From positions 186,001 through 250,000 of the forward strand of contig JAVKHY010000002.1 in assembly GCA_031459765.1 (NCBI GenBank): 64,000 nucleotides of DNA. The letters run 5' to 3'. Positions 1 through 64,000 of the stretch are shown piece by piece. The position numbers and the translations under genes were made by a program. Position 1 is the stretch's first letter, and every line of letters begins with the position of its first letter. The notes under the pieces are model-generated. The model saw only the letters and a list, made by a program, of their open reading frames with translations. It was not told the DNA's origin and did no database searches. The DNA is from Armatimonadota bacterium. Lineage in GTDB: Bacteria > Sysuimicrobiota > Sysuimicrobiia > Sysuimicrobiales > Kaftiobacteriaceae.

Positions 1-153
1 GATCCGCCTTCGGCACGCTGTGTTCATGCCCCGGCGGCTGCTCTCGTAGACAGCCCCGCCGCCCGGCCGGCTGCAGCGCCGCGGTGCGTCCCCCCTGAGG
101 TCAGCATAGCGCGACGCCGCCGGTGATCCGGGCGGCGGGTATTCCTGCAGTCT

Positions 154-447
154 TCAGCGCATCGCCGCCTGCAGCCGGGCTGCGGCGGCGGCCACGCGCT
201 GAGACGGAACCTCCGCCACGATCTGGCCGGTCCGCGCATCGCAGAACCGGACCCAGACCTGCGACGCCTCGTCCACACGCAGGTGCGCCACAATCTCCGC
301 CGCCCCGGCGGCCCCCCCCTCCGGTGCGGCGGGATCCGGCGTCGGGGGGACACTCCCCCGCTCGGCCAGGGCCCGGCGGGCCCGCTCGAAGAGATCGTCG
401 AACCCCGGGACCGAGGTCTCGCCGGACGCCGTCATAGCGGGGTCCAC
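154..447 (-). CDS. FlaG-like flagellar protein
   Basis: Protein of 97 aa. The N-terminal half is Pro/Ala/Gly-rich and probably disordered. The C-terminal half carries a beta-hairpin signature, VRFCDARTGQIVAEVPS, matching the 'D..TGEVIRQIP.E' pattern of FlaG proteins, which influence flagellar filament length or assembly. Its start codon lies inside the last 16 bases of the upstream FlgN-like gene, so the two are translationally coupled. The pairing with a FlgN-like chaperone strengthens the call. No flagellin or hook gene is in view, so the rest of the cluster would have to lie to the left of the window or elsewhere. A Cys in the hairpin is unusual. The family call is inferred from motif and context. 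Confidence 0.6.
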   Translation of the reverse strand: MDPAMTASGETSVPGFDDLFERARRALAERGSVPPTPDPAAPEGGAAGAAEIVAHLRVDEASQVWVRFCDARTGQIVAEVPSQRVAAAAARLQAAMR

Positions 448-788
448 ACGGCGACGCCGTCGTCAGGATGCCGCGCCCGAACCATGTGGCGGACGAGCAG
501 CGCCTGGTTGGCGCGCTCCACCCGGCCGAGCTGGCGGATGATCGCCGCGATACGCGGGGCGATCTCACGCACCTCGGCGGTCTCGGCCGCCTCCAGAGGG
601 GCGCGGGCGGCCTCCAGGCGGCGGAGGGTCGAGAGCCGGGCCAGTTCCGCAACCCGCAGGGCGTACAGCCCACCAAACCGCCCCTCCCGCAACAACCTGT
701 GGCGCAGGCGGGCGATGGCCAGCAGCTCACGATGCACGGCCAGTTCCTGGTCCAAGATCATCCTCAACGGTGTCCGGTCGTCGTTCAT
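432..788 (-). CDS. FlgN-like flagellar export chaperone
   Basis: An almost wholly helical 118-aa protein with heptad-like Leu/Ala/Glu/Arg patterning and no membrane segment. Length and composition fit the FlgN family, cytoplasmic chaperones that bind the hook-filament junction proteins FlgK and FlgL before export. It starts with ATG and a GGAGG immediately upstream; no clearly better start was seen. The stop overlaps the start of the FlaG-like gene. FlgN sequences are poorly conserved, so the assignment rests on helical character, size and the FlaG-like neighbour; a generic coiled-coil protein is the alternative. Confidence 0.5.
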   Translation of the reverse strand: MNDDRTPLRMILDQELAVHRELLAIARLRHRLLREGRFGGLYALRVAELARLSTLRRLEAARAPLEAAETAEVREIAPRIAAIIRQLGRVERANQALLVRHMVRARHPDDGVAVWTPL

Positions 789-964
789 CCTCCGTCCCTG
801 CCACCGGGCGTCCGCATCCCAGCACAGAGCAAAAGCGATGCCGCGGCGGTCCCTGATGGGACTGTGCTCCGCAGGCGGACCTGCCGATAGGCAGAGCGGG
901 GGGCCGCGGGCCCGGCGTCCCGCTGCGCGAACAGCGGTACGAACGGCCGCAGGGGCGCGCCGCG

Positions 965-1011
965 ACCGGCGGAGCGGTTGATTGACTTCGCCGTCGCCCC
1001 TGTGCTAGGCT
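965..1011 (+). promoter_or_regulatory. Promoter for first VTWE mini-protein
   Basis: TTGACT (982-987) and TAGGCT (1006-1011), 18 bases apart, make a credible sigma-70-type promoter about 75 bases before the start codon of the first VTWE gene. A weak copy of the palindromic box (965-982, ACCGGCG-GAGC-GGTTGAT) ends 23 bases before the same -10, the spacing seen at other promoters here, but its arms match poorly. The 299 bases between the FlgN-like gene and the mini-protein contain nothing else recognisable. Confidence 0.5.
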
Positions 1012-1087
1012 CGACGCTGCTGCGAAGACCTGGATCATCCTCTCCCCCCGGGATGAGGGTCTATCCCGAGGACAAAGGAGTGGAGAG

Positions 1088-1258
1088 ATGAAGAAGATCC
1101 TGGCCGCGATGCTCCTGGCGATGCTGGTGTTCGTCGCCACATCCGTCTCCTGGGGCCAGGAGGCCGGCGCCGGCGCGGAGTCGGTCACCTGGGAAAGCGT
1201 GACCTGGGAGGGCGTGACCTGGGAGGGCTTCGGCGACTTCGGCGTGACCTGGGAGTAA
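1088..1258 (+). CDS. Secreted VTWE-repeat mini-protein, copy 1
   Basis: A 56-aa protein: signal peptide MKKILAAMLLAMLVFVATSV followed by a short Gly/Ala/Glu stretch and four VTWE units, the last separated by GFGDFG. The start is fixed by AAAGGAG seven bases upstream. Similar Trp-containing repeats (SVTWD, SSWN types) are known at the C-termini of some secreted subtilases, but here the repeat is the whole mature protein. No modifying enzyme or protease is adjacent. A perfect-looking terminator follows, so it is monocistronic. I do not recognise a function; a secreted or surface-associated peptide is inferred from the signal sequence. Confidence 0.75.
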   Translation: MKKILAAMLLAMLVFVATSVSWGQEAGAGAESVTWESVTWEGVTWEGFGDFGVTWE

Positions 1259-1272
1259 CGACGGCAAGAGCG

Positions 1273-1315
1273 GCGGGGGGAGGCGCGCGGCGCCTTCCCC
1301 CGCTTTCATTTTTTC
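1273..1315 (+). terminator. Rho-independent terminator after VTWE copy 1
   Basis: Arms 1273-1286 and 1290-1303 form a 14-bp GC-rich stem with one mismatch and a GCG loop, followed by a T-rich run (1304-1315). It separates the two VTWE genes transcriptionally. Confidence 0.8.
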
Positions 1316-1331
1316 GCACACCTTCCCGCCG

Positions 1332-1347
1332 TGGCACGAAACTTGCT
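1332..1347 (+). promoter_or_regulatory. Sigma-54 (-24/-12) promoter
   Basis: TGGCACGAAACTTGCT matches the RpoN consensus TGGCACG-N4-TTGCA/T, with GG (1333-1334) and GC (1345-1346) exactly ten bases apart. The predicted start, about 12 bases after the GC, lies some 40 bases before the second VTWE start codon. Such promoters need an enhancer-binding protein; none is encoded in the window. Confidence 0.8.
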
Positions 1348-1398
1348 CAATTTTCCTCCTGGAGAACGGGTATGGCTGCTCACGGGAGGGAAGTCGTC

Positions 1399-1554
1399 AT
1401 GCGTAGGCTCGTCGCGGGGATCCTGTTCGTGCTGGCCCTCTTCGCCGCCACGTCCGTCTCCTGGGGCCAGGAGGCCGGCGCCGGCGCGGAGTCGGTCACC
1501 TGGGAGAGCGTGACCTGGGAGGGCTTCGGCGACTTCGGCGTGACCTGGGAATAG
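1399..1554 (+). CDS. Secreted VTWE-repeat mini-protein, copy 2
   Basis: A 51-aa paralogue of the preceding mini-protein: signal peptide MRRLVAGILFVLALFAATSV, then three VTWE units with the same GFGDFG spacer before the last. From the signal-peptide C-terminus onward the DNA is almost identical to copy 1 apart from loss of one 15-bp repeat unit, indicating a recent duplication or gene conversion, while the signal peptides differ. ATG at 1399 is preferred (GGGAGGG eight bases upstream); ATG 1372 would add nine residues. It has a sigma-54 promoter, unlike copy 1. Function unknown. Confidence 0.72.
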   Translation: MRRLVAGILFVLALFAATSVSWGQEAGAGAESVTWESVTWEGFGDFGVTWE

Positions 1555-1563
1555 CCGGGTGCG

Positions 1564-1597
1564 GCCGCGGGGACGCCTGAGGAGGCGTCCCCGCGGC
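1564..1597 (+). terminator. Perfect hairpin after VTWE copy 2
   Basis: A 15-bp perfect stem (1564-1578 with 1583-1597) and four-base loop directly after the stop codon. It has no strong T-run, so it may be a factor-assisted terminator or an mRNA-stabilising hairpin. Confidence 0.55.
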
Positions 1598-1687
1598 GTA
1601 TGGTATACAGGGGGGAGGAGGCGGGCGCCGGTCCGTCCCTCCCCGCCTGGTGTTGGAAGACGCACGGAGCACCGGAGACGCGCGCGC

Positions 1688-3985
1688 ATGCGGCAGCTTC
1701 CCCCGCGGGCACGGGTTTTCGTTCTGGGGACGATCGTCCTCGGAGCGGGCATCACCGCGGCCATCCCCTATCTGCCGGGGGGTCTGCCGCCTCTCAACCT
1801 CCACGTCCTGATCTTCCTGGCCGCGGCGCTGGTGGCGCAGCTGGTCGGGGTGCGCTGGTTCATGCCGGGCCTGGAAGGACAGGCCTGGTCCCTGATCTCG
1901 GCGGTGCTGATTCCCTCCATCATCCTGTTCCCGCCGGCGACCGTCGTCATCATCGTCCTCATCACCTTTGCGGCCTATGCCGTCAAGCGCCGGTCCCTTC
2001 CCTGGTATCAGAACGCCTGGAACATCGCCCAGCACGAGGTGGCCGTGCTGGTCGCGGCGCTGGTCTGGGGCAACGTGCGTCCCGCCAGCAGCGGCGGATG
2101 GCTGGCGGTGCACTGGTATGCCGCGGCGTTCTTCGCCGGTGCGGCCTTCTACCTCCTGAACAACCTGCAGACCAACACCGTCCTGGCCCTGGCCACGGGC
2201 CGGCCCTTCCGGCAGGTCGGCATCTTCTCCCGCGTCAACTTCTCCCGCGAGCTGGTCCTGACATGGCTGGGGGTCGTCATCGCCGATCTGTGGCTGGTCA
2301 ACCCGTGGCGCACCGTGCTGCTGATCGTGCCGCTGATCGGTCTGTCCCAGATGCTGCGCAGCCAGGTGGAAGACGCCCAGCGCATCCGCCGCGCCCAGGT
2401 CGAAGCGGAGGGTCGCGCCCAGCAACTTTCCAGCCTCAATGAGTTGAGCCGCGCCCTGACCAGCAGCCTGGATTTCGACCAGGTCTTCGATGCGCTTTAC
2501 GCCCAGCTGGCCAAGACCGTCACTCTGGATGTGCTCTCCATCGCCCTCCTCGACCCCCACACCAACCAGCTTGAGTTCCACGTGATGAAGGCGGGCCAGG
2601 GGATGCTGCCGACCATAGTGCGGCGGGCGGAAGCGCCCGAGCTGCGCGGCCTCCTGGCGGCCCGCACCCCCCTCGTCCTGATGCCGGCGCGCCATCGGGA
2701 CACCGTGGAAGCGGTCAGCCCCCACGGGGTGTTGCTCGAGACGGCCGCGGTGACGGTCGTCCCGATGACCCTGGCCGAGCGGACGGTGGGCCTGATGCTC
2801 CTGGGCACCAGGGAGCCCCCGCTGCCGGCGCACCTCGATCTGGTGTCGACCATGGCCAGCCAGGTCGCGGTGGCCGCGGAGAAGGTCGAGCTGTTCCAGC
2901 GGGAGCGGCGCAAGACCGCCCAGCTGTCGGCCATCACGCAGGTCAGCAAGAAGATCGTCACCATTCACAACGTCGACGTCCTGTTGCAGCAGACCTCGCG
3001 GTTGATCGAGGAGTCCTTCGGCTTCGCCCGCGTGGAGGTGGCCCTGCACACCGACGGCGCGGCGCCGGCCCCCGCGGAAGGCGCCGCCGCGGACATCCCG
3101 ATCTTCTACCGGGACCAGACCATCGGGGTGATGCGCGTCTGGCTCCATCCCGGCACGGTGCTCTCCGCCGACGACCTCTCGATGCTCCAGACGCTGGCTG
3201 ACGAGATCGCCGTGGCCATCGAGAACGCGCGCCTGTACGAGCACCTGCAGATGCAGATGGGCATGCTGGAGCAGACCCAGCTGCAGCTGCTGCAGTCCGC
3301 CAAACTGGCCACCATCGGCGAGCTGGCCGCCTTCATCGCCCACGAGATCAACAACCCGCTGACCAGCGTCCTGGGCTACGCCTCCCTGGTGCTGAGTGAG
3401 ACGCCGCCGGACGATCCCAAGCGGGCCGACGTGGAGGTCATCGAGAAGGAGGCCCTGCGGGCCCGGAGCATTGTCCGGGACCTGCTGGGCTATGCCCGGC
3501 AGACGGACTCGGCGATGGAGCCCACCCAGGTGAACGAGGCCATCGAGAGCGTGCTGTCGCTGGTGCGCCAGCGGGCGGATGCGGCCAACGTGACGATCAC
3601 GGCGCGCTTCGATCCCGCGGCGCCCACCATCCTGGCCGACGTCAACCAGCTGAAGCAGGTGTTCATCAACATCCTGAACAACGCCATCGACGCCATGCCC
3701 CAGGGCGGAACGGTGGAGGTCACGACCCGTCCGGTGAGCGTGAACGGCACCGGGCCGGGGGTCGAAATTTCCTTCCAGGACAGCGGCACCGGCATCGAGC
3801 CGCAGCACCTGGAGAAGATCTTCGACGCCTTCTTCACGACCAAGGGCGCGGGGCGGGGCACGGGGCTGGGGTTGCCGATCAGCAAACGCATCGTGGAGCG
3901 GCACGGCGGAACGATCTCCGTGCGCAGCGTGCAGGGTCAGGGCAGCTGCTTTGTGATTCGCCTGCCGGCCGCGCCGGCGGCGTGA
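1688..3985 (+). CDS. Membrane sensor histidine kinase with two GAF domains
   Basis: About 765 aa. Seven or eight hydrophobic segments occupy the first ~235 residues, followed by a short coiled linker, two GAF-like domains, and a kinase core with H-box IAHEINNPLTSVLGYASLVL, N-box NAIDAMPQGG, G1 DSGTGIE, and the FFTTKG/GTGLGLPIS region. The H-box style resembles NtrB/PAS-type kinases. ATG 1688 is chosen because the earlier in-frame stretch runs through the hairpin after the VTWE gene. The receiver gene follows six bases after the stop and is its likely partner. The signal sensed by the membrane module is unknown; GAF domains suggest a small cytoplasmic ligand. Confidence 0.85.
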   Translation: MRQLPPRARVFVLGTIVLGAGITAAIPYLPGGLPPLNLHVLIFLAAALVAQLVGVRWFMPGLEGQAWSLISAVLIPSIILFPPATVVIIVLITFAAYAVKRRSLPWYQNAWNIAQHEVAVLVAALVWGNVRPASSGGWLAVHWYAAAFFAGAAFYLLNNLQTNTVLALATGRPFRQVGIFSRVNFSRELVLTWLGVVIADLWLVNPWRTVLLIVPLIGLSQMLRSQVEDAQRIRRAQVEAEGRAQQLSSLNELSRALTSSLDFDQVFDALYAQLAKTVTLDVLSIALLDPHTNQLEFHVMKAGQGMLPTIVRRAEAPELRGLLAARTPLVLMPARHRDTVEAVSPHGVLLETAAVTVVPMTLAERTVGLMLLGTREPPLPAHLDLVSTMASQVAVAAEKVELFQRERRKTAQLSAITQVSKKIVTIHNVDVLLQQTSRLIEESFGFARVEVALHTDGAAPAPAEGAAADIPIFYRDQTIGVMRVWLHPGTVLSADDLSMLQTLADEIAVAIENARLYEHLQMQMGMLEQTQLQLLQSAKLATIGELAAFIAHEINNPLTSVLGYASLVLSETPPDDPKRADVEVIEKEALRARSIVRDLLGYARQTDSAMEPTQVNEAIESVLSLVRQRADAANVTITARFDPAAPTILADVNQLKQVFINILNNAIDAMPQGGTVEVTTRPVSVNGTGPGVEISFQDSGTGIEPQHLEKIFDAFFTTKGAGRGTGLGLPISKRIVERHGGTISVRSVQGQGSCFVIRLPAAPAA

Positions 3986-3991
3986 CCGAGG

Positions 3992-4378
3992 GTGGCGACC
4001 GGGGACGGGCCGGTGGCGACCAGACGCATCCTGGTGGTGGACGACGAAGCCTCCATCCGGGACCTCTGTGCGCGGGTCCTGGGGCGGGCGGGCTTTGACG
4101 TGACCGTGGCCGGCGGGGGAGAGGAGGCCGTCGGCCGGTTGCGGGACGAAACCTTCGACGCCGTGATCACCGACATCCGGATGCCCGGCATCTCCGGCCT
4201 CGAGGTCCTCGACACAGCCAAACGTACCCAGCCGGGAATCCGGGTCGTCCTCATCACGGGCTTCGGCACGCCGCAGACCCTGGACCGCGCCCGGCAGGGC
4301 GGTGCGGACCGCATCCTGACCAAGCCCTTCAATCCCGCCGAACTGCTCACCGCGGTGCGGGACGTGCTGCCGGAGTAG
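3992..4378 (+). CDS. Single-domain response regulator receiver
   Basis: A 128-aa CheY-like receiver starting at GTG. The acidic pocket is in VVDDEASI, the phosphoacceptor Asp in VITDIRMPG, and the conserved Lys in LTKPFNP. There is no output domain, so it probably relays phosphate or acts by protein contact. It is six bases downstream of the membrane kinase gene and is its natural partner. It ends about 50 bases before the convergent nucleotidyltransferase-like gene. Confidence 0.85.
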   Translation: MATGDGPVATRRILVVDDEASIRDLCARVLGRAGFDVTVAGGGEEAVGRLRDETFDAVITDIRMPGISGLEVLDTAKRTQPGIRVVLITGFGTPQTLDRARQGGADRILTKPFNPAELLTAVRDVLPE

Positions 4379-4430
4379 CCGGAATCCGTCGGGGCACCCT
4401 GGGCCTCCGCACCGCTCCACGCGCTCCGGA

Positions 4431-5333
4431 TCAGTGCAACCGCTGGTCGGTTCGCCCCCCGGGGAGTTCACAGTACCACGCGGCCAGGCGGGCGAAGGTC
4501 ACGATCGGGGCGAGCGAGGTGCGGACCGTGGCCACGATCCGCTCCGGGACGGCCAGTCCGGCCCCGGTGAGCAACTGCCAGCGCGACTCCACGGCCGCCG
4601 CCAGCTGCAGGGCCAGCTCGGTGGTGAGCAGATGGACGTCGGCCAGCGGGAGGAAGACCTCCCAGCGCCGCGCTGGCCGGGGCATGTCGAAGATGTTCAG
4701 CATCGCCTTGGCGATCCCGGTGGCCGCGCCGGCGGCGTTGCTGAACCATCCGATGATCTGACCCAGGCGCTCGGGGTCGCGGCCGGCTGTCTCGGCTTCC
4801 CGCGTCGTCGGCTCCAGCACAGCCGCGCTGGACAGGATGCGGGAGAGGCGCCAGCCGATCCGGATCGGATCGAGGTACCGGGGCGGCTGCGGCAGCATCG
4901 GCCCGGGCATCCCCAGGATGACCACCCCCAGGCTGCGCGCCTGCTGAATCATCTCCCGCGCCTCGTCCAACAGCGCCCCGCGCTCGCGTTCCAGCCGGGC
5001 CATGGCCTGCGCCGTGAAGGCCTCATGGGCCGCCGGGTCGTTGTTCACGAGCAACGTGCCCCCGGTGAGAATCTCGTAGATCACCGGGACGATGTGGGTG
5101 TTCAGGGCAAAGGGCATCAGGATGCCGGGGACCTCGCCCAGCGGATTGGCCGCGGAGAGCCGCTCCATATAGGCGGCGATCTCCTCCTCGGTGTACCGCT
5201 CGGGGAAGACCAGGGCCACTTCCAGATCGCTGTCCGGCCAAGTGCGGTCGGTGGCGTACTTGCCGTAGAGGTACACGGCGACCACCTCGGCCTCACGCGC
5301 GAAAAAGGACCGCAACGCGGTCAGGGCGTTCAC
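4431..5333 (-). CDS. Nucleotidyltransferase-like protein with helical C-terminal domain
   Basis: A 300-aa protein. Residues ~18-43 resemble the minimal nucleotidyltransferase fold (Pol-beta superfamily): YLYGKYATDRTWPDSDLEVA. The usual GS is replaced by GK, and the metal-binding DxD appears as D-L-E, so catalysis may be altered or lost. The rest is largely helical with an HEPN/DUF86-like flavour, but I cannot assign it. A fused MNT-HEPN arrangement would be a single-polypeptide relative of type VII toxin-antitoxin pairs; a nucleotide-dependent regulator is equally possible. It stands alone, convergent with the receiver gene. Confidence 0.5.
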   Translation of the reverse strand: MNALTALRSFFAREAEVVAVYLYGKYATDRTWPDSDLEVALVFPERYTEEEIAAYMERLSAANPLGEVPGILMPFALNTHIVPVIYEILTGGTLLVNNDPAAHEAFTAQAMARLERERGALLDEAREMIQQARSLGVVILGMPGPMLPQPPRYLDPIRIGWRLSRILSSAAVLEPTTREAETAGRDPERLGQIIGWFSNAAGAATGIAKAMLNIFDMPRPARRWEVFLPLADVHLLTTELALQLAAAVESRWQLLTGAGLAVPERIVATVRTSLAPIVTFARLAAWYCELPGGRTDQRLH

Positions 5334-5362
5334 AGACCCATCCTAGCAGGGAATGGGGAGGC

Positions 5363-5635
5363 CTAGCGCGCGGAGCGGAGGCGTTCCTGCAGGCGGTCGG
5401 CCAGGGCGACCAGCCAGCGGTTCTGCGCCAGCGAGCGCCGGTGCTGCCGCCTGAGTTCCTGCATCTCCTGGCGTTCCCGCTCCAGGACGACACGGTGCAC
5501 CGCCGGCCGTGCCCCTCGGGCCCGGCGCCAGTTGCGCCGCTGTTCGTCGATCTCGCGCCGGTGATCGCCCAGCGCCCGGCCGCGGGTTTCCCGGAGGGCG
5601 GAGAGGACCTGTCGGTGCTCGCGGACATCCAGCAT
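5363..5635 (-). CDS. Small Arg-rich coiled-coil protein
   Basis: A 90-aa, highly charged, fully helical protein, unusually rich in Arg (about one residue in four). No catalytic motif, signal or membrane segment. The N-terminus (MLDVREHRQVLSALRETRGR then ALGDHRRE) resembles that of the small protein at 23989-24270, which has MLPEHRRALHEV and RALGSHRE, suggesting a small paralogous family. It has its own promoter with a palindromic box and a TACAAT -10. The role is unknown; nucleic-acid or membrane-surface binding would suit the charge. Confidence 0.5.
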   Translation of the reverse strand: MLDVREHRQVLSALRETRGRALGDHRREIDEQRRNWRRARGARPAVHRVVLERERQEMQELRRQHRRSLAQNRWLVALADRLQERLRSAR

Positions 5636-5676
5636 GGGACACCCCCGCGCAGGACGGCTGCATCCCGCGCAGTGCG

Positions 5677-5721
5677 ATTGTAGGGAGCGTCCCGGCCGGG
5701 GACGTCGGGCACGGACCCGAT
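5677..5721 (-). promoter_or_regulatory. Palindromic box plus -10 for the coiled-coil gene
   Basis: On the minus strand the box ATCGGGT-CCGT-GCCCGAC (5704-5721) is followed after 21 bases by TACAAT (5677-5682). A second, less symmetric box lies just upstream at 5728-5745, centred 24 bp away. Confidence 0.6.
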
Positions 5722-5807
5722 TCGCCCATCGGGCGGGCACCGGATTCTCCCCGCCTCGGGCCGCGCGGGGAACCCCCATGGGAAACTGCCGAAAGTGACT
5801 GGAGGCG

Positions 5808-6035
5808 TTACTGGAGGAGTCCGCGTTCGAACAGGCGGGCGATCATCGCGGCGCGGCTGCCGACGCCGAAGCGGGCAAAGATGCGGCGGAGATGGGTGGA
5901 GACGGTCCACATGCTGATCCCCAGGTGACGCGCGATGGCTTTTGTCGGGAGCCCCTGCGCCACCAGCAGCGCGATCTCGCGCTCCCGAGGGCTGAGCCTG
6001 TCCCGGGAAGCGGAGGGCGCGCCGGCGACCGTCAT
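5808..6035 (-). CDS. LuxR/GerE-type HTH protein
   Basis: A 75-aa protein that is essentially just a GerE-type helix-turn-helix: LSPREREIALLVAQGLPTKA, then IARHLGISMWTVSTHLRRIF. It has no receiver or ligand domain. Its ATG overlaps the TGA of the HTH-TPR gene (ATGA), so it is translated with it. Stand-alone GerE-type proteins often act as small DNA-binding outputs. The operon order (secreted peptide, TPR regulator, then this gene) makes it a candidate downstream effector, but its targets cannot be read from the sequence. Confidence 0.75.
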   Translation of the reverse strand: MTVAGAPSASRDRLSPREREIALLVAQGLPTKAIARHLGISMWTVSTHLRRIFARFGVGSRAAMIARLFERGLLQ

Positions 6036-7351
6036 GGAGTCGGGGCCGGCACCGCGGGGGTCATGAGCCGGAAGGCCCGGGCAAAGGATGAGGCCGCGGC
6101 TTCGTGCTGGCCCAGCGCCAGATAGACGAAGCCGAGATCGCGACAGGCCGCAGACAGCTCCCCGGCCATCTCCAGGCGCTCGAAGATCTCCTCCGCATCG
6201 CGCAGCCGCAGGGCCGCTTCGGCAAGCCGTCCGGCGGCCGCCAGTGCGGCCCCGTCGGCCGCCGCGGCCCGCCCCAGTTCGGCCTCGTCGTAGATGCGCC
6301 GGGCGATCGCCTCCGCCTCCGCCGCCATCGCCCGCGCCGCGTCGGCGCGCCCCCGGCGGACTTCCAATCGGGCCAGCTCCACCAGGGTCTGCGCCGTCCC
6401 TTCGTCGTCGCCGCACCGGCGCGCAAGGTGCAGGCTCTCCTGCAGATCGGCCTCCGCCTCGTCGAGCCTGCCCTGCCCGAGGCGCAGGATGCCGGCACTG
6501 CGCTTCACCACCCCCAGCAGGCGAAGGTTCTCATGGAGGCGCAGCAGGACTTCGGCCTGCTGGAGATACCTGTCCGCCTCGTCGAAGGCCTGCTGCCGTT
6601 CGGAGGCGACACCGAGATTGAAGAACAGCAGCGCCCGCTGCGCGGGATCCCCGGCACGGCTGAGGAGGGGGATCGCCTGCCGCAGCGCGTCGAGGGCCTG
6701 GGCGGGCAGACCGAGCTCCACGTAGACACGGCCGAGGTTGCTGAGCAACTTCCCCAGCAGCTCTCCGTCCTGGACCCCGGCGGCGCGCAGGCGATCGATG
6801 CCGACCTGGTAAAGGGCGCGGGCACGGGCGAACTGCCGGGCGCGGAAGGCCAGGAAGCCCTGCGCGTTGGCCGCCGCCGCGACGAGTTCGTCGTCTCCCA
6901 GTTCTTCGGCCAGGAGGCGCGCCTCCTCCAGCACCGGCGCAGCCAGGTCGAACTGGCGCAATCCGGCCAGCGCTTGGCCGCGACCGAGCGCGACCCGAAT
7001 CCGCAGCCGCGGGTCTGCGCTCTCCTCGGCGGGCGGGGCGGCCGAGGTGAAGGCCTCCAGCGCCTCGGTGAACCGGTGTTGTCGGAGCAGGGAGTCGCCG
7101 CGGCGGCAGGCGACGGCCGCACGAACCGAGACGGGCGGAGGGGCATCGAGGAGGGCGGAGAGAGGCAGGCGGAGGCGCCCGGCAAGGAGTTGCAGGGTGG
7201 CCAGGGACGGGCGCACCCTGTCGTGCTCGATCATGCTGACGTAGCTGGCCGACAGCGACGGTCGGCCGAGATCGCGCTGCGTCAGTCCGAGCGCCTTCCG
7301 CGCCTGTCTGATCCGCGCCCCGAGCGTCGTGCCGGGCCCTCCTCCGGCCAC
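6032..7351 (-). CDS. HTH-TPR transcriptional regulator (RRNPP-like architecture)
   Basis: A 439-aa protein. Residues ~8-65 form a Cro/C1-type HTH (RIRQARKALGLTQRDL, then ASYVSMIEHDRVRPSLATLQ). The remaining ~370 residues are a solenoid of about eight TPR-like helical hairpins rich in Ala/Leu/Arg. This is the architecture of Rgg, PlcR and NprR regulators, which bind secreted peptides, and also of many uncharacterised TPR regulators. The start is GTG at 7351, sixteen bases after the stop of a gene for a 38-aa peptide with a signal sequence. Family membership by architecture is clear; peptide sensing is inference from that neighbour. Confidence 0.8.
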   Translation of the reverse strand: MAGGGPGTTLGARIRQARKALGLTQRDLGRPSLSASYVSMIEHDRVRPSLATLQLLAGRLRLPLSALLDAPPPVSVRAAVACRRGDSLLRQHRFTEALEAFTSAAPPAEESADPRLRIRVALGRGQALAGLRQFDLAAPVLEEARLLAEELGDDELVAAAANAQGFLAFRARQFARARALYQVGIDRLRAAGVQDGELLGKLLSNLGRVYVELGLPAQALDALRQAIPLLSRAGDPAQRALLFFNLGVASERQQAFDEADRYLQQAEVLLRLHENLRLLGVVKRSAGILRLGQGRLDEAEADLQESLHLARRCGDDEGTAQTLVELARLEVRRGRADAARAMAAEAEAIARRIYDEAELGRAAAADGAALAAAGRLAEAALRLRDAEEIFERLEMAGELSAACRDLGFVYLALGQHEAAASSFARAFRLMTPAVPAPTP

Positions 7352-7367
7352 TCATCGGGAATTGAAC

Positions 7368-7484
7368 CTACCGACCGGCGATCCGCTCCGCCCTGAGCAG
7401 CTCGCCGCCGCCGTGCCCTGCGAAGGCCGGCGGCGTCCAGACCATGAGGAGCGCCGCCAGAGCCACTGCCAGGACCTTCAGCAT
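7368..7484 (-). CDS. 38-aa secreted peptide upstream of HTH-TPR regulator
   Basis: ATG with a strong ribosome site AAAGGAGG opens a 38-codon frame: a classical signal peptide MLKVLAVALAALLMVWTPP with AFA cleavage site, then a short mature tail GHGGGELLRAERIAGR. Size and layout match pro-peptides of RRNPP quorum-sensing systems (PapR, NprX, Phr: short, exported, encoded beside the TPR receptor). It lies 16 bases before the TPR regulator on the same strand. A small envelope protein of other function is the alternative. Confidence 0.6.
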   Translation of the reverse strand: MLKVLAVALAALLMVWTPPAFAGHGGGELLRAERIAGR

Positions 7485-7579
7485 GGAGGGCCTCCTTTCT
7501 GCCCTCCCGCCCGGAACATTCTCTTCCGCCTCATAAATCCCTTCCGGTGGAGATCGGAGATTTCACATATAGTGACGCC

Positions 7580-7607
7580 AAGGCGCCTTAGGGCCCATGG
7601 TTGGCCC
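7580..7607 (-). promoter_or_regulatory. Possible operator upstream of peptide-TPR operon
   Basis: In the 230-base gap between csp and the peptide gene lie a perfect 10-bp palindrome AAGGCGCCTT (7580-7589) and an interrupted palindrome GGGCC-N7-GGCCC (7591-7607). Symmetric elements here would suit autoregulation by the HTH-TPR protein. No confident -10/-35 pair was seen, though TTATGA on the minus strand near 7530 is possible. Confidence 0.35.
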
Positions 7608-7714
7608 ATTTAGGCTACGAATGTGTGTTCGAACAGTGGAAACTCAACGACGCAGTACAGGCGGAAAAGCCCCCGCCTCCCCGGTACACGAGGTTTGGAA
7701 CCCGCTACAAGAGG

Positions 7715-7921
7715 CTACCCGATAACGCGGACGCGTGTGGCCTGAGGCCCCTTCTGTCCCTGCGTGGCCTCGTACTCGACCTTCTGTCCCTCGTTGAGCG
7801 TGCGATAGCCGGTTCCTTCGATCCCTGTGTAATGGACAAAGAGATCCCGGCCGCCGTCGTCAGGGGTGATGAAGCCGTACCCCTTCTCGGCGTTGAACCA
7901 CTTCACAGTCCCGGTTGCCAT
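7715..7921 (-). CDS. Cold shock protein (CspA family)
   Basis: A 68-aa single cold-shock domain with intact RNA-binding motifs: [15 protein letters not shown] (RNP1) and DLFVHYTGI (RNP2). It is a full-length OB-fold RNA chaperone that melts mRNA secondary structure. The distal HYTGI variant replaces the commoner HFSAI. It sits alone, downstream of the NarL-type regulator gene; the ~170 bases between them would hold its promoter and leader, but no distinctive cold-box was recognised. Confidence 0.95.
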
Positions 7922-8095
7922 GCGCTGAACCCCTGCCCTTCCTCACCGAACTGCCCGCAGGCTTCGCTGCAGACGCTTGGTCCCCCATTCCCCACCGAGG
8001 CGGAGCAGTCCTGCTGCCGGCGACCGGCCGAAGGGTCTTTCGCGGGTCCCGCTCAGACCGGGGCCGGCGGAGCGACGACGCCCGTCGGAAGCGGG

Positions 8096-8773
8096 TCAGG
8101 GTTGGATGAGCCCTTTCCGGACGGCGTAGCGCACGAGCAGGCTGCGGTCGTGCAGATCCAGCTTCTCCATGATGTGCGCCCGGTGCGTCTGCACCGTCTT
8201 CACGCTGATGAAGAGGCGGTCGGCAATCTGCGCATTCGTCAATCCTTCCGCGATCAGGACCAGAATCTCCCGCTCGCGGTCGGTCAGGCCGTCATACCGG
8301 CCCGCCCCCTCTCCCGAGCGCATCCGGTCCAGGTAGTCCTGCACCACGCTGCGCGCGACGGCCGGGTAGAGGAAGGCCTCGCCGCGCGCCGCCGCCCGCA
8401 CCGCCTCCACCAGATCGGTGGCCGCAGCGCGCTTCAGCACATATCCCGCCGCGCCCAGGCGCAGCAACTGGAAGACGTAGGACTCTTCCTCGTGCATGGT
8501 CAGGATCAACACCTGGGTCTCCGGCAGGACGCGGCGGATCTCCTGGGTGGCCTCCACGCCGTTTTTCTTCGGCATGCTGATGTCCATGACGACGACGTCG
8601 GGACGCAGTTGCCGCGCCAAGCGGACCGCTTCGTCTCCGTCCCTGGCTTCGCCCACGACCTCCAGGTCGGGCTGCGCGTCCAGGATCATCCGGATGCCCT
8701 CGCGGACCACGGCATGGTCCTCCGCGATCAGCACACGGATCTCGGGCGCCGGTTGGGGTGCTGGTCGAGCCAT
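8096..8773 (-). CDS. NarL/FixJ-family response regulator
   Basis: A 225-aa regulator: receiver (acidic pocket VLIAEDHAVV, phosphoacceptor in VVVMDISMPKKN, Lys in YVLKRA) followed by a GerE HTH (LTDREREILVLIAEGLTNAQ). No kinase gene is adjacent, so it is an orphan here, possibly served by one of the NarX-like kinases at 50.9 or 56.3 kb, whose own regulators are close relatives. It is preceded by a palindromic box with 22-base spacing to GATAGG. Confidence 0.92.
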   Translation of the reverse strand: MARPAPQPAPEIRVLIAEDHAVVREGIRMILDAQPDLEVVGEARDGDEAVRLARQLRPDVVVMDISMPKKNGVEATQEIRRVLPETQVLILTMHEEESYVFQLLRLGAAGYVLKRAAATDLVEAVRAAARGEAFLYPAVARSVVQDYLDRMRSGEGAGRYDGLTDREREILVLIAEGLTNAQIADRLFISVKTVQTHRAHIMEKLDLHDRSLLVRYAVRKGLIQP

Positions 8774-8817
8774 AGGATGACCTCCGCGCGTAGCGTACCA
8801 ACCCTGCGCGGGGAAGG

Positions 8818-8863
8818 CCTATCGGCTCACGTCACGATTTTGCGGGTCGGGCCGAGGCCCGAG
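8818..8863 (-). promoter_or_regulatory. Palindromic box plus -10 for NarL-type regulator
   Basis: TCGGGC-CGAG-GCCCGA (core 8847-8862) is a perfect 6-bp-arm palindrome. Reading leftwards, GATAGG (8818-8823) begins 22 bases after the 18-mer, about 45 bases before the regulator's ATG. Confidence 0.65.
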
Positions 8864-8899
8864 ATTCGCCATCGGGTCCCGGCCGGAGGAACCCCCCGC

Positions 8900-9049
8900 T
8901 CAGATCGGCTCGCTCGCGTCGAAGGGGTCGACGGCCCGGGTCGTCGCCGCCCACAGGCGCAGCAGGGAAACCAGGTGGACCGCCCCGGCCGCCATCCCCA
9001 CGGCCGCGACCGCGGCCAGAGTCAGCCCCAGGGCGCGCAGTACCCTCAT
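8900..9049 (-). CDS. Small single-span membrane protein
   Basis: A 49-aa protein with one hydrophobic segment (VLRALGLTLAAVAAVGMAAG region) and a charged C-terminal tail ending DPFDASEPI. The ATG at 9049 follows GAGGAGG on the minus strand. It lies divergent from the VKOR gene and upstream of the NarL regulator. Function is unknown; a signal-peptide reading is possible but no clear cleavage site was seen. Confidence 0.5.
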   Translation of the reverse strand: MRVLRALGLTLAAVAAVGMAAGAVHLVSLLRLWAATTRAVDPFDASEPI

Positions 9050-9258
9050 GGCACGCCTCCTCTCGCCTCCATCCTCCTCTGTTTCCTCTCCCGGAGGCAA
9101 TCGGCACTCCGCCCGATCCGGCTCTCCGCCTCTGGAGGCGTGAATTGATCCCTGAGGAGGAGCCGGACAGGGACGGGACGGCCGAAGGACCGGCCCGGCT
9201 CAGATCGAAGAGATCGGATCGTCTCGGGATGAAGACGACGGCCGGCGCGGGGTGACGG

Positions 9259-10128
9259 ATGTACGGACAGGCTCGAGGATCGAATTTCGGGCGGGCGCGA
9301 AGGGACGCCCCCACCCGAGGCGCCGCGCCGGGCCGAAGCGGCGCGGATCGCCCCCATCCGGGTCTCCTGGTCCTCTCAGCGGCGGGACTGGTGCTCAGCG
9401 CCTACATGCTGTGGACCCGGGCGGCCCACGCGCCGCTGTACTGCCCGCTGGGCAGCGGGTGCGACATCGTCCAGTCGAGCCGGTTCGCGGCGGTCTTCGG
9501 CATCCCGGTGTCGCTGCTGGGCGTGCTGTTCTACACGGCGCTCCTCCTCCTGGCCGCCCGGCCCCTGCCCCCTGCCCGGCGTGTGACGCTGGCTCTGCCG
9601 CTCGCGGCAGCCGGCCTGGGGGCTTCGCTGGTCTTCACGATCGTCCAGCAGACGGCCATCAGAGCGACCTGCTCGCTGTGCATCGTCTCCGCCCTGCTCA
9701 CGGCCGCGATCGCCATTCTGGTGTGGCGGGAACCGCGCCGGGGGGACTGGCGGCTCTGGACGGCCACGGCCGTCGCCCCGCTCGTCGCCGCCCTCTTCCT
9801 GATCGCCGGGTACACCGCCTCGAGACCGCCGACGGCCGAGCAACTCTACGCCGAGGGGCTGGCGCGTCACCTGACGGCCATCGGCGCGAAGTTCTACGGC
9901 GCCTACTGGTGCCCTCACTGCACCAACCAGAAGGAGATGTTCGGCAGGGCCGCGGCACTGCTGCCGTACATCGAGTGCGACCCGCGATCGCCGATCGGGC
10001 AACCCCAGGTCTGCGCGGCCGCCCAGATCCGCGCCTATCCCACCTGGGAGATCAACGGGCGGCGGTTTGAGGGGGAACTCTCCCTCCGGCAGCTGGCCGA
10101 GCTGTCGGGCTACCGGCCCCCGCCCTGA
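9259..10128 (+). CDS. VKOR-thioredoxin fusion, disulfide-forming membrane enzyme
   Basis: A 289-aa protein. Four to five membrane helices carry the VKOR cysteines: CPLGSGC loop pair and the CSLC redox motif near residue 140. A fifth segment leads to a periplasmic thioredoxin-like domain with active site YWCPHC. This is the single-chain bacterial VKOR-Trx arrangement that re-oxidises its thioredoxin domain and passes electrons to quinone, doing the job of DsbA plus DsbB. In a window full of CxxCH cytochromes, oxidative folding of exported proteins is a fitting role. Starts at ATG 9259; promoter not clear. Confidence 0.92.
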   Translation: MYGQARGSNFGRARRDAPTRGAAPGRSGADRPHPGLLVLSAAGLVLSAYMLWTRAAHAPLYCPLGSGCDIVQSSRFAAVFGIPVSLLGVLFYTALLLLAARPLPPARRVTLALPLAAAGLGASLVFTIVQQTAIRATCSLCIVSALLTAAIAILVWREPRRGDWRLWTATAVAPLVAALFLIAGYTASRPPTAEQLYAEGLARHLTAIGAKFYGAYWCPHCTNQKEMFGRAAALLPYIECDPRSPIGQPQVCAAAQIRAYPTWEINGRRFEGELSLRQLAELSGYRPPP

Positions 10129-10176
10129 GGCGCGGCCGCGCCAAGACGGCCCGGACCGGTGCGCCCCGGCCTGGAA

Positions 10177-10222
10177 ATCGGGCACGAACCGGATGGCCGC
10201 ACTCCGCTTCCCGCGGTACGCT
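10177..10222 (+). promoter_or_regulatory. Palindromic box plus -10 for DUF3795-like gene
   Basis: ATCGGGC-ACGA-ACCGGAT (10177-10194) followed after 22 bases by TACGCT (10217-10222). The predicted transcript would start about a dozen bases before ATG 10241. Confidence 0.65.
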
Positions 10223-10240
10223 GAATGTAGGTGGACCCTC

Positions 10241-10597
10241 ATGCCCGAGGATTACGCGGCGATCTGCGGCCTCTACTGGGAAGGCAGCGCGTGGTACGAG
10301 ACGCTGGGGGCGACGTGCGCCACCCAGGGGGAAGCGGCGCTGCCGAAGATCTGTCCGGTCTACGCGTGCGCGAAGGAGCGCGCCGTCGCGCACTGCGGGG
10401 TGTGCCCGGAGTTCCCCTGCATCCTCCTCGTGCACATGGCGGCGCAGACCGCGGGGGGCGATCCACGCATCGCTTCAGCCGCGCTGCGGGCCGAACTCGG
10501 AGACGACCTGTGGGCGGCCTGGGCACGCCAGCAGCGCACCTGGGTCAACGCCTACTGCCCGCTGCGTGTCCTCCACACAGTAAGCGAGCGGGGCTGA
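10241..10597 (+). CDS. DUF3795-like cysteine-rich protein
   Basis: A 118-aa cytoplasmic protein whose N-terminal half carries a series of cysteines: ICGLYWEGSAWYETLG, then CAT, KICPVYAC, and HCGVCPEFPC. The order and spacing recall DUF3795, small proteins with a probable zinc or Fe-S site. ATG 10241 is chosen because it is the first start after the predicted transcription start; a longer frame would overlap the promoter and the VKOR gene. It is convergent with the CcdA-like gene. Biochemical role unknown. Confidence 0.7.
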   Translation: MPEDYAAICGLYWEGSAWYETLGATCATQGEAALPKICPVYACAKERAVAHCGVCPEFPCILLVHMAAQTAGGDPRIASAALRAELGDDLWAAWARQQRTWVNAYCPLRVLHTVSERG

Positions 10598-10611
10598 AGA
10601 GTCGAAGCCCC
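10590..10611. terminator. Hairpin between convergent genes
   Basis: GGGGCT (10590-10595) pairs with AGCCCC (10606-10611) at the junction of the DUF3795-like and CcdA-like genes. Short and without a T-run; possibly bidirectional. Confidence 0.3.
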
Positions 10612-10621
10612 TCGCGCCGGG

Positions 10622-11302
10622 CTACGTCGTGAGCAGGATGGCGAAACCCAGGGCCACGGCGAGGGTGCCCAGGGCACCCGTCGCCCAGGACCGCCGCGGC
10701 AGGTACCAGTGGCCGATGCGGTTGAGGATGCGCCGGTTGGCGATCAGAGCCAGCAGCAGGATCAGGGGCGCGATGAAGGCGATGTTGTACAGGAGCAGGT
10801 AGGCCAGCCGGGCCGGCAGCGGCTCCCCTGCCAGCAGCCCCAGGACGCCCAGGTAGATCGCCCCGCTGCACGGGACGGTGCACAGCCCCACCAGCCCGCC
10901 GGCGATCAGCAGCCCGACCGGCGTGGTCCGCGCCAGGGCCCGGCGCACCGTGCCGTGGAAGCGCGCCGGCATCCCGAGGTGCCATCCCCAACCGGGCAAC
11001 ACAGCGTCCTTGATCATCCACAACCCCAGGATCACGACGACCAGCCCCATCAGGCGCACGGGCAGATGCGTCCGGGTCAGGAACGACACCGCGGAGAGGA
11101 GGCCGAGGCCCAGGAGCAGGTAGGTGGCAAACATGCCCGCCACGTACGCGCCGCCCACCCGCCACAGCGGCGGCTGTGCCCGGCCGAAGGCGACGCCGGC
11201 CATGAGCAGTGCCGCGAGCGAGAGCAGCACACTGAAGGCGCACGGGTTCACGCCGTCCAGCAGGCCGGAGACGGCGATCGAGGACAGGGTCAGCGGGCTC
11301 AC
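10622..11302 (-). CDS. CcdA/DsbD-like transmembrane thiol-electron transporter
   Basis: A 226-aa integral membrane protein of about six helices. The two redox cysteine sites typical of the CcdA family sit at the start of helices 1 and 4, in GVNPCAF and LCTVPCSG. CcdA-type proteins carry thiol reducing equivalents from cytoplasmic thioredoxin to the outside. The GTG start (10-15 residues before the first Cys helix) overlaps the TGA of the cupredoxin gene (GTGA), so the two are coupled. As the last gene of the Met-rich operon it would supply reductant for a Cys-ligated copper site or for apocytochrome c. Confidence 0.82.
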   Translation of the reverse strand: MSPLTLSSIAVSGLLDGVNPCAFSVLLSLAALLMAGVAFGRAQPPLWRVGGAYVAGMFATYLLLGLGLLSAVSFLTRTHLPVRLMGLVVVILGLWMIKDAVLPGWGWHLGMPARFHGTVRRALARTTPVGLLIAGGLVGLCTVPCSGAIYLGVLGLLAGEPLPARLAYLLLYNIAFIAPLILLLALIANRRILNRIGHWYLPRRSWATGALGTLAVALGFAILLTT

Positions 11303-11769
11303 CCGCTGACCTCGAGCAGGCCGCGCATCGCCGGGTTCTCCTTGCCGCCGCAGCAGAGGTCGCAGTAGAAGACGTAGGTCCCGGCGGGAATCCGCCCGAG
11401 GCGTACGGTCTGCGCCGTCCGGGGCGGCACGCGGACGTCGATATTCAAGGCCTCGATGCGGAATTGATGCCATCCGCCTCCGTCCATGTGCAGCGAGGTG
11501 TCCACGTTGACGAAGGTGATCGCCAAGTCCGTCCCCGCCCGTGCCTGCAGGTGCCTGGGCTCGAATCCGGCCATGCTCAAGATGACGCGCTGGCTCTCCG
11601 CCGGGGCAGGGCCGGTGGCCTTCGGCGGGCGGAACGGCAGGGTGGCCAGGAACCCCGCCGCGGCGAGCACGGCCAGGGCGGCCAGGGCGAACCCGAGCGC
11701 GCGGCGACGAAGCATCCTGCGCCGCCGCGCATCCTCTGATGGTCGGTGCCTTCCCCGGTTCCCGGTCAT
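11299..11769 (-). CDS. Membrane-anchored cupredoxin-like protein
   Basis: A 156-aa protein: basic N-terminus, one anchor helix (residues ~24-45), then a cupredoxin domain. The C-terminal copper loop reads FYCDLCCGGKENPAMRG, close to a CuA-type CxxxC..M loop, but the His normally four residues after the second Cys is absent (KEN instead). Other candidate ligands are in SLHMDGGGWHQF. It could therefore hold a modified mono- or dinuclear Cu site or serve in copper delivery. ATG 11769 follows GGAGG; translation is coupled to the CcdA-like gene. Confidence 0.78.
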   Translation of the reverse strand: MTGNRGRHRPSEDARRRRMLRRRALGFALAALAVLAAAGFLATLPFRPPKATGPAPAESQRVILSMAGFEPRHLQARAGTDLAITFVNVDTSLHMDGGGWHQFRIEALNIDVRVPPRTAQTVRLGRIPAGTYVFYCDLCCGGKENPAMRGLLEVSG

Positions 11770-11794
11770 CGTTGCCTCCTCCGGAGCCTTATCC

Positions 11795-12268
11795 TTAGTG
11801 ACACGCCGCCGCAGCCCGGCGGGCATGGCGCAGCGCCCGCAGCATGAGCAGGATCCCCGCGGCGTTGGCGGCCAGACTCAGGACGACAACGTAGAGCTTG
11901 TACCGGATCAGAAACGTGGCGGCGGCGGACAGCCCGATGAACGGCACCGCATCGGCCAGATGGTGGAGACAGCAGGCCACCATCGCCGTCGTCGAGGTCG
12001 CCGTCCCGCCGGCGGCGACGACCGCCCCGGTTCCGTCCGCCCGGAGGGTTCTCCGGACGTGTGTGTAGAGGGTCGTCTGCGCCCCGAACCCCACGGCGAC
12101 CAGCACGATGAACCAGAGGTCGGCGCGCCATTGGGACAGCAGGTGAGGCCAGGAGCGTGAGGAGAGGCCGACAATCAGGCTGTAGCCGGCGATCAGGCCG
12201 CCCGTGGACAGCACTCCGATCCGGATGGAGCGCCAGTCCGTCGTCGGGAACCCCACGGCCAGACTCAT
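11795..12268 (-). CDS. Four-helix membrane protein with CCLHH motif
   Basis: A 157-aa protein with about four hydrophobic segments. A distinctive motif VACCLHHLADAVPFIG at the end of helix 3 (two Cys, two His) could bind metal or heme. Start at 12268 gives an ATGA overlap with the upstream gene; a start three codons earlier is possible. It lies between a membrane-anchored lipoprotein-like gene and the cupredoxin gene in the Met-rich operon, so a part in copper or heme handling at the membrane is inferred. I do not recognise a named family. Confidence 0.6.
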   Translation of the reverse strand: MSLAVGFPTTDWRSIRIGVLSTGGLIAGYSLIVGLSSRSWPHLLSQWRADLWFIVLVAVGFGAQTTLYTHVRRTLRADGTGAVVAAGGTATSTTAMVACCLHHLADAVPFIGLSAAATFLIRYKLYVVVLSLAANAAGILLMLRALRHARRAAAACH

Positions 12269-12726
12269 GGGCTCCACCGGAAGGTCCGCGCCGCCACGCC
12301 GGCGATACCCTTGATCGCCAGCTCGACCGGCTGGCCGGAGGGAACTTTCGGGAAGATGAGGATGCCCGAGCGGTGATGGCTGTCGTCCGAGGTGCTCACC
12401 CAGCGCAGCGGCCGGAAGGTCCTTCCCCCGACGCGCAGCTCGCTGATCTTCACCATGTCGTAGGTGGAGAGATCGCCGCTGTGGGTGGTCAGCGCGACAA
12501 GGAAGACCGTGTACCGGTCGGCCTCATCGCCCGCGGCTTCGGGGTCGTCGTATGTGACCTCGATGGCCACGCCGCCCTCACCCCGGTCGCGCTGCACACG
12601 GCCGCGTTCGGCGGCAGCCCCGACCGCCGCCCCCTGCTCGGGCGCCGCCGACGGACGCAGCAGGAACAGGTACACGCCGCCGAACACGACGGCGCCGATC
12701 GCCATGGCCACGAAGGCCGCTCGCAT
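12265..12726 (-). CDS. Exported membrane-anchored protein of the Met-rich operon
   Basis: A 153-aa protein with an N-terminal anchor (residues 4-24) and a soluble beta-rich domain. It carries the pattern FLVALTTHSGDLSTYDM, then WVSTSDDSHHRSGIL, in which His pairs are conspicuous. Similar THSxDLS...HHRSG proteins are known next to metal and heme genes in other thermophile-like genomes (recollection, not checked). Its stop overlaps the next gene's start. Probably a periplasmic partner of the cupredoxin. Confidence 0.55.
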   Translation of the reverse strand: MRAAFVAMAIGAVVFGGVYLFLLRPSAAPEQGAAVGAAAERGRVQRDRGEGGVAIEVTYDDPEAAGDEADRYTVFLVALTTHSGDLSTYDMVKISELRVGGRTFRPLRWVSTSDDSHHRSGILIFPKVPSGQPVELAIKGIAGVAARTFRWSP

Positions 12727-12738
12727 GACCCCTCCCCC

Positions 12739-13826
12739 CTATGTCGCCGGCAGGGTGAACCCCACCGTCGTGCCGGCGCCCGGTCTGCTGGTCGCCCACA
12801 CCCGCCCGCCGTGCGCTTCCACGAGGTGCTTGACGATGGCCAGGCCGAGTCCGGCCCCGCCGGTAGCGCGGGAGCGCGAGCGGTCGACCCGGTGGAACCG
12901 GTCGAAGATGCGCGGCAGTTCCTCCTCGGGGATCCCCGGGCCCGTGTCGGAGACCTCCACCTGCACCTCTCCCCCGTGAGGGGACGCCGCCAGGCGCACC
13001 GTGCCCCCGGCCGGGGTATACCGGATGGCGTTGTCCAGGAGATTGTGCAGGACCTGGGCGATCCGATCGCGATCTGCCGTGACGCGCAGCGGTGCCGGGG
13101 GCAGGTCGAGGACGAGGGCCTTGCCTGCGGCCCGCGGGCGTGCCGCCTCGACGACCTCCCCGGCCAGCGCGGCAAGATCGAGAGGATGCCGCGACAGGGG
13201 CAGCTGGCCTTCCTGAGCCAGGGCCAGGTCCCGAAGGTCCCGGACCAGCCGCGTCAGGAGCTGCGTCTGCGCGTGGAGCGACGCCAGACGCTCCGCGGAG
13301 ACGGGCACGACGCCGTCCAGCATCCCTTCCATGTTGGCCTGCAGCACCGCCAGCGGCGTTCCCAGTTCGTGGGCGATGTCCACCAGCAACTGCCGCCGCA
13401 CCTCCTCGGCCTGCCGGAGGGAGCCGGCCATGACGTTGAAGGCGCGCGCGGCCCGGGCCAGCTCCTCGCCGCCCGTCTCGGGTACGGTCTGGCGGAGGTC
13501 TCCGCGGCCCAGACGCGCCGCCGCGTCGGCAAAGGTCCGCAGCGGCGCCGCGATGGTGCGGGCGACGGCGGTCCCCACCGCGGCCGCCACCAGGAGCCCG
13601 ATTCCCGCCGCGACCCAGATCGCCCGGCGCACGTCCCCCAGCAGCCGCTGCTCGGGGGCGACCATCATGCTCCGCATCATCGCACTCATCCCGGGCATGG
13701 CGCGGGCGTGCTGCAGGAACACCGACACGCGGCGTTCGGCCAGCCGGGCCGTGACCAAGCCCACCACGCCCACGGAAAGCCAGGCCACCAGGACGAGCAC
13801 CAGTACCAGCCGCACCCGGAGGCTCG

Positions 13827-13830
<4 letters not shown>
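12739..13830 (-). CDS. Sensor histidine kinase with Met-rich periplasmic loop
   Basis: A 363-aa EnvZ/CusS-type kinase: helix 1, a short periplasmic loop of ~50 residues, helix 2, HAMP, H-box DIAHELGTPLAVLQANME, N-box LHNLLDNAIRYTPAGG, G1 DTGPGIPEEELPRIFDRF and GGAGLGLAI. The periplasmic loop contains HARAMPGMSAMMRSMM, six Met and a His in 16 residues, which strongly suggests direct Cu(I)/Ag(I) sensing. The start overlaps the end of the response-regulator gene. It is the kinase of the OmpR-type pair that probably controls this operon. Confidence 0.9.
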
Positions 13831-14518
<688 letters not shown>

Positions 14519-14522
<4 letters not shown>

Positions 14523-14854
14523 TGCGAAAGCGCCTTCTTCAGCTCCTCGTACTGCTGCGGGGTGATCTCGCCCCGGGCCAGCCGCTGCCTGAGGATCTGC
14601 AGCGGCTCGTCATCCGGCGCGGCCCGGCCGATCACGCCCCGGGCGACCAGGACGATGCCCGCGACCAGCAGGATCAGCGCCACCAGCGGGAGGAGGCCGA
14701 CGCCGCCCCAGCCGTAGCCGCCCATCATGCCCCGGCCCATCATGCCCCCGGGGCCCATCATCCCCCAGCCGCAGAAAGAGGCTCCCAGGAGGGGGACCAG
14801 CAGCACGACCCCGAGCACGATCACCAGGACGACCGCCAGGTCGCGATTGGTCAT
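14519..14854 (-). CDS. SHOCT-domain membrane protein with Met/Gly-rich loop
   Basis: A 111-aa protein: helix 1, a Met/Gly-rich loop (CGWGMMGPGGMMGRGMMGGY), helix 2, and a C-terminal SHOCT motif (ILRQRLARGEITPQQYEEL). The Met/Cys loop would face the periplasm and could bind Cu(I). SHOCT domains are short helical oligomerisation modules found in many small membrane proteins. It overlaps the response regulator start by four bases. Confidence 0.8.
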
Positions 14855-14866
14855 TGTTGTCCCTCC

Positions 14867-15592
14867 TCAGAAGTGCTTCTCCCGCACAAAGGCGCCGTGC
14901 CAGGCGTGATACCAGACCTGCCCGGTGTAGGCGTTGACGCTGAGCATCCCCACCGGCGTCCCGCCCCGTTCGACGTCGAAGGTGAAGTAGCCGTAGAACG
15001 CCGTGCCCTCGTCGGGCGACGTCCCGGGGAAGGTCTGGGCCAGATACCGGGCGGCGATCTGGCGGGCGCGCTCGATGGCGAGGGGGGCGGTCTGAGGAGG
15101 GGGGGCCTGGAAGGCCGGTCCGCGGCCGTAGCCCGGACCCCAACCGCCCATCATCCCGCCGCCCATCATCCCCGGGCCCATACCCCAGCCAGCCGGCCCC
15201 GCCATGTGGCCGTACTTGGTGTTCCACATCATGTTGGGTCCCGGCTCGGGATGCACAAACCCATTGCGCTCCACAATCAGCTCGAAGGCGCCCAATCCGG
15301 TGCTCTTCTCCTTCACCAGAACGTAGAAGTGGTTGCTGAACTCCATGACCTCCTCGACAACGAGGTCGGCGTTGCCGTAGGCGGCCAGGGCGTCGCGGGC
15401 CCGGGCCGCGGCGTCGTCCAGAGAGGCCACGGCAGCGCCTCCCGCGCCCCACCCGGGGCCCATCATCCCCCAGCCGCCCCATCCACCGCGTCCTCCCGGT
15501 CCGGGTTGCGCGAGGCCCGGCAGCGCCAGCGCCGCCGCCACCAGGATCACGCCGATGCCCGCATAGAGATAACGCCTGCGCATCTCGCTCAT
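14867..15592 (-). CDS. Secreted Met/Gly-rich PepSY-like protein
   Basis: A 241-aa exported protein: signal peptide (AGIGVILVAAALALPGLAQP), a WGMMGPGW segment, a PepSY-like alpha/beta domain (residues ~60-120), a second Met cluster (MGPGMMGGGMMGGWGPGYG) and a further PepSY-like segment ending in TGQVWYHAWHG. The Met clusters resemble copper-buffering proteins. It is the first gene of the operon, starting at ATG 15592 with GAGGTGAGGAG upstream. Periplasmic copper storage or delivery is the best inference. Confidence 0.72.
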   Translation of the reverse strand: MSEMRRRYLYAGIGVILVAAALALPGLAQPGPGGRGGWGGWGMMGPGWGAGGAAVASLDDAAARARDALAAYGNADLVVEEVMEFSNHFYVLVKEKSTGLGAFELIVERNGFVHPEPGPNMMWNTKYGHMAGPAGWGMGPGMMGGGMMGGWGPGYGRGPAFQAPPPQTAPLAIERARQIAARYLAQTFPGTSPDEGTAFYGYFTFDVERGGTPVGMLSVNAYTGQVWYHAWHGAFVREKHF

Positions 15593-15636
15593 CTCCTCAC
15601 CTCTGCGGTCTCGAGGATCGGTCTCCTCTGCCCGTC

Positions 15637-15690
15637 ACACTACCGGCCCCTGATGAAGCCCTCGTGAACGAGAGGTGAAGAATGTGTGAC
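15637..15690 (-). promoter_or_regulatory. OmpR-type direct-repeat box and -10 of the Met-rich operon
   Basis: Four 7-mers spaced exactly 11 bp apart on the plus strand: TGATGAA (15651), TCGTGAA (15662), AGGTGAA (15673), GTGTGAC (15684). Reading on the minus strand, the last repeat ends eight bases before TAGTGT (15637-15642), a -10 candidate. This geometry is typical for PhoB/CusR-like activators replacing the -35 region. Confidence 0.6.
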
Positions 15691-15730
15691 CGCTCACTTC
15701 GTATCTTACGCGCGCTGCGCGCGCCTCACC

Positions 15731-15748
15731 ATCGGGCGGCGGCCTGAT
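15731..15748 (+). promoter_or_regulatory. Palindromic box without clear -10
   Basis: ATCGGGC-GGCG-GCCTGAT, a good match to the recurring box, 63 bp upstream (centre to centre) of the ccm promoter box. No -10 hexamer stands at the usual distance, so it may be an auxiliary upstream site for ccm. Confidence 0.5.
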
Positions 15749-15793
15749 GGGCAGGGTGGCGAGGACGCGGTCTCCAGTTCTCAGAGGAGGGGA

Positions 15794-15839
15794 ATCGGAT
15801 CGGAACCTGATACCGCCTGCATCTGCCCCTCCCTAGACT
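15794..15839 (+). promoter_or_regulatory. Palindromic box plus -10 of the ccm operon
   Basis: ATCGGAT-CGGA-ACCTGAT (15794-15811), then 22 bases, then TAGACT (15834-15839). This would drive the whole cytochrome c maturation operon. Confidence 0.62.
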
Positions 15840-15876
15840 GAGCGAGGAGAGCGTGCATTCCGTACAGGGGCGGATC

Positions 15877-16587
15877 ATGGCGCCGGCGCTGGTGCTGCAG
15901 GGAATCACCAAGTCCTTCGGACCGGTCCGCGCCCTGCGCGGGGTCAGCCTGACTGTGGACGACGGCGAAGCGCTGGCCGTCTTTGGGCCCAACGGCGCCG
16001 GCAAGACGACGCTGCTCAAGATCGCCGCCACGCTCATGCGCCCCACCGCCGGCCGGGTGCTGGTCCGGGGGATGGACCCCGGCCAGCAGGCGCCGCGCCT
16101 GCGGCGGCTGATCGGTCTGGTCTCCCACCACAGTTACCTCTATCCGGGCCTCAGCGGGTACGAGAACCTGCTCTTCGCGGCGCGGATGTACGGCGTGCCC
16201 GGCGCGCCCGGGCGCGTCCGTGCCCTGCTAGAGGCGGTGGGGCTGGCCGGGCGCGGGGACGACCTGGTGCGCACCTACAGCCGCGGGATGGCCCAGCGGC
16301 TGTCTATCGCCCGGGCCCTCGTTCACGACCCCCCGATCCTCCTGCTCGACGAACCCTACACCGGGCTGGACCGCCAGGCGGCGGCGGGCTTCACCGACCT
16401 CCTGCGGGCGATGCGGGGCACGCGCACCATCGTCCTGACCACGCACAGCATCGAGCAGGGGGTGGCCCTCTCCGATCGCGTCGCCATCCTGGTGGACGGG
16501 ACGCTGGCCTACGAGGCCGACAACGGCGCGCGGGACGTGGATACGGTGGAGCGCGTCTACGCCCAATGCGTGGGGGAGCCGGCGTGA
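15877..16587 (+). CDS. ccmA: Heme exporter ABC ATPase CcmA
   Basis: A 236-aa ABC ATPase: Walker A FGPNGAGKTTLLK, signature YSRGMAQRLSIARALVHDP, Walker B ILLLDEPYTGLD, H-loop TTHSIEQG. Shorter than metabolite-transport ATPases and typical of CcmA, which with CcmB and CcmC releases heme-loaded CcmE for cytochrome c assembly. ATG 15877 aligns best with the family; GTG 15853 with a better ribosome site lies upstream but would leave almost no leader after the predicted transcription start. First gene of the ccm operon. Confidence 0.92.
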   Translation: MAPALVLQGITKSFGPVRALRGVSLTVDDGEALAVFGPNGAGKTTLLKIAATLMRPTAGRVLVRGMDPGQQAPRLRRLIGLVSHHSYLYPGLSGYENLLFAARMYGVPGAPGRVRALLEAVGLAGRGDDLVRTYSRGMAQRLSIARALVHDPPILLLDEPYTGLDRQAAAGFTDLLRAMRGTRTIVLTTHSIEQGVALSDRVAILVDGTLAYEADNGARDVDTVERVYAQCVGEPA

Positions 16588-17261
16588 GCGTCCTGGCCGC
16601 GGTGCGCCACCTGCTGTGGAAGGACCTGGTGCTCGAGCTGCGCACGCGGGAGATCCTCGCCACGATGACCCTGTTCGCCCTCCTGGTGGCCGTGGTCTTC
16701 CACTTCGCCTTCTCGCCCGGGCCCGCCGACGCCGCGCGCCTGCTGCCGGGGATGCTGTGGGTGACCCTGGCCTTCGCCTCCACGCTGGGGCTGTCGCGCT
16801 CGTTTGTCCTGGAACGCGACCAGCAGTGTTTGGAGGCGCTGCGCCTCTTCCCGGTGGATCCGGGCCTGATCTACGCGGGCAAGTTCGCGAGCAACCTGCT
16901 CTACCTGCTGGCCGTGGAAGCGCTGCTGCTGCCGGCGCTGGGTGGAATCGCCGGCGTCCCGCTGCGGCCGGCGCTGGGCCCCCTGGGGGCGGTCCTGCTG
17001 CTCGGGAGCGTCGGGCTCGTCGCGGTGGGCACGGTGTTCTCGGCCGTGTCGGTCCACACCGGCATGCGCGAGGTGCTCCTGCCGATCCTGCTGCTCCCCC
17101 TGGCCTCTCCGGTCCTCATCAACGGGGCGCGGGTGACCGCGGGGATTCTGAGCGGGCGGCCGTGGGCCGACCTCCTGCCGGGGGTGCGGCTGCTGATCGC
17201 GTTCGATGTGATCTTTGTTGTCGTCGGCTATTTGATCTTCGAGTACGTCGTGGAGGAGTGA
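16584..17261 (+). CDS. ccmB: Heme exporter membrane protein CcmB
   Basis: A 225-aa protein with six predicted helices and the conserved N-terminal LLWKDLVLELRTRE motif of CcmB. It is the permease partner of CcmA. The GTG start overlaps the ccmA stop (GTGA). The mid-protein SFVLERDQQCLEALRLFPVD region matches the cytoplasmic loop of CcmB. Confidence 0.92.
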   Translation: MSVLAAVRHLLWKDLVLELRTREILATMTLFALLVAVVFHFAFSPGPADAARLLPGMLWVTLAFASTLGLSRSFVLERDQQCLEALRLFPVDPGLIYAGKFASNLLYLLAVEALLLPALGGIAGVPLRPALGPLGAVLLLGSVGLVAVGTVFSAVSVHTGMREVLLPILLLPLASPVLINGARVTAGILSGRPWADLLPGVRLLIAFDVIFVVVGYLIFEYVVEE

Positions 17262-17263
17262 CC

Positions 17264-18028
17264 ATGGCCGTTCCGGCGATCCGAGAGGTCAGGAGCGCTT
17301 CCCCCGGGTTCGACTGGCGGGAAGGCCTCGTCTGGGTTGGCGCCCTGCTGGGCGGGTTCGGCATGTACATGGCGATCCTCTTCGCGCCCGAGGAGGCGAC
17401 CATGAGCCACGCCCAGCGCATCTTCTACGTCCACGTGCCGGCGGCGTGGGTCGGTTTCCTGGCGTTCGCCGTGGTCTTCGTCGCCAGCGCCGCGTTCCTG
17501 TGGACCCGCCGGCGGGCCTTCGATCTCGCCGCCCACGCCAGTACCGAGATCGGCGTGGTCTTCACCACGCTGGCCATCATCAGCGGCGCGGTGTGGGGGA
17601 AGGCGGTCTGGGGGACCTGGTGGACGTGGGACCCGCGTCTGACCACCACCTTCATGCTCTGGTTCATCTACACCGTGTCGTTGATGGTTCGCGCCTACGG
17701 CGGCCCCTCGGGCCAGAGCGCCCGCTTCGCCGCCGTGCTCGGCGTTGTCGGCTTCCTGGACATCCCGCTGATCCACCTCTCCGTCCTCTGGTGGCGGTCG
17801 CTGCACCCGCTGCCGGTGGTCCTCCGGACGGAGGGTTTCGGCACGGGGCTGCCGCCCCAGATGCTCTGGGCGCTGCTGACCAACGTGGCGGCCTTCACGG
17901 TGCTGTACATCCTATTGTTCAGCATCCGGCGCGCCCAGCTCGCGGCCCAGGACGCCCTCAGCGCGCAGCAGGAGCAGGGGCGACGGACCCGGCCGACCGC
18001 GGAGGCTGCGAAGGAGGGATGGCGATGA
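17264..18028 (+). CDS. ccmC: Heme-handling protein CcmC
   Basis: A 254-aa member of the heme-handling protein superfamily with six helices. The tryptophan-rich signature is GTWWTWDPRLTT, and conserved His residues flank it (FYVHVPAAW and PLIHLSVLWWRSLHP). CcmC moves heme onto CcmE. It begins two bases after ccmB. The C-terminal ~30 residues are an Ala/Gln/Arg-rich tail not needed in the family. Confidence 0.95.
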   Translation: MAVPAIREVRSASPGFDWREGLVWVGALLGGFGMYMAILFAPEEATMSHAQRIFYVHVPAAWVGFLAFAVVFVASAAFLWTRRRAFDLAAHASTEIGVVFTTLAIISGAVWGKAVWGTWWTWDPRLTTTFMLWFIYTVSLMVRAYGGPSGQSARFAAVLGVVGFLDIPLIHLSVLWWRSLHPLPVVLRTEGFGTGLPPQMLWALLTNVAAFTVLYILLFSIRRAQLAAQDALSAQQEQGRRTRPTAEAAKEGWR

Positions 18029-18153
18029 ATCCGTTGACGGCGATGTTCATCGGCTTCGCCGTGGTCTGGGTCGGGCTCTTCCTGTATGTGCTGCGGCTGC
18101 ACCGCCTGGGGCGCGAGATCGAACGGAAGCTCCGCACGGAGTCCCGACCGTGA
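18025..18153 (+). CDS. ccmD: CcmD
   Basis: A 42-aa single-span protein (MFIGFAVVWVGLFLYVLRLH) followed by a basic tail, the normal form of CcmD, which helps release holo-CcmE from CcmABC. It overlaps ccmC by ATGA and ccmE by GTGA. Confidence 0.85.
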   Translation: MNPLTAMFIGFAVVWVGLFLYVLRLHRLGREIERKLRTESRP

Positions 18154-18545
18154 GCCGCACGGGTCGAAAGATCCTGGTCGCTGCGGCCACCTTCGTCCTG
18201 GCCGGAACCTACCTGGCCTACAGCGGCGCGCGCAACAGTATGGCCTATTACCTGACGGTGGGGGAGCTACTCGACCGGGCCGGGTCGGTCCGCGACGCCG
18301 ATATCCGCCTCGGCGGCAGGGTGGCGGCGGGCGGCGTGGTCTGGGACCAGGTCTCGGGCGACCTGGCGTTCCAGATCACCGACGGGAGCCGCACCCTGCC
18401 GGTCCGCTACCGGGGCGTGGTGCCGGACGCCTTCAAGCCTGGGGCCGACGTGGTGGTGGAGGGGCGCTTCGACGGCACGACGTTCCAGGCCCGGCGCCTG
18501 TTCGCCAAGTGCCCCTCCAAATTCGAGGCGAAGCCGCCTCGTTGA
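18150..18545 (+). CDS. ccmE: Heme chaperone CcmE, Cys-type
   Basis: A 131-aa periplasmic heme chaperone: N-terminal anchor, OB-fold domain (SMAYYLTVGELL, GGRVAAGGVVWD, VRYRGVVPDAFKPG, VVVEGRF). Classical CcmE binds heme through His in a HxxxY motif. Here the equivalent is AKCPSKFE, so the ligand is Cys as in the CxxxY CcmE of Desulfovibrio and archaea, and the usual Tyr is Phe. Neither covalent chemistry nor release has been described for a CxxxF form, to my knowledge. The start is GTG overlapping ccmD. Confidence 0.92.
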   Translation: MSRTGRKILVAAATFVLAGTYLAYSGARNSMAYYLTVGELLDRAGSVRDADIRLGGRVAAGGVVWDQVSGDLAFQITDGSRTLPVRYRGVVPDAFKPGADVVVEGRFDGTTFQARRLFAKCPSKFEAKPPR

Positions 18546-18571
18546 GCGACGATCCATGAGGAGCCCGCGCG

Positions 18572-20541
<1,970 letters not shown>

Positions 20542-20542
<1 letters not shown>

Positions 20543-21000
20543 TGCGGATCCTGGTGCTGATCGCCGCGCTGACTCTGACCCTGGCCGCGCACCCGTCCGT
20601 CGCCCGCGGGGCGGACCGTGGATTGGCCGGGGAGTTCATGTGCCAGTGCGGCTGCGGCCTGACGCTGGCCAGCTGCACACATCTCTCCTGCGGCCCGCGC
20701 GATGCGGCCCTGGCCGAACTGGCCAGCCTGGAGCGGGCGGGCCGCAGCCGGGCGGAGATCCGGGCCGCGTTCGTCGCGCGCTACGGCGAGAGGGTGCTTG
20801 CCGCGCCGCTGCGGCGGGGGTTCAACCTCCTGGCCTACTGGGGCCCGTACTGGGCCATCGGCTCGGGAGCCCTGGTGATCGTGGCGCTGGCCCTGGCCTG
20901 GACCCGCCGCGGGGAAGGGGCGGGGCACGCGGCGGCGCCGGCGCTGAGCAGGGAGCAGCGCGAGTGGCTGGAGCGCCAGCTCCGGGCGCTGGAGGACTGA
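20542..21000 (+). CDS. ccmH: CcmH/CycL-type apocytochrome thiol oxidoreductase
   Basis: A 152-aa exported protein: signal peptide, three-helix domain, then one anchor helix and an amphipathic tail. In place of the usual LRCxxCQ, the active-site region reads FMCQCGCGLTLASCTHLSCG, with five cysteines, a form seen in CcmH of other deep-branching bacteria (recalled). It would reduce the CxxCH thiols before heme ligation. The start overlaps the ccmF stop by one base. Confidence 0.85.
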
Positions 21001-21005
21001 GGACG

Positions 21006-21452
21006 ATGGAGCTGTTGACCATGCTCGTCCTGATCGCCGGCACCGCACTGCTCATCCTGTGGCCGCTGTTCGCCCCGCCACGGAACGACGAGGAGCCTCC
21101 CGCCCCGCCCCCGGAGACGAAGAGCCGCGCCGCGCTGCTGGCCATCAAGGAACTCGAGTTCGACTTCGCCACCGGCAAGATCGCCGAGGACGACTACCTG
21201 ACCCTGCGCCGCCGCTACGAAGCCAGGGCCGTCGAGGCGCTGCAGGCGCCGCCGCCCCCTCCGCAGATCTCCGACGACGACCTGGAGGCGGAGATCCGGG
21301 CCGCGCGGAGCAGACGGCTCTGCGCCTCGTGCGCGGCGGCCCTCCCCGCGGGGGCGCGCTACTGCCCCAGCTGCGGTGCCGCCGTGGGGAAGGCGGCCGC
21401 AGGCGGGCCCCCGGTTGCCCCGGAGCGCCCGGTAGCGGAGGGACGGCGATGA
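21006..21452 (+). CDS. Membrane-anchored zinc-ribbon protein (CcmI-like position)
   Basis: A 148-aa protein with an N-terminal helix, a helical segment resembling the CcmI N-domain (KSRAALLAIKELEFDFATGK, then EDDYLTLRRRYE) and a C-terminal zinc ribbon (CASC...YCPSCG). CcmI normally anchors apocytochrome via TPRs; here TPRs are missing and a zinc ribbon stands in their place. Position directly after ccmH supports a role in cytochrome assembly. It overlaps the next gene by ATGA. Confidence 0.65.
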   Translation: MELLTMLVLIAGTALLILWPLFAPPRNDEEPPAPPPETKSRAALLAIKELEFDFATGKIAEDDYLTLRRRYEARAVEALQAPPPPPQISDDDLEAEIRAARSRRLCASCAAALPAGARYCPSCGAAVGKAAAGGPPVAPERPVAEGRR

Positions 21453-22594
21453 GGGGGCACGTTGCCGCGGCGGCAAGGGCGGTGGCGATCCTGCTCCTCG
21501 CCGCGCCCGGAGCTCTGGCGGCCGCATCTCCACCCCTGCGGACGATCCAGGGCACGGTGACGAACCACACCGGTCCGCCCCGGCCCGTTGTCGGGCAGGA
21601 GGTCAGGCTTACCGCGTACGTCAACGGCGCGGAAGCCGACTGGCAGACGGCACGGACAGGCAGGCGGGGGGAGTTCTCCTTCACCGTGCCCGGCGAGGCG
21701 GACCGGACCTACACGCTCCAGGTGAAATACAAGGGCGGCGAGTACGACAGCCCGCTCATCGTCTTCAAACCCGGGGAAACCCTCCGCCGGGTGACGATGC
21801 GCGTCTACGAACCGACCGCCGACCCCGGGGTCCTGCGCGTCGCCGTCCATCACGTCATCGTCGAAGCCGGGGAAGGCGCCGTGCGGGTGGCGGAGCTTCT
21901 CCTCTTCACGAACACCAGCAACCGGACCTACGTCGGCGGCGCCCCGCGCGCCGACGGCAGGCGGGAGACGCTGCGGATCACGCTCCCCGCAGGCGCCGGC
22001 AACATCCAGTTCATGGAAGGCCTGATGGAGTGCTGCGTCTCGGCCACCGACACCGGTCTCGTGGACACGATGGACGTGGAACCGGGGATGCGCCAGATCG
22101 CCTACAGCTACACGCTGTCCGTCCCCGGCGGACGGCTGACGCTGGCGCGGCGGCTGGATTATCCGACCGATCGTGTGGAGGTCCTCGCCCGCGCCGGAGC
22201 GGAGGTGCAGGCGGTCCCGCTCCGCCGCGGGGAGGACGTCGAGACCGATCAGGGAACCTATCGGCGTTTCTCCGCGTCGAACGTCGCGGCCGGGACCGAG
22301 CTCCGGATCGCCGCGAGCGGTCTCGCTGCTCCGCAGCCGCGTCTGCGGCAGGCGGCGCTCGCCGCCTTCGCCGGTATCGCGGCCGCGGCTCTGGCCTCCC
22401 CCGCGCTCCGGCGGCGTCGCCGCAACCGCCGCGACCGGGACACCGTTGCGAGCGGCGGAGAAACACGCCGGGACCTGATCGCGGCGGTGGCCGCGCTGGA
22501 CGACCGGTTCGAGGCCGGAGAGATCCCGGAAGAGGAGTACAGGCAGCGGCGGGCGCGCTATCTGGAACGGCTGCGCCGCATGCCCGCTGCCTGA
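21449..22594 (+). CDS. Exported beta-sandwich protein in the ccm operon
   Basis: A 381-aa protein with signal peptide, an N-terminal Ig/carboxypeptidase-regulatory-like domain (IQGTVTNHTG, GRRGEFSFTVP, YTLQVKYKGGEYDSP), a second beta domain, a membrane helix near residue 310 and a SHOCT-like tail (FEAGEIPEEEYRQRRARYLE). The middle carries MEGLMECCVSATD, a Cys pair. Similar proteins occur with ccm genes in some lineages (recalled). It may hold apocytochrome or assembly factors at the outer membrane face. Not assigned to a named family. Confidence 0.6.
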   Translation: MRGHVAAAARAVAILLLAAPGALAAASPPLRTIQGTVTNHTGPPRPVVGQEVRLTAYVNGAEADWQTARTGRRGEFSFTVPGEADRTYTLQVKYKGGEYDSPLIVFKPGETLRRVTMRVYEPTADPGVLRVAVHHVIVEAGEGAVRVAELLLFTNTSNRTYVGGAPRADGRRETLRITLPAGAGNIQFMEGLMECCVSATDTGLVDTMDVEPGMRQIAYSYTLSVPGGRLTLARRLDYPTDRVEVLARAGAEVQAVPLRRGEDVETDQGTYRRFSASNVAAGTELRIAASGLAAPQPRLRQAALAAFAGIAAAALASPALRRRRRNRRDRDTVASGGETRRDLIAAVAALDDRFEAGEIPEEEYRQRRARYLERLRRMPAA

Positions 22595-22618
22595 TCACGG
22601 CAGGAGGAGGTGGAAGCA

Positions 22619-22963
22619 GTGAGGGCATCTGTCGCGCTCGCGGTCGCCGCGGGCATCGTGCTGCTGACGGGAGCGGCGCTGGCCCGGCCGGCCGACCTCG
22701 CCCTGTTCAAGCAGGTCTACAACCCGCCGGCGGGGAGCAAGGTGGCCACGGCGGGGTGTCTGCTCTGCCACGACAAGGCGCCTTTCACCAAGACGGGGCT
22801 CAACCCGTACGGCAAGGACCTGGCCAAGCAGGGCAGCCCGCTCAAGCCGGCATCCTTCAAGGCGGTGGAGGCGCTGGACTCCGACAAGGACGGGTTCGCC
22901 AACCTCAAGGAGATCCAGGCCGGCACCCTGCCCGGAGATCCGGCGAGCAAACCTGCCCGCTAG
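22619..22963 (+). CDS. Monoheme c-type cytochrome with EF-hand-like segment
   Basis: A 114-aa exported protein: signal peptide ending AALA, one heme site GCLLCHDKAP, then a segment SDKDGFANLKEIQAG that resembles a Ca2+-binding EF loop. The pattern 'CxxCH ... G..L...G..PYG.DL' followed by 'D.DgDG..N..E...G..P' is typical of small thrombospondin type-3-repeat/cytochrome proteins. GTG 22619 is chosen for its AGGAGG nine bases upstream. It is the only substrate-type cytochrome inside the ccm operon. Confidence 0.8.
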   Translation: MRASVALAVAAGIVLLTGAALARPADLALFKQVYNPPAGSKVATAGCLLCHDKAPFTKTGLNPYGKDLAKQGSPLKPASFKAVEALDSDKDGFANLKEIQAGTLPGDPASKPAR

Positions 22964-22971
22964 GGACCGCG

Positions 22972-23628
22972 ATGGCGTCCCCGCTGCCGAGGGTCGATCT
23001 GGCCGAGTTCGTAGCCGGTGCGGGGGAAGCCGCGTTCGCGGTGGACGCGGCGCACACCATCGTGGCCTGGAATTCCGCGGCCGAGGACCTCCTGGAGGTC
23101 AAGGCGGGAGAGGTCCTCGGCCGCGACTGCAGCGTGGTCATCGGCGGCCGCAACGCCGAGGGACACGTGGTGTGCTCGACGCTGTGTCCCTACCGGCAGG
23201 CCGTCCGCCGCAACGAACGCCCGCCGACGATGGACCTGCAGGTCCGCCGCAACGGACGGCCGCCCCTCTGGGTCCGGATGATCTCCATCGTCGTGACCGC
23301 CGGCGACCCGTACGTGGTGCACATCCTGCACGACATCACCGACGACCGCAGTCGGGAAGTCTTCGTCCAGCAGGTTTTGCAGGCCGCCTCCTCGCTGTCG
23401 GGCCGGCGCGAGGCGGGAACTCCGCCCGCCCCCCCTGCGCTGCTCTCCCCCCGGGAGCGAGAAATCCTGCGGCTGCTGGCGACCGGGGCGGGGACGCGCG
23501 CCATCGCCCAGGCGCTGTGCATCAGCCCCGCTACCGTCCGCAACCACATCCAGCAGATCATGACCGCCCTGCACGCCCACAGCCGGCTGGAGGCGGTGGT
23601 CAAGGCCCTGCGGCAGCGGCTCATCTGA
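22972..23628 (+). CDS. PAS-LuxR transcriptional regulator
   Basis: A 218-aa protein: PAS domain (residues ~10-125; AAHTIVAWNSAAEDLL, IGGRNAEGHVVCSTLCPYR) and GerE HTH (LSPREREILRLLATGAGTRA, then ISPATVRNHIQQIM). The PAS cysteines (CS, C..LC) are conserved in a group of PAS-LuxR proteins and may hold an Fe-S cluster or sense redox state. It begins eight bases after the monoheme cytochrome and is probably the last gene of the ccm transcript, suggesting local redox control. Confidence 0.87.
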   Translation: MASPLPRVDLAEFVAGAGEAAFAVDAAHTIVAWNSAAEDLLEVKAGEVLGRDCSVVIGGRNAEGHVVCSTLCPYRQAVRRNERPPTMDLQVRRNGRPPLWVRMISIVVTAGDPYVVHILHDITDDRSREVFVQQVLQAASSLSGRREAGTPPAPPALLSPREREILRLLATGAGTRAIAQALCISPATVRNHIQQIMTALHAHSRLEAVVKALRQRLI

Positions 23629-23660
23629 GGCCTCCCGACCCCCCGGGACCCTATCCCAGA

Positions 23661-23706
23661 ATCGGGCGAGGGCCCGATGCCTGCCCCGCCGGGCCCCGCC
23701 TATGGT
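23661..23706 (+). promoter_or_regulatory. Palindromic box plus TATGGT -10
   Basis: ATCGGGC-GAGG-GCCCGAT (23661-23678) is a perfect 7-bp-arm palindrome, followed after 22 bases by TATGGT (23701-23706). It serves the small genes downstream. Confidence 0.7.
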
Positions 23707-23739
23707 GGGGCTGGAGCGAGGAATCCGGGAGGCGTACCC

Positions 23740-23919
23740 ATCGTCGAGGAGTGGCTGGCCTGGTATCTGGTTCGCGAGCGGGAGCGCCAGCTCCAACGCC
23801 AGGAGCTGATCCGCGAAGCGGCCCGCCAGCAGCAGCGCCGCGGCGCGGTCATTGGACCGTTGCGCCCACGGCAGAGCGACGCGACCGAGGGCGTCCATCG
23901 CGATCGCCGGGCGGCCTGA
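23740..23919 (+). CDS. Small amphipathic protein, possible ATC start
   Basis: An open frame of about 59 residues, VEEWLAWYLVRERERQLQRQ then an Ala/Gln/Arg-rich helix, begins after the predicted transcription start (~23712). GGGAGG (23727-23732) stands seven bases before an in-frame ATC (23740). No in-frame ATG, GTG or TTG lies between promoter and helix, so if translated it would use a rare ATC initiator. The Trp-rich head and charged helix suggest a peripheral membrane peptide. Weak call. Confidence 0.35.
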   Translation: MVEEWLAWYLVRERERQLQRQELIREAARQQQRRGAVIGPLRPRQSDATEGVHRDRRAA

Positions 23920-23988
23920 CGGACGGCGTCCTCAACCGTCCGTGGTCAGTCGACCTCCTTTCGTACGACTCCCCCGACAGGAGTGGCG

Positions 23989-24270
23989 ATGCTACCCGAA
24001 CACCGGCGTGCGCTCCACGAGGTCAAGACGACGTCGATGCGGGCGCTGGGCTCTCACCGCGAGGCGCTCCGCCCCCACAGGGGCGTCGCCCGCAGGGTCC
24101 TCCTCGCGGAGCGCGAGCGCACCCGCCGCGCCGCCGAAGAATACCAGCACCGCCTGAACGCGGCGAAGGCGGAGGCGCAGGAGTTCCGTGTCCTCTGGGC
24201 CCAGGCCAAGAAGGACGGCCGGCGCCTGCTGGAGTTCATCGACCGACACCTGAGACGCCGCGCGGCCTGA
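23989..24270 (+). CDS. Small charged coiled-coil protein
   Basis: A 93-aa helical protein rich in Arg, Ala and Glu with no cysteines or membrane segment. AGGAG precedes ATG 23989. The N-terminus MLPEHRRALHEVKTTSMRAL resembles the protein at 5363-5635 (MLDVREHRQVLSALRETRGR, ALGDHR versus ALGSHR), suggesting a family peculiar to this genome or lineage. It may be cotranscribed with the preceding small frame. Function unknown. Confidence 0.6.
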   Translation: MLPEHRRALHEVKTTSMRALGSHREALRPHRGVARRVLLAERERTRRAAEEYQHRLNAAKAEAQEFRVLWAQAKKDGRRLLEFIDRHLRRRAA

Positions 24271-24337
24271 GCCTGCTCCCGGACCGGAATTTCGGCCCTC
24301 GGTCGGGTTCCCCTCCCGCCGCCGGGGCGATGAGACC

Positions 24338-25564
24338 ATGACGACGGTGTCCTCCTATCGCCTGACGGTGAAGGACGAAGCCGTGGTGGTCACGGCCCAA
24401 GACGACGGCGCGGAAAGCGTCTTCACCTTCGACCGTGCCGGCCGGTTCTTTGCCGCCTGGCTCGGGCAGCGGCTCTACCGTCGGGCCCTGTCCGGCCGGA
24501 TGGTCGAGAAGTGGACCGACCGCCGCAGCCCGGACCATGTGGTGCATCGCCGTACGCTGGACTCCCGTGAGGCCGACCTGCTCCTCGACCGGGCCGCAGA
24601 GGCTGCCGCCCGGACCGCCGTCGCACTCGGCCGCGGGGAGGTCGAGCTCGTCTGGTCCGCCGCAGGCCCGGTCTCGGAGGCGGAGGCGGAGCGGCTGGTC
24701 CGTGCCGCGGCGGCCTTCGACCGGCATGTCGCCCGCCGGGACGCCCGGCGCTACGCCGAGGTGTACCGCCCCGTCGGCATCCTCCCGCCCGACCAATATC
24801 TCGCCCTGGTGATCCAGCTCACGGAAGGCTGCCACTGGAACCGCTGCACCTTCTGCACCTTCTACCGCGACCAGCCGTTCCGCGTGAAGCCGCTGCCGGA
24901 ACTGGAATCCCACGTCCGCGAGGTGACGGCCTACCTCGGAGAAGGGCTCACCTTGCGACGGAGCCTGTTCCTGGGGGAAGCCAACGCCCTCTGCCTGCCC
25001 ACCGATGACCTGATAGCCCGGCTGGCGTTGATCCACCGCTGGTTCGATGCGGACGGCGCCTTCCCGCGCGGGATGTACGCCTTCCTGGACGTGTTCACCG
25101 GACGGCGGAAGTCCGCGGAGGAGTTCGCAGAGCTGCGGGTGCGCGGACTCCGCCGTGTCTACGTGGGCCTGGAGAGCGGTGACGGGGATCTGCTGCGGTT
25201 CCTGAACAAGCCCCAGCGTCCCGAACACGCCGTGGAGCTGGTGCGGGCGCTCAAAGCGGCCGGCCTCTCCGTGGGTGTGATCGTCATGGCCGGGGTGGGC
25301 GGCGATCGCTTCGCCGACGCCCATGTCGCGGGCACCCTGGGCGTCCTGAACGCCCTTCCCCTCGATGCCGGCGATCTGGTGTACCTCTCGGCATTCGTGG
25401 AGTACCCGCACAGCGATTACGAACGCGCGGCCCGGGAGGCGGGCCTGAGGCCCCTGGGGCCCCACGAGATCCGCAACCAGATCCGGCTCCTTCGCGAGGG
25501 AGTGCGCCGCGGACCGGACGGCCCCCGCGTGGCGCGCTACGACATCGCCGAGTTCATCTACTGA
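24338..25564 (+). CDS. Radical SAM protein
   Basis: A 408-aa enzyme. The [4Fe-4S] motif is EGCHWNRCTFCTFY (Cx4Cx2C spacing, as in the Elp3-like/YgiQ-like 'GCxxNxCTFC' group) at residue ~168. It is followed by a TIM-barrel core: LGEANALCLP, RVYVGLESGDGDLLRFLNKP (the SAM-binding GxESG), and GLSVGVIVMAGVGG. The N-terminal ~150 residues are a separate domain of unknown type. No peptide or cofactor substrate gene is adjacent. The reaction cannot be assigned; the CxxxxCxxC core is certain. Confidence 0.88.
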   Translation: MTTVSSYRLTVKDEAVVVTAQDDGAESVFTFDRAGRFFAAWLGQRLYRRALSGRMVEKWTDRRSPDHVVHRRTLDSREADLLLDRAAEAAARTAVALGRGEVELVWSAAGPVSEAEAERLVRAAAAFDRHVARRDARRYAEVYRPVGILPPDQYLALVIQLTEGCHWNRCTFCTFYRDQPFRVKPLPELESHVREVTAYLGEGLTLRRSLFLGEANALCLPTDDLIARLALIHRWFDADGAFPRGMYAFLDVFTGRRKSAEEFAELRVRGLRRVYVGLESGDGDLLRFLNKPQRPEHAVELVRALKAAGLSVGVIVMAGVGGDRFADAHVAGTLGVLNALPLDAGDLVYLSAFVEYPHSDYERAAREAGLRPLGPHEIRNQIRLLREGVRRGPDGPRVARYDIAEFIY

Positions 25565-25647
25565 GCGGTGCGCCCGCCGATCCCGCGGCCATCGGGCGGC
25601 CGCCTGATTCGCCTCCTCTGGCCGCCCTGGTGCGCTCTGTCGCGAAG

Positions 25648-25694
25648 TGGGTGCAATCGCATCATCGACAGCCCCATTCCTGCCCTTCTAACCT
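25648..25694 (+). promoter_or_regulatory. GCATCAT-type box plus -10
   Basis: TGGGTGC-AATC-GCATCAT (25648-25665), then 23 bases, then TAACCT (25689-25694). No gene clearly starts after it before 25970, so it may produce a long leader or a non-coding transcript. Confidence 0.45.
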
Positions 25695-25788
25695 GACGGA
25701 TAGGGATCACGTTGTGCGGAGCACGCACAGAAGCCGGAGGGCACCAGGGGAGCGGCACCGAGCGGCAGAGGGGGACGTCTCCGGCGGT

Positions 25789-25806
25789 ATCGGGCGCCTG
25801 CCCGAT
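25789..25806 (+). promoter_or_regulatory. Perfect palindromic box without clear -10
   Basis: ATCGGGC-GCCT-GCCCGAT is the best palindrome of the set. At the usual distance only GATGCC is found, a poor -10. A partner half-box follows 32 bp downstream. Confidence 0.5.
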
Positions 25807-25847
25807 GGCCGGTCCCTCCGATCGGGCTGATGCCGCCGTGCGGACAG

Positions 25848-25894
25848 TTGATGCAATCGCATCATAGGCGTTGCCTCCGACCCTCCCGTACGCT
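25848..25894 (+). promoter_or_regulatory. GCATCAT-type box plus -10 of the MerR-like HTH gene
   Basis: TTGATGC-AATC-GCATCAT (25848-25865) followed after 23 bases by TACGCT (25889-25894), the same -10 as in front of the DUF3795-like gene. Transcription would start near 25901, about 70 bases before ATG 25970. Confidence 0.6.
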
Positions 25895-25969
25895 AGGGGC
25901 GGATGCGTATCGCTCGCCCGGAATGCGCGCGATGACGCATGCCGGGGGGGCGAAGCAACGGAGGCGGCC

Positions 25970-26188
25970 ATGGACGCCGACAAACGCTATCTCTCAAGGC
26001 TGGAGGTGGCAAGGCTGTTTGAGGTGTCCCCGCACACCGTGTACCGCTGGACGCGCGAGGGGCGTCTTCCGTTCGTGCTGACGCCGGGGGGCCGGCGGCG
26101 GTATCCCCGCGAGGAAATTGAACGCCTGGCCGCCACCTGGCTGCAGGTGCACGCGCCGTCGGAACGACCGCTGCGCAAAGCGGGCTAG
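25970..26188 (+). CDS. MerR/BldC-like small HTH protein
   Basis: A 72-aa single-domain winged-helix DNA-binding protein: SRLEVARLFEVSPHTVYRWT, REGRLPFVLTPGGRRRYPRE, EIERLA. This is the stand-alone MerR-type HTH (BldC/excisionase-like). ATG 25970 follows GGAGG. It sits behind the most complex promoter region of the window and 31 bases before the pentaheme cytochrome gene, so it may control that gene and itself. No phage genes are near, which disfavours an excisionase role. Confidence 0.82.
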   Translation: MDADKRYLSRLEVARLFEVSPHTVYRWTREGRLPFVLTPGGRRRYPREEIERLAATWLQVHAPSERPLRKAG

Positions 26189-26219
26189 CAAAGGACACCG
26201 TGCCTGGGGAGGAGAGGCC

Positions 26220-27353
26220 ATGAGAAGTCGTGTTGCGTGGGTGCGTCTGGGGGTCATCCTGACCGTGGCGCTCGCCGTCCTGCTTCTCGGCGGGACGGTC
26301 CTGGTCCGGGCGCAGGCCGACATCCGCGCCCAGTGGGCCACGACGGGGCACGCCAACCGCGAACTGGCCCGGCTGGAGGCCACCGTAGACCACCGCGGGG
26401 CCTTTGCCGCCCACTGCGCGCGCTGTCATGCCGAGCAGGGCTTCCTGGCCTGGCTGCCCCAGCTGAACGCCGGCAACCCGGGGTTCATCGCCAAGCCCGA
26501 CGGCAGCGCCGCCGACATCCCCTTCCTGACCAATCTGGGGCTGACCCGGTTCTCCGTACGGCCGGTGACGTGCGCCACCTGCCACAACCCCGACTTCACC
26601 GTCCGGGTCACCCAGTCCACCGCCGTCCTGCCGTCGGGGTTCCGGGCGATCGGGGTCGGATTGGGCGCACAGTGCATGACCTGCCACAACTCCCGCAACG
26701 GTGCCCGGGCCTGGAACCTGGAGGATCCGAGGAGCTACTCCGCACCGCACACGGCTTCCCAGGCGGACGTGATCATGGGCAAGAACGCCTTCTTCGTCCC
26801 GCCCGCGGAGGCCACGATCTCGCCCCACGCCACCTTCGTCGGGGACGCCTGCGTGACGTGCCACATGCGCTTCAGCAAGGCCAGCCACACCTTCAAGGCG
26901 GCGGAGAACGTCTGTGTCCGCTGCCACGGGGCGGACATGACGGCCCAGCGCGTGCAGAGCGGCATCGAGACGACCCTGCACGAGGTGGAGAAGGCGATCA
27001 CGGCGAGGATTCTGGCCCGGCGCGACCGCATCGCCACCATCCGCGCCTGGGATCCGAAGACGGACGTCTACACCGACAACGTCCGGCTCGATCCGGCCCA
27101 GATCACGGCCCTCCACCTGACGGAGATCCACGGCCAGATCGGGCTCAAGTTCACCCTGCGGGAGGGCCGGGAACTGTACAGCCAGATCGGCAGCGTGGTG
27201 GACCGCGCCGGCAGGCCCGTCGTGGCCACGAACGACGTCATCATCCGCGCCGCCTGGAACTACTTCCTGATCGAGGGGGACGACAGCCTCGGCGTGCACA
27301 ACCCGCGCTTTGCCCGGACGGTGCTGCTGGCCACGCTGGACGCGCTCAAGTAA
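26220..27353 (+). CDS. Pentaheme c-type cytochrome
   Basis: A 377-aa exported protein with an N-terminal signal/anchor (LGVILTVALAVLLLGGTVLV) and five CxxCH motifs: CARCH, CATCH, CMTCH, CVTCH, CVRCH. Spacing and the Phe/Trp-rich linkers recall periplasmic pentaheme proteins of the NrfA/octaheme type, but a CxxCK catalytic site is absent, so an electron-transfer role is more likely than nitrite reduction. The C-terminal ~120 residues are a helical domain ending FARTVLLATLDALK. It could share a transcript with the HTH gene. Confidence 0.88.
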   Translation: MRSRVAWVRLGVILTVALAVLLLGGTVLVRAQADIRAQWATTGHANRELARLEATVDHRGAFAAHCARCHAEQGFLAWLPQLNAGNPGFIAKPDGSAADIPFLTNLGLTRFSVRPVTCATCHNPDFTVRVTQSTAVLPSGFRAIGVGLGAQCMTCHNSRNGARAWNLEDPRSYSAPHTASQADVIMGKNAFFVPPAEATISPHATFVGDACVTCHMRFSKASHTFKAAENVCVRCHGADMTAQRVQSGIETTLHEVEKAITARILARRDRIATIRAWDPKTDVYTDNVRLDPAQITALHLTEIHGQIGLKFTLREGRELYSQIGSVVDRAGRPVVATNDVIIRAAWNYFLIEGDDSLGVHNPRFARTVLLATLDALK

Positions 27354-27478
27354 GCGGACGCCGCTCCACAGGGGCGCAGGGCCGGCAGACACGCGGGGGG
27401 ACGGCTGTGCGGGGCGGCCGTCCCTCCTGCTTTCGGGACGGTCTGGCATCGCGCCTGACCGGTCCTGCTGAGATCGAA

Positions 27479-27525
27479 ATCGGCCGGCGGCCCGATGGGC
27501 AGCCCCGACCCCCTCGGGCTATGGT
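27479..27525 (+). promoter_or_regulatory. Palindromic box plus TATGGT -10 (leaderless gene)
   Basis: ATCGGCC-GGCG-GCCCGAT (27479-27496), 23 bases, then TATGGT (27520-27525). The predicted +1 (about 27532) coincides with the GTG start of the zinc-ribbon gene. Confidence 0.65.
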
Positions 27526-27531
27526 AGAGGC

Positions 27532-27849
27532 GTGAACCTGCGTCGATCCATCGACCGGCTGAGCGATCCCCCGCGCTGCCCGTTCTGCGGATCGGCCTTC
27601 ACCTCCCGCAGCCGCCGCGCCGAGGGCTACTTCTGCCACTCCTGCTGGCGTCGGTTTGCCGAGCCGGAGGAGGTCGCCTTCGACTTCGTGGCCGACGGCT
27701 GGACCCCGGAGCTCAGCGCCCTCCAGGCCGCGGGGGAGGTCATCGTGGTGGCTCTCCCGAAAGGCTTCTTGGGGGTGTGCGTCCTCAGTACCGCTCCCCT
27801 CCTGTGGCGGCGGGAGACCTCACGTTGTCGGGAGGTGGTCACGCGATGA
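27532..27849 (+). CDS. Zinc-ribbon protein, probably leaderless
   Basis: A 105-aa protein with a treble-clef zinc ribbon near the N-terminus (RCPFCGSAF...YFCHSCWRRF) and a hydrophobic C-terminal stretch (IVVALPKGFLGVCVLST). The GTG start lies six bases after the -10 hexamer, so the message should lack a leader. It overlaps the SPW gene by ATGA. Function unknown; one of several small zinc-ribbon proteins behind palindromic boxes in this window. Confidence 0.65.
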   Translation: MNLRRSIDRLSDPPRCPFCGSAFTSRSRRAEGYFCHSCWRRFAEPEEVAFDFVADGWTPELSALQAAGEVIVVALPKGFLGVCVLSTAPLLWRRETSRCREVVTR

Positions 27850-27992
27850 AGTGGGTGAACGTCATCCTCGGTCTGTGGGTTCTGGTGTCACCGTTTATTC
27901 TCACCAGCGCCAACACCTTGAAGTGGAGCAATGTAATCGTTGGGATCGTGGTCGCCGTCGTCGCCTATATGGCGACGACGCAGAAGTCGTAG
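27846..27992 (+). CDS. Small SPW-motif membrane protein
   Basis: A 48-aa protein with two hydrophobic helices (WVNVILGLWVLVSPFILTS and NVIVGIVVAVVAYMATT). The pattern W.NxxLGLWxxxSPF matches half of an SPW repeat, a two-helix membrane module of unknown function usually present in one or two copies. Coupled to the zinc-ribbon gene by ATGA. Confidence 0.75.
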   Translation: MKWVNVILGLWVLVSPFILTSANTLKWSNVIVGIVVAVVAYMATTQKS

Positions 27993-28031
27993 GACTCGTC
28001 TGGGCTCATCTCCCGCCGCACAATGGTCGTC

Positions 28032-28061
28032 GGAGAGGCCGCCCGCAGGGGCGGCCTCTCC
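28032..28061. terminator. Bidirectional hairpin between SPW gene and rrf2
   Basis: A perfect 13-bp stem (28032-28044 with 28049-28061) and four-base loop between converging genes. It lacks a T-run on either side. Confidence 0.6.
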
Positions 28062-28112
28062 ACACTTGCCGGGGAGCGGACGGAAGACGTCGACGCCGCC
28101 TTCCGCCCTCCC

Positions 28113-28547
28113 TCAGGATGCCCTCCGTCGCGCCCGCCGGCTCCGCCGGTCGCCGGCCACCATCTGCGCCACCGTGGCCGAGTCCAGTTCCCGCATCAGG
28201 ACCCCCTGGATGTGCTCCCACACGGGGTGCGCGCTGCAGGTGCGTTCCAGGGCGCACTCCCCGCCAGCCACACAGCGGTTCAGCCGGATGGGGCCTTCTG
28301 CCGCTTCGATGATCTGGCGGAGGGTGATGGTCTGGGGATCCCTGGCCAGCTGGATGCCTCCGCGCGCCCCGCGCAGCGTGCGCACGTACCCTGCCCGGAC
28401 CAGGGTCTGGACGACCTTCGTGAAGTAGGCGCGGGGGACGAGCTGGCGACGCGCCACGTCGTCCGAGCGGACCACCCCGCCGCTGTCGGTGGCGGCGAGG
28501 TCCAGGACGATCCGGATCGCGTAGTCCGCCTGCCGCGTGATCTCCAT
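28113..28547 (-). CDS. Rrf2-family Fe-S regulator
   Basis: A 144-aa Rrf2 protein: winged helix (MEITRQADYAIRIVLDLAAT, RAYFTKVVQTLVRAGYVRTL, RGARGGIQLARDP) and the three-cysteine cluster site CVAGGECALERTC. Family members (IscR, NsrR, RsrR) use this site for a [2Fe-2S] or [4Fe-4S] cluster that senses iron-sulfur status, NO or redox state. Spacing C-x5-C-x5-C is closest to NsrR/IscR-like proteins. In this Fe-S- and heme-rich region it is a plausible local redox regulator. Preceded by a palindromic box. Confidence 0.9.
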   Translation of the reverse strand: MEITRQADYAIRIVLDLAATDSGGVVRSDDVARRQLVPRAYFTKVVQTLVRAGYVRTLRGARGGIQLARDPQTITLRQIIEAAEGPIRLNRCVAGGECALERTCSAHPVWEHIQGVLMRELDSATVAQMVAGDRRSRRARRRAS

Positions 28548-28654
28548 GCCTCTCTCCTCCGTGGATTCGGTTTCCCCGAACGGATGTGACCTCCCGCGCG
28601 GACCCTCCCATGGCGATGGGGAGAATCCGGACCCGGGTGGTCCGCTTCCCCGTC

Positions 28655-28700
28655 ATCATGGCAGGACGGCCGGGACGAGGATATCGGGCGAGGGGAGGAT
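28655..28700 (-). promoter_or_regulatory. Palindromic box plus -10 upstream of rrf2
   Basis: On the minus strand ATCCTCC-CCTC-GCCCGAT (28683-28700) is followed after 22 bases by CATGAT (28655-28660). Only the downstream arm is conserved. The transcript would have a ~100-base leader. Confidence 0.45.
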
Positions 28701-28752
28701 TCCTGTCCGGTCCACACAGTAGTGCCTGGGGCGGCTCGGCGGGGAGACTCGA

Positions 28753-29457
28753 CTACAGGCCGAGGTAGGCGCGCCGGACCCCGTCGTGCGCCAGCAGCTC
28801 ACGGCCGGAGCCCTCCAGGGTGATGCGGCCGTTCTCCAGCACGTAGGCCCGGTCGGCCACGGCCAGGGCCTGGGCGACGTTCTGCTCCACGAGGAGCACG
28901 GTCACCCCCTGGGCGCGGATCTGCGTGATCACGGCGAAGACGTCGCGCACCACCAGCGGGGCCAGGCCCAGGCTCGGTTCGTCCAGCATGAGCAGCAGGG
29001 GGTCGCTCATCAGGGCGCGGCCCAGGGCCAGCATCTGCTGCTCGCCGCCCGACAGCGTCCCCGCCTCCTGACGGCGGCGGTCGCCGAGCACGGGGAAGGT
29101 CCGGTACACCCGGGTCAGGTTTTCCAGGCGTTTCGCCCGGGCGCGCGGGGGATAGGAGCCGAGCAGCAAGTTCTCTTCAACGGTCATCAGGGGGAAGAGC
29201 TGACGACCTTCAGGCACCTGGGCGATCCCCAGATCGGTGATGCGGTGCGGGGGGAGCCCGACCAGCGACCGGCCGTTGAACCGGACGCTGCCCCGGCGCG
29301 GCCGCAGCAGCCCGCTGATCGTGCGCAGGGTGGTCGTTTTGCCGGCGCCGTTGGCCCCGACCAGGGCCACCAGTTCACCCGGGCGGACGTCGAAGGACAC
29401 ATCCCACAGGGTGATCAGGTCGCCGTAGGCTGCCGCCAGCCCGCGCACCTCAAGCAT
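28753..29457 (-). CDS. livF: Branched-chain amino acid ABC transporter ATPase LivF
   Basis: A 234-aa ABC ATPase of the LivF type: Walker A VGANGAGKTTTLRTISGLL, signature LSGGEQQMLALGRALM, Walker B LLLMLDEPSLGLAP, H-loop LVEQNV. The C-terminal GRITLEGSGRELLAHDGVRRAYLG is typical for LivF. It is the last gene of livKHMGF. Confidence 0.95.
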   Translation of the reverse strand: MLEVRGLAAAYGDLITLWDVSFDVRPGELVALVGANGAGKTTTLRTISGLLRPRRGSVRFNGRSLVGLPPHRITDLGIAQVPEGRQLFPLMTVEENLLLGSYPPRARAKRLENLTRVYRTFPVLGDRRRQEAGTLSGGEQQMLALGRALMSDPLLLMLDEPSLGLAPLVVRDVFAVITQIRAQGVTVLLVEQNVAQALAVADRAYVLENGRITLEGSGRELLAHDGVRRAYLGL

Positions 29458-30175
29458 CGGCCGCCTCGCCCAGATAGGCCTGGATGACCTCGGGGTTCCG
29501 GGCCACCTCCGCCGGCGTCCCCTCGGCGATCTTCCGGCCGTAGTTCAGCACCACGATGCGGTCGCTAATGCGCATGATGACGCGCATCACGTGCTCCACG
29601 ATCAGGATGGTCACGCCCCGCTCGCGGATCTGGCGGATGAGCTCCACCAGGCGGTCGGCCTCGGCCGGGTTCAGGCCGGCCGATACCTCGTCGAGCAGGA
29701 GCAGCCTCGGTTCCAGGGCCAGGGCCCGGCCGACCTCGACGCGCTTGCGGCCGGCCAGCGTCAACTGCCCGGCCGGACGGTGGGCGGCATCCTGCAGACC
29801 GATGAACTCCAGCACCTCCCAGGCCCTGCGCTCCGCCGCCGGCCGGGAGGGATACCGGAGGAAGGCGCCGACCATGACGTTTTCCAGCACGGAGAGATGC
29901 GGGAACGGTCGCACGATCTGGAAGGTGCGGCCCATGCCGAGCCGGGCCATCCGATCCGGGGGAAACCCGGTCACGACGCGGCCCAGGTAGGTCACGGATC
30001 CGGAGGTGGGCGGGAAGTAGCCGTTGACGGCGTTGAACAGCGTAGTCTTCCCGGCCCCGTTGGGGCCGATCAGGCCGACGATCTCCCCCTCCGCCACACT
30101 GAAGGAGACGTCGTTCAGGGCCATCAGGCCGCCGAAGGCCTTACTCAGCCGGTTGAGGGAGAGCACGTCGCCCAC
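29450..30175 (-). CDS. livG: Branched-chain amino acid ABC transporter ATPase LivG
   Basis: About 241 aa; LivG type with the extra helical segment between Walker A and signature. Walker A IGPNGAGKTTLFNAVNGYF, signature LTLAGRKRVEVGRALALEP (ABC signature here is LTLAGRK rather than LSxGQ, common for LivG), Walker B LLLLDEVSAGLNPAE, H-loop IVEHVM. GTG 30175 is favoured; GTG 30166 is nearly as good. It overlaps livM and livF. Confidence 0.93.
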   Translation of the reverse strand: MGDVLSLNRLSKAFGGLMALNDVSFSVAEGEIVGLIGPNGAGKTTLFNAVNGYFPPTSGSVTYLGRVVTGFPPDRMARLGMGRTFQIVRPFPHLSVLENVMVGAFLRYPSRPAAERRAWEVLEFIGLQDAAHRPAGQLTLAGRKRVEVGRALALEPRLLLLDEVSAGLNPAEADRLVELIRQIRERGVTILIVEHVMRVIMRISDRIVVLNYGRKIAEGTPAEVARNPEVIQAYLGEAADA

Positions 30176-31124
30176 CCGGCCACCTCCGCGCGAGGAGCCG
30201 CCATCCGCCCACGATGCCTTCGGGCGCGAACCGGACAATCAGGATGATCAAGACCCCGTAGATCAGCAGGTTCGCCTGCTGGAAGTAGTTGCGGAACAGG
30301 TCTCCGGCCACCAGCAGGACCGCCGCGCCGATGGCCGGCCCGAAGACCGTTCCGGCGCCGCCGATGTAGGCCATCAGGGCCAGCTCCACGCTCATGCCGA
30401 TGTCGAAGATGATGTGCGGCTCGAAGAAGCTCACGTAAACGGCGAACAACGCTCCGCCGGCGGCGGTCAGGGCGGCGCTGAGCATGAAGGCCGCGACCTT
30501 GACCCGTGTGGGGTTGATCCCCATGGCCATGGCGGAATCCTGGTCCTCGCGAATGGCCTGCAGGTAGTAGCCGAACCTCGACCAGGACAGCCACCAGGCC
30601 ACCAGAAGGGCCAGCGCCAACCAGCCCAACCCCATGTAGAACTCCACGGCACGGTCGAACAGGTCCAGCCCCAGGGGCCGGGGCAGCGACTTGATGAACA
30701 GCCCCTCCGCTCCGCCGGTAAAGGAGGTCCAGTTGATGGCCACCAGGCGCAGGATCTCGGCCACGGCGATGGTGCTGAGCACGAAGTACGGCCCGCGCAG
30801 CCGGAACACCACCCAGCCCCAGACGGCCGCCACGAGCGCGGCCAGGAGCATGCCGGCGAGCAGTCCCCACCAGGGAGCCACCCCCGCCCGCAGCGCCAGC
30901 AGGGCCATGGTGTAGCCTCCCACTCCCATCAGCGCGGCGTGGCCCAGCGACAGCTGTCCCCCCCACCCGCCCAGGACATCCCAGGCCGTGGCCGTCGCCG
31001 CGAAGAGGACGATCGCCACGCCCAGGTTCAGCTTGGTGGGGAACACCGCGGGGTAGCATGCGGCGACGGCGACGACGGCGGCGACGGCGATCAGGGTGCG
31101 CGGTCTGGGCACCGCCGGGGTCAT
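30141..31124 (-). CDS. livM: Branched-chain amino acid ABC transporter permease LivM
   Basis: A 327-aa permease with about ten helices and the LivM signatures WDVLGGWGGQLSLGHAALMG and YLQAIREDQDSAMAMGINP (EAA-like coupling loop). It pairs with LivH to form the channel. Starts at ATG 31124, overlapping the livH stop by four bases. Confidence 0.95.
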   Translation of the reverse strand: MTPAVPRPRTLIAVAAVVAVAACYPAVFPTKLNLGVAIVLFAATATAWDVLGGWGGQLSLGHAALMGVGGYTMALLALRAGVAPWWGLLAGMLLAALVAAVWGWVVFRLRGPYFVLSTIAVAEILRLVAINWTSFTGGAEGLFIKSLPRPLGLDLFDRAVEFYMGLGWLALALLVAWWLSWSRFGYYLQAIREDQDSAMAMGINPTRVKVAAFMLSAALTAAGGALFAVYVSFFEPHIIFDIGMSVELALMAYIGGAGTVFGPAIGAAVLLVAGDLFRNYFQQANLLIYGVLIILIVRFAPEGIVGGWRLLARRWPGGRRALPQPAE

Positions 31125-31993
31125 ACGCGGCTCCGTCCGAACAGCCCCGCCGGCCGGAAGAGCAGGACCAGCAGGAAGGCGACCAGGCCGAAGGCGTCGC
31201 GGTAGGCGCTGCTCACGTAGGTGGCGCCCAGCGACTCCGTCACCCCCAGGATCAACCCGCCGCCGATCGCCCCCACCACGTTGCCCATACCGCCGAGCAC
31301 CGTGACGACGAAGGCCTTCAGGGTGAAGACGCCGCCCACGGTGGGAATCACGTAGAGCACCGGCAGCAGCAGGGTGCCGGCCAGGGTGGCCATCGCCGCG
31401 CCGATGCCGAAGGCCACGCCCCGCACGTGCGCCGCGTTCACCCCCATCAGTTCCGCCGCGTCCGGATTCTGGGCGGTGGCCCGCATCGCCCGTCCCAGCT
31501 CCGTGCGCATCAACATCAGATACAGCCCCGTGATCGCCGCGATGGTGATCAGGAAGGAGAGCGTGAGCGGCAGACTGAACGTCACGCCGCCCAGGCGCAG
31601 GGTCGAGGTGGAGTAGCGTGTGAAGATGCTCTGCGGCTGCGCGCCGAATCCAAAGAGGAGCAGGTTGCTGATGACCAGCCCCACGCCGACCGTCATCAGG
31701 ATGGAGACGTGCTCCGGAGCGCGGGCGATGGGTGCGATGAACACCTTCTCCACCGCGTACCCCAGCCCCACGGACAGCGGGAGGAGGATCAGGATCGCCA
31801 GGAACGGGTCGATCTGCCCGCGGGCGAAGAGCAGCAGCGCGGCGTACATGCCCAGGGCCACGAACTCGCCGTGGGCAAAGTTGACGACGCGCATCACGCC
31901 GAAGATGAGGGAGAGGCCGATCCCCACCACGGCATAGACGCCGCCGGTCAGGATGCCGCTCACCACCACCTGCAAGAAGGTCGCGAGGTCCAT
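31121..31993 (-). CDS. livH: Branched-chain amino acid ABC transporter permease LivH
   Basis: A 290-aa permease with eight helices; LivH signatures GVYAVVGIGLSLIFGVMRVV, NFAHGEFVALGMY and the coupling loop RAMRATAQNPDAAELMGVN. Coupled to livM by ATGA. Forms the transmembrane dimer of the uptake system. Confidence 0.95.
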   Translation of the reverse strand: MDLATFLQVVVSGILTGGVYAVVGIGLSLIFGVMRVVNFAHGEFVALGMYAALLLFARGQIDPFLAILILLPLSVGLGYAVEKVFIAPIARAPEHVSILMTVGVGLVISNLLLFGFGAQPQSIFTRYSTSTLRLGGVTFSLPLTLSFLITIAAITGLYLMLMRTELGRAMRATAQNPDAAELMGVNAAHVRGVAFGIGAAMATLAGTLLLPVLYVIPTVGGVFTLKAFVVTVLGGMGNVVGAIGGGLILGVTESLGATYVSSAYRDAFGLVAFLLVLLFRPAGLFGRSRV

Positions 31994-32047
31994 GGCGCGC
32001 CCCGGGGCCCGACGGCCTGCGTCGGGCCCCGGATCACCGGACCGGCC

Positions 32048-33253
32048 TCAGGGCGCCGTCCGTCTGTCCCACGGCGGCGTCGGATAGCGGGGGCGGCCCG
32101 GGGCGATCTGCGTGGGGAACACCGTGACGAACTTCCCGCCCTGGACCTGCTCCACGACCATCGGAATCGGATTCTGGTTGCGGAAGCCGGCGAAGTTCTG
32201 GAACCGCACCGGGCCCACCGGCGTCATCAGGTCCGTGGCGGCGAGGGCCTCCAGGATGGCCTTCTTGTCCAGCCCCCGGGCCCGGTTCAGGGCGTCGGCG
32301 GCCACGATCAACGCCATGTAGGTCTCCGCGGCGTGGTAGCTGGGCTCGGCGCCGCCCAGGGCCGCCTTCAGGTTCTGGTAGAGGGCCTGCGCGCCGGGAT
32401 ACTTCACATCCGGCGTCCAGGAGGTGGCGGTGAAGACCCACTCCGCGGTGTCGCCGGCGCCCTTGATGAAGGACTCGATGGCGAAGCCCGCCGCCGCGCC
32501 GGCGAAGATCTTGGGGTTCAGATTGACCTCCTTGGCCTGGCGCATGATCGCCACCGCGTCCTCCTCGTAGGACACCATGAAGATGATGTCGGCGCCCAGG
32601 GTGCGGAACTTGTTCAGCAACGGCCGGAAGTCGGTCAGGCCGCGGTCGTAGGCTTCGTTGGCCACGAGCTTGTAGTTGCGCACCTTCACGAAGGCCTGCG
32701 CCGCGGCGGCCACGGACTGCTCGAAGGCGCCGGTGCCCGCCAGGATGGCCACGGTCTGCATCCCGCCCAGGGCGTCGAAGAGGTCGAACAGGGTCCGGGC
32801 GTAGGTGCTGCTGACGCTCTTGGCGCGGAAGACGTAGGGCGAGCCGGGCTTGGTGATGCTGTCGTCGGCGCTGCCGGAAACGATCAGGGGCATCTCCCGC
32901 CGCTCCATGTAGCCGGCCAGCGGCTTGCTCACACCGCTGCTGTAGGTGCCCAGGATGAGGGGCACCCCTTTGGCCAGCAGCCGCTCCGCCGCCGAGAGCG
33001 CGGCCGGGACCGCCGAGGCGTCGTCTTCGATGAGCAGCTCGAGCGGGCGTTTCTGGACGCCCCCCTTCGCGTTGATCTCCTTGAGCGCCACGGTGTAGCC
33101 GGCCATCTGCATCTTGCCGAAGGTGGCAAACCGGCCGGTCAGGGATGTGATCACGCCGATCCGGATCGGTTCGGCGGGGGCCGTGGTCGCGGGCCGCACG
33201 ACAACGGCGAGGAGGATCCACAGGACCGCGGCCGCGAGCAGGCGCGTGCGCAT
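32048..33253 (-). CDS. livK: Periplasmic substrate-binding protein LivK-like
   Basis: A 401-aa type I periplasmic binding protein: signal peptide (LLAAAVLWILLAVVVRPATT), first lobe IRIGVITSLTGRFATFGKMQ and GVPLILGTYSSGVSKPLAGY, second lobe VKYPGAQALYQNLKAALGG. Such proteins bind branched-chain amino acids, but also urea, amides, aromatic or organic acids, so the substrate is open. ATG 33253 follows GGAGGTGA. It is the first gene of the operon, behind a strong palindromic-box promoter. Confidence 0.93.
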   Translation of the reverse strand: MRTRLLAAAVLWILLAVVVRPATTAPAEPIRIGVITSLTGRFATFGKMQMAGYTVALKEINAKGGVQKRPLELLIEDDASAVPAALSAAERLLAKGVPLILGTYSSGVSKPLAGYMERREMPLIVSGSADDSITKPGSPYVFRAKSVSSTYARTLFDLFDALGGMQTVAILAGTGAFEQSVAAAAQAFVKVRNYKLVANEAYDRGLTDFRPLLNKFRTLGADIIFMVSYEEDAVAIMRQAKEVNLNPKIFAGAAAGFAIESFIKGAGDTAEWVFTATSWTPDVKYPGAQALYQNLKAALGGAEPSYHAAETYMALIVAADALNRARGLDKKAILEALAATDLMTPVGPVRFQNFAGFRNQNPIPMVVEQVQGGKFVTVFPTQIAPGRPRYPTPPWDRRTAP

Positions 33254-33340
33254 GATCCTCACCTCCACACGGTGTCCACTTCCACAGCGGGTGAGGCGCC
33301 AATGGCGCGGGGGAAACAGGATGCAGAACGCCTCCTTTGT

Positions 33341-33386
33341 AGCCTACGCCGCCTTCGGCCTGCGGCGTATCGGGCGCGTACCCGAT
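33341..33386 (-). promoter_or_regulatory. Palindromic box plus -10 of livKHMGF
   Basis: ATCGGGT-ACGC-GCCCGAT read on the minus strand (33369-33386) followed after 22 bases by TAGGCT (33341-33346). The leader to livK would be about 80 bases. Confidence 0.68.
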
Positions 33387-33413
33387 TCTGCCGTCCCCGC
33401 CCGCCCGAGGCGA

Positions 33414-33459
33414 ATCGGCCCGGCACCCGATGGCCGAGTCCGGGAGCCGGGCGCACGAT
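33414..33459 (+). promoter_or_regulatory. Palindromic box plus weak -10, divergent from livK
   Basis: ATCGGCC-CGGC-ACCCGAT (33414-33431), 22 bases, then CACGAT (33454-33459). It lies 45 bp (centre to centre) from the livK box, so the two could be co-occupied. Confidence 0.5.
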
Positions 33460-33508
33460 GGAGGTGCAAAGCGAAGGAGAACGGCGGAGCGCACAAGGGG
33501 GGATTGCT

Positions 33509-33679
33509 GTGCGGGATGGGCGAGAGATCCGGCCCACGGATACCTGCCACCGCTGCGGCCTGCGCCGCGCCACCAGGGACCTGGAGCAGCGCGGCATTAC
33601 GATCCGCCTGTGCGATGACTGCTACTGGGGCGCCGAACAGGCCCCGGAGACAGGGAAGGACGCCCCGCCCGCCGCCTAG
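33509..33679 (+). CDS. Small zinc-ribbon protein
   Basis: A 56-aa protein carrying one zinc ribbon, TCHRCGLRRATRDL then IRLCDDCYWG. GTG 33509 is chosen because it lies after the predicted transcription start and has AGGGGGGA five bases before it; ATG 33458 would lie within the -10 region. Similar in size and promoter to the zinc-ribbon gene at 27532. Function unknown. Confidence 0.55.
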   Translation: MRDGREIRPTDTCHRCGLRRATRDLEQRGITIRLCDDCYWGAEQAPETGKDAPPAA

Positions 33680-34021
33680 CGTCTCTCCGGTCTCACCGCG
33701 CTTCCCCGCCCGCCCCCCACGGCTTCCTCGCGGGCAACTCCCCCGTTGGTCGCTGAACAGCTGCCCATCGGCCGTGCCCGGGCCGACGGCGGCGCCGGGC
33801 CGCGTCAGGGCGGCGGTGGCCCCCCGGTGGCGGAACCGTGAGCATCCGACCATGGCAAATCGGTCATCCATCGGATGGCAACGGCACAGAACGGGGCGGA
33901 GAATGCTGGCGGGACACAGACGGTGGTGAGGTGACGCCGAGCACAGAGCGGTCACAATCAGCGGGAGGCGGCGGAGACGCTACCTGAGCAGTGGCTTCCC
34001 CGCGGAAGGAGCGTACCCACG
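33680..34021. other. Gene-free interval before the hdr cluster
   Basis: No credible gene in 342 bases. The only structure noted is an inverted repeat GTGAC-N15-GTCAC (33931-33955) centred about 45 bases before a possible -10 TACCTG (33981-33986), which would suit a dimeric regulator of the hdr/etf operon. AAGGAG precedes ATG 34022. Confidence 0.35.
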
Positions 34022-35200
34022 ATGTTGTCCGCACCTCCACGTCCGTGGCAGCAGGAGTTCTACCCCTGCATCCAGTGCGGTATGTGCGGGGGGTCCTGTC
34101 CCCTCGCTCATGCCATGGATTACCCCCCGCGTCGAATCATCCACCTGGCGCGGGAGGGCCTGCTGGACGACGTGCTGCGCAGTACCACCCCCTGGCTGTG
34201 TGTCTCCTGCTACACGTGCGCGGCCCGCTGCCCCGGAAATCTGAAGATCACCGACGTCCTGTTCCCGGCCCTGCGCGATGCGGCCATGGCCGCGGGGATC
34301 CAGCCTCCTCCCGAGATGAAGAAGGCCCTGGACAACACCTATCGGTATGGCAACCCCTTCGGGGAGGGGATGCGGAAGCGGCTCGAGTGGGTCAAGGGGG
34401 CGGGCGTGCCCGTCCCGGTCATCTCGCAGCTCAAGCGGCCGGTGGAGGTCCTGTGGATCGTCGAGTGCTACCCGTCTTTCCACCCGCGCAACCAGCGCCA
34501 GGCCCAGGCCATGGCCCGGCTGCTTCACAGGCTGGGTGTAGACTTCGCCATCCTCGGACCGGAGGAACACTGCATCGGCGACTGTGAGCGGCTGGCCGGG
34601 GAGCGCGGGCTGTTCGAGAGCCTGGTCGAGTACAACGCCGCGCTGCTGGACCGCTACGAGTTCGGCGAAATCGTCACCGGCGATCCCCATGCCATGAACT
34701 CGCTCAAGCGCGTCTACCCGGCGCTGGGCCACCGCTATCCGGTCAGCCACTACGTCGAGTTCCTGGCCCGCCGGCTCGACGCCCTGCGTCCCCTGCTGCG
34801 CAACCCCCTTCTTGCCCGAATCACCTACCACGATAACTGCTGCCTGGGACGGGCCTGCGGCATCTTCGACGCCCCGCGCGAGCTGCTGCGCGCCATTCCG
34901 GGGGTGACCCTGGTCGAGATGCCGTTCTCCAGGGAGCTGTCGCTCTGCTGCGGCGGCGGAGGCGGCGGGATGTGGCTGGACACGCTGATCTGGCAGACCG
35001 CGCACGAGCGGCTGGCCGACCGGCGCGTCGCCCATGCCCTCTCCACCGGGGCGCAGATCCTGGCCGTGGCCTGCCCCTTCGAGACGTCGCGCTTCGAGGA
35101 CGCCCTCAAGTCCACGGGCCACGAGGGACGCCTGGTGGTGCGGGACATTCTCGAGTTGCTCGACGAGTCGATGGTCCCGCCAGGCGAGGTGCAGAGATGA
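34022..35200 (+). CDS. HdrD-like iron-sulfur protein
   Basis: A 392-aa soluble protein: two [4Fe-4S] sites in an HdrC-like N-domain (CIQCGMCGGSCPLAHAM and CVSCYTCAARCPGNL), then two CCG domains. The second CCG domain is intact (DNCCLGRACG and LCCGGGGGGMW), while the first has lost its ligands (CIGDCERL and GDPHAMNSLK where CCGD and CPHC are usual). It resembles the catalytic HdrD/HdrB type used by heterodisulfide reductases and by ETF-linked oxidoreductases. First gene of a long plus-strand operon, coupled to etfB by ATGA; likely partner of the ETF. Confidence 0.85.
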   Translation: MLSAPPRPWQQEFYPCIQCGMCGGSCPLAHAMDYPPRRIIHLAREGLLDDVLRSTTPWLCVSCYTCAARCPGNLKITDVLFPALRDAAMAAGIQPPPEMKKALDNTYRYGNPFGEGMRKRLEWVKGAGVPVPVISQLKRPVEVLWIVECYPSFHPRNQRQAQAMARLLHRLGVDFAILGPEEHCIGDCERLAGERGLFESLVEYNAALLDRYEFGEIVTGDPHAMNSLKRVYPALGHRYPVSHYVEFLARRLDALRPLLRNPLLARITYHDNCCLGRACGIFDAPRELLRAIPGVTLVEMPFSRELSLCCGGGGGGMWLDTLIWQTAHERLADRRVAHALSTGAQILAVACPFETSRFEDALKSTGHEGRLVVRDILELLDESMVPPGEVQR

Positions 35201-35967
35201 AGATCGCGGTCCTGCTGACGATGGTCCCCGATCCGGTCGAGGAGTTGGAGATCGACCCCTCCGGAACGGCGCTGGACACCCAGTGGCTGCGCTACGTCCT
35301 GAGCGAGAGCGACGACCACGCCCTGGAGCAGGCCCTGCTGCTCAAAGAGCGCCATGGCGCGCAGGTCACCGCCTTGGCCCTGGACTACGGCGACGTGGAC
35401 CAGACGCTGTTCACCGCCCTGGCCAAAGGGGCGGACGAGGCGGTCAAGATCGCCCCGGCGCCCGAAGGGAGCGTCACGCGCCACGAAGCGGCGGCGATCT
35501 TTGCCGCGATCCTCCGTCGCCGGCCCGCGGATCTCGTGCTCACCGGCGTCCAGGCCATCAACGACCTGGACGGCCATCTTGCCGGGTTGCTGGCCGGGTT
35601 GCTGGATCTGCCCTACGTCGGGGTGACCCGGTCCGTCGAGCCTGCTCCGGACGGCACGGTCCTGGTGCAAAAGGAGTACCCGGGCGGCGTAGCCGCCGAG
35701 ATCAGCGTCCCTCTGCCGGCCGTGATCGGCGTGATCTCCGCGCCGCAGCCGCCGCGCTACGTCCCCGTGGCCCGCATCCGCGAGGTGATGAGAACCCGAT
35801 CGATCGGGACGGAGGCGCTCCCCGCCATCGGCGCTCAGCCCGTCCCCGCCATCCGTCGCCTGTACAAGCCCACGGCGGCCGGCGGAGCCACGATGCTCGC
35901 CGGAACCCCTGAGGAGGTGGCTCGGGAACTCGTGGCCGTCCTGGTAGACCGGGGGGTGCTGCGATGA
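35197..35967 (+). CDS. etfB: Electron transfer flavoprotein beta subunit
   Basis: A 256-aa EtfB: N-terminal KIAVLLTMVPDPVEELEID, ESDDHALEQALLLKERHGAQ, LTGVQAINDLDGHLAGLLAG. ETF beta holds AMP or, in bifurcating types, a second FAD. The GVQAINDLDGH loop differs from the classical GKQAIDDD and may bear on cofactor content. It is coupled on both sides (ATGA), in an operon with hdr genes, so electrons to or from the HdrD-like and membrane Fe-S proteins are expected. Confidence 0.92.
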   Translation: MKIAVLLTMVPDPVEELEIDPSGTALDTQWLRYVLSESDDHALEQALLLKERHGAQVTALALDYGDVDQTLFTALAKGADEAVKIAPAPEGSVTRHEAAAIFAAILRRRPADLVLTGVQAINDLDGHLAGLLAGLLDLPYVGVTRSVEPAPDGTVLVQKEYPGGVAAEISVPLPAVIGVISAPQPPRYVPVARIREVMRTRSIGTEALPAIGAQPVPAIRRLYKPTAAGGATMLAGTPEEVARELVAVLVDRGVLR

Positions 35968-36953
35968 GCGCGCCGTCGCCGGAGGTCTGGGTGTACGTCG
36001 AGCACCTGAAGGGCAGCGTCGCCCCCCACACCTACGAACTGCTGGGCAGAGGGCGCGAGCTGGCCCAGAGCCTGGGCGGACGCCTCGTCGCGGTGTTGCT
36101 CGGCCGCCAGGCGGCGGACCTGGCGCGCACCCTCGGCGCCGCCGATCTGGTGCGCCTGGTCGACCACGAGCAGCTGGAGGCGTTCACACCCGACGGCCAC
36201 GCGCGCACCATGGCCGCGCTGGCCGAGCAGCATCGGCCCCACCTGGTCCTGTGCGGGGCCACGTCGGCCGGCATCGACCTGGCCTCGCTGCTGGCGGCGC
36301 TGCTCCAGGTCCCCATGGTGGCCAATGTGCGGGCGGTGGGGGTCGAGGACGGCCGGATCCTCGCCACGAGCCAGCTGTGCGGGGGTAAGCTGCTGTGCGA
36401 TGTGGAGGTGCCCTCCGGCTCGGTTCTGGCCGTCCTGGCCGGCGCCTACCCGGCGGAGGCCGGGATGTCCACCGGGGAGCCGCCGGTGGAGACCGCCGCC
36501 GCTCCCGACCTGCTGGCCCGGGTCCGGGCGCAGGTGGTGCGACTGATCGAGCCGGCCGCCGGGGACGTGGACATCACCAGGGTGCCGGTGCTGGTCGCCG
36601 TCGGCCGCGGTATTCAGCGCAAGGAAAACCTGCCGCTGGCCGAGGAGCTCGCGGCGCTGCTCGGCGGCGCCGTGTGCGCGTCGCGACCGGTCATCGATCA
36701 GGGATGGCTGCCCCTCAGCCGGCAGGTCGGAAAGTCCGGGATGACCGTAAAGCCCCGCCTCTACCTGGCCCTGGGCATCAGCGGCGCGCCCGAGCACCTG
36801 GAAGGGATGCGCCAGTCCGAGCTCATCGTTGCCGTCAACACGGATCCCGCGGCGCCGATCTTCACCGTGGCGCACTACGGAGTCGTGGCCGACATCTTCG
36901 AGATCCTCCCGGCCCTCGTCGCCCAGCTGGCCAAGGCGAAGAGGGCGGCCTGA
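35964..36953 (+). CDS. etfA: Electron transfer flavoprotein alpha subunit
   Basis: A 329-aa EtfA with an N-terminal Rossmann-like domain and the C-terminal FAD-binding region: VGRGIQRKENLPLAEELAAL, ASRPVIDQGWLPLSRQVGKS, YLALGISGAPEHLEGMRQSE, IVAVNTDPAAPIFTVAHYGV. FAD is held in the C-terminal domain. Coupled to etfB by ATGA and followed two bases later by the membrane oxidoreductase. Confidence 0.95.
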   Translation: MSAPSPEVWVYVEHLKGSVAPHTYELLGRGRELAQSLGGRLVAVLLGRQAADLARTLGAADLVRLVDHEQLEAFTPDGHARTMAALAEQHRPHLVLCGATSAGIDLASLLAALLQVPMVANVRAVGVEDGRILATSQLCGGKLLCDVEVPSGSVLAVLAGAYPAEAGMSTGEPPVETAAAPDLLARVRAQVVRLIEPAAGDVDITRVPVLVAVGRGIQRKENLPLAEELAALLGGAVCASRPVIDQGWLPLSRQVGKSGMTVKPRLYLALGISGAPEHLEGMRQSELIVAVNTDPAAPIFTVAHYGVVADIFEILPALVAQLAKAKRAA

Positions 36954-36954
36954 G

Positions 36955-38997
36955 ATGACGCCGGTACGGGAGACCTTCTGGAACGTCCCCCCCTGGGCCG
37001 AACTGACGCAGTACGTGCTGGGCGCCCTGACGGTTCTCGTCTTTGCCGTCGGGGTCTTCTGGCGCGCTCGAAGATGGCGGCTGGGCCGCGCCGAGAGGTT
37101 GAGCGGAACGCTCTGGGATCGCCTGCGGGCCGTGGTGCTCTACGCGCTGGCCCAGCTGCGCATCCTCGCCGACTACCTCTCGGGCATCATGCACCTGGCC
37201 CTGTTCTGGGGGATGGTCGTGCTCTTCCTCGGCACGGTCCTGGCCACGGTGGACTGGGACGTGACCCGCCTGTTCTGGGACCTCCGGCTCCTGCAGGGGC
37301 GCGTGTACCTGATCTACGAGCTCGTGCTGGATCTGTTCGGCGCCCTGGTCGTGTTCGGGCTCGGCATCGCGCTGTGGCGGCGATATCTCCGCCCTACCCC
37401 CCGGCTGGCCTCCGCCGCCGTGCCCACCTTCCGCTGGGACGAGGCCTATCTGCCCGTCATGCTGCTGGTGATCGTGCTGAGCGGCTTTGCGGTGGAAGGG
37501 CTGCGCCTCGGCGCCGATCCGCCGCCCTGGCGGATGTGGTCTCCCGTGGGCTCGGCGCTGGCGGAGGCCTTCGGGGAGAGTTCCCCGCAGACCCTGCGCA
37601 CCGTTCATACCGGCCTCTGGGCCGCCCATGCCCTGCTGGCCTTCATCTTCATCGCCAGCATCCCGTTCACCAAAGCGTTCCACCTGATCTCCTCGCCGCT
37701 GAACGTCTTCTTCCGGGACTTTTCTCCGCCGGGGACCCTGCGCCCGGCGGCGGCCGCCGGCGCCGCATCCATCAGGGATCTCACCTGGAAGCAACTGCTG
37801 GAACTGGATGCCTGCACCTGGTGCGGGCGCTGCCAGGAGGTGTGCCCGGCCTACGCCAGCGGGCTGCCCCTGAGCCCGAAACACCTGATGATGAAGCTGG
37901 ACGCGGCGCTCCTGCGCACCGGGGGCCGTCAAAGGAACCCCGGCGAGGACGGCCTGCTCCACGGCCCCGTCGTCACCTCCGGCGAACTCTGGGCCTGCAC
38001 CACGTGCGGCGCCTGCGCCGAGGCCTGCCCGGTCTTCATCCGGCAGCCGCAGATCATTGTGGACCTGCGCCGGCACCTGGTCAGCCGGGGCACGATGGAC
38101 GGGATGCTGCAGACCGCCCTGACCCACCTGGCGCGCTACGGCAACTCCCTCGGCCAGTCCGAGCGCGCCCGCGCCCGATGGACCCAGGCGTTGGGATTTC
38201 CGATCAAGGACGCCAGACGCGAACCGGTGGAGTTCCTGTGGTTCACCGGCGACTACGCCGCCTACGACCCGCGCGCCCAGGAGATCACCCGGATCACGGC
38301 CAGGCTCTTCCACGCCGCCGGCGTGGAGTTCGGTCTCCTCTTCGAGGGGGAGCGCAACGCCGGCAACGACGTGCGCCGCGTGGGCGAGGAAGGGCTGTTT
38401 GAGCTGCTGGCGGAGCGGAACCGGCAGGCGTTGAGCCGGGCCCGATTCCGGCGCATCGTGACCACCGACCCGCACACCTATCACGCGTTGAAGGTCGATT
38501 ATGACCTGGAGGGGACGGCGGGGGACGGGCACCCCACCGAAGTCCTGCACTACTCCGAACTCCTCGACCGCCTGATCGCGGAGGGACGCCTGCCGGTGCG
38601 TCGTCGACTAAGCCTGACGGTGACCTATCACGATCCCTGCTATCTCGGCCGGTACGCCGGCGTCTACGAGCCCCCGCGCCGCGTCCTGCGCGCCCTGGGG
38701 GTCCACCTGGTGGAGATGCCACGCCACCGCGAGAGGAGCTTCTGCTGCGGTGCGGGCGGAGGGCGGATCTGGATGGAAGAGATGCCGGCGACGAAGGAAC
38801 GGCCTGCGGAGCAGAGAGTGCGGGAGGCGGCGGCCCTCCCTGGGGTCTCTGCCCTGGTCGTGGCCTGCCCCAAGGATCTGGTGATGTTCCGCGATGCGGT
38901 GAAGACCACGGGGCTCGAAGGGCGTCTGGCGATACGGGATCTGGCCGAACTGGTCAGCGAGGCGGTGACGGCGGAGGAGGCCAGCCATGCGGCTTGA
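36955..38997 (+). CDS. Membrane ETF:quinone-type Fe-S oxidoreductase (FadF/EMO-like)
   Basis: A 680-aa protein: NarI-like cytochrome b domain of about six helices (residues 15-265) with conserved His for heme b, two [4Fe-4S] sites (CTWCGRCQEVCPAYASG and CTTCGACAEACPVF), then two CCG domains. The first CCG domain lacks its cysteines (TTDPHTYHALKVDY), the second is intact (DPCYLGRYAG and SFCCGAGGGRIW). This is the architecture of ETF-menaquinone oxidoreductases. It would link EtfAB to the quinone pool. It overlaps hdrA by 11 bases. Confidence 0.9.
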   Translation: MTPVRETFWNVPPWAELTQYVLGALTVLVFAVGVFWRARRWRLGRAERLSGTLWDRLRAVVLYALAQLRILADYLSGIMHLALFWGMVVLFLGTVLATVDWDVTRLFWDLRLLQGRVYLIYELVLDLFGALVVFGLGIALWRRYLRPTPRLASAAVPTFRWDEAYLPVMLLVIVLSGFAVEGLRLGADPPPWRMWSPVGSALAEAFGESSPQTLRTVHTGLWAAHALLAFIFIASIPFTKAFHLISSPLNVFFRDFSPPGTLRPAAAAGAASIRDLTWKQLLELDACTWCGRCQEVCPAYASGLPLSPKHLMMKLDAALLRTGGRQRNPGEDGLLHGPVVTSGELWACTTCGACAEACPVFIRQPQIIVDLRRHLVSRGTMDGMLQTALTHLARYGNSLGQSERARARWTQALGFPIKDARREPVEFLWFTGDYAAYDPRAQEITRITARLFHAAGVEFGLLFEGERNAGNDVRRVGEEGLFELLAERNRQALSRARFRRIVTTDPHTYHALKVDYDLEGTAGDGHPTEVLHYSELLDRLIAEGRLPVRRRLSLTVTYHDPCYLGRYAGVYEPPRRVLRALGVHLVEMPRHRERSFCCGAGGGRIWMEEMPATKERPAEQRVREAAALPGVSALVVACPKDLVMFRDAVKTTGLEGRLAIRDLAELVSEAVTAEEASHAA

Positions 38998-40996
38998 GAC
39001 ACAGACCGGAAACGGCGCGCCGCGCATCGGGGTATACGTCTGCCACTGCGGCACAAACATCGCCGGGATGGTGGACGTCAAGGCCCTCACCGCGTACGCG
39101 GCCACGCTGCCCGGCGTCGCGGTGGCGCGGGAGTACAAATACATGTGCTCCGATCCGGGCCAGGCCCTGATCCGGTCGGACATCGCGGAGCACAGACTGA
39201 ACCGGGTGGTGGTCGCGGCGTGCTCTCCGCTGCTGCACGAGCACACCTTCCGCGGTGCGGTCGAAGCGGCCGGGCTCAACCCCTACTACTTCCAGATGGT
39301 CAGCATTCGGGAGCTGGACTCCTGGGTGCACACCGACCCGGCCGAGGCCACCCGCAAGGCGAAGGACCTGGTCCGGGCCGCGGTGCAGCGCGTCATCCTG
39401 CACAAGCCCCTGGAGACCCGCAGCGTGCCGGTGAATCCCAACGTCCTGGTGGTCGGCGGCGGCATCGCCGGAATCCACGCCGCCCTGACGATGGCCAACG
39501 CCGGCAAGCACGTCTACCTCGTGGAGCGCGAGCCCACGATCGGCGGGCACATGGCGAAGTTCGACAAGACCTTCCCCACCCTGGACTGCGCGGCGTGCAT
39601 CCTCACCCCCAAGATGACGGCCGTGGGCACGCATCCCAACATCACGCTGTGGACCTACTCGGAAGTGGAGAAGGTCGAGGGGTACGTCGGCAACTACCGC
39701 GTCACCGTCAAGCGGCACCCGCGCTACATCATCGAGGACCTGTGCGTCGGCTGCCAGGAGTGCATCGAGGCCTGCGTCTACAAGGAAGCCAGGGTCCCGG
39801 ACGAGTTCAACCTGGGATTGGGCAAGCGCAAGCCGATCTACCTGCCTTTCCCCCAGGCCGTGCCGCTGCTGGTGGTGATCGACCCGGAGACCTGCATCGA
39901 GTTCAAGAGCGGGAAGTGCAAGAAGACCTGCGTGGAGGCCTGCGGGGAGCGCGGGGCCATCGACTTCACCCAGCGGGAGCGCACCGAGGAGATCGAGGTC
40001 GGGGCGATTATCCTGGCCACCGGGTTCAAAACCTTCGACGCGCGCCGCATCCCCTACTACGGGTACGGGGTCTACAAGAACGTCTACACGGCGCTGGAGG
40101 TGGAGCGGCTGATCAACGCCGCCGGGCCGACCGGCGGTGAGGTCGTGCTGCGGGACGGCCGGAAGCCCGAACGCGTCGGGATCATCCACTGCGTCGGCTC
40201 GCGCGACGAGCACTACAACATCTACTGCTCGCGGGTCTGCTGCATGTTCTCCATCAAGCTGGCCCACCTCATCCGCGAGCGCACCGGCGCGGAGGTGTAC
40301 AACTTCTACATCGATATCCGCACCCCCGGCAAGGGGTTCGAGGAGTTCTACCGGCGCGTCCTGGAGGAAGGGGTGCACTTCATCCGCGGCAAGGTGGCCC
40401 AGGTCTCCGACTGGGCGACCAGCCCCGAGGAAGAAGGCAAGCTCATCATCCAGGTGGAGGATACCCTGGCCGGCATGATCCGGCGCATCCCGGTGGACAT
40501 GGTCGTCCTCAGCGGGGCCCTCGAACCGCAGGCCGACGCCGAGGCGGTGCGGCGCCTCTTCAACATCTCCTGCTCCACAGAAGGCTGGTTCCTGGAGCGG
40601 CATCCCAAGCTGGCGCCGGTGAGCACCTTCACCGACGGCATCTTCCTGGCCGGGGCCTGTCAGGGGCCCAAGGACATCCCCGATTCCGTGGCCCAGGCCG
40701 GCGCCGCGGCGGCGGAGGCGCTGGCCCTGGTGGACGCCGGGCGCATCGCCCTGGAGCCCAATACCGCCTACGTCGTCGCCGACGACTGCTCGGGCTGCAA
40801 GACCTGTATTCCGTTGTGTCCCTATCGCGCCATCGCCTTCAACGGACAGACGGCCAAAGCGGAGATCACCGAGGCGCTGTGCAAGGGGTGCGGGGTCTGC
40901 GTGGCGGCCTGCCCCTCGGGGGCGATCCGCCAGCACCTGTTCGAGGATGCGGAGATCTTCGCCGAGATCGCCGGGGTCCTGGCGGCACAGGCCTGA
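38987..40996 (+). CDS. hdrA: Heterodisulfide reductase subunit A
   Basis: A 669-aa flavo-iron-sulfur protein. N-terminal Cys domain VYVCHCGTNIAGMVDV and AACSPLLHEHTFR, FAD-binding VVGGGIAGIHAALTMANAGK and VEREPTIGGHMAKFDKTFPT, a ferredoxin-like insertion (CVGCQECIEACVYKEAR), and two C-terminal [4Fe-4S] sites (CSGCKTCIPLCPYRA, CKGCGVCVAACPSGA). HdrA is the electron-bifurcating flavin subunit in Hdr complexes. MvhD follows, as in H2-dependent Hdr-Mvh systems. Confidence 0.96.
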   Translation: MRLETQTGNGAPRIGVYVCHCGTNIAGMVDVKALTAYAATLPGVAVAREYKYMCSDPGQALIRSDIAEHRLNRVVVAACSPLLHEHTFRGAVEAAGLNPYYFQMVSIRELDSWVHTDPAEATRKAKDLVRAAVQRVILHKPLETRSVPVNPNVLVVGGGIAGIHAALTMANAGKHVYLVEREPTIGGHMAKFDKTFPTLDCAACILTPKMTAVGTHPNITLWTYSEVEKVEGYVGNYRVTVKRHPRYIIEDLCVGCQECIEACVYKEARVPDEFNLGLGKRKPIYLPFPQAVPLLVVIDPETCIEFKSGKCKKTCVEACGERGAIDFTQRERTEEIEVGAIILATGFKTFDARRIPYYGYGVYKNVYTALEVERLINAAGPTGGEVVLRDGRKPERVGIIHCVGSRDEHYNIYCSRVCCMFSIKLAHLIRERTGAEVYNFYIDIRTPGKGFEEFYRRVLEEGVHFIRGKVAQVSDWATSPEEEGKLIIQVEDTLAGMIRRIPVDMVVLSGALEPQADAEAVRRLFNISCSTEGWFLERHPKLAPVSTFTDGIFLAGACQGPKDIPDSVAQAGAAAAEALALVDAGRIALEPNTAYVVADDCSGCKTCIPLCPYRAIAFNGQTAKAEITEALCKGCGVCVAACPSGAIRQHLFEDAEIFAEIAGVLAAQA

Positions 40997-41011
40997 CGGG
41001 AGGACGGGACG

Positions 41012-41542
41012 ATGGATGGACCGCACAAGGAACAACCCGCACACGGGCCGGCCGGCACCGGGTGGGAGCCCACGATCGTGGCTTTCTTCTGCACCTGGTG
41101 CACCTACACCGCAGCCGACCTGGCCGGCACCTCGCGCCTGAAGTACCCGCCCCATGCCCGTGTCATCCGGGTGATGTGTTCGGGGCGCGTCGATCCGCAG
41201 TTCGTGGTGGAAGCCTTCGCCCGCGGCGCGGACGGGGTGCTCATCGGGGGCTGCCATCCCGGCGACTGCCACTATCAGGAGGGGAACTACAAGACGCTGC
41301 GCCGCGTGGCCCTGCTGCGCCGCGTCCTCGGGGAGATGGGGATCGAAGACGGCCGCCTGCGGCTGGAGTGGATCTCCGCCTCCGAAGGGGAGAAGGTGGC
41401 GCGGGTGATCACGGAGATGGTCGAGACCCTTCGCGCGCTGGGCCCGCTCGCCCTCCCGGCCCGGCGCGCCGCCTGGGATGCCGAAGTCGCGCCCGGGACC
41501 GTCGAGGCCGTGCCGGCGGCGGCCGCCGGAGGAGAGAGGTGA
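41012..41542 (+). CDS. mvhD: MvhD, [2Fe-2S] adaptor between hydrogenase and Hdr
   Basis: A 176-aa MvhD: FFCTWCTYTAADLAGTSRLK, IRVMCSGRVDPQFVVEAFAR, GVLIGGCHPGDCHYQEGNYK. Four cysteines ligate one [2Fe-2S] cluster that passes electrons from the hydrogenase to HdrA. The N-terminal ~20 and C-terminal ~30 residues are low-complexity extensions. Confidence 0.94.
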   Translation: MDGPHKEQPAHGPAGTGWEPTIVAFFCTWCTYTAADLAGTSRLKYPPHARVIRVMCSGRVDPQFVVEAFARGADGVLIGGCHPGDCHYQEGNYKTLRRVALLRRVLGEMGIEDGRLRLEWISASEGEKVARVITEMVETLRALGPLALPARRAAWDAEVAPGTVEAVPAAAAGGER

Positions 41543-41547
41543 GTCCG

Positions 41548-42561
41548 ATGGCCCAGAGTGGCAAGCCCCGGGTAGCCTTCTACTGGTGCGCCTCCTGCGG
41601 CGGGTGTGAGGAGGCCGTCGTCGATCTGGCCGAGGACATCCTCGGGGTCGTCGAGGCCGCGGACATCGCCTTCTGGCCCGTAGCCCTGGACGTCAAGCGC
41701 CGCGATCTGGAAGGCCTCGCCGACGGCTCCCTCGCCGCCGCCTTCATCAACGGCGCGATCCGCACCGCCGAACAGGAAGAGATGGCCCACCTCCTCCGGC
41801 GGAAGGCGCAACTGCTGATCGCTTTCGGCGCCTGCGCACACCTGGGCGGCGTCCCGGCCCTGGCCAATCTCTGGGACCGCGCCGCGATCTTCCGGAAGGT
41901 GTACGAAGACGCGCCGTCGGTGGTCAATGAGCAGGGCACCCGCCCCCAGGAGGTGGTGCCGGTCGACGGGGAGCGTCTCACTCTGCCCGCCTTCCGCGAC
42001 ACCGTGCGTGCCTTGAACCAGGTCGTGGACGTCGACTACTACCTCCCCGGGTGCCCGCCCACGCCGAAAATCATCAAGGAGGCCCTGGAGGCCATCCTCT
42101 CCGGCCGTCTGCCGCCCAGGGGCAGCGTGCTGGCCCCCGATGTGGCTTTGTGCGAGCAATGCCCGCTCAAAGACACCAAACCTGAGCAGTTGCTCCTGAA
42201 GGAGTTCAGGCGACCGCACGAGGTCCTGATCGATCCGAAGACCTGTTTGCTGGCCCAGGGCATCCTCTGCCTGGGGCCGGCCACGCGCGGCGGCTGCGAG
42301 GCGCTGTGCCCCAGAGCGCACATGCCGTGCACAGGCTGCTTCGGCCCGACCTCCCGGGTGGTGGACGTCGGGGCCAAGATGATCTCGGCGGTGGCCTCCA
42401 TGGTGGACGCCACGGACCCCCAGGCGGCGGAAGCGATCCTGAACACGATCCCCGACCCGGTGGGCACCTTCTACCGGTACTCGCTGGCGGCCTCGCGCCT
42501 GCGCCGCCGCATCCAGACCCCACCACCCGAGGCGGTCCGGGCGCAGGCCGCCGGCGGCTAG
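41548..42561 (+). CDS. mvhG: F420-non-reducing-type [NiFe] hydrogenase small subunit (MvhG-like)
   Basis: A 337-aa small subunit: proximal cluster motif FYWCASCGGCEE, then IAFGACAHLGGVPALANL, VDYYLPGCPPTPKIIKEALE, and further Cys sets (CEQCPLKDT, CLLAQGILCLGPATRGGCEA, CPRAHMPCTGCFGP) for medial and distal clusters. Such subunits pair with MvhA, encoded 5.2 kb downstream after an inserted regulatory block. ATG 41548 is preferred over the GTG at 41539. Confidence 0.92.
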   Translation: MAQSGKPRVAFYWCASCGGCEEAVVDLAEDILGVVEAADIAFWPVALDVKRRDLEGLADGSLAAAFINGAIRTAEQEEMAHLLRRKAQLLIAFGACAHLGGVPALANLWDRAAIFRKVYEDAPSVVNEQGTRPQEVVPVDGERLTLPAFRDTVRALNQVVDVDYYLPGCPPTPKIIKEALEAILSGRLPPRGSVLAPDVALCEQCPLKDTKPEQLLLKEFRRPHEVLIDPKTCLLAQGILCLGPATRGGCEALCPRAHMPCTGCFGPTSRVVDVGAKMISAVASMVDATDPQAAEAILNTIPDPVGTFYRYSLAASRLRRRIQTPPPEAVRAQAAGG

Positions 42562-42571
42562 AACGGTTCCC

Positions 42572-44598
<2,027 letters not shown>

Positions 44599-44602
<4 letters not shown>

Positions 44603-45756
44603 TCGAGACCGACGGACGGCCGCGCATTCTGATCATCGACGATGAGGAGGTCGTCCTGGACGCCTGCGCGCAGATCCTCGGCACCCAGGAGTTCGATCTG
44701 GCCGTGGCCCGCGACGGGACGACGGGGCTGGATCGGGTTGGGGAGTTCCATCCGGATCTGGTCTTCGTCGATCTGAAGATGCCGGGCATCTCGGGGTTCG
44801 AGGTCCTGGAGGGCATCCGGGCCCGTGACCCCTCGATCGTGACCATCGTCATCACAGGCTACGCCACCCTCAGCTCTGCCGTGGAGGCGATGCAGAAAGG
44901 GGCCTATGACTTCCTGCCCAAGCCCTTCACCCCCGAGGAGTTCCGCCTGGTCACGCGCCGGGGGCTGGAGAGGCGTCGCCTGGCCCGGGAGGCGGCGCGC
45001 CTGCGCGCCGAACGCGATCTGCTGCGCGAGCAGTTCGCCTCAATCGTCTCTCACGAATTGAAGGCGCCGCTGGCCGCCGTCCAGCAGCAGCTGATGCTGC
45101 TGGCCCACGAGCTGGCCGGTGTGCTCAGCGAGGCCCAGCAGGAGCGACTGCGGCGCCTGCAGGGGCGGATTGCCGACCTGCTGGCGCTGATCGCCACCTG
45201 GCTGCGCGCCATCTCCTCAGACCTGGAGAGCCTCCGGGCATCGTTCCGGCCGGTGCCGATCCCCACCGTTGTGGAGAAGGCCGTGGACAGCATGCGGGTC
45301 CTGGCGGAGAGGAAGGACATCACCCTCGAAACCGATGTCCCCACAGCGGTGCCACCGGTCCTTGGCGATGAAGGGACGCTGGTCGAGGCCCTGGTGAACC
45401 TCGTCGGCAACGCGATCAAGTACTCGCCTGCGGGATCGCGCGTGATCGTCAGCGCCGGAGCGCGGGAGGGGACGGTGTCCCTTGCCGTCAGGGACTTCGG
45501 CGTGGGGATCCCTCCCGAGGATCTGCCTCGCATCCTGGGAGGCCTGAGCCGGGCGGTGGGCACGGCGGGGGAGACCGGCGCGGGATTGGGATTGGTCATC
45601 ACCAGGCGCATCGTGGAGGTCCACGGCGGGACCTTGACCGTGGCCAGCACGCCGGGAACGGGCACCACCGTCACCATCTCACTGCCGGCCGCGGGCCCCT
45701 CCGCTGCGGAGGCGGTCGGAGGAGCGGAACGCCAGAAGGAGGTTGGTGTGCGATGA
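44599..45756 (+). CDS. Hybrid receiver-histidine kinase
   Basis: A 385-aa protein in which a receiver comes first (LIIDDEEVVLDAC, phosphoacceptor in LVFVDLKMPGISG, Lys in FLPKPFTPEE), followed by a HisKA/HATPase kinase (SIVSHELKAPLAAVQQQLML, NLVGNAIKYSPAGS, DFGVGIPPEDLPRI, GAGLGLVITRR). It overlaps the upstream kinase by ATGA and the downstream receiver by ATGA, so a phosphorelay of three proteins is likely. No DNA-binding output is present. Confidence 0.93.
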
Positions 45757-46193
45757 CTGCGGGAAAGCGGCTGCTGATCGTCGACGACGATCCGGAGTTC
45801 GTGGAGGGAATCCGCGGGATCCTGGAGGGCGCGGGCTACGCCGTGGAGGCGGCCTACAACCCGGCGGACGGGTTCGTGGCGCTGCGCAAGGGACGCTTCG
45901 ACCTGCTCCTGCTCGACATCCTGATGGGGCGCGGGGCGGAGGGTGTGATGTTCGCGCGGAAGATGCGCAAGGATCCGGCGTTGCGCGATATCCCCGTGCT
46001 GATCATCACCGGCATCCGGGAGCAGATCGCCTTCCTCTTCCCTGGAGAACCCCTGCACCCCCATCTCGTGCCGGTGGACGAACTGATGGAAAAGCCGGTG
46101 GAACCCGCCCTGCTGCTGGAGAAGGTCGCCGCGTTGCTCGCGGCCGCGGAACGGCGGAAAGCATCCGGAGGGCAGAAGGCGGCCGGGGCGTAG
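45753..46193 (+). CDS. Receiver-domain response regulator
   Basis: A 146-aa receiver without output domain: LIVDDDPEFVEG, phosphoacceptor in LLLLDILMGRGAEG, Lys in LMEKPVEP. An insertion (REQIAFLFPGEPLHPHLVPV) precedes the Lys. It ends the three-gene signalling block. Without a DNA-binding domain in the block, the output may be protein contact, perhaps with an enzyme of the operon. Confidence 0.87.
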   Translation: MTAGKRLLIVDDDPEFVEGIRGILEGAGYAVEAAYNPADGFVALRKGRFDLLLLDILMGRGAEGVMFARKMRKDPALRDIPVLIITGIREQIAFLFPGEPLHPHLVPVDELMEKPVEPALLLEKVAALLAAAERRKASGGQKAAGA

Positions 46194-46199
46194 GAGGGC

Positions 46200-46766
46200 A
46201 TGATGGCCGGACCGGTGTCCTTCACGGCGGAGATCCGTCACGCCCTGTACGCCCTGACGCCGAACCCCGTGGAAGCCTGCATCCAGTGCGGGACCTGCTC
46301 GGCGAGCTGCCCCCTGGCGGACTTCATGGACCACTCGCCGCGGCAATTGATCGCGATGATCCGCGCCGGCCAGCGCCGGGCGGTCCTGGCCAGCAACACC
46401 TTCTGGATCTGCGCCTCGTGCTACCAGTGCACGGTGCGGTGCCCGGCCGAGATCGACGTGGCCCGGATGATGTACGCCCTGAAGCGGTACGCGATCTGGC
46501 GGAACCAGTGCGAGCGTGAAGCGGTGACGCGGGACTTCTCACGGCGCTTCATGCGCATGGTCGTGCGCACGGGCCGATCGTGGGAACCGGCGCTGGCGCC
46601 CGCTTATCTGGGGCGCCGCGGCCTCCGGGGCGTGCTGGACGAGGCCCGCGTGGCCGCCGGTCTGCTCTGGCACGGACGGCTGCCCCTGTGGCCACGCCGG
46701 ATCCGCCGGCGCCAGGCGCTGCGCAGGGTGCTGCGCCATATCGTCCCGGTCGGAGGACGCTCGTGA
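46200..46766 (+). CDS. hdrC: Heterodisulfide reductase subunit C
   Basis: A 188-aa protein with two [4Fe-4S] sites: CIQCGTCSASCPLADFM and CASCYQCTVRCPAEID. The C-terminal ~70 residues are Arg-rich and helical, longer than in typical HdrC. It overlaps hdrB by GTGA. HdrC relays electrons from HdrA to HdrB. Confidence 0.94.
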   Translation: MMAGPVSFTAEIRHALYALTPNPVEACIQCGTCSASCPLADFMDHSPRQLIAMIRAGQRRAVLASNTFWICASCYQCTVRCPAEIDVARMMYALKRYAIWRNQCEREAVTRDFSRRFMRMVVRTGRSWEPALAPAYLGRRGLRGVLDEARVAAGLLWHGRLPLWPRRIRRRQALRRVLRHIVPVGGRS

Positions 46767-47734
46767 AGACCTACGCGTACTATCCCGGCTGCTCGCTGGA
46801 GACGATGGCCCGATCCTACCACTGCTCGGCGGTGGAGACGGCCCGGGTGCTCGGCCTCGAGTTGCAGGAAATCCAGGACTGGAACTGCTGCGGGGCCACC
46901 GCCTATTTCCACATCGACGAACTCCTGGCCTACACGCTGTGCGCGAGGACCCTGGCCATCGCCGAGCGGACGGGACTGGACCTGGTGGCCCCCTGCGCCG
47001 GATGCTTCAAGAACCTGCACAGCGCCGCCGACGCCCTGCGGAAGGACCCGGATCTGGCGGAGCACATCAACGAGGCGCTGGCCGAAGACGACCTGCACCT
47101 GTCCGGGACGACCCGCGTACGGCACCTGATCGAGGTGTTCGTGGAGGACGTGGGGCTGGAGGCGATCCGGGCCCGCGTGACGCGTTCCCTGAGGGGCCTC
47201 CGGGTCGCCCCGTACTACGGCTGCCAGGTTGTGCGTCCGCAGAAGACCGGCGAGGCGGCCGAGCGGGTCACGTTCTTCGAGGACCTCATCAGCGCGCTGG
47301 GGGCGACGGCGGTGCCGTATCCCGCGCGGCTGCGCTGCTGCGGGGGATCGCTGATCGCCACGCAGCGCGAGGCGGCGCTGGCCCTCGTGCACGACCTGCT
47401 GAAAAGCGCGGTCGAGCAGAAGGCGCAGGTCGTCGCCACGCTGTGTCCGCTGTGCCAGACGAATCTGGAGGCCTATCAGGGCCTGGTCCGCCGCGCCTAC
47501 CCGGACCTGCCGGCGGTGCCCGTCCTGTACTTCACGCAGGTGATGGGCCTGGCCCTGGGGATCTCCCCCCGCCGACTGGGGATCGGCCGGGAACTCGTCA
47601 GCGCGGCGCAGGTCGTGCAGTTCTGCCGGCGCGGTACGGCGGCGGACAGTGAACACGCGCCCGGGGAAGCGGCGCGGGCAGGACAGGCGGGTGAGGAAGG
47701 CAGCCGCCCGCTGGCGGCGGGAAGGATGCGGTGA
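46763..47734 (+). CDS. hdrB: Heterodisulfide reductase subunit B
   Basis: A 323-aa protein with two intact CCG domains: YYPGCSLETMARSYHCSAVE, WNCCGATAYF, APCAGCFKNL; and YYGCQVVRP, LRCCGGSLIA, TLCPLCQTNL. In HdrB these bind the two non-cubane [4Fe-4S] clusters that reduce the disulfide. Residues after ~290 are a low-complexity tail. The presence of a fully ligated HdrB contrasts with the degenerate first CCG domains in the two ETF-linked paralogues upstream. Confidence 0.94.
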   Translation: MKTYAYYPGCSLETMARSYHCSAVETARVLGLELQEIQDWNCCGATAYFHIDELLAYTLCARTLAIAERTGLDLVAPCAGCFKNLHSAADALRKDPDLAEHINEALAEDDLHLSGTTRVRHLIEVFVEDVGLEAIRARVTRSLRGLRVAPYYGCQVVRPQKTGEAAERVTFFEDLISALGATAVPYPARLRCCGGSLIATQREAALALVHDLLKSAVEQKAQVVATLCPLCQTNLEAYQGLVRRAYPDLPAVPVLYFTQVMGLALGISPRRLGIGRELVSAAQVVQFCRRGTAADSEHAPGEAARAGQAGEEGSRPLAAGRMR

Positions 47735-47739
47735 GGACC

Positions 47740-49239
47740 ATGACAGAGACGGTGCGTCGGCACGTCGTGATCGATCCGATTACCCGACTCGAGGGGCACG
47801 GCAAGATCGACATCATCCTGGACGAGGCGGGGCAGGTCGATCGGGCCTACTTCCAGGTGCCCGAGTTGCGCGGCTTCGAGAAGTTCGCGGAGGGCCGGCC
47901 GGCGGAGGAGATGCCGCAGATCACCTCGCGCATCTGCGGGGTCTGCCCCACCGCGCACCATGTGGCCTCGACCAAGACCCTGGACGACCTCTACCGGGTC
48001 ACCCCGCCTCCGGGGGCGCGCAAGATCCGGGAGCTCCTCTACAACATCTTCATGGTGGAAGACCACGCCCTGCACTTCTACTTCCTGGGCGGTCCGGATT
48101 TCGTGGTCGGCCCGCAGGCGCCGGCGGCGGAGCGCAACGTGCTGGGCGTCATTGCCAGGGTCGGGGTGGAGACGGGCCGGCGCGTCATCGCCATGCGCCG
48201 CCGGTTGCGCGACCTCATCGCCCTGGTCGGCGGGAAGACCGTCCACCCGGTGTTTGGCCTGCCGGGCGGGGTGGCCCGGGGCATCTCTCCCGACGAGCAG
48301 GCGGAGTTCGTCCGCACCGCGGAGGACGCCGTCGAGTTTGCGCGCTTCACCCTGGACCTCTTCCACCAGGTGGTGCTCGCCAACCCCGAGTACGTCAGGC
48401 TCATCACCTCGGAAACCTTCACCCACCGCACCCATTACATGGGGCTGGTCGACGACCAGAACCGGGTCAACTTCTACGACGGGATGGTCCGCGTCGTGGG
48501 ACCCGACGCCCGGGAGGTGGCCCGGTTCTCCGCCCGGGAGTACCTGGACTACGTCGCGGAACACGTGGAACCCTGGAGCTACGTGAAGTTCTGCTACCTG
48601 AAACCGCTGGGGTGGCAGGGCTTCACCGACGGCGCCGCCAGCGGCGTGTACTGCGTGGCGCCGCTGGCCCGCCTCAACGCCGCCGACGGCATGGCCACCC
48701 CGCTGGCCCAGGCCGCCTACGAGGAGTTCTTCACCGTCCTGGGCGGCCGTCCGGTCCACCACACCCTGGCCAACCACTGGGCCCGGGTGATCGAGCTGCT
48801 CTACGCCGCAGAGCGGATGCGGGAGCTGAGCGGTGATCCGGAGATCACCTCCCCGGAGATCCGCGCCCTGCCCACCGCCACCCCGACGGAGGGCATGGGG
48901 GTGGTCGAGGCGCCGCGGGGCACGCTCTTCCATCACTACGAGACGGACGACCGCGGGGTCATCCGCAGGGCCAACCTGATCGTGGCCACGCAGAACAACG
49001 CGGCGCGCATCGCCATGAGCGTGGAGAAGGCGGCGAAGGGATTGCTCTCCGGCCGCGAGATCTCCCCCGGGCTGCTGAACATGGTGGAGATGGCGTTCCG
49101 GGCCTACGACCCCTGCCACGGCTGCGCCACGCACGCCCTGCCGGGCAGCATGCCGCTGCTGGTCCGGCTGCGCGACCATACGGGAAGCGTGGTGGCCACG
49201 TTGAGGCGGGATCTCGACGGGAGCCTGCACTATGCCTGA
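47740..49239 (+). CDS. mvhA: [NiFe] hydrogenase large subunit (MvhA-like)
   Basis: A 499-aa large subunit with both nickel-binding motifs: L1 SRICGVCPTAHHVAS and L2 DPCHGCATHA near the C-terminus; N-terminal ITRLEGHGKIDIIL is diagnostic. The ~20 residues after the L2 His would be removed by the protease encoded next. With MvhG, MvhD and HdrABC present this is a group 3c-type hydrogenase for H2-dependent electron bifurcation, or H2 evolution in reverse. ATG 47740 is chosen over GTG 47731. Confidence 0.95.
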   Translation: MTETVRRHVVIDPITRLEGHGKIDIILDEAGQVDRAYFQVPELRGFEKFAEGRPAEEMPQITSRICGVCPTAHHVASTKTLDDLYRVTPPPGARKIRELLYNIFMVEDHALHFYFLGGPDFVVGPQAPAAERNVLGVIARVGVETGRRVIAMRRRLRDLIALVGGKTVHPVFGLPGGVARGISPDEQAEFVRTAEDAVEFARFTLDLFHQVVLANPEYVRLITSETFTHRTHYMGLVDDQNRVNFYDGMVRVVGPDAREVARFSAREYLDYVAEHVEPWSYVKFCYLKPLGWQGFTDGAASGVYCVAPLARLNAADGMATPLAQAAYEEFFTVLGGRPVHHTLANHWARVIELLYAAERMRELSGDPEITSPEIRALPTATPTEGMGVVEAPRGTLFHHYETDDRGVIRRANLIVATQNNAARIAMSVEKAAKGLLSGREISPGLLNMVEMAFRAYDPCHGCATHALPGSMPLLVRLRDHTGSVVATLRRDLDGSLHYA

Positions 49240-49843
49240 GGGCTTCGCGGCGCCGACGGCCGGGGGGTCGGCGGCGGGGCAGCCCTCCGCGGCGCGTCCC
49301 CGCGTCCGGCTGCTCGCGCTGGGCAACGAACTGCTGGCCGACGACGCCTTTGGCCTGCTCGTGGCGCAGGCGGCGCGGGCCGCCCGGCCCGACCTGGAGG
49401 TGGCGGACGCCGCGGCGGGCGGATTCGGACTGCTCGACCTGATCCTCGACGTCGATCGTCTCCTCGTCGTGGATACCGTGGCCAGCGGCACCGCCGCCCC
49501 CGGGACGATCCACGTCGTGCGCGCGGACGACGTGCTGCCGGCCGCCGGCGGTCCCTCCCCCCACTACGCGGGGCTGGGGGAGGTCCTGGCGCTGGGACGC
49601 GCCCTCGGTTTGGCGATGCCCCGGGAGGTCATCATCATCGCCGTGGAGGCCGCCGACGGCGCGACGGTCGGAGGATCGATGCACCCCGCGGTCCGCGCGG
49701 CCATTCCTGAGGCCGTCCGCATGATCGGCGACCTCGTCGATGCCGGGTGGTGCAGACCCGGGGCAGACCACCCGGCGGCGGGAGGTGATGGAGATGCACG
49801 AACTCGGGCTGACCGAGAGCATCCTGAAGACCGCGCTCGATGA
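49232..49843 (+). CDS. Hydrogenase maturation protease
   Basis: About 203 aa; HyaD/HycI/FrxA-type endopeptidase: LLALGNELLADDAFGLLVAQ, VADAAAGGFGLLDLILDVDR, LLVVDTVASG. Conserved Glu and Asp residues of the nickel-sensing site (GNELLADD and VVDT) are present. It trims the MvhA C-terminus after nickel insertion. Its end overlaps the hypA start by ~50 bases, and the last 30 residues are low complexity. Confidence 0.88.
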   Translation: MPEGFAAPTAGGSAAGQPSAARPRVRLLALGNELLADDAFGLLVAQAARAARPDLEVADAAAGGFGLLDLILDVDRLLVVDTVASGTAAPGTIHVVRADDVLPAAGGPSPHYAGLGEVLALGRALGLAMPREVIIIAVEAADGATVGGSMHPAVRAAIPEAVRMIGDLVDAGWCRPGADHPAAGGDGDARTRADREHPEDRAR

Positions 49844-50144
49844 GGCCGCACGGGCCGGGGCCACGGCCGTGCGGGGGCTCCACCTGGTGCTGAGCAGCGC
49901 CTCGCACATCGAACCGGAGACGGTCCGCCAGCACTTTGCCGTGATCAGCCGCGGGACGCCGGCGGAAGGCGCCGAACTCTCCTTCACCATCCGGGAGGTG
50001 GTGGAAACCTGCCGCATCTGCGGCCGCACCTTCGTCGTCCACCACGACGAGGGCTGTCCGCACTGCGGCACACCGGCTCTGGCGGTCGATCAAGAGGACG
50101 AACTCCGCCTGGAAAGCCTCGACCTGGACGTCCCCGCGGCCTGA
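49794..50144 (+). CDS. hypA: Hydrogenase nickel-insertion protein HypA
   Basis: A 116-aa HypA: N-terminal MHELGLTESILKTALDEAAR with the nickel-binding His2, and the zinc site CRICG...CPHC. ATG 49794 places His at position 2 as required; an ATG two codons earlier would not. HypB and HypCDEF are not in the window and must be elsewhere. Confidence 0.93.
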   Translation: MHELGLTESILKTALDEAARAGATAVRGLHLVLSSASHIEPETVRQHFAVISRGTPAEGAELSFTIREVVETCRICGRTFVVHHDEGCPHCGTPALAVDQEDELRLESLDLDVPAA

Positions 50145-50168
50145 CGTCCGCTCCTGCCGCAGGCGGCC

Positions 50169-50825
50169 TCAGGCGTCGGCCTCGACGAGGCCCTTGCGGA
50201 TGGCGTACTTGATGAGCTCGGCCGGCCGGTGCAGATCGAGTTTCTCCATGATGCGCTGGCGGTGGGCGGAGACCGTCTTCACCGAGAGGTGGAGCATCTC
50301 GGCGATCTCCGGGCTGGTGTACCCCTCCGCCAGGAGCTTGAGGATCTCGCGTTCCCGCGTGGTCAGCTGCGCGTAGGAGGTGGCCTCCTCTCCCGCTTCG
50401 ACCCGGCGCAGGTAGTCGCCGACCAGGGACTTGGCCATGGACGGGAAGAGGTAGGTCTCCCCTCGCGAAGCGGCCTCGATGGCGTCCACGAGCTCGGCCG
50501 GGCGGGCCTTCTTCAGCACGTAACCGCAGGCCCCGGCGCGCAGCATCTGGAACAGATACTCCTCGTTCTCGTGCACGGTGAGGGCGAGCACCTGGACATC
50601 GGGGAACTCCTCCTTGATGCGCCGTGTCGCCTCGACCCCCCCGACCTTCGGCATGGCGATGTCCATGAGGACGACGTCGGGGCGCAGCCGCCGCACCTGC
50701 TCCAGCGCCGCCAGTCCGTCCTCCGCTTCACCCACGACTTCCATGTTGGGCGCGGACTCCAGCAGCGCGCGCAGGCCGGCCCGGACCAGGGTGTGGTCAT
50801 CCACGATCAGCAGACGCAGAGCCAT
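50169..50825 (-). CDS. NarL/FixJ-family response regulator
   Basis: A 218-aa regulator: receiver (LIVDDHTLVRAG, phosphoacceptor in VVLMDIAMPKVGG, Lys in VLKKARP) and GerE HTH (LTTREREILKLLAEGYTSPE, LHLSVKTVSAHRQRIMEKLD). It follows the heme-motif sensor kinase by 34 bases and is its cognate regulator. Closely similar to the orphan regulator at 8096-8773. Confidence 0.94.
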   Translation of the reverse strand: MALRLLIVDDHTLVRAGLRALLESAPNMEVVGEAEDGLAALEQVRRLRPDVVLMDIAMPKVGGVEATRRIKEEFPDVQVLALTVHENEEYLFQMLRAGACGYVLKKARPAELVDAIEAASRGETYLFPSMAKSLVGDYLRRVEAGEEATSYAQLTTREREILKLLAEGYTSPEIAEMLHLSVKTVSAHRQRIMEKLDLHRPAELIKYAIRKGLVEADA

Positions 50826-50859
50826 GCGACCCCCTCCCCGGCCGACAACGCCGGCCGGT

Positions 50860-52770
50860 TCACGCCGCCGCCTCCGCCGGCACGGGCACGGTCATCGCCA
50901 CCACCGTCCCCCGCCCGGGCGCGGAGGCGATCTCGAGCCGGCCGCCCAGCAGCGTCACGCGCTCCTCCATCCCGGCGATCCCCAGGCGCCGCCGATCCGG
51001 GGAGGCGCGCAGGGCCGCGGCCTCGAACCCGACCCCGTCGTCGGCCACCTGCAGGCGTACCGCGCCGCCCTCCAGCGTCAGAGAGATGGCCACGGTCCTG
51101 GCGTGGGCATGGCGGGCCACGTTGGTGATCGCCTCCTGGGCCACCCGGAAGACGGTCGTCTCGACGGCGGAGGGGAGGCGGCCCGTGCCGAAGCCCGCCG
51201 CCGCGAAGCGCACCTCGATGCCCTGCGCCTCCAGCAGCGTCCTGGCGTAGTGGCGGACGGCCGGCACCAGCCCCAGATCGTCCAGTAGCGTCGGGCGGAG
51301 AGCGAAGACGATCTTGCGAACCTCCTCCAGCGTGGACTCGGCGACGGTGCGGATCGTCCCCAGCGCGCGCTGAAGCCGGGCGGGATCCGTCGCGCCCTCA
51401 TGCTCCACGGCGTTGAGACTCATCATCAGGCTCGTCAGCGACTGGCTGACTTCGTCGTGCAGCTCGCGGGCGATCCGGAAGCGTTCCTCCTCGTGCGCCC
51501 GGATAAGGCGGGCCAGCAGCTCGCCGCGCAACCGTTCCTTGTCCCGCAACTCCTCGAAGAGCCTCCGGTTCTCCAGGGCCGTGGCCAGATGGCCGGCCGC
51601 GGTGGTGAAGAGCGTCAGATCCGCTTCCTCGAACGCCACGGGCCGCTCGCGGGCGACGATGATCCCGCCGAAGGTCTGCTCCCTGGTCCGCACCGGCACG
51701 GCCAGCCCCGCGCCCGGGGGGACGACCTCGCAGCACACCTCGGCGGGACCGACGGGATAGCACAGCGCCCGGCCGGTCTCCGCCGCGCGGACGACGATGC
51801 GCGCGCCGGTGGCTTCGAGCAGGGACGTCGCCCCCGCGCCCGCCAGCAACGTGGCCTGCCCCCCGTCCACGCCGTAGATGGCGCAGGCGTCCGCCCCCAC
51901 GATCTCCATGAAGACCGCCGCCGCCTCCGCCAGTCCCGCGCGCAGATCCGGCGCTTCGATCAGGGTGCGGCTAAAGATGGTGAGCGTGGACAGGCGCCGG
52001 GTGAGGTCCTCGATGCGGGCGCGCTGGGCGCGGGTGTACCGCTCGATCCGGCCGCTCATGTCGTTGAAGGCGGCGGCGAGCATCCCCAGTTCGTCCGAGG
52101 TCTGCACCGAGGAGCGCGCCCCGTAGTTGCCCCGAGAGATCTCCTTGACGGTGGCGACGATGTCGGAGAGCGGATCCAGCACGAACCGGCCGAGCAGCAC
52201 GCTCAGCGTGCCCAACGCCAGCAGAAAGGTGAACCCCACCAGTCCCGTCAGGAGCCGCGCGCTGCCCCGCAGGTGCGACTCGACGTGGGCCGTGTCCAGC
52301 GAGACGACGGTCGCCCCCAGGATGCGCGGGCCGGCGGTGTGGCAGCCCCGGCACTCTTCCCGGTTGGGGATCGGCGTGAACACCACCAGCTCGCTGTCCT
52401 CGGGCCGCTCCTCGGTGCGCGGCGTCCCGGTGGCGATGACCTGGGCCAGCAGCGTCGACGGCTGCAGGGTGCCGATCTCGTCGGGGTTGCTGCTCGCCCA
52501 CACCCGGCTGTCCGGGGCGTAGATGGCCACCCGTTCGATCATCGGCGCCCGCTCGATGTGCCGGATGATCTGTCGCATCTCGGTGGGGTTGTTGTTCACC
52601 ATCGTCGTGGTCAGGCTGTGCAGGATGGTCTCCGTCAGCGTCCTGGCCATCGTTTCAAACTGCGCCAGCCCCGCCGCCCGCTGGAAGAGCAGGAGCGCGT
52701 AGATCGAGGTCCCCCCCACGCCGAGGAAGATGACCACGATCCAGAGGGTAATCTTGAGGTGGAGGCGCAT
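50860..52770 (-). CDS. NarX-like sensor kinase with periplasmic heme-c motif
   Basis: A 636-aa kinase: helix 1, periplasmic domain (residues ~30-180) carrying the c-type heme site EECRGCHTAG, helix 2, HAMP, GAF domain (~300-430; DACAIYGVDGGQATLLAGAG), and a HisKA_3/HATPase core (ARELHDEVSQSLTSLMMSLN, VAQEAITNVARHAHA, VADDGVGFE). A CxxCH in the sensor domain means covalent heme, so NO, CO, O2 or redox sensing is likely. It sits directly after cytochrome b and heptaheme cytochrome c genes. Confidence 0.92.
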   Translation of the reverse strand: MRLHLKITLWIVVIFLGVGGTSIYALLLFQRAAGLAQFETMARTLTETILHSLTTTMVNNNPTEMRQIIRHIERAPMIERVAIYAPDSRVWASSNPDEIGTLQPSTLLAQVIATGTPRTEERPEDSELVVFTPIPNREECRGCHTAGPRILGATVVSLDTAHVESHLRGSARLLTGLVGFTFLLALGTLSVLLGRFVLDPLSDIVATVKEISRGNYGARSSVQTSDELGMLAAAFNDMSGRIERYTRAQRARIEDLTRRLSTLTIFSRTLIEAPDLRAGLAEAAAVFMEIVGADACAIYGVDGGQATLLAGAGATSLLEATGARIVVRAAETGRALCYPVGPAEVCCEVVPPGAGLAVPVRTREQTFGGIIVARERPVAFEEADLTLFTTAAGHLATALENRRLFEELRDKERLRGELLARLIRAHEEERFRIARELHDEVSQSLTSLMMSLNAVEHEGATDPARLQRALGTIRTVAESTLEEVRKIVFALRPTLLDDLGLVPAVRHYARTLLEAQGIEVRFAAAGFGTGRLPSAVETTVFRVAQEAITNVARHAHARTVAISLTLEGGAVRLQVADDGVGFEAAALRASPDRRRLGIAGMEERVTLLGGRLEIASAPGRGTVVAMTVPVPAEAAA

Positions 52771-52778
52771 CGCCGTCG

Positions 52779-53525
52779 CTACGCCCGGGACGGCGGCTCG
52801 GGCAAGGTGTCCTCCGGCCCGCCGACGCCGGCCGCGTCCTCGTCGACGATCAGCCCCGCCTCCAGCAGGCGCAGGTACTCCGCCCGGTGGTCGTGCCGCA
52901 GGCGCTCCAGCGGAATGGCGCCGGTCCACATCGCCGGGTCCAGGGGAAAGACGTCCGGACGGAAGTGGGCGTTGTAGAAGTGCCAGATGATCACGGCCAG
53001 GACGGCCAGCAGCGCCTCGCCGCCGTGGGCGACCCGGGCGGCCGGCACCAGCACGCCGGGCAGGACGCGGGCCAGGGCCTCCGGAAACCACATGATCAGC
53101 CCGCTGGTGGCCATCACCGCCGTGCCCCACACCACGGCCCAGTACTCCAGCTTCTGGCGGTAGTCGAAGCGGGCGAAGGCCGGCTTCGTCGGACGCAGCC
53201 CCACCAGGTAGGCGATGTCGCCGACGACGTCGCGCACATCCTGGAAGCTCACGTTCATCTCCCCGCGCTCCCGGCCCCGGCGCCGGGCGACGATGACGGC
53301 GCCGACGTGAAAGACGGCCTCGGCGATCAGGATCACGGCGAAGGTGCGGTGGATGAACCGCACCTGCTCGATGCCGCCCAGGACCTGGATGATCCGCTCC
53401 GCCCACGCGGCCTGGAAGTACTTCTGAGGCAGACCCGTCAGGGCCAGCACGTTGAAGGAGATGATGAGCACGAAGTGCTCGATCCGCTGGGCCAGGGTGA
53501 ACCGCGGGACCATCCGGACGCTCAC
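52779..53525 (-). CDS. Cytochrome b of a quinone-linked redox complex
   Basis: A 248-aa membrane protein with four helices and His pairs (RIEHFVLIISFNVLALTG, IHRTFAVILIAEAVFHVG, GGEALLAVLAVIIWHFYNAH) as in formate-dehydrogenase gamma and Ni/Fe-hydrogenase cytochrome b subunits. It binds two hemes b across the membrane. GTG overlaps the heptaheme gene's stop (GTGA). The likely job is quinol oxidation or quinone reduction coupled to the heptaheme protein. Confidence 0.87.
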   Translation of the reverse strand: MSVRMVPRFTLAQRIEHFVLIISFNVLALTGLPQKYFQAAWAERIIQVLGGIEQVRFIHRTFAVILIAEAVFHVGAVIVARRRGRERGEMNVSFQDVRDVVGDIAYLVGLRPTKPAFARFDYRQKLEYWAVVWGTAVMATSGLIMWFPEALARVLPGVLVPAARVAHGGEALLAVLAVIIWHFYNAHFRPDVFPLDPAMWTGAIPLERLRHDHRAEYLRLLEAGLIVDEDAAGVGGPEDTLPEPPSRA

Positions 53526-54460
53526 CCCGTCCGCCCCCTTCGCAGCTGGTCGGTGGCCCAGCGGCCCAGGTCCAGGACAGTGAGCACCCCCAGGAACCCC
53601 ACCGTGGCCGGGATGAGAATCCGGTAGAAGATCTGCACGTAGTAGACGAGCGGCGAAGCGTCCGGCGACGGCGTCCGGTGCTCCGTCCAGGCTGTGGCGA
53701 AGAACCGCCCCGCGGTGGGATGGCAGCGGCGGCAGGTGGCCAGAACGTTGGCCGGATGGACCATCGAGGCGGGGTCGGAGGCGGCGCGGATGCCATGCCC
53801 CCCGTGGCAGTCGGTACAGATCGCGGCCGGGGTGGGGCTCTGCGGTCTGGTCAGTTTGTACAGGGTCGTGGTCACGCCGTGGAACTCGCTGATGTAGGTG
53901 GTGTAGACCGCCCGCAGCCCGTACTTCCCCATGATCGCCGGATCGGCGTGACAGGTCCCGCACAGCTGGGGGATGTTGTTGCGGAAGACCGGGGTCTTCA
54001 CCCGGGCGGCGTCGTGGGGATTGTGGCAGGTGGTGCAGTTCGGCGTATCCCCGAAGCCCATCCGTCCGGCCCGGCCGTGTACGCTGGCCCCGAAGGTTTC
54101 GGCGGCATCGGCATGACAGGTGGCGCAGACCCGGGCCCGCGCCTCGCGGTACTCCCGCATCGTCGTCGCCCGCACCGCCGGATGGGGCACGGCGACGTTG
54201 GCGGGGTGGCACGCGGTGCAGGCCAGGGCCCGGCCGTGGGCGGAGGCGTTGAAGCGCGCGGCGTCGATGGTGACGGAGATGACTTCCGTGCTGGGAAGTT
54301 GCAGGACCATGCCGGGGGCGGTGTGGCAGGCCAGGCAGGCCTCGTTTTCCTGCCGGGTGTCCTGCGCCAGCACCGCCGGCGGGCGGGCCGCGGCGGCGCC
54401 GAGCAGCGTCCCGCCCAAGACGGCGCCGAGAACGATTGGGACCAACCGCGCAGAGCTCAC
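53522..54460 (-). CDS. Membrane-anchored heptaheme c-type cytochrome
   Basis: A ~312-aa exported protein with seven CxxCH motifs (CLACH, CTACH, CATCH, CTTCH, CGTCH, CTDCH, CRRCH) and a C-terminal helix (YRILIPATVGFLGVLTVLDL). The start is uncertain: codons for GTG at 54460 lie after the predicted transcription start (~54470), whereas ATG 54505 lies before it. The protein would take electrons from cytochrome b and pass them to a periplasmic or extracellular acceptor. Confidence 0.87.
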   Translation of the reverse strand: MSSARLVPIVLGAVLGGTLLGAAAARPPAVLAQDTRQENEACLACHTAPGMVLQLPSTEVISVTIDAARFNASAHGRALACTACHPANVAVPHPAVRATTMREYREARARVCATCHADAAETFGASVHGRAGRMGFGDTPNCTTCHNPHDAARVKTPVFRNNIPQLCGTCHADPAIMGKYGLRAVYTTYISEFHGVTTTLYKLTRPQSPTPAAICTDCHGGHGIRAASDPASMVHPANVLATCRRCHPTAGRFFATAWTEHRTPSPDASPLVYYVQIFYRILIPATVGFLGVLTVLDLGRWATDQLRRGRTG

Positions 54461-54476
54461 AAGAGGTCCCACTCCC

Positions 54477-54521
54477 ACTATAGGAATCGACCCGAACCTC
54501 CTCATCGGGCGGGGAACCGAT
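54477..54521 (-). promoter_or_regulatory. Palindromic box plus TATAGT -10 of heptaheme operon
   Basis: Read on the minus strand, ATCGGTT-CCCC-GCCCGAT (54504-54521) is followed after 21 bases by TATAGT (54477-54482). Confidence 0.68.
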
Positions 54522-54595
54522 TTGCCCTCGCGCCCCTGCCGGATCGCCGAACCGGCATCAGGGGCGCGGGGGCGGACAAGATCAGGCGGGGGGTG

Positions 54596-54706
54596 CTAGC
54601 GGCACACGGTGTGGATCAGCGAGACGATGAACGTCGCCACGAACGCCGTGACGAGGATCATCACGATCCCGCTGAGCAGTTCAAGCCTGCTGTTGCGCTC
54701 GTCCAC
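54596..54706 (-). CDS. 36-aa single-span membrane peptide
   Basis: GTG with GAGGAGGAGG upstream opens a frame of 36 codons: a charged head VDERNSRLELL, one membrane helix (SGIVMILVTAFVATFIVSLI) and a short tail HTVCR. It is 54 bases after the upstream two-helix protein gene on the same strand. Size and form suggest a small subunit or regulator of a membrane complex; nothing more can be said. Confidence 0.5.
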   Translation of the reverse strand: MDERNSRLELLSGIVMILVTAFVATFIVSLIHTVCR

Positions 54707-54760
54707 GGCCGCCTCCTCCTCGACGTCCGTCTCTGCCGGGTCGCGTCCTGCCACCCGGCC

Positions 54761-55009
54761 CTACGGGGCGAGCAGGACGACGTACGTCGCGTAGACGCCG
54801 GCCGCCACCATGGCCAGCCCGAGCCCTGCGGTCAACAGGTGCAGGGCCGCGGCGACTCCCTGGGCCGGGTCCAGGTGGGCGATCTCGCCCGCCATCCGCC
54901 GCACGGCGAGCGTCCGCAGGCGCCGTCCCGCGGAGAGCGCCAGGAACGCCCCGGCCGCGACCAGCGACCAGAACACCAGGAAGGCCAGCGCGATGCCAAC
55001 CGGATGCAT
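54761..55009 (-). CDS. Two-helix membrane protein
   Basis: An 82-aa protein with an N-terminal helix (IALAFLVFWSLVAAGAFLAL), a basic loop and a second helix (LTAGLGLAMVAAGVYATYVV). No conserved cofactor ligands are visible. It lies 15 bases after the atypical receiver gene and before the 36-aa membrane peptide, likely one transcript. Function unknown. Confidence 0.55.
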   Translation of the reverse strand: MHPVGIALAFLVFWSLVAAGAFLALSAGRRLRTLAVRRMAGEIAHLDPAQGVAAALHLLTAGLGLAMVAAGVYATYVVLLAP

Positions 55010-55024
55010 CGATCCTCCTCCTCC

Positions 55025-55387
55025 TCAACCGGCCCGGGCCAGGGGTGGGTGTTCCACCGCCTCCTCGATCGCCCTGATGATCGAGGTCAGCCTGGCCGCC
55101 CCCTGGCCCATGCCGTCGTAGATCCGCATCTCATCCTCGATGAGATCGAGCACCAGGACCCGCACCCGGGCGCTGCCCCGGATGATTTCGGAGATCCCCA
55201 GCGGGTGCTCGCGCTCCACGATGCGGTCGGTGAGGACGACGTCGGGACGGGCCGCGAGAATGGCGGGCACGGCCGCGGCGGCGTCCGACGCGATGCCGAC
55301 GACCTCCATTCCCTCCCGCCTCAGGACCGGCTCCATCACCTTGGCGAAGAGGTGGTGCCCGTACCAGATGAAAACCCGCGGCTTCAC
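55025..55387 (-). CDS. Atypical stand-alone receiver domain
   Basis: A ~120-aa receiver-like protein: VKPRVFIWYGHHLFAKVMEP, VVLTDRIVEREHP, LVLDLIEDEM. The first acidic pair of the pocket is missing (WYGHH instead of DD), and the usual Lys is not evident, so phosphorylation is doubtful. An Asp is at the phosphoacceptor position (LTD). GTG 55387 has GGAGG upstream. Pseudo-receivers may act by protein contact. Shares a transcript with two small membrane proteins. Confidence 0.6.
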   Translation of the reverse strand: MKPRVFIWYGHHLFAKVMEPVLRREGMEVVGIASDAAAAVPAILAARPDVVLTDRIVEREHPLGISEIIRGSARVRVLVLDLIEDEMRIYDGMGQGAARLTSIIRAIEEAVEHPPLARAG

Positions 55388-55406
55388 CGCTATCGCCTCC
55401 GCCTTC

Positions 55407-55452
55407 ACCGTACCTGAGGAGGGAGAGGGCGCCCATCGAGTCTGCGGGCGAT
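55407..55452 (-). promoter_or_regulatory. Palindromic box plus -10 for atypical receiver operon
   Basis: Read on the minus strand, ATCGCCC-GCAG-ACTCGAT (55435-55452) is followed after 22 bases by TACGGT (55407-55412). Arms are imperfect, but spacing agrees. Further GATCAGGC half-sites lie at about 55494 and 55540. Confidence 0.45.
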
Positions 55453-55639
55453 CGGGGATGCCCAAAGCCGACCAGAAACCCGCGGCGGGACGGATCAGGC
55501 GCGGTAGCCCCGCCGATCAGGATCTCCGGGCCGGGACGGATCAGGCGCGGACGTCCGGACGGCTAGACGCCTCTGGCCCGTTGGGACTAGTGCGGCAGGG
55601 TGGAAGACGCGCCGCCTCGGCACCGCGGCGCGGGCGGGC

Positions 55640-56293
55640 TCAGCGCCGCTCCGGAGGACGGTCGGCCAGGCCCATCCGCACGGCGTAGAGGGCGGCCTGG
55701 ACGCGGTTCTGCAGGTGCAGCTTCTCGAGGATGTTGCGGAGATGATTCTTCACCGTATTCTCCGAGATCTTCAACTGGAAGGCGATCTCCTTGTTGGCCA
55801 GGCCCGCGGCCAGCAGCTCCAGGACCTGCCGTTCCCGTGCGGTGAGCGTCTCCACCGCCGGCTCAGCGGGGGCGGCCAGTTCCCGCAGGATCTTCGCCGC
55901 CATCGTCGGCGCGATCGGCACCTCGCCGCGCTGCACCTGCAGGATCGCGGCCACGAGCTGGTCGGGATCGACGTTCTTCAGCAGGTAGCCGGAGGCCCCC
56001 GCTTTGATGGCCTCGAAGAGGTCCTCGTCGGTCTCCGAGACCGTCAGCATCATGATGCGGATATAGGGCATCTCCGCCTTGAGCTGCTTCGCCGCGGCCA
56101 GGCCGTCCATACCCGGCATCTTGATGTCCATCAACACGACGTCGGGCATCACGTCCCGCGCGCGCTCGATGGCCTCCTTGCCGTTGCCGGCCTCGCCCAC
56201 CACCTCGAACTGCTCGTGCTCGCGGAGCAACGAGCTCACGCCGCGGCGAAAGAGCTCGTGGTCGTCGACGATCAGAACGCGGATGGGATCCAC
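55640..56293 (-). CDS. NarL/FixJ-family response regulator
   Basis: A 217-aa regulator: receiver (LIVDDHELFRRG, phosphoacceptor in VVLMDIKMPGMDG, Lys in LLKNVDP) and GerE HTH (LTARERQVLELLAAGLANKE, LKISENTVKNHLRNILEKLH). Its start overlaps the kinase stop by ~20 bases, so the pair is cotranslated. Confidence 0.94.
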   Translation of the reverse strand: MDPIRVLIVDDHELFRRGVSSLLREHEQFEVVGEAGNGKEAIERARDVMPDVVLMDIKMPGMDGLAAAKQLKAEMPYIRIMMLTVSETDEDLFEAIKAGASGYLLKNVDPDQLVAAILQVQRGEVPIAPTMAAKILRELAAPAEPAVETLTARERQVLELLAAGLANKEIAFQLKISENTVKNHLRNILEKLHLQNRVQAALYAVRMGLADRPPERR

Positions 56294-57855
56294 AACGTCA
56301 CCCTGGTGCCCTGCCCGGGGGCCGAGGTCACCTCCAGCCTCCCGCCGATGCTCTCCGCGCGTTCCTTCATGGTCAGCAGGCCGAAGTGCATCCCTTTCGC
56401 GCCTTCGACGGCGGCCACGTCGAACCCCCTGCCGTCGTCGGCGATGGAGACGACGGCGGTGGCGCCCTCCCGGGAGAAGCGGATCTCCACGGAACGCGCC
56501 CGGGCGTGCTTGCGCACGTTGGTCAGCGCCTCCTGCACGATCCGGATGACCTGGGCCTCCACCGCCGGCGGCAGGCGCAACTCCTCCGGGGCCTCCAGGC
56601 GGATGGCCAGGCCGGTCTGCTCGCGCAGACGCTGTACGTACTCCTGCAGCCCAGCCACCAGACCCCTGGCCTGCGGTGCGGAGCGCAGGCTGAGGATCGC
56701 CTGCCGGACATCCTCATAGGCCTCCTGGACCGCGGCGCGCATCTGGCGCAGCTCCGCACCGGCGTCCTCCGGCCGGCCGCGGGCGATGAGGTCCTCGGCC
56801 ACCTTGGCCTTGAGGTTGACAAACCCGAGCACCTGGCCGAGGCTGTCGTGCATCTCCCGGGCCAGACGGTCCCGCTCCTCCAGGATGGCCAGACGGCGCA
56901 CCTGCTGGAACAACTCTTCGGTGCGGTCCCTCACCTTCTCCTCGAGTTCTTCCGCCGCCCGCCGCGCCACTTCCAGGGCTTCGTTCTTGGCCCGCAGCTC
57001 TCCCTCGCGCGCCGCGGCCAGGGCGCGCGCGTATTCCAGGTCGAAGACGCGCAGGATGCGCACGCCGAAGAAGGCGATGAGCACGGCCAGGGCGGCGCGG
57101 AAGACCTGGGGGGGCAGGCCCACCACGGAAAGGAACTGGTCGTAGTTCAGCCAGCGGGCCAGTCCGGAGTGCGCCGGGGGGACGACCAACCCGGCGACGA
57201 GGCCGTTGGCCAGGAAGGCGGCGGCCATCCACCGGCAGTCCCGGGCCGGGCGCTGGTACCCGCTCTTCGCGAACAGCCGCCCCTGGACCCACAGGGCCGC
57301 CGTGGCGAAGGCGGAAGCCGGGAGGTAGATCAGGTAGCGGACCCAGATGTCGCCGACGGCCGTCGAGGGGACCCAGGTGATGGCCGCGGCAGCCGGTGCC
57401 GCCGTGGACAGGTCGTGGCAGCGCAGGCAGGAGGCCTCGGTGGGCGTCCAGCGCGCCGTGGCCAGGGGATTCAGGTGGGGCCCCACGGCCCAGTAGGCCA
57501 GCCAGAAGAGGAAGAGGGCGGCCGGGATCCAGCGGACCCCCCGGTACCGCGGGACCAGGGCGCCCAGGAGCGAGGTGCCGAAGACCGCCAGCAACACGGT
57601 GGAGGCGGCGAAGAGCGTCAGGCGGGCGACACGGGCCACCGCGGCCGCCGCCGGTTGCAGGGGCCAGGGCAGGAGCAGCCACATGTCGATCCACTCCACG
57701 ACGCCGTGCAACAGGCCGAAGCCCGCCAGGTACTTCAGCGAGGCCGCCAGGCGCAGTTCGGTGGTCCGCCGCGCCTCCAGGGCGATGGCCAGGCCCATGG
57801 CGAAGAAGGCCAGGCCGTAAACGAAAAACACACCCACCAGCCGCGGCGTGGGCAT
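56272..57855 (-). CDS. Membrane sensor kinase with CxxCH in the sensor loop
   Basis: A 527-aa kinase. About seven hydrophobic segments in the first ~270 residues form a membrane sensor; between segments 4 and 5 a periplasmic loop has ASCLRCHDLS, a c-type heme site. A coiled linker (EGELRAKNEALEVARRAAEE) leads to a HisKA_3 core (AREMHDSLGQVLGFVNLKAK, VQEALTNVRKHARA, IADDGRGFD). It is the second heme-motif kinase in 7 kb but with an unrelated sensor. It may read quinone or cytochrome redox state, or a gas. Divergent from citrate synthase. Confidence 0.88.
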   Translation of the reverse strand: MPTPRLVGVFFVYGLAFFAMGLAIALEARRTTELRLAASLKYLAGFGLLHGVVEWIDMWLLLPWPLQPAAAAVARVARLTLFAASTVLLAVFGTSLLGALVPRYRGVRWIPAALFLFWLAYWAVGPHLNPLATARWTPTEASCLRCHDLSTAAPAAAAITWVPSTAVGDIWVRYLIYLPASAFATAALWVQGRLFAKSGYQRPARDCRWMAAAFLANGLVAGLVVPPAHSGLARWLNYDQFLSVVGLPPQVFRAALAVLIAFFGVRILRVFDLEYARALAAAREGELRAKNEALEVARRAAEELEEKVRDRTEELFQQVRRLAILEERDRLAREMHDSLGQVLGFVNLKAKVAEDLIARGRPEDAGAELRQMRAAVQEAYEDVRQAILSLRSAPQARGLVAGLQEYVQRLREQTGLAIRLEAPEELRLPPAVEAQVIRIVQEALTNVRKHARARSVEIRFSREGATAVVSIADDGRGFDVAAVEGAKGMHFGLLTMKERAESIGGRLEVTSAPGQGTRVTLWIPSAF

Positions 57856-57927
57856 CGACGCAGTCCACCCGCTCCCATCCTATGGGCGCCCTTCGCCCAC
57901 CCGCCATAGGCCACGGGACCGAGCGGA

Positions 57928-57974
57928 ATCGGGCGCCTGCCTGATGCCCGTTCCCGCGCGGGGGCGCCTACAAT
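57928..57974 (+). promoter_or_regulatory. Palindromic box plus TACAAT -10 of citrate synthase
   Basis: ATCGGGC-GCCT-GCCTGAT (57928-57945), 23 bases, TACAAT (57969-57974). On the other strand TATGGC stands 19 bases from the same box toward the kinase gene, so the box may serve both directions. Confidence 0.68.
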
Positions 57975-58014
57975 GAGCATACGACCACCGCCTGAGGGGA
58001 AAGGGGCGACCAGC

Positions 58015-59340
<1,326 letters not shown>

Positions 59341-59346
59341 GAGGTG

Positions 59347-59859
59347 ATGGGGACCGGCCGGGTGCTCTCCGGGGCGGGGCTCGCCGCCGTTCTGGCGGCA
59401 GTGACGGTGGCTCTCCTCGCCAACACCAGCAATCCCCCGAGTGGGCAGAGCGCCTCCCCAGAGCTCCGCATCCCGGCGGCCCTGGCCGGTACCCCATTGA
59501 TCTCGACCCTCCGGGGGACGGAGGCCCTCGAGGCGATTGCGCGGCTGCACGGCCGGAAGATCGATGCCGTGGACGCGGCCGTCGTCCGCTATGCCGGCGG
59601 GATCACGGTCTGGATCGGCGCTTCCTCCTCTCCGCTCCGGGCGGCCGCGCTCCTGTGGCGCATGAACCGCAGCATGGCCGGCGGCACGCAGGGGTTCAGC
59701 GCTCCCCGCCCGCAGCAGCGGAGAGGCCGGACCGTCTTCGTGACGGACGGACTGGACCGGCGGCACGCCTACTACCAGTCCGGGCGATTCGTCCTGTGGA
59801 TTGCCTCCGCCGCCGACGTCGGTGAGGCGCTGGAGGACCTGCTGGACTTCTACCCTTAG
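59347..59859 (+). CDS. Exported protein of unknown function
   Basis: A 170-aa protein with a signal peptide or anchor (LSGAGLAAVLAAVTVALLA) and a soluble alpha/beta domain (IPAALAGTPLISTLRGTEAL, VVRYAGGITVWIGASSSPLR, ALLWRMNRSMAGG, RHAYYQSGRFVLWIASAADV). No heme or metal motifs. It sits seven bases after citrate synthase and ten bases before the decaheme cytochrome, so it may assist that cytochrome. Family not recognised. Confidence 0.6.
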   Translation: MGTGRVLSGAGLAAVLAAVTVALLANTSNPPSGQSASPELRIPAALAGTPLISTLRGTEALEAIARLHGRKIDAVDAAVVRYAGGITVWIGASSSPLRAAALLWRMNRSMAGGTQGFSAPRPQQRRGRTVFVTDGLDRRHAYYQSGRFVLWIASAADVGEALEDLLDFYP

Positions 59860-59869
59860 GGCCGAGGAG

Positions 59870-60739
59870 ATGAACAGCGCCAGATCGGGTGGGTGGCGAC
59901 AACGTTGGCGCACCGTCTGGGCCCGACTGACCGACCTCCCTCGCGGCTGGCTGATCGCGCTCGTCGCCGCGGCAGCCTCGAGCGCCGCGCTGCTGGTCTA
60001 CGGCGGGGTCACCGTCTACGACTACACCATGAACAACCCGGCCTTCTGCCGGTCGTGCCACACCATGGAGGCGGCGTGGAACCGCTGGGCCACCAGCGAG
60101 CACCGGAAGGTGGACTGCCACGCCTGTCATGAGCAGAGCGTCATCGAATCCGCCCGCCAGGTCATCACCTTCGCCCTGCGGCGCCCAGAGCGGGTGGGCA
60201 AGCACGCCGTCGTGCCCTCAGCCCGCTGCGCCACCTGCCATACCAGCGGCAATCCGGCCTGGAAGCAAGTGGCGGCCACCGCCGGTCATCAGGTCCATGC
60301 CGAGGTCAGGAAGATCGCCTGCGTCACCTGCCACAGCGTGGCTATCCACCGGCTGGTCCGCCCTCCGGAGGTCTGCGGCACCTGCCACGAAGCCCAGGTG
60401 GCCGGCCCCCGGGCGATCAAGATCGCGGCCATGGCCGACTTTCACTGCGTGGACTGCCATCAGTTCCTGCGGCCGAACAGCCCCCTGCGGCCGACGGCCC
60501 AGACGTGCCTGGAATGTCATCAGGCGCTGCCCGCGAAGACCACCGTGGGTTGGCCGGAGGGCCGCGCCCACAGCGCGCTGAGCTGCGCCGCCTGCCACCG
60601 GCCTCATGAGCGCGCCGCCCCCATCGTGAACTGCACCTCCTGCCACGCCGCACCCACGCCGGAGATCCACGCGCCGATCCTGCGGAGCAGGACGGCCTGC
60701 ACCACGTGCCATCAGCCCCACTACTGGAAGGTGCGGTAG
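59870..60739 (+). CDS. Decaheme NapC/NirT-like c-type cytochrome
   Basis: A 289-aa protein: N-terminal anchor helix (WLIALVAAAASSAALLVYGG) and ten CxxCH motifs in order CRSCH, CHACH, CATCH, CVTCH, CGTCH, CVDCH, CLECH, CAACH, CTSCH, CTTCH. The first part (MNNPAFCRSCHTMEAAWNRW) is the NapC/NrfH quinol-dehydrogenase signature. NapC has four hemes and TorC five, so this is an extended form, more like the multiheme quinol-to-outside wires. Ends with a bidirectional terminator. Confidence 0.9.
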   Translation: MNSARSGGWRQRWRTVWARLTDLPRGWLIALVAAAASSAALLVYGGVTVYDYTMNNPAFCRSCHTMEAAWNRWATSEHRKVDCHACHEQSVIESARQVITFALRRPERVGKHAVVPSARCATCHTSGNPAWKQVAATAGHQVHAEVRKIACVTCHSVAIHRLVRPPEVCGTCHEAQVAGPRAIKIAAMADFHCVDCHQFLRPNSPLRPTAQTCLECHQALPAKTTVGWPEGRAHSALSCAACHRPHERAAPIVNCTSCHAAPTPEIHAPILRSRTACTTCHQPHYWKVR

Positions 60740-60793
60740 CGGAGAGCCGGGCGCGCCGGCTTCCCCGGGGTCAGGGGGCGCAGGGATCTCCAA

Positions 60794-60831
60794 GGCCGTG
60801 GGGCCCGGTATGTCCGCCGGGCCCCACGGCC
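60794..60831. terminator. Strong bidirectional hairpin
   Basis: Perfect 15-bp stem (60794-60808 with 60817-60831) and eight-base loop between the convergent decaheme cytochrome and CBS-BON genes. No T-run. Confidence 0.7.
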
Positions 60832-60858
60832 TGTCCCGCCGGTCCGCCAGGTTCCGGC

Positions 60859-61536
60859 CTATTCCCACATCGCCGTTTCGCGCAGGGCCTCGCGCAGGTC
60901 ATGGTCCTCGATGGCCACGACCCCGTCGATGGTCCACAGCCGGCGCAGCAGCGCCTGCCGACGGCCCGGGCTGCCCACGGTCCCCCGCAGGTGGAGCACG
61001 CCCTGCTCCGCAGAGACTCCGACCTCCTCGCCGTGGGCGAGGAAGTCGTCGAGGATCTGGCGCGCCTCCCGCTCCAGGATCTCGTCGCTGCGCTGGAAGA
61101 CCTTCAGCACGTCGGCCCGGGTGACGATGCCCACCACCTGGCGGCCCCGAACGATCGGAATCCGGTTCACGCCGTAACGCACCATGAGGGCGGCCAGGAC
61201 CTGCACCGGCGTGTCTTCCTCGGCGGTGATGACGTTGTGGGTCATCACCTCGCCCACGGTGCGTCCTTCCGCCTTGCGGGCGGCACCGGTCAGACGCTCC
61301 AGCCACAGCGACCGGCCGAACCACCGCAGCAGCGGCTCAGACGGCTTCGGCGTGGCTTCCTTGTAGAGAAAGTCGGCTTCGGTGACGATGCCCACCAGGC
61401 AGCCGTTCTCGTCCACCACCGGCAGGCCGCTGATGTGCCGTTCCACGAGCAGCCGCGCCGCCTCCCGCACGGGCGTCTGCGGCGTCACGGTGATCACCGG
61501 CGCGGTCATGATCGTCTTGGCCGGCAGCGGGCTCAT
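60859..61536 (-). CDS. CBS-pair and BON domain protein
   Basis: A 225-aa protein: two CBS motifs (TIMTAPVITVTPQTPVREAA, ISGLPVVDENGCLVGIVTEA; VMTHNVITAEEDTPVQVLAA, NRIPIVRGRQVVGIVTRADV) followed by a BON domain (VGVSAEQGVLHLRGTVGSPG, IDGVVAIEDHDLR). CBS pairs bind adenine nucleotides; BON domains bind lipids or mediate contacts. Such proteins are common next to metabolic enzymes. ATG 61536 follows GAGGTGG. It is 13 bases after maeB and probably cotranscribed. Confidence 0.9.
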   Translation of the reverse strand: MSPLPAKTIMTAPVITVTPQTPVREAARLLVERHISGLPVVDENGCLVGIVTEADFLYKEATPKPSEPLLRWFGRSLWLERLTGAARKAEGRTVGEVMTHNVITAEEDTPVQVLAALMVRYGVNRIPIVRGRQVVGIVTRADVLKVFQRSDEILEREARQILDDFLAHGEEVGVSAEQGVLHLRGTVGSPGRRQALLRRLWTIDGVVAIEDHDLREALRETAMWE

Positions 61537-61549
61537 CGACACCACCTCC

Positions 61550-63835
61550 TCAGGCCACCACCCGGGTGCGATCCCGCAGGCGGGCCACCTCCTGGGCATC
61601 CACCACGGCGATGGCCGCGATGTTGACGATGTCGGCAACCTCGGCACCGCGGCTGAGCACATGCACGGGCTGGGCCATCCCCATCAGGATGGGCCCGATG
61701 GCGGTGGCGCCGCCCAGCCGCTGCAGCAGCTTGTAGGCCGTATTGGCCGCCTCCAGGCTGGGGAAGATCAGCACGTTGGCCTCGCCGACCAGCGTGCTGA
61801 AGGGATAGTCGGCCCGCCGCAGATCGGGGTCCAGGGCCACGTCCGCCATCACCTCTCCGTCCACCATCAGGTCGGGCCGGCGGCGCTTGACCAGAGCGGT
61901 GGCCTGGGCCACCTTCTCCGTCCGCGGATGACGTGTGCTGCCGAAGTTGCTGAAGGAGAGCATGGCGATGCGCGGCGTGAGGTCGAACTCGCGGGCCTTG
62001 TCCGCGGCCATGATGGCGATCTCCGCCAGTTCCTCCGCCGTGGGGTCGATGTTCACCGTAGGATCGGCGATGATGTAGGCTTTGCCGTCCAGCACCATCA
62101 GGTACAGCCCGGCGACGCGCGAGACGTCGGGACCGGGGCCGATGACCTGCAGGGCGGGGCGGATCACGTCGGGATAGTGATAGGTCAGGCCGGCGACGAA
62201 GGCGTCGGCGTCCCCGGCGCGCACCATCATCGCGCCGAAGTAGTTGGGCTGGCGCAGCAGGGCCCGGGCCTCCCGCTTCGTGATCCCCTTGCGCTGCCGG
62301 GCCTCAAAGAGCACGGTGGCGTAGGCCTCCAGCTTCGGCGAGGTCTCCGGGTTGATCACCTCCACAGACAGGGCGAGGTGCATCTCCTCCATCCGCGTGC
62401 GGACCACAGGTTCCCGGCCGAGCAGGATCGGCACGGCCAGGCCCTCCCGGGAGAGTTCCGCCGCGGCCCGCAGGATCTTGGGCTCCTCGCCTTCGGAGAA
62501 GACCACGCGCCGCGGAGCGGCTCTGGCCTTGCTGAACACCACGCTCATCGCCTCGCGGCCGCGCACCAGCCGGCGGGCCAGTTCTTCGCGATAGGCGGCG
62601 AGATCGACGGTGCGCCGGGCGACGCCGCTGGCCATGGCCGCTTCCGCCACGGCCGGCGCCTCCCACAGCGGCACACGGGGGTCGATGGGCTTCGGGATCA
62701 CGTAATCCGGACCGAAGCGCAGCGACTCCAGGCCGTAGGCCCGGAGGACCACGTCGGGGACCTCCTCCTTGGCCAGGGCGGCCAGGGCGCGGCTGGCGGC
62801 GATCTTCATCTCGTCGTTGATGGCCCGGGCGCGGACGTCCAGCGCCCCGCGGAAGATGAAGGGGAACCCCAGCACGTTGTTCACCTGGTTCGGAAAGTCC
62901 GACCGCCCCGTGGCGACGATGGCGTCGGGCCGCGCGGCCTTGGCTTCGTCATAGGGGATCTCGGGGTCGGGGTTGGCCATGGCGCAGATGAAGGGCCGCT
63001 CCGCCATGGACTGCACCATCTCCCGGCTGACGATGTTGGCCACGGAGAGGCCGATGAACACGTCAACCCCGCGCATCGCCTCGGCCAGGGTGCGGGCCTC
63101 GGTGTCCACGGCAAAGCGCGCCTTGTAGGGATTCATCCCCTCGCTGCGGCCCTTGTAGATGACACCCTTGGTGTCCACCAGCATGATGTGCTCGCGGCGC
63201 ACCCCGAGCTTGACGAAGTGCTCGCCGCTGGCGATGGCGGAGGCTCCGGCGCCGCTGATCACGACCCGCAGGTCCTCCAGGCGCTTGCCCGTCAGCTCGG
63301 CGTAGTTGAGCAGTGCCGCGCCCGAGATGATGGCCGTCCCGTGCTGGTCGTCGTGGAAAACCGGAATCTCCATGATTTCCTTCAGCTTCTCCTCGATGTA
63401 GAAGCACTCGGGGGCCTTGATGTCCTCGAGGTTGATCCCGCCGAAAGTCGGCTCCAGCGCCTTGACGATGCGTACGATCTCGTCTGGATCGGTGCTGTCC
63501 ACCTCGATGTCGAAGACGTCGACGTCGGCGAACCGCTTGAACAGCAGGGCCTTGCCTTCCATGACCGGCTTGCTGGCCAGGGCTCCCAGGTTCCCCAGAC
63601 CCAGGATGGCGGTGCCGTTGCTCACGACGGCAACCAGGTTCCCCCGGGCCGTGTACTTGAAGGCCTCGAAGGGATCGCGGTGGATCTCCCGCACCGGCTC
63701 GGCGACCCCCGGCGTATAGGCCAGGGAGAGGTCCCGCTGGGTGACGCAGGGCTTCGTCAGCTGAAGCGCGATCTTTCCCGGCCGGCCTCGGGAGTGGTAC
63801 TCGAGGGCATCCTCACGCAGGCTCACGGCTCTCAC
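61550..63835 (-). CDS. maeB: NADP-malic enzyme fused to phosphotransacetylase-like domain
   Basis: A 761-aa MaeB: malic N-domain (residues 1-~160; [39 protein letters not shown]), NAD-binding domain ([20 protein letters not shown]) and a C-terminal Pta-like domain (~430-761; [40 protein letters not shown]) lacking phosphotransacetylase activity in known MaeB proteins. It makes pyruvate and NADPH from malate. GTG 63835 is the best start. Controlled by a palindromic box. Confidence 0.95.
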
Positions 63836-63864
63836 CCCGGTGGCACGATGTCATCCCACAGGCC

Positions 63865-63909
63865 AGCCTAACACCGGAGGCCGGGGCCTCCATCAGGCCC
63901 CCGCCCTAT
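63865..63909 (-). promoter_or_regulatory. Palindromic box plus -10 of maeB
   Basis: Read on the minus strand, ATAGGGC-GGGG-GCCTGAT (63892-63909) is followed after 21 bases by TAGGCT (63865-63870). Confidence 0.6.
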
Positions 63910-63914
63910 TCAGA

Positions 63915-63961
63915 ACCCCTCCCCCGCCTGATACGGTCGGGCGCGCGGGCGCCGCTATACT
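63915..63961 (+). promoter_or_regulatory. Half-box plus TATACT -10 of the next rightward gene
   Basis: Right arm GCCTGAT (63926-63932) is followed after 23 bases by TATACT (63956-63961); the left arm (63915-63921) is not conserved. The controlled gene would start beyond the window. The maeB box is 23 bp away, pointing the other way. Confidence 0.45.
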
Positions 63962-64000
63962 GCAGGCGACAACCGACAGTCCGATCCCCGGTGCGGAGGC

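Follow-up and report, generated by a model that had tools for sequence, protein, structure and literature searches.

Two adjacent genes near the start of a 64,000-nucleotide stretch from an Armatimonadota bacterium (the whole of which we call the window) encode mini-proteins in which a hydrophobic leader is followed by tandem VTWE units, and we propose, with a probability of roughly 0.4, that they are secreted signalling pro-peptides that would be cut by a subtilase, sensed by the neighbouring membrane histidine kinase and made to feed back on sigma-54-dependent transcription. The proposal starts from what is observed in these genomes, namely the anatomy of the genes, the selection acting on them, their synteny, and the sigma-54 boxes together with their sharing among these genes. 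Mini-gene a (ORF1, 1088..1258, plus strand) encodes 56 residues, MKKILAAMLLAMLVFVATSVSWGQEAGAGAESVTWESVTWEGVTWEGFGDFGVTWE, with a leader, the motif SVSWG and four VTWE units, and mini-gene b (ORF2, 1399..1554, plus strand) encodes 51 residues, MRRLVAGILFVLALFAATSVSWGQEAGAGAESVTWESVTWEGFGDFGVTWE, with a diverged leader, SVSWG and three VTWE units; the ATG at 1399 was taken as the start of ORF2, being conserved among relatives and having GGGAGGG upstream, and the mechanical ORF begins at 1372. Both frames open with a short basic N-terminus and a hydrophobic stretch that runs into SVSWG and the repeats, just as the initial annotation had described them, and its remark that the mature DNA is nearly identical and the leaders diverged is borne out by 98% identity past SVSWG, with a single 15-nt gap, vs 69% over the leaders. 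The repeat unit measures 15 bp, in 2.8 copies according to TRF.

SVSWG is itself an extra Trp unit that closes the leader in all 17 family genes collected below, and the residues invariant throughout the 17 are S19-V-S-W-G23, W45, and W55 in ORF1 numbering. A Trp stands at the C-terminus or adjoins it in every one of them, and every product, of 45–56 residues, has a K/R start and a hydrophobic stretch, the leader having been judged by eye (17/17). About 20–33 residues remain past SVSWG, and these are strongly acidic in the window copies. The mini-proteins had no match in Pfam, NCBIfam, or a PDB sequence search, no relatives were found in the plasmids and viral contigs searched, and a literature search with the repeat letters returned no paper. 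An intrinsic terminator follows gene a (1272..1314, plus strand), and 3' of ORF2 there is a GC-rich inverted repeat without a T run (1570–1610) and then TATGGTATACA, possibly the -10 region of the kinase itself; the similar ATGGTATACA is present in G001 and G002.

The search covered 61 genomes, and the family was found in 8 of the 10 genomes belonging to the same taxonomic family, with 1–3 copies in each, and with no convincing member outside it. Three genes each were found in G001 and G002, two each in G000 (the window genome), G003, G005, G006, and G008, and one in G009; a whole-genome search of the window genome, which is placed in one genus with G002, returned ORF1 and ORF2 only. In all eight genomes the mini-genes occupy one syntenic site. 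The pN/pS ratio pooled over 13 pairs, which share genes and ancestry and are not independent counts, was 0.19 for SVSWG plus the mature part vs 0.60 for the leaders, and every mature difference between the a and b copies of G000, and likewise of G001, is synonymous. As judged from these substitutions, the mature part is under purifying selection, and by the same comparative reasoning the mini-genes are real genes; the possibility that relatives lack the frames or show no coding constraint does not agree with this ratio or with the distribution of the family.

Within a genome, the mature parts are 83–98% identical and the leaders 64–87%, and the leaders of the same slot are alike between close genomes (e.g., G001a and G002a share 87% in the leader and 75% in the mature part). 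The single gene of G009 is 98% identical to G008a in its upstream part and 98% identical to G008b downstream, which identifies it by sequence as two copies recombined or fused through the repeat. These identities, the synonymous differences, and the G009 fusion uphold the initial suggestion that the repeat part is homogenised by conversion or duplication. The unit itself differs by genus, being VTWE in g1 and ATWE in g2, g4, and g5, and such homogenised mature parts on leaders that keep their orthology are expected if every copy must address one receptor. In neither genome of genus g3 (G004 and G007) did we find minis, kinase, or NtrC. The G007 contig that carries rpoN stops at that gene; this cut, and the lack of NtrC in g3 as well, take weight from the perfect co-occurrence of minis and kinase. 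Assembly gaps could explain the g3 absence, which is weak evidence.

The two window genes also differ in their promoters, all of which, sigma-70-like and sigma-54 alike, are predicted by sequence match. Gene a has a sigma-70-like promoter at 982..1011 (plus strand), TTGACT-18-TAGGCT, weak in this copy (shuffle P 0.12), and the other seven first copies have TTGACA-17-TA(C/G)nnT at the corresponding place; singly these matches are weak (shuffle P 0 to 0.12), and their position recurs across genomes. Gene b is preceded by a sigma-54 -24/-12 box at 1332..1348 (plus strand), TGGCACGAAACTTGCTC, matching at 12/12 positions, and such a box lies 60–67 nt before the ATG in all nine later copies (10–12 of 12 positions) and in none of the eight first copies. 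The exact 15-base sigma-54 pattern has two sites in the window genome, one before ORF2 and the other before the HD-GYP–rpoN operon, and a looser pattern occurs nine times vs once for the reversed control. The 5'UTR of gene a (1025..1065, plus strand) reads AAGACC ... GGTCTATC with a predicted hairpin, and it has a counterpart in the seven other first copies, with the GGTCTATC core nearly invariant and, by eye, an inner stem whose sequence varies between genera with pairing kept. It is possibly an RNA regulatory element, and no Rfam family matched near it.

The locus surrounding the minis is a sigma-54 cluster whose order in the eight genomes is GGDEF, RpoN, receiver-GAF-HD-GYP, NtrC-type activator, FlaG-like, and FlgN-like genes, and then a divergent part with the mini-genes, the kinase, a stand-alone receiver, and a nucleotidyltransferase, although in some genomes parts are lost to contig ends or too diverged for scoring. 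The window holds the 5' end of the NtrC-type sigma-54 activator (1..16, minus strand; full gene G000:C2:184637-186016), next to which, outside the window, lie the RR-GAF-HD-GYP, rpoN (C2:181715-183082), and GGDEF genes. It further holds a conserved small FlaG-like protein (154..447, minus strand), assigned by eye and with no Pfam or NCBIfam match, a conserved FlgN-like helical protein divergent from the mini-genes (432..788, minus strand; Pfam FlgN E=2e-4, below the cut-off) with its own sigma-54-like box (827..843, minus strand; CGGCATCGCTTTTGCTC) that has counterparts in relatives, and the response-regulator receiver domain (3992..4378, plus strand). In other families NtrC and rpoN adjoin the nucleotidyltransferase without the insert, and in G012, where FlhA is present, they lie near genes reading by eye as FliD and FliS.

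The FlgN/FlaG-like neighbours raised the possibility of a functional flagellum, which was rejected, there being no flagellin in the window genome and no FlhA in any of the 10 family genomes. The window genome probably belongs to the candidate phylum CSP1-3/Sysuimicrobiota, for which flagella have been reported in only two families (PMC11604079). The cluster has the appearance of a sigma-54 control region once used for flagella, and the FlgN/FlaG-like genes, kept under sigma-54 boxes without FlhA, are probably reused. We observed these genes (window 154–788; L110) as apparent remnants of the flagellar cluster.

The proposed receptor is the sensor histidine kinase at 1688..3985 (plus strand), with a MASE9-like membrane domain, two GAF domains, HisKA, and HATPase. 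MASE9 is a membrane sensor domain, and we know of no peptide binding by MASE9 domains. The N-terminal membrane part of the kinase, with at least five hydrophobic segments, scores highly only in the eight mini-bearing genomes and aligns with the membrane part of two HD-GYP proteins called as MASE9 by Pfam (hhalign E 6e-8 and 2e-5). It resembles the MASE9-HD-GYP proteins (PF20972) in this alignment and differs from them in that it is joined to GAF-GAF-histidine kinase and gave 0 matches in Pfam.

Beyond the locus, sigma-54 boxes shared by homologues in at least two genomes precede mini b/c, the FlgN-like gene, HD-GYP–rpoN, GGDEF, and a secreted subtilase, and further ones (also in at least two genomes) precede a roadblock-domain protein, a 52-residue membrane protein with a neighbour of ~137 residues, and a PilB/GspE-type ATPase. 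The subtilase box is present in 7 of the 8 mini-bearing genomes (G000, G002, G003, G005, G006, G008, and G009) and absent from the G011 subtilase; it is also found in G007, where minis were not detected, and this makes the sigma-54 control of the subtilase independent of the minis. Subtilase and mini-genes are unlinked in the genome. In genus g5 (G006, G009, and G008; L183, L186, and L187, respectively), the linker that joins prodomain to catalytic domain has the sequence TE(N/T)ATWEGGAL(E/D)AL and is close to STEATWESATWETLDAV of the local minis, ATWE being the mini unit of that genus; this ATWE is confined to the one genus, with no Trp unit in the subtilases of G000, G003, and G005 and with the G002 linker partly masked. 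In the pair of the 52-residue protein, with its single membrane segment, and the ~137-residue protein (L146, G000:C4:238916-239729; L151; L152; L160), it is the larger protein that was seen in four genomes, and it has no Pfam family.

In the signalling mechanism that we propose, gene a would be exported at a basal level from its sigma-70-like promoter, and gene b would supply the same mature sequence from its sigma-54 promoter once NtrC and sigma-54 switch on. After Sec export, the VTWE part would be cleaved into a short Trp peptide in several copies, the sigma-54-regulated secreted subtilase being a plausible protease for this step; the peptide would be sensed by the neighbouring MASE9-like kinase, and the latter would drive NtrC, directly or through the receiver-only regulator, so that NtrC would act on gene b, HD-GYP/rpoN, the subtilase, and the pilus-type genes. 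Export, cleavage, sensing, and kinase–NtrC pairing are inferred; in favour of the mechanism are the syntenic site in eight genomes, in which alone the kinase membrane part scores highly, the boxes on later copies exclusively, the C-terminal Trp of all 17 genes, the boxed subtilase with its (N/T)ATWEGG linker in g5, and a unit that differs between genera. Against it, MASE9-type domains occur on HD-GYP proteins as well, and the adjacency of minis and kinase may be a shared operon neighbourhood and no more; the presence of the pilus-type ATPase and roadblock protein in the regulon would also suit a role in a surface structure, G007 has a boxed subtilase without minis, and the linker ATWE is limited to one genus. 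More tentatively still, the whole would be an undescribed communication by Trp peptides in an uncultured bacterial lineage, with one basal and one sigma-54-induced gene, maturation by the subtilase, and a MASE9-type kinase controlling an ex-flagellar sigma-54 cluster put to other surface functions.

The closest precedents, by analogy, would be the Phr tandem pheromones for the precursor and PilSR-PilA for the regulation. The Phr pro-peptides of phages phi3T and phi105 carry 1–4 tandem pheromones matured by extracellular proteases, among them subtilisin, Epr, Vpr, and WprA (PMC11343458). The minis share with RRNPPA systems an exported precursor of ~50 residues, several copies of a short peptide, and a conserved C-terminal unit, whereas they adjoin a membrane histidine kinase and a FlgN-like gene instead of a TPR receptor, one copy has a sigma-54 promoter, the sequences are unrelated, and the host is presumably not of the Bacillota; the counterpart of the maturing proteases would be only the predicted sigma-54-boxed subtilase. 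We did not class the minis as RRNPPA because a TPR receptor is not adjacent. In PilS-PilR-PilA autoregulation PilS binds PilA directly (PMC6058289), and the likeness here lies in the NtrC-type regulator, the sigma-54 promoter (by sequence match), the multi-TM kinase, and the small exported product. The difference is that the product is no pilin, for which reason the minis were not classed as PilA, that PilA is no repeat peptide, and that our kinase carries MASE9-like and GAF domains.

This same parallel with PilSR-PilA (NtrC/sigma-54 with a multi-TM kinase) also serves the main competing explanation, possible and somewhat doubtful, that the minis are a structural or adhesive surface component, exported and then left whole or trimmed, coating or cross-linking a pilus or the envelope and made with a sigma-54 pilus/secretion regulon, the kinase perhaps gauging the amount of mini-protein as PilS does that of PilA. 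Sigma-54 boxes before the PilB/GspE-type ATPase and the roadblock protein in several genomes agree with it, identical mature sequences are equally demanded by co-assembly, and a bulk product could well be made from a basal and an induced copy. However, the mature part is short, acidic, and modelled with low confidence, the prepilin motif is absent with no Pfam or relevant NCBIfam match either, and repeat number and length are variable. The initial annotation had pictured an amphipathic beta strand as a unit of assembly or adhesion, a picture that is not supported, because the five-residue period (W35/W40/W45 in ORF1 and W35/W40 in ORF2) puts successive Trp residues on opposite faces of a strand, leaving no one-sided strand; AlphaFold2 predicted no strand for five sequences (mean pLDDT 57, with the mature part at low confidence). 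Given the low confidence of these models, an adhesion or assembly unit is possible, but the genetic context favours signalling at least as strongly.

The subtilase could instead be the partner itself, with the Trp unit as a recognition element and the minis as trans-acting substrates, inhibitors, or chaperones, which we consider unlikely. A gene-fusion argument speaks for it, since three Chloroflexi MAGs (L032, L033, and L034) have subtilases ending in VTWE arrays, and so do the box on the subtilase in most mini-bearing genomes and the (N/T)ATWEGG of the g5 pro-region linker. The initial annotation had mentioned secreted subtilases with Trp-repeat tails, and these three are such; in common with the minis, they are secreted and carry an array of (S/G)VTWE pentapeptides, and they differ in having it fused to peptidase S8, a domain not present on the stand-alone mini-protein chains, the tailed enzymes belonging to other genomes. 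But the Chloroflexi enzymes are not close orthologues, other tails use SIAWD, a Trp unit is lacking from the subtilases of G000, G003, and G005, the subtilase is unlinked to the minis, and G007 has the boxed enzyme with minis not detected. A VTWE-tailed subtilase was not found in the window genome, where only the two mini-genes match. Two of the three Chloroflexi genomes have an additional subtilase-type gene with an AWD array, and long SIAWD pentapeptide tails were seen on Chloroflexi subtilase-type genes in L174 (28–1284) and L176 (6314–8530); they represent a sister type to the VTWE tails. In L034, the VTWE subtilase stands in a row with a MASE9-HD-GYP gene and a 59-residue protein in which a hydrophobic leader is combined with two SWE motifs, which hints at a link between repeat, protease, and MASE9 at one locus. 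We dropped it as independent proof of a MASE9 receptor, the locus being single and MASE9-HD-GYP occurring elsewhere too (G011).

It is quite improbable that the peptide is re-imported in an RRNPP-type loop to bind, not the kinase, but the HTH_3 and TPR regulator at 6032..7351 (minus strand). Length, leader, conserved C-terminal unit, and 1–4 repeats fit RRNPPA pro-peptides (PMC11343458), and in five relatives an HTH+TPR gene is kept close to the locus, but this alternative receptor candidate lies ~4.5 kb and three genes away, is missing from the G003 stretch, where minis are present, and has generic TPR/HTH proteins and no RRNPP receptor as its nearest solved structures. Least of all do we expect a secreted antimicrobial or toxin-like peptide, as small, duplicated genes with predicted export might suggest, given acidic instead of cationic products, invariant co-occurrence with a signalling cluster, and, alongside the minis, no gene observed for immunity, maturation, or a transporter of their own.

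If the minis are signals, they would belong to a peptide loop from beyond the Bacillota that uses sigma-54 and a MASE9-type kinase and is encoded mostly in one small conserved locus; its candidate ligand, of five residues, is open to synthesis and direct assay and would be, to our knowledge, the first candidate peptide ligand for MASE9. Should they be structural, they are no less a secreted repeat family that is conserved, evolves in concert, and has a clear regulon; for VTWE/ATWE peptides, we found no database family or paper. Elsewhere in the window, 14867–15592 (minus strand) encodes a predicted secreted Gly/Met/Trp-rich protein (GWGMMGPGW..., GMMGGGMMGGWGPG), adjoined by the gene of an OmpR-type response regulator (13827–14522, minus strand).

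Follow-up and report, generated by a model that had tools for sequence, protein, structure and literature searches.

We identified a gene cluster in which a predicted quinol-to-cytochrome electron-transfer module is likely bracketed by two heme-c two-component systems that would read periplasmic redox state or NO/CO. The attachment of heme, its ligands, the signal and the targets of the response regulators RR1 and RR2 are predictions from the sequence of a 64,000-nucleotide stretch of DNA (the window) and its relatives. The cluster spans 57855-50169 on the minus strand. It extends beyond the four genes of a preliminary description, which encode a heptaheme cytochrome, a b-type cytochrome, a sensor kinase (HK1) and RR1, and includes a second kinase with a CxxCH motif (HK2). 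Two different putative heme-c kinases appear to flank the module; HK1 is of a known type and HK2 is of a type not described in the family libraries and literature that we searched.

To our knowledge, little has been learned outside Geobacter about how bacteria use periplasmic redox sensing to select an electron-transfer chain. If the proposed arrangement is correct, heme-c sensing would be tied directly to a cytochrome module that it possibly regulates, in uncultured lineages. It would also mean that Cache is not the only sensor scaffold to have taken up heme-c peptides, the one here being embedded in the membrane, and that searches based on PF11845 or PF21563 under-count heme-c sensor kinases.

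The cytochrome module and its surroundings

All four genes of the preliminary description are present and intact on the minus strand, in the order it gave (54505-50169; Table 1). The heptaheme cytochrome and cytochrome b genes overlap by 4 bp, HK1 follows after 8 bp and RR1 after another 34 bp, making it plausible that all four form a single transcript. The heptaheme cytochrome has seven CxxCH motifs (aa 57, 96, 127, 157, 182, 230 and 258) and relatives in 10 of 43 genomes of the phylum. Cytochrome b scored 52.8 bits against the model for the formate dehydrogenase gamma subunit (TIGR01583), under the cut-off of 115.85. The pairing of a heptaheme c cytochrome containing PF09699 with a cytochrome b containing PF01292 is that of CbcBA, and the block, together with its small membrane proteins, is best read as a CbcBA-like membrane module for electron transfer from quinol to the periplasm, with quinol oxidation predicted.

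Table 1. Features of the minus-strand cluster and the cytochrome c maturation locus of the window
Feature	Position	Strand	Basis
HK2 sensor kinase: N-terminal seven-helix membrane domain, CLRCH at aa 143-147 (TM4-TM5 loop), HisKA_3-HATPase	56272-57855	-	Pfam kinase domains
RR2, LuxR/NarL-type response regulator, partner of HK2; overlaps HK2 3' end	55640-56293	-	Response_reg + GerE
REC3, putative receiver-like protein	55025-55465	-	PF00072, 22.6 bits, under cut-off; function predicted
Small membrane protein, 82 aa, between REC3 and cytochromes	54761-55009	-	Homologs in relatives; no Pfam family
Putative 36-aa single-helix peptide, GTG start	54596-54706	-	Similar peptides in relatives; no Pfam family
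Heptaheme c-type cytochrome, N-terminal signal/anchor, C-terminal hydrophobic segment	53522-54505	-	7 CxxCH; PF09699, PF14522
b561-type membrane cytochrome	52779-53525	-	PF01292, 51.1 bits
HK1 sensor kinase, 636 aa: sCache_heme-type periplasmic domain, HAMP, GAF, HisKA_3, HATPase	50860-52770	-	PF21563
RR1, LuxR-type response regulator, partner of HK1	50169-50825	-	Response_reg + GerE
ccm (cytochrome c maturation) locus	15853-21000	+	CcmE, PF01578, CcmA/B-like ORFs

Homologs of REC3 are present in several loci of the cluster. Look-alikes of the 36-aa peptide lie in the equivalent gap in 4 of 10 other loci examined (L149, L155, L156 and L162). Genes in the loci of relatives were called with a simple purpose-written gene caller, by which some genes were missed or misplaced.

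Exported CxxCH motifs are normally hemylated by System I. The ccm locus of the window contains CcmE (PF03100, 95.3 bits, 18150-18545), two PF01578 matches near 17354 and 18833, and CcmA/B-like ORFs, named by reading, at 15853-17261. The genome carries two sets of PF01578 genes.

The Cache-domain kinase HK1

HK1 has a single CRGCH motif on the periplasmic side (aa 140-144; C140, C143 and H144), followed by HAMP (aa 192-243), GAF (aa ~276-401), HisKA_3 (aa 429-495) and HATPase (aa 537-631) domains, so the extra GAF domain reported earlier is confirmed. Its sensor region matches PF21563 at 30.1 bits (cut-off 27) and, by profile, the solved heme-c sensors 3b42 (E 1.1e-9) and 3b47 (E 1.4e-3). A Foldseek search with the AF2 model of HK1, which is of low confidence (pLDDT 62), also matched Cache sensors, with 3b42 at 2.3e-5. 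The CxxCH motif is kept in all 10 relatives of HK1 in the phylum. Because of this conservation, and because the motif sits in a domain that matches 3b42 and 3b47, it is not a chance occurrence. Judged by these matches, the sensor of HK1 belongs to the established kind of heme-c Cache domain represented by GSU0935/GSU0582, named sCache_heme in a preprint (PMC12889525), with a predicted covalent heme. The heme-c sensor domain that the preliminary description had proposed is supported by the family match, the invariant CxxCH and the ccm locus in the same window.

Met57 (alignment column 41) is invariant in 10/10 relatives of HK1 and aligns with Met60 of GSU0935, described as a redox-switched heme ligand in the part of PMC8396549 available to us. 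We infer that Met57 is the distal heme ligand and His144 the proximal one. There is no Cys in aa 1-218 outside the CRGCH motif, so that Cys/His ligation of the Tll0287 type is not expected. PF11845 (DUF3365/Tll0287) gave no match to HK1 at E up to 1, even though the preprint text available places GSU0935 in the DUF3365/Tll0287 family (PMC12889525).

HK1 had been called NarX-like and RR1 a NarL regulator. The first label fits only the kinase half of HK1, the sensor half being a Cache domain, and neither protein reached the NCBIfam NarX/NarL equivalogs (HK1, 101 vs 578; RR1, 149.5 vs 250). RR2, for which NarL is the best model, scored 208.7 vs 250. All matches to the NarX, NarQ, NarL, MctS and MctR models of NCBIfam were under their cut-offs.

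RR1 lies 3' of HK1 in 9 of 10 relatives in the phylum; in the tenth a contig end falls inside HK1. The HK1-RR1 pair adjoins the cytochrome genes in only 3 of the 10 (G000; G017, same genus; G014, convergent), with the gene order of the window kept in G017; L038, L162, G063 and G017 represent a single genome, entered once in the count. In the other seven HK1 is unlinked from these cytochrome genes, and its neighbors were read as genes for NAD-type formate dehydrogenase, a HybA-type Fe-S subunit, HybA/HybB-type proteins, multiheme proteins and other redox proteins. On this synteny we reject a role for HK1 as the dedicated kinase of the cytochrome operon across the phylum. The earlier view of HK1 as the operon's own kinase is weakened accordingly, the constant partner being HK2 (9/9). 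An HK1 with 78% identity is present in the MAG Armatimonadetes bacterium RBG_19FT_COMBO_69_19, and a tentative assignment of the window to Sysuimicrobiota (CSP1-3) draws on this match.

The seven-helix kinase HK2

The N-terminal domain of HK2 was not matched over cut-off by any Pfam or NCBIfam model. No Cache model matches it and it is polytopic, placing it outside sCache_heme, and the TIGR01904 c-type cytochrome domain reached only 12.6 bits. We found no description of a heme-c seven-helix kinase in the open-licence literature of PubMed Central. The AF2 model, of low confidence (pLDDT 56), shows seven helices long enough to span a membrane and places the motif between the fourth and the fifth. 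The charge distribution follows the positive-inside pattern: K/R residues number 16-20 per 100 aa where inner loops are predicted and 0.7-4.3 in the outer loops. Across 17 sequences from two phyla, C..CH and one Trp are the sole invariant positions of the loop. A second group (L220 and L221) bears C..CH in a different outer loop, TM2-TM3.

In each of the nine genomes of the phylum that have HK2, its gene and the heptaheme gene are linked, and the count concerns these two genes. The order HK2-RR2-...-heptaheme-cytochrome b is kept across these nine, except that cytochrome b is absent from the gene calls of L159; in L161, and in the Chloroflexota loci L235 and L236, it was located by tblastn. 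The Chloroflexota locus L235 has the order HK2-RR2-receiver-like-small-11-heme-cytochrome b-CxxCH kinase-response regulator, part of which is kept in L236. The gene order of the window is thereby retained in a Chloroflexota MAG, with a dCache kinase bearing CxxCH in the slot after cytochrome b that HK1 holds in the window.

In a tree of 62 HK2-type domains (19 with CxxCH and 43 without, after removal of duplicates and of domains covering <200 model positions), those with the heme motif cluster as 19 of the 21 rows of one clade (support 100/98). Two heme-less domains, L225 and L226, lie inside this clade, whose inner forks are not resolved. In the phylum to which L092 (titled Nitrospirae) belongs, the domain was matched in 25 of 198 genomes, and 20/20 loci examined there lacked CxxCH. 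In Chloroflexota it was matched in 33 of 350 genomes, from which up to 25 loci were taken, a search that overlaps in genomes with another search for HK2 relatives. None was found in plasmids or viral contigs, and none at E 1e-20 in 297 genomes from the phylum that includes L042 (titled Acidobacteria), a search without a positive control.

We also considered enrichment of multiheme neighbors around heme-motif relatives outside the phylum and found it unsupported, as these were no commoner (3/10) than near heme-less ones (11/35). This comparison drew on 54 domains (19 with and 35 without CxxCH), flanks often being cut by contig ends, and took as a multiheme neighbor one or more ORFs with at least 4 CxxCH within 7 kb. 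One Chloroflexota relative (L238) is near genes for an NnrS/DUF1858 protein, a hemerythrin and a Crp-like regulator, and another relative (L200) is close to a ResB gene, seen in that one locus only.

Possible signals and comparison with known systems

In the arrangement that we propose, both HK1 and HK2 would have a single c-type heme bound covalently on the outer side of the membrane. Met57 of HK1 would be released on oxidation or displaced by NO/CO while His144 stays as proximal ligand, and the shift at the heme would pass through HAMP to the kinase and on to RR1. HK2 would hold its heme-binding peptide as an insertion in the TM4-TM5 loop and signal to RR2, and the two systems together would adjust how strongly the module is expressed according to periplasmic redox potential or NO/CO. 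We judge it slightly better than an even bet that HK2 belongs to a class of heme-c sensors not described before, in which CxxCH peptides are inserted at two outer loops of a polytopic seven-helix domain (TM4-TM5, or TM2-TM3 in L220 and L221), and that in this cluster it is paired with a second, differently folded heme-c kinase. The two inputs would then report periplasmic redox or NO to a single electron-transfer module, an arrangement that would be common to two phyla. The unlinked HK1 genes of seven relatives, the lack of multiheme enrichment around heme-motif HK2 relatives outside the phylum, the heme-less L225 and L226 and the low confidence of the AF2 models speak against the two-system arrangement.

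That HK1-RR1 is unrelated to the adjoining cytochromes, a free-standing redox sensor with other targets and only recently their neighbor, is a possibility to which we give appreciable weight, though well under an even chance. The varied neighborhoods of its unlinked relatives favor it; the shared strand and 8-bp gap in the window, the repeated order in G017 and the different CxxCH kinase in the same slot of the Chloroflexota MAG argue against it. We consider it rather unlikely that HK1 and HK2 sense NO instead of redox state, through tight binding to the ferrous heme and with the operon taking part in a nitrosative response, even though a signaling-fused sCache_heme protein is described as binding NO with a slow off-rate in the available text of PMC12889525, and the L238 neighborhood fits such a role. 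The genome itself has no match to NirK over cut-off and its two COX1-family matches over cut-off (a further fragment is under it) were both read as oxidases, which weakens NO as an endogenous signal; moreover, HK1 has the Met ligand of GSU0935, for which the accessible part of PMC8396549 describes a redox-linked spin and ligand switch.

It is improbable that HK2 uses its CxxCH, in an exported loop, as a thiol switch or to bind a metal instead of heme. We found no structure of this domain and, among conserved residues, no distal ligand peculiar to the versions with the heme motif, and these points, with the low TIGR01904 score, are consistent with such a site, but the invariance of C..CH, His included, in the 17 sequences, its recurrence in another outer loop, the two sets of PF01578 genes in the genome and the usual hemylation of exported CxxCH all point to heme. 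The preliminary description had offered periplasmic redox state or maturation capacity as the input of the kinase. Redox or gas sensing remains likely, whereas we regard it as very improbable that heme attachment is itself the signal, with apo and holo sensor reporting the capacity for cytochrome c maturation. Both kinases would share the ccm machinery with the neighboring cytochrome, and ResB is close to one HK2 relative; that neighborhood is confined to a single locus, and the portions of PMC12889525 and PMC8396549 available describe known members of the family as sensors of redox state or gases, with redox-linked loss of a Met ligand and binding of NO/CO. For GSU0582 and GSU0935, loss of the Met ligand is reported near -150 to -250 mV. 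These properties would be a better guide to the input of HK1 than maturation capacity.

The cluster resembles NarX/NarQ-NarL in having a HisKA_3 kinase and a LuxR-type regulator beside respiratory genes but differs in its sensors, a CxxCH Cache domain in HK1 and a seven-helix domain in HK2; a NarX-type nitrate sensor was set aside, as the sensor half does not match. CbcBA of Geobacter sulfurreducens (GSU0593/GSU0594), as far as described in the available part of PMC7726332, likewise combines a heptaheme c cytochrome containing PF09699 with a cytochrome b561 containing PF01292, a likeness of feature description only; in the window cluster, by contrast, the gene order is c then b. The heme-motif signaling proteins GSU0591 and GSU0599, mentioned in the accessible text of PMC8396549, have locus numbers near those of CbcBA. 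HK1 shares with GSU0935 and GSU0582 of the same species (3b42, 3b47; PF21563) a Cache domain between two helices and then HAMP, one CxxCH and an aligned distal Met, but it has a GAF-HisKA_3 kinase as output in place of a chemotaxis domain and its gene is accompanied by a b/c cytochrome pair. HK2 has its membrane domain, by profile, in common with seven-helix sensor kinases of Nitrospirota and Chloroflexota that have no Pfam model and lack the CxxCH loop carried by HK2 and its clade. The proposed insertion of CxxCH in HK2 would parallel the published insertion of heme peptides into Cache domains.

The four-gene block and the identity of HK1

The four genes of the preliminary description were all found intact on the minus strand at 54505-50169, and the distances between them (a 4-bp overlap, 8 bp and 34 bp) fit a single transcript. 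A domain search of the histidine kinase HK1 also recovered the CRGCH motif in its periplasmic domain and the additional GAF domain reported there.

Features in the window
Feature	Coordinates	Strand	Description
Heptaheme cytochrome	within 54505-50169	-	seven CxxCH motifs
Cytochrome b	within 54505-50169	-	PF01292 match
HK1	within 54505-50169	-	periplasmic CRGCH domain, HAMP, GAF, HisKA_3, HATPase_c
RR1 (HK1 partner)	within 54505-50169	-	receiver and LuxR-type domain
36-aa peptide	54596-54706	-	single helix
Receiver-like protein	55025-55465	-	possibly a pseudo-receiver
HK2	56272-57855	-	CLRCH at aa 143-147
Ten-CxxCH cytochrome	59801-60739	+	NapC/NirT N-terminus marginal (PF03264, 24.3 bits, cut-off 24.1)
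ccm locus	15853-21000
CcmE	18150-18545	+	CPSKF in heme-binding region

The HK1 sensor matched PF21563 (Mcp40H-20_sensor) with 30.1 bits (cut-off 27). A profile built from 10 phylum relatives found the solved Geobacter heme-c sensors 3b42 (E 1.1e-9) and 3b47 (E 1.4e-3) with the CxxCH motifs superposed. Met57 of HK1, invariant in column 41, is aligned there with Met60 of GSU0935, a position worked out from the CxxCH numbering in PMC8396549 (Cys140, Cys143, His144, Met60). That review describes Met60 as a ligand of reduced heme that is lost when the heme is oxidised and gives way to NO or CO, and it lists potentials of -156 mV for GSU0582 and -251 mV for GSU0935. In the low-confidence AF2 model of HK1 (pLDDT 62) the helices and strands resemble those of a Cache domain and the motif sits in a loop; Foldseek returned 3b42 at 2.3e-5 alongside other Cache sensors. 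A preprint calls this family sCache_heme and reports histidine-kinase fusions (PMC12889525). Together, these results make HK1 a new member of an already known kind of sensor, and an ordinary one for its family.

Linkage of HK1 and HK2 to the cytochrome genes

Relatives covering the HK1 sensor were found in 10 of 43 phylum genomes (one of them in two pieces, another truncated where its contig stops). Only those of G000, G017 and G014 adjoin the cytochrome genes; the other seven lie on another contig or tens of kb from heptaheme genes, or belong to G011, where a genome search at E 1e-20 found no heptaheme gene. The earlier view of HK1 as the operon's own kinase is weakened by this, with adjacency in three genomes and separation in 7 of 10 relatives. 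As read from the genes, the HK1-type kinase of G008, G009, G010 and G011 comes after genes that in G008 look like an NAD-type formate dehydrogenase; a HybA-type Fe-S protein is close by in G014 and G041 and a five-CxxCH ORF in G005. In the G011 relative (L153:8083-9962, minus strand) the reading frame breaks at the GAF domain, giving two ORFs, which may reflect a frameshift or an assembly error.

The minus-strand cluster runs on upstream of 54505 with genes for a small membrane protein, the receiver-like protein, the response regulator RR2 and its partner kinase HK2. Heme-motif relatives of the HK2 N-terminal domain occur in nine phylum genomes, and in 9/9 HK2 and RR2 lie within a few kb of the heptaheme gene in conserved order, which represents fewer than nine independent events because the genomes are related. 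ORFs with 10-12 CxxCH motifs are near HK2 at all nine loci. Heptaheme relatives were found in 10/43 phylum genomes; in the tenth, G002, no HK2 match was found at threshold and a kinase without CxxCH lies near the heptaheme gene (L161). HK2 is tightly linked to the operon, HK1 loosely.

By reading, the receiver-like protein apparently lacks the N-terminal acidic pair and keeps a candidate phospho-Asp. Peptides similar to the 36-aa peptide, which may serve the cytochrome module as a small subunit, occur in four related loci. A possible 81-aa ORF with two CxxCH motifs occupies the gap preceding the heptaheme gene at L157:11589-11834 (plus strand).

The membrane sensor domain of HK2

Residues 1-282 of HK2 matched nothing over cut-off in Pfam or NCBIfam. 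In an AF2 model of low confidence (pLDDT 56), seven helices are of membrane-spanning length, and the motif lies between the fourth and the fifth. Across 17 heme-motif sequences from the phylum and Chloroflexota, loops predicted to be inside carry 16-20 K/R per 100 residues and those predicted to be outside 0.7-4.3, which puts the motif outside the membrane; C143, C146, H147 and one Trp are the only invariant positions of its loop. The motif is absent from the domain in 20/20 fetched Nitrospirota loci and in many Chloroflexota relatives. In a 62-domain tree all 19 heme-motif rows fall in one 21-row clade (100/98) beside two heme-less rows; the distribution requires two changes, and the clade's inner forks are unresolved. 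Two seven-helix kinases (L220 and L221; wider loci L272 and L273) carry C..CH in TM2-TM3, a predicted outer loop, which argues that the motif was acquired at two sites of one scaffold, or relocated. HK2 thus appears to be a membrane-embedded predicted heme-c sensor undescribed in Pfam, NCBIfam and open-licence PubMed Central searches, and is the part of the finding worth pursuing.

In a Chloroflexota MAG (L235) the same order recurs: an HK2-type kinase (CLQCH), response regulator, receiver-like protein, small protein, 11-CxxCH cytochrome, cytochrome b, then a kinase with CHDCH and a response regulator. L236 is similar as far as a cut kinase gene, its receiver-like and small genes not being called, so a kinase gene lies downstream of cytochrome b in both phyla. 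The kinase half of the CHDCH protein (L235:1274-3172, minus strand) is 45% identical to HK1, and its CHDCH lies inside the Cache region of a dCache_1 domain; by this sensor it is not an HK1 orthologue. The CxxCH sensor folds thus differ in the two complete cases, and the dCache_1 kinase may add a third fold to the heme-c sensor kinases.

If the heme motif were tied to cytochrome control, heme-motif relatives should be richer in multiheme neighbours (ORFs with at least four CxxCH within 7 kb). Such neighbours were present at 12/19 heme-motif versus 11/35 heme-less loci; nine of the 12 are a single inherited phylum cluster, and outside it no enrichment was found (3/10 versus 11/35). This test does not favour the idea. 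Other heme-motif relatives neighbour genes read as NrfD/Fe-S/hexaheme (L237), NnrS/DUF1858 and hemerythrin matches (L238), a molybdopterin oxidoreductase match (L202) or a ResB match (L200). A 17-CxxCH ORF lies close to a heme-less relative in a Chloroflexota MAG (L206:5724-8159, minus strand).

Heme supply, signal and module function

Covalent heme attachment would be feasible, since the window holds a ccm locus and another pair of PF01578 matches lies outside it. The classical CcmE heme-binding motif is HxxxY; the CcmE found here is perhaps a Cys-type variant, judging from its residues.

The main rival explanation is that NO is the signal for the heme-c sensors. NO binding was measured for a signalling-type sCache_heme member (PMC12889525). 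However, NirK was not found over cut-off in the genome itself, and the two COX1-family hits that pass the cut-off look like oxidases by reading (one further short fragment, below cut-off, is unassigned). The simplest reading is a low-potential module that would pass electrons from quinol to cytochrome, with its expression tuned by the predicted heme-c sensors. The cytochrome pair has the same make-up as Geobacter sulfurreducens CbcA/CbcB, a heptaheme protein with PF09699 and a b561-type protein with PF01292 (PMC7726332). CbcBA is reported to work near -0.2 V (PMC12307469, PMC9129911), and its locus numbers are close to those of GSU0591 and GSU0599, heme signalling proteins with two motifs each (PMC8396549).
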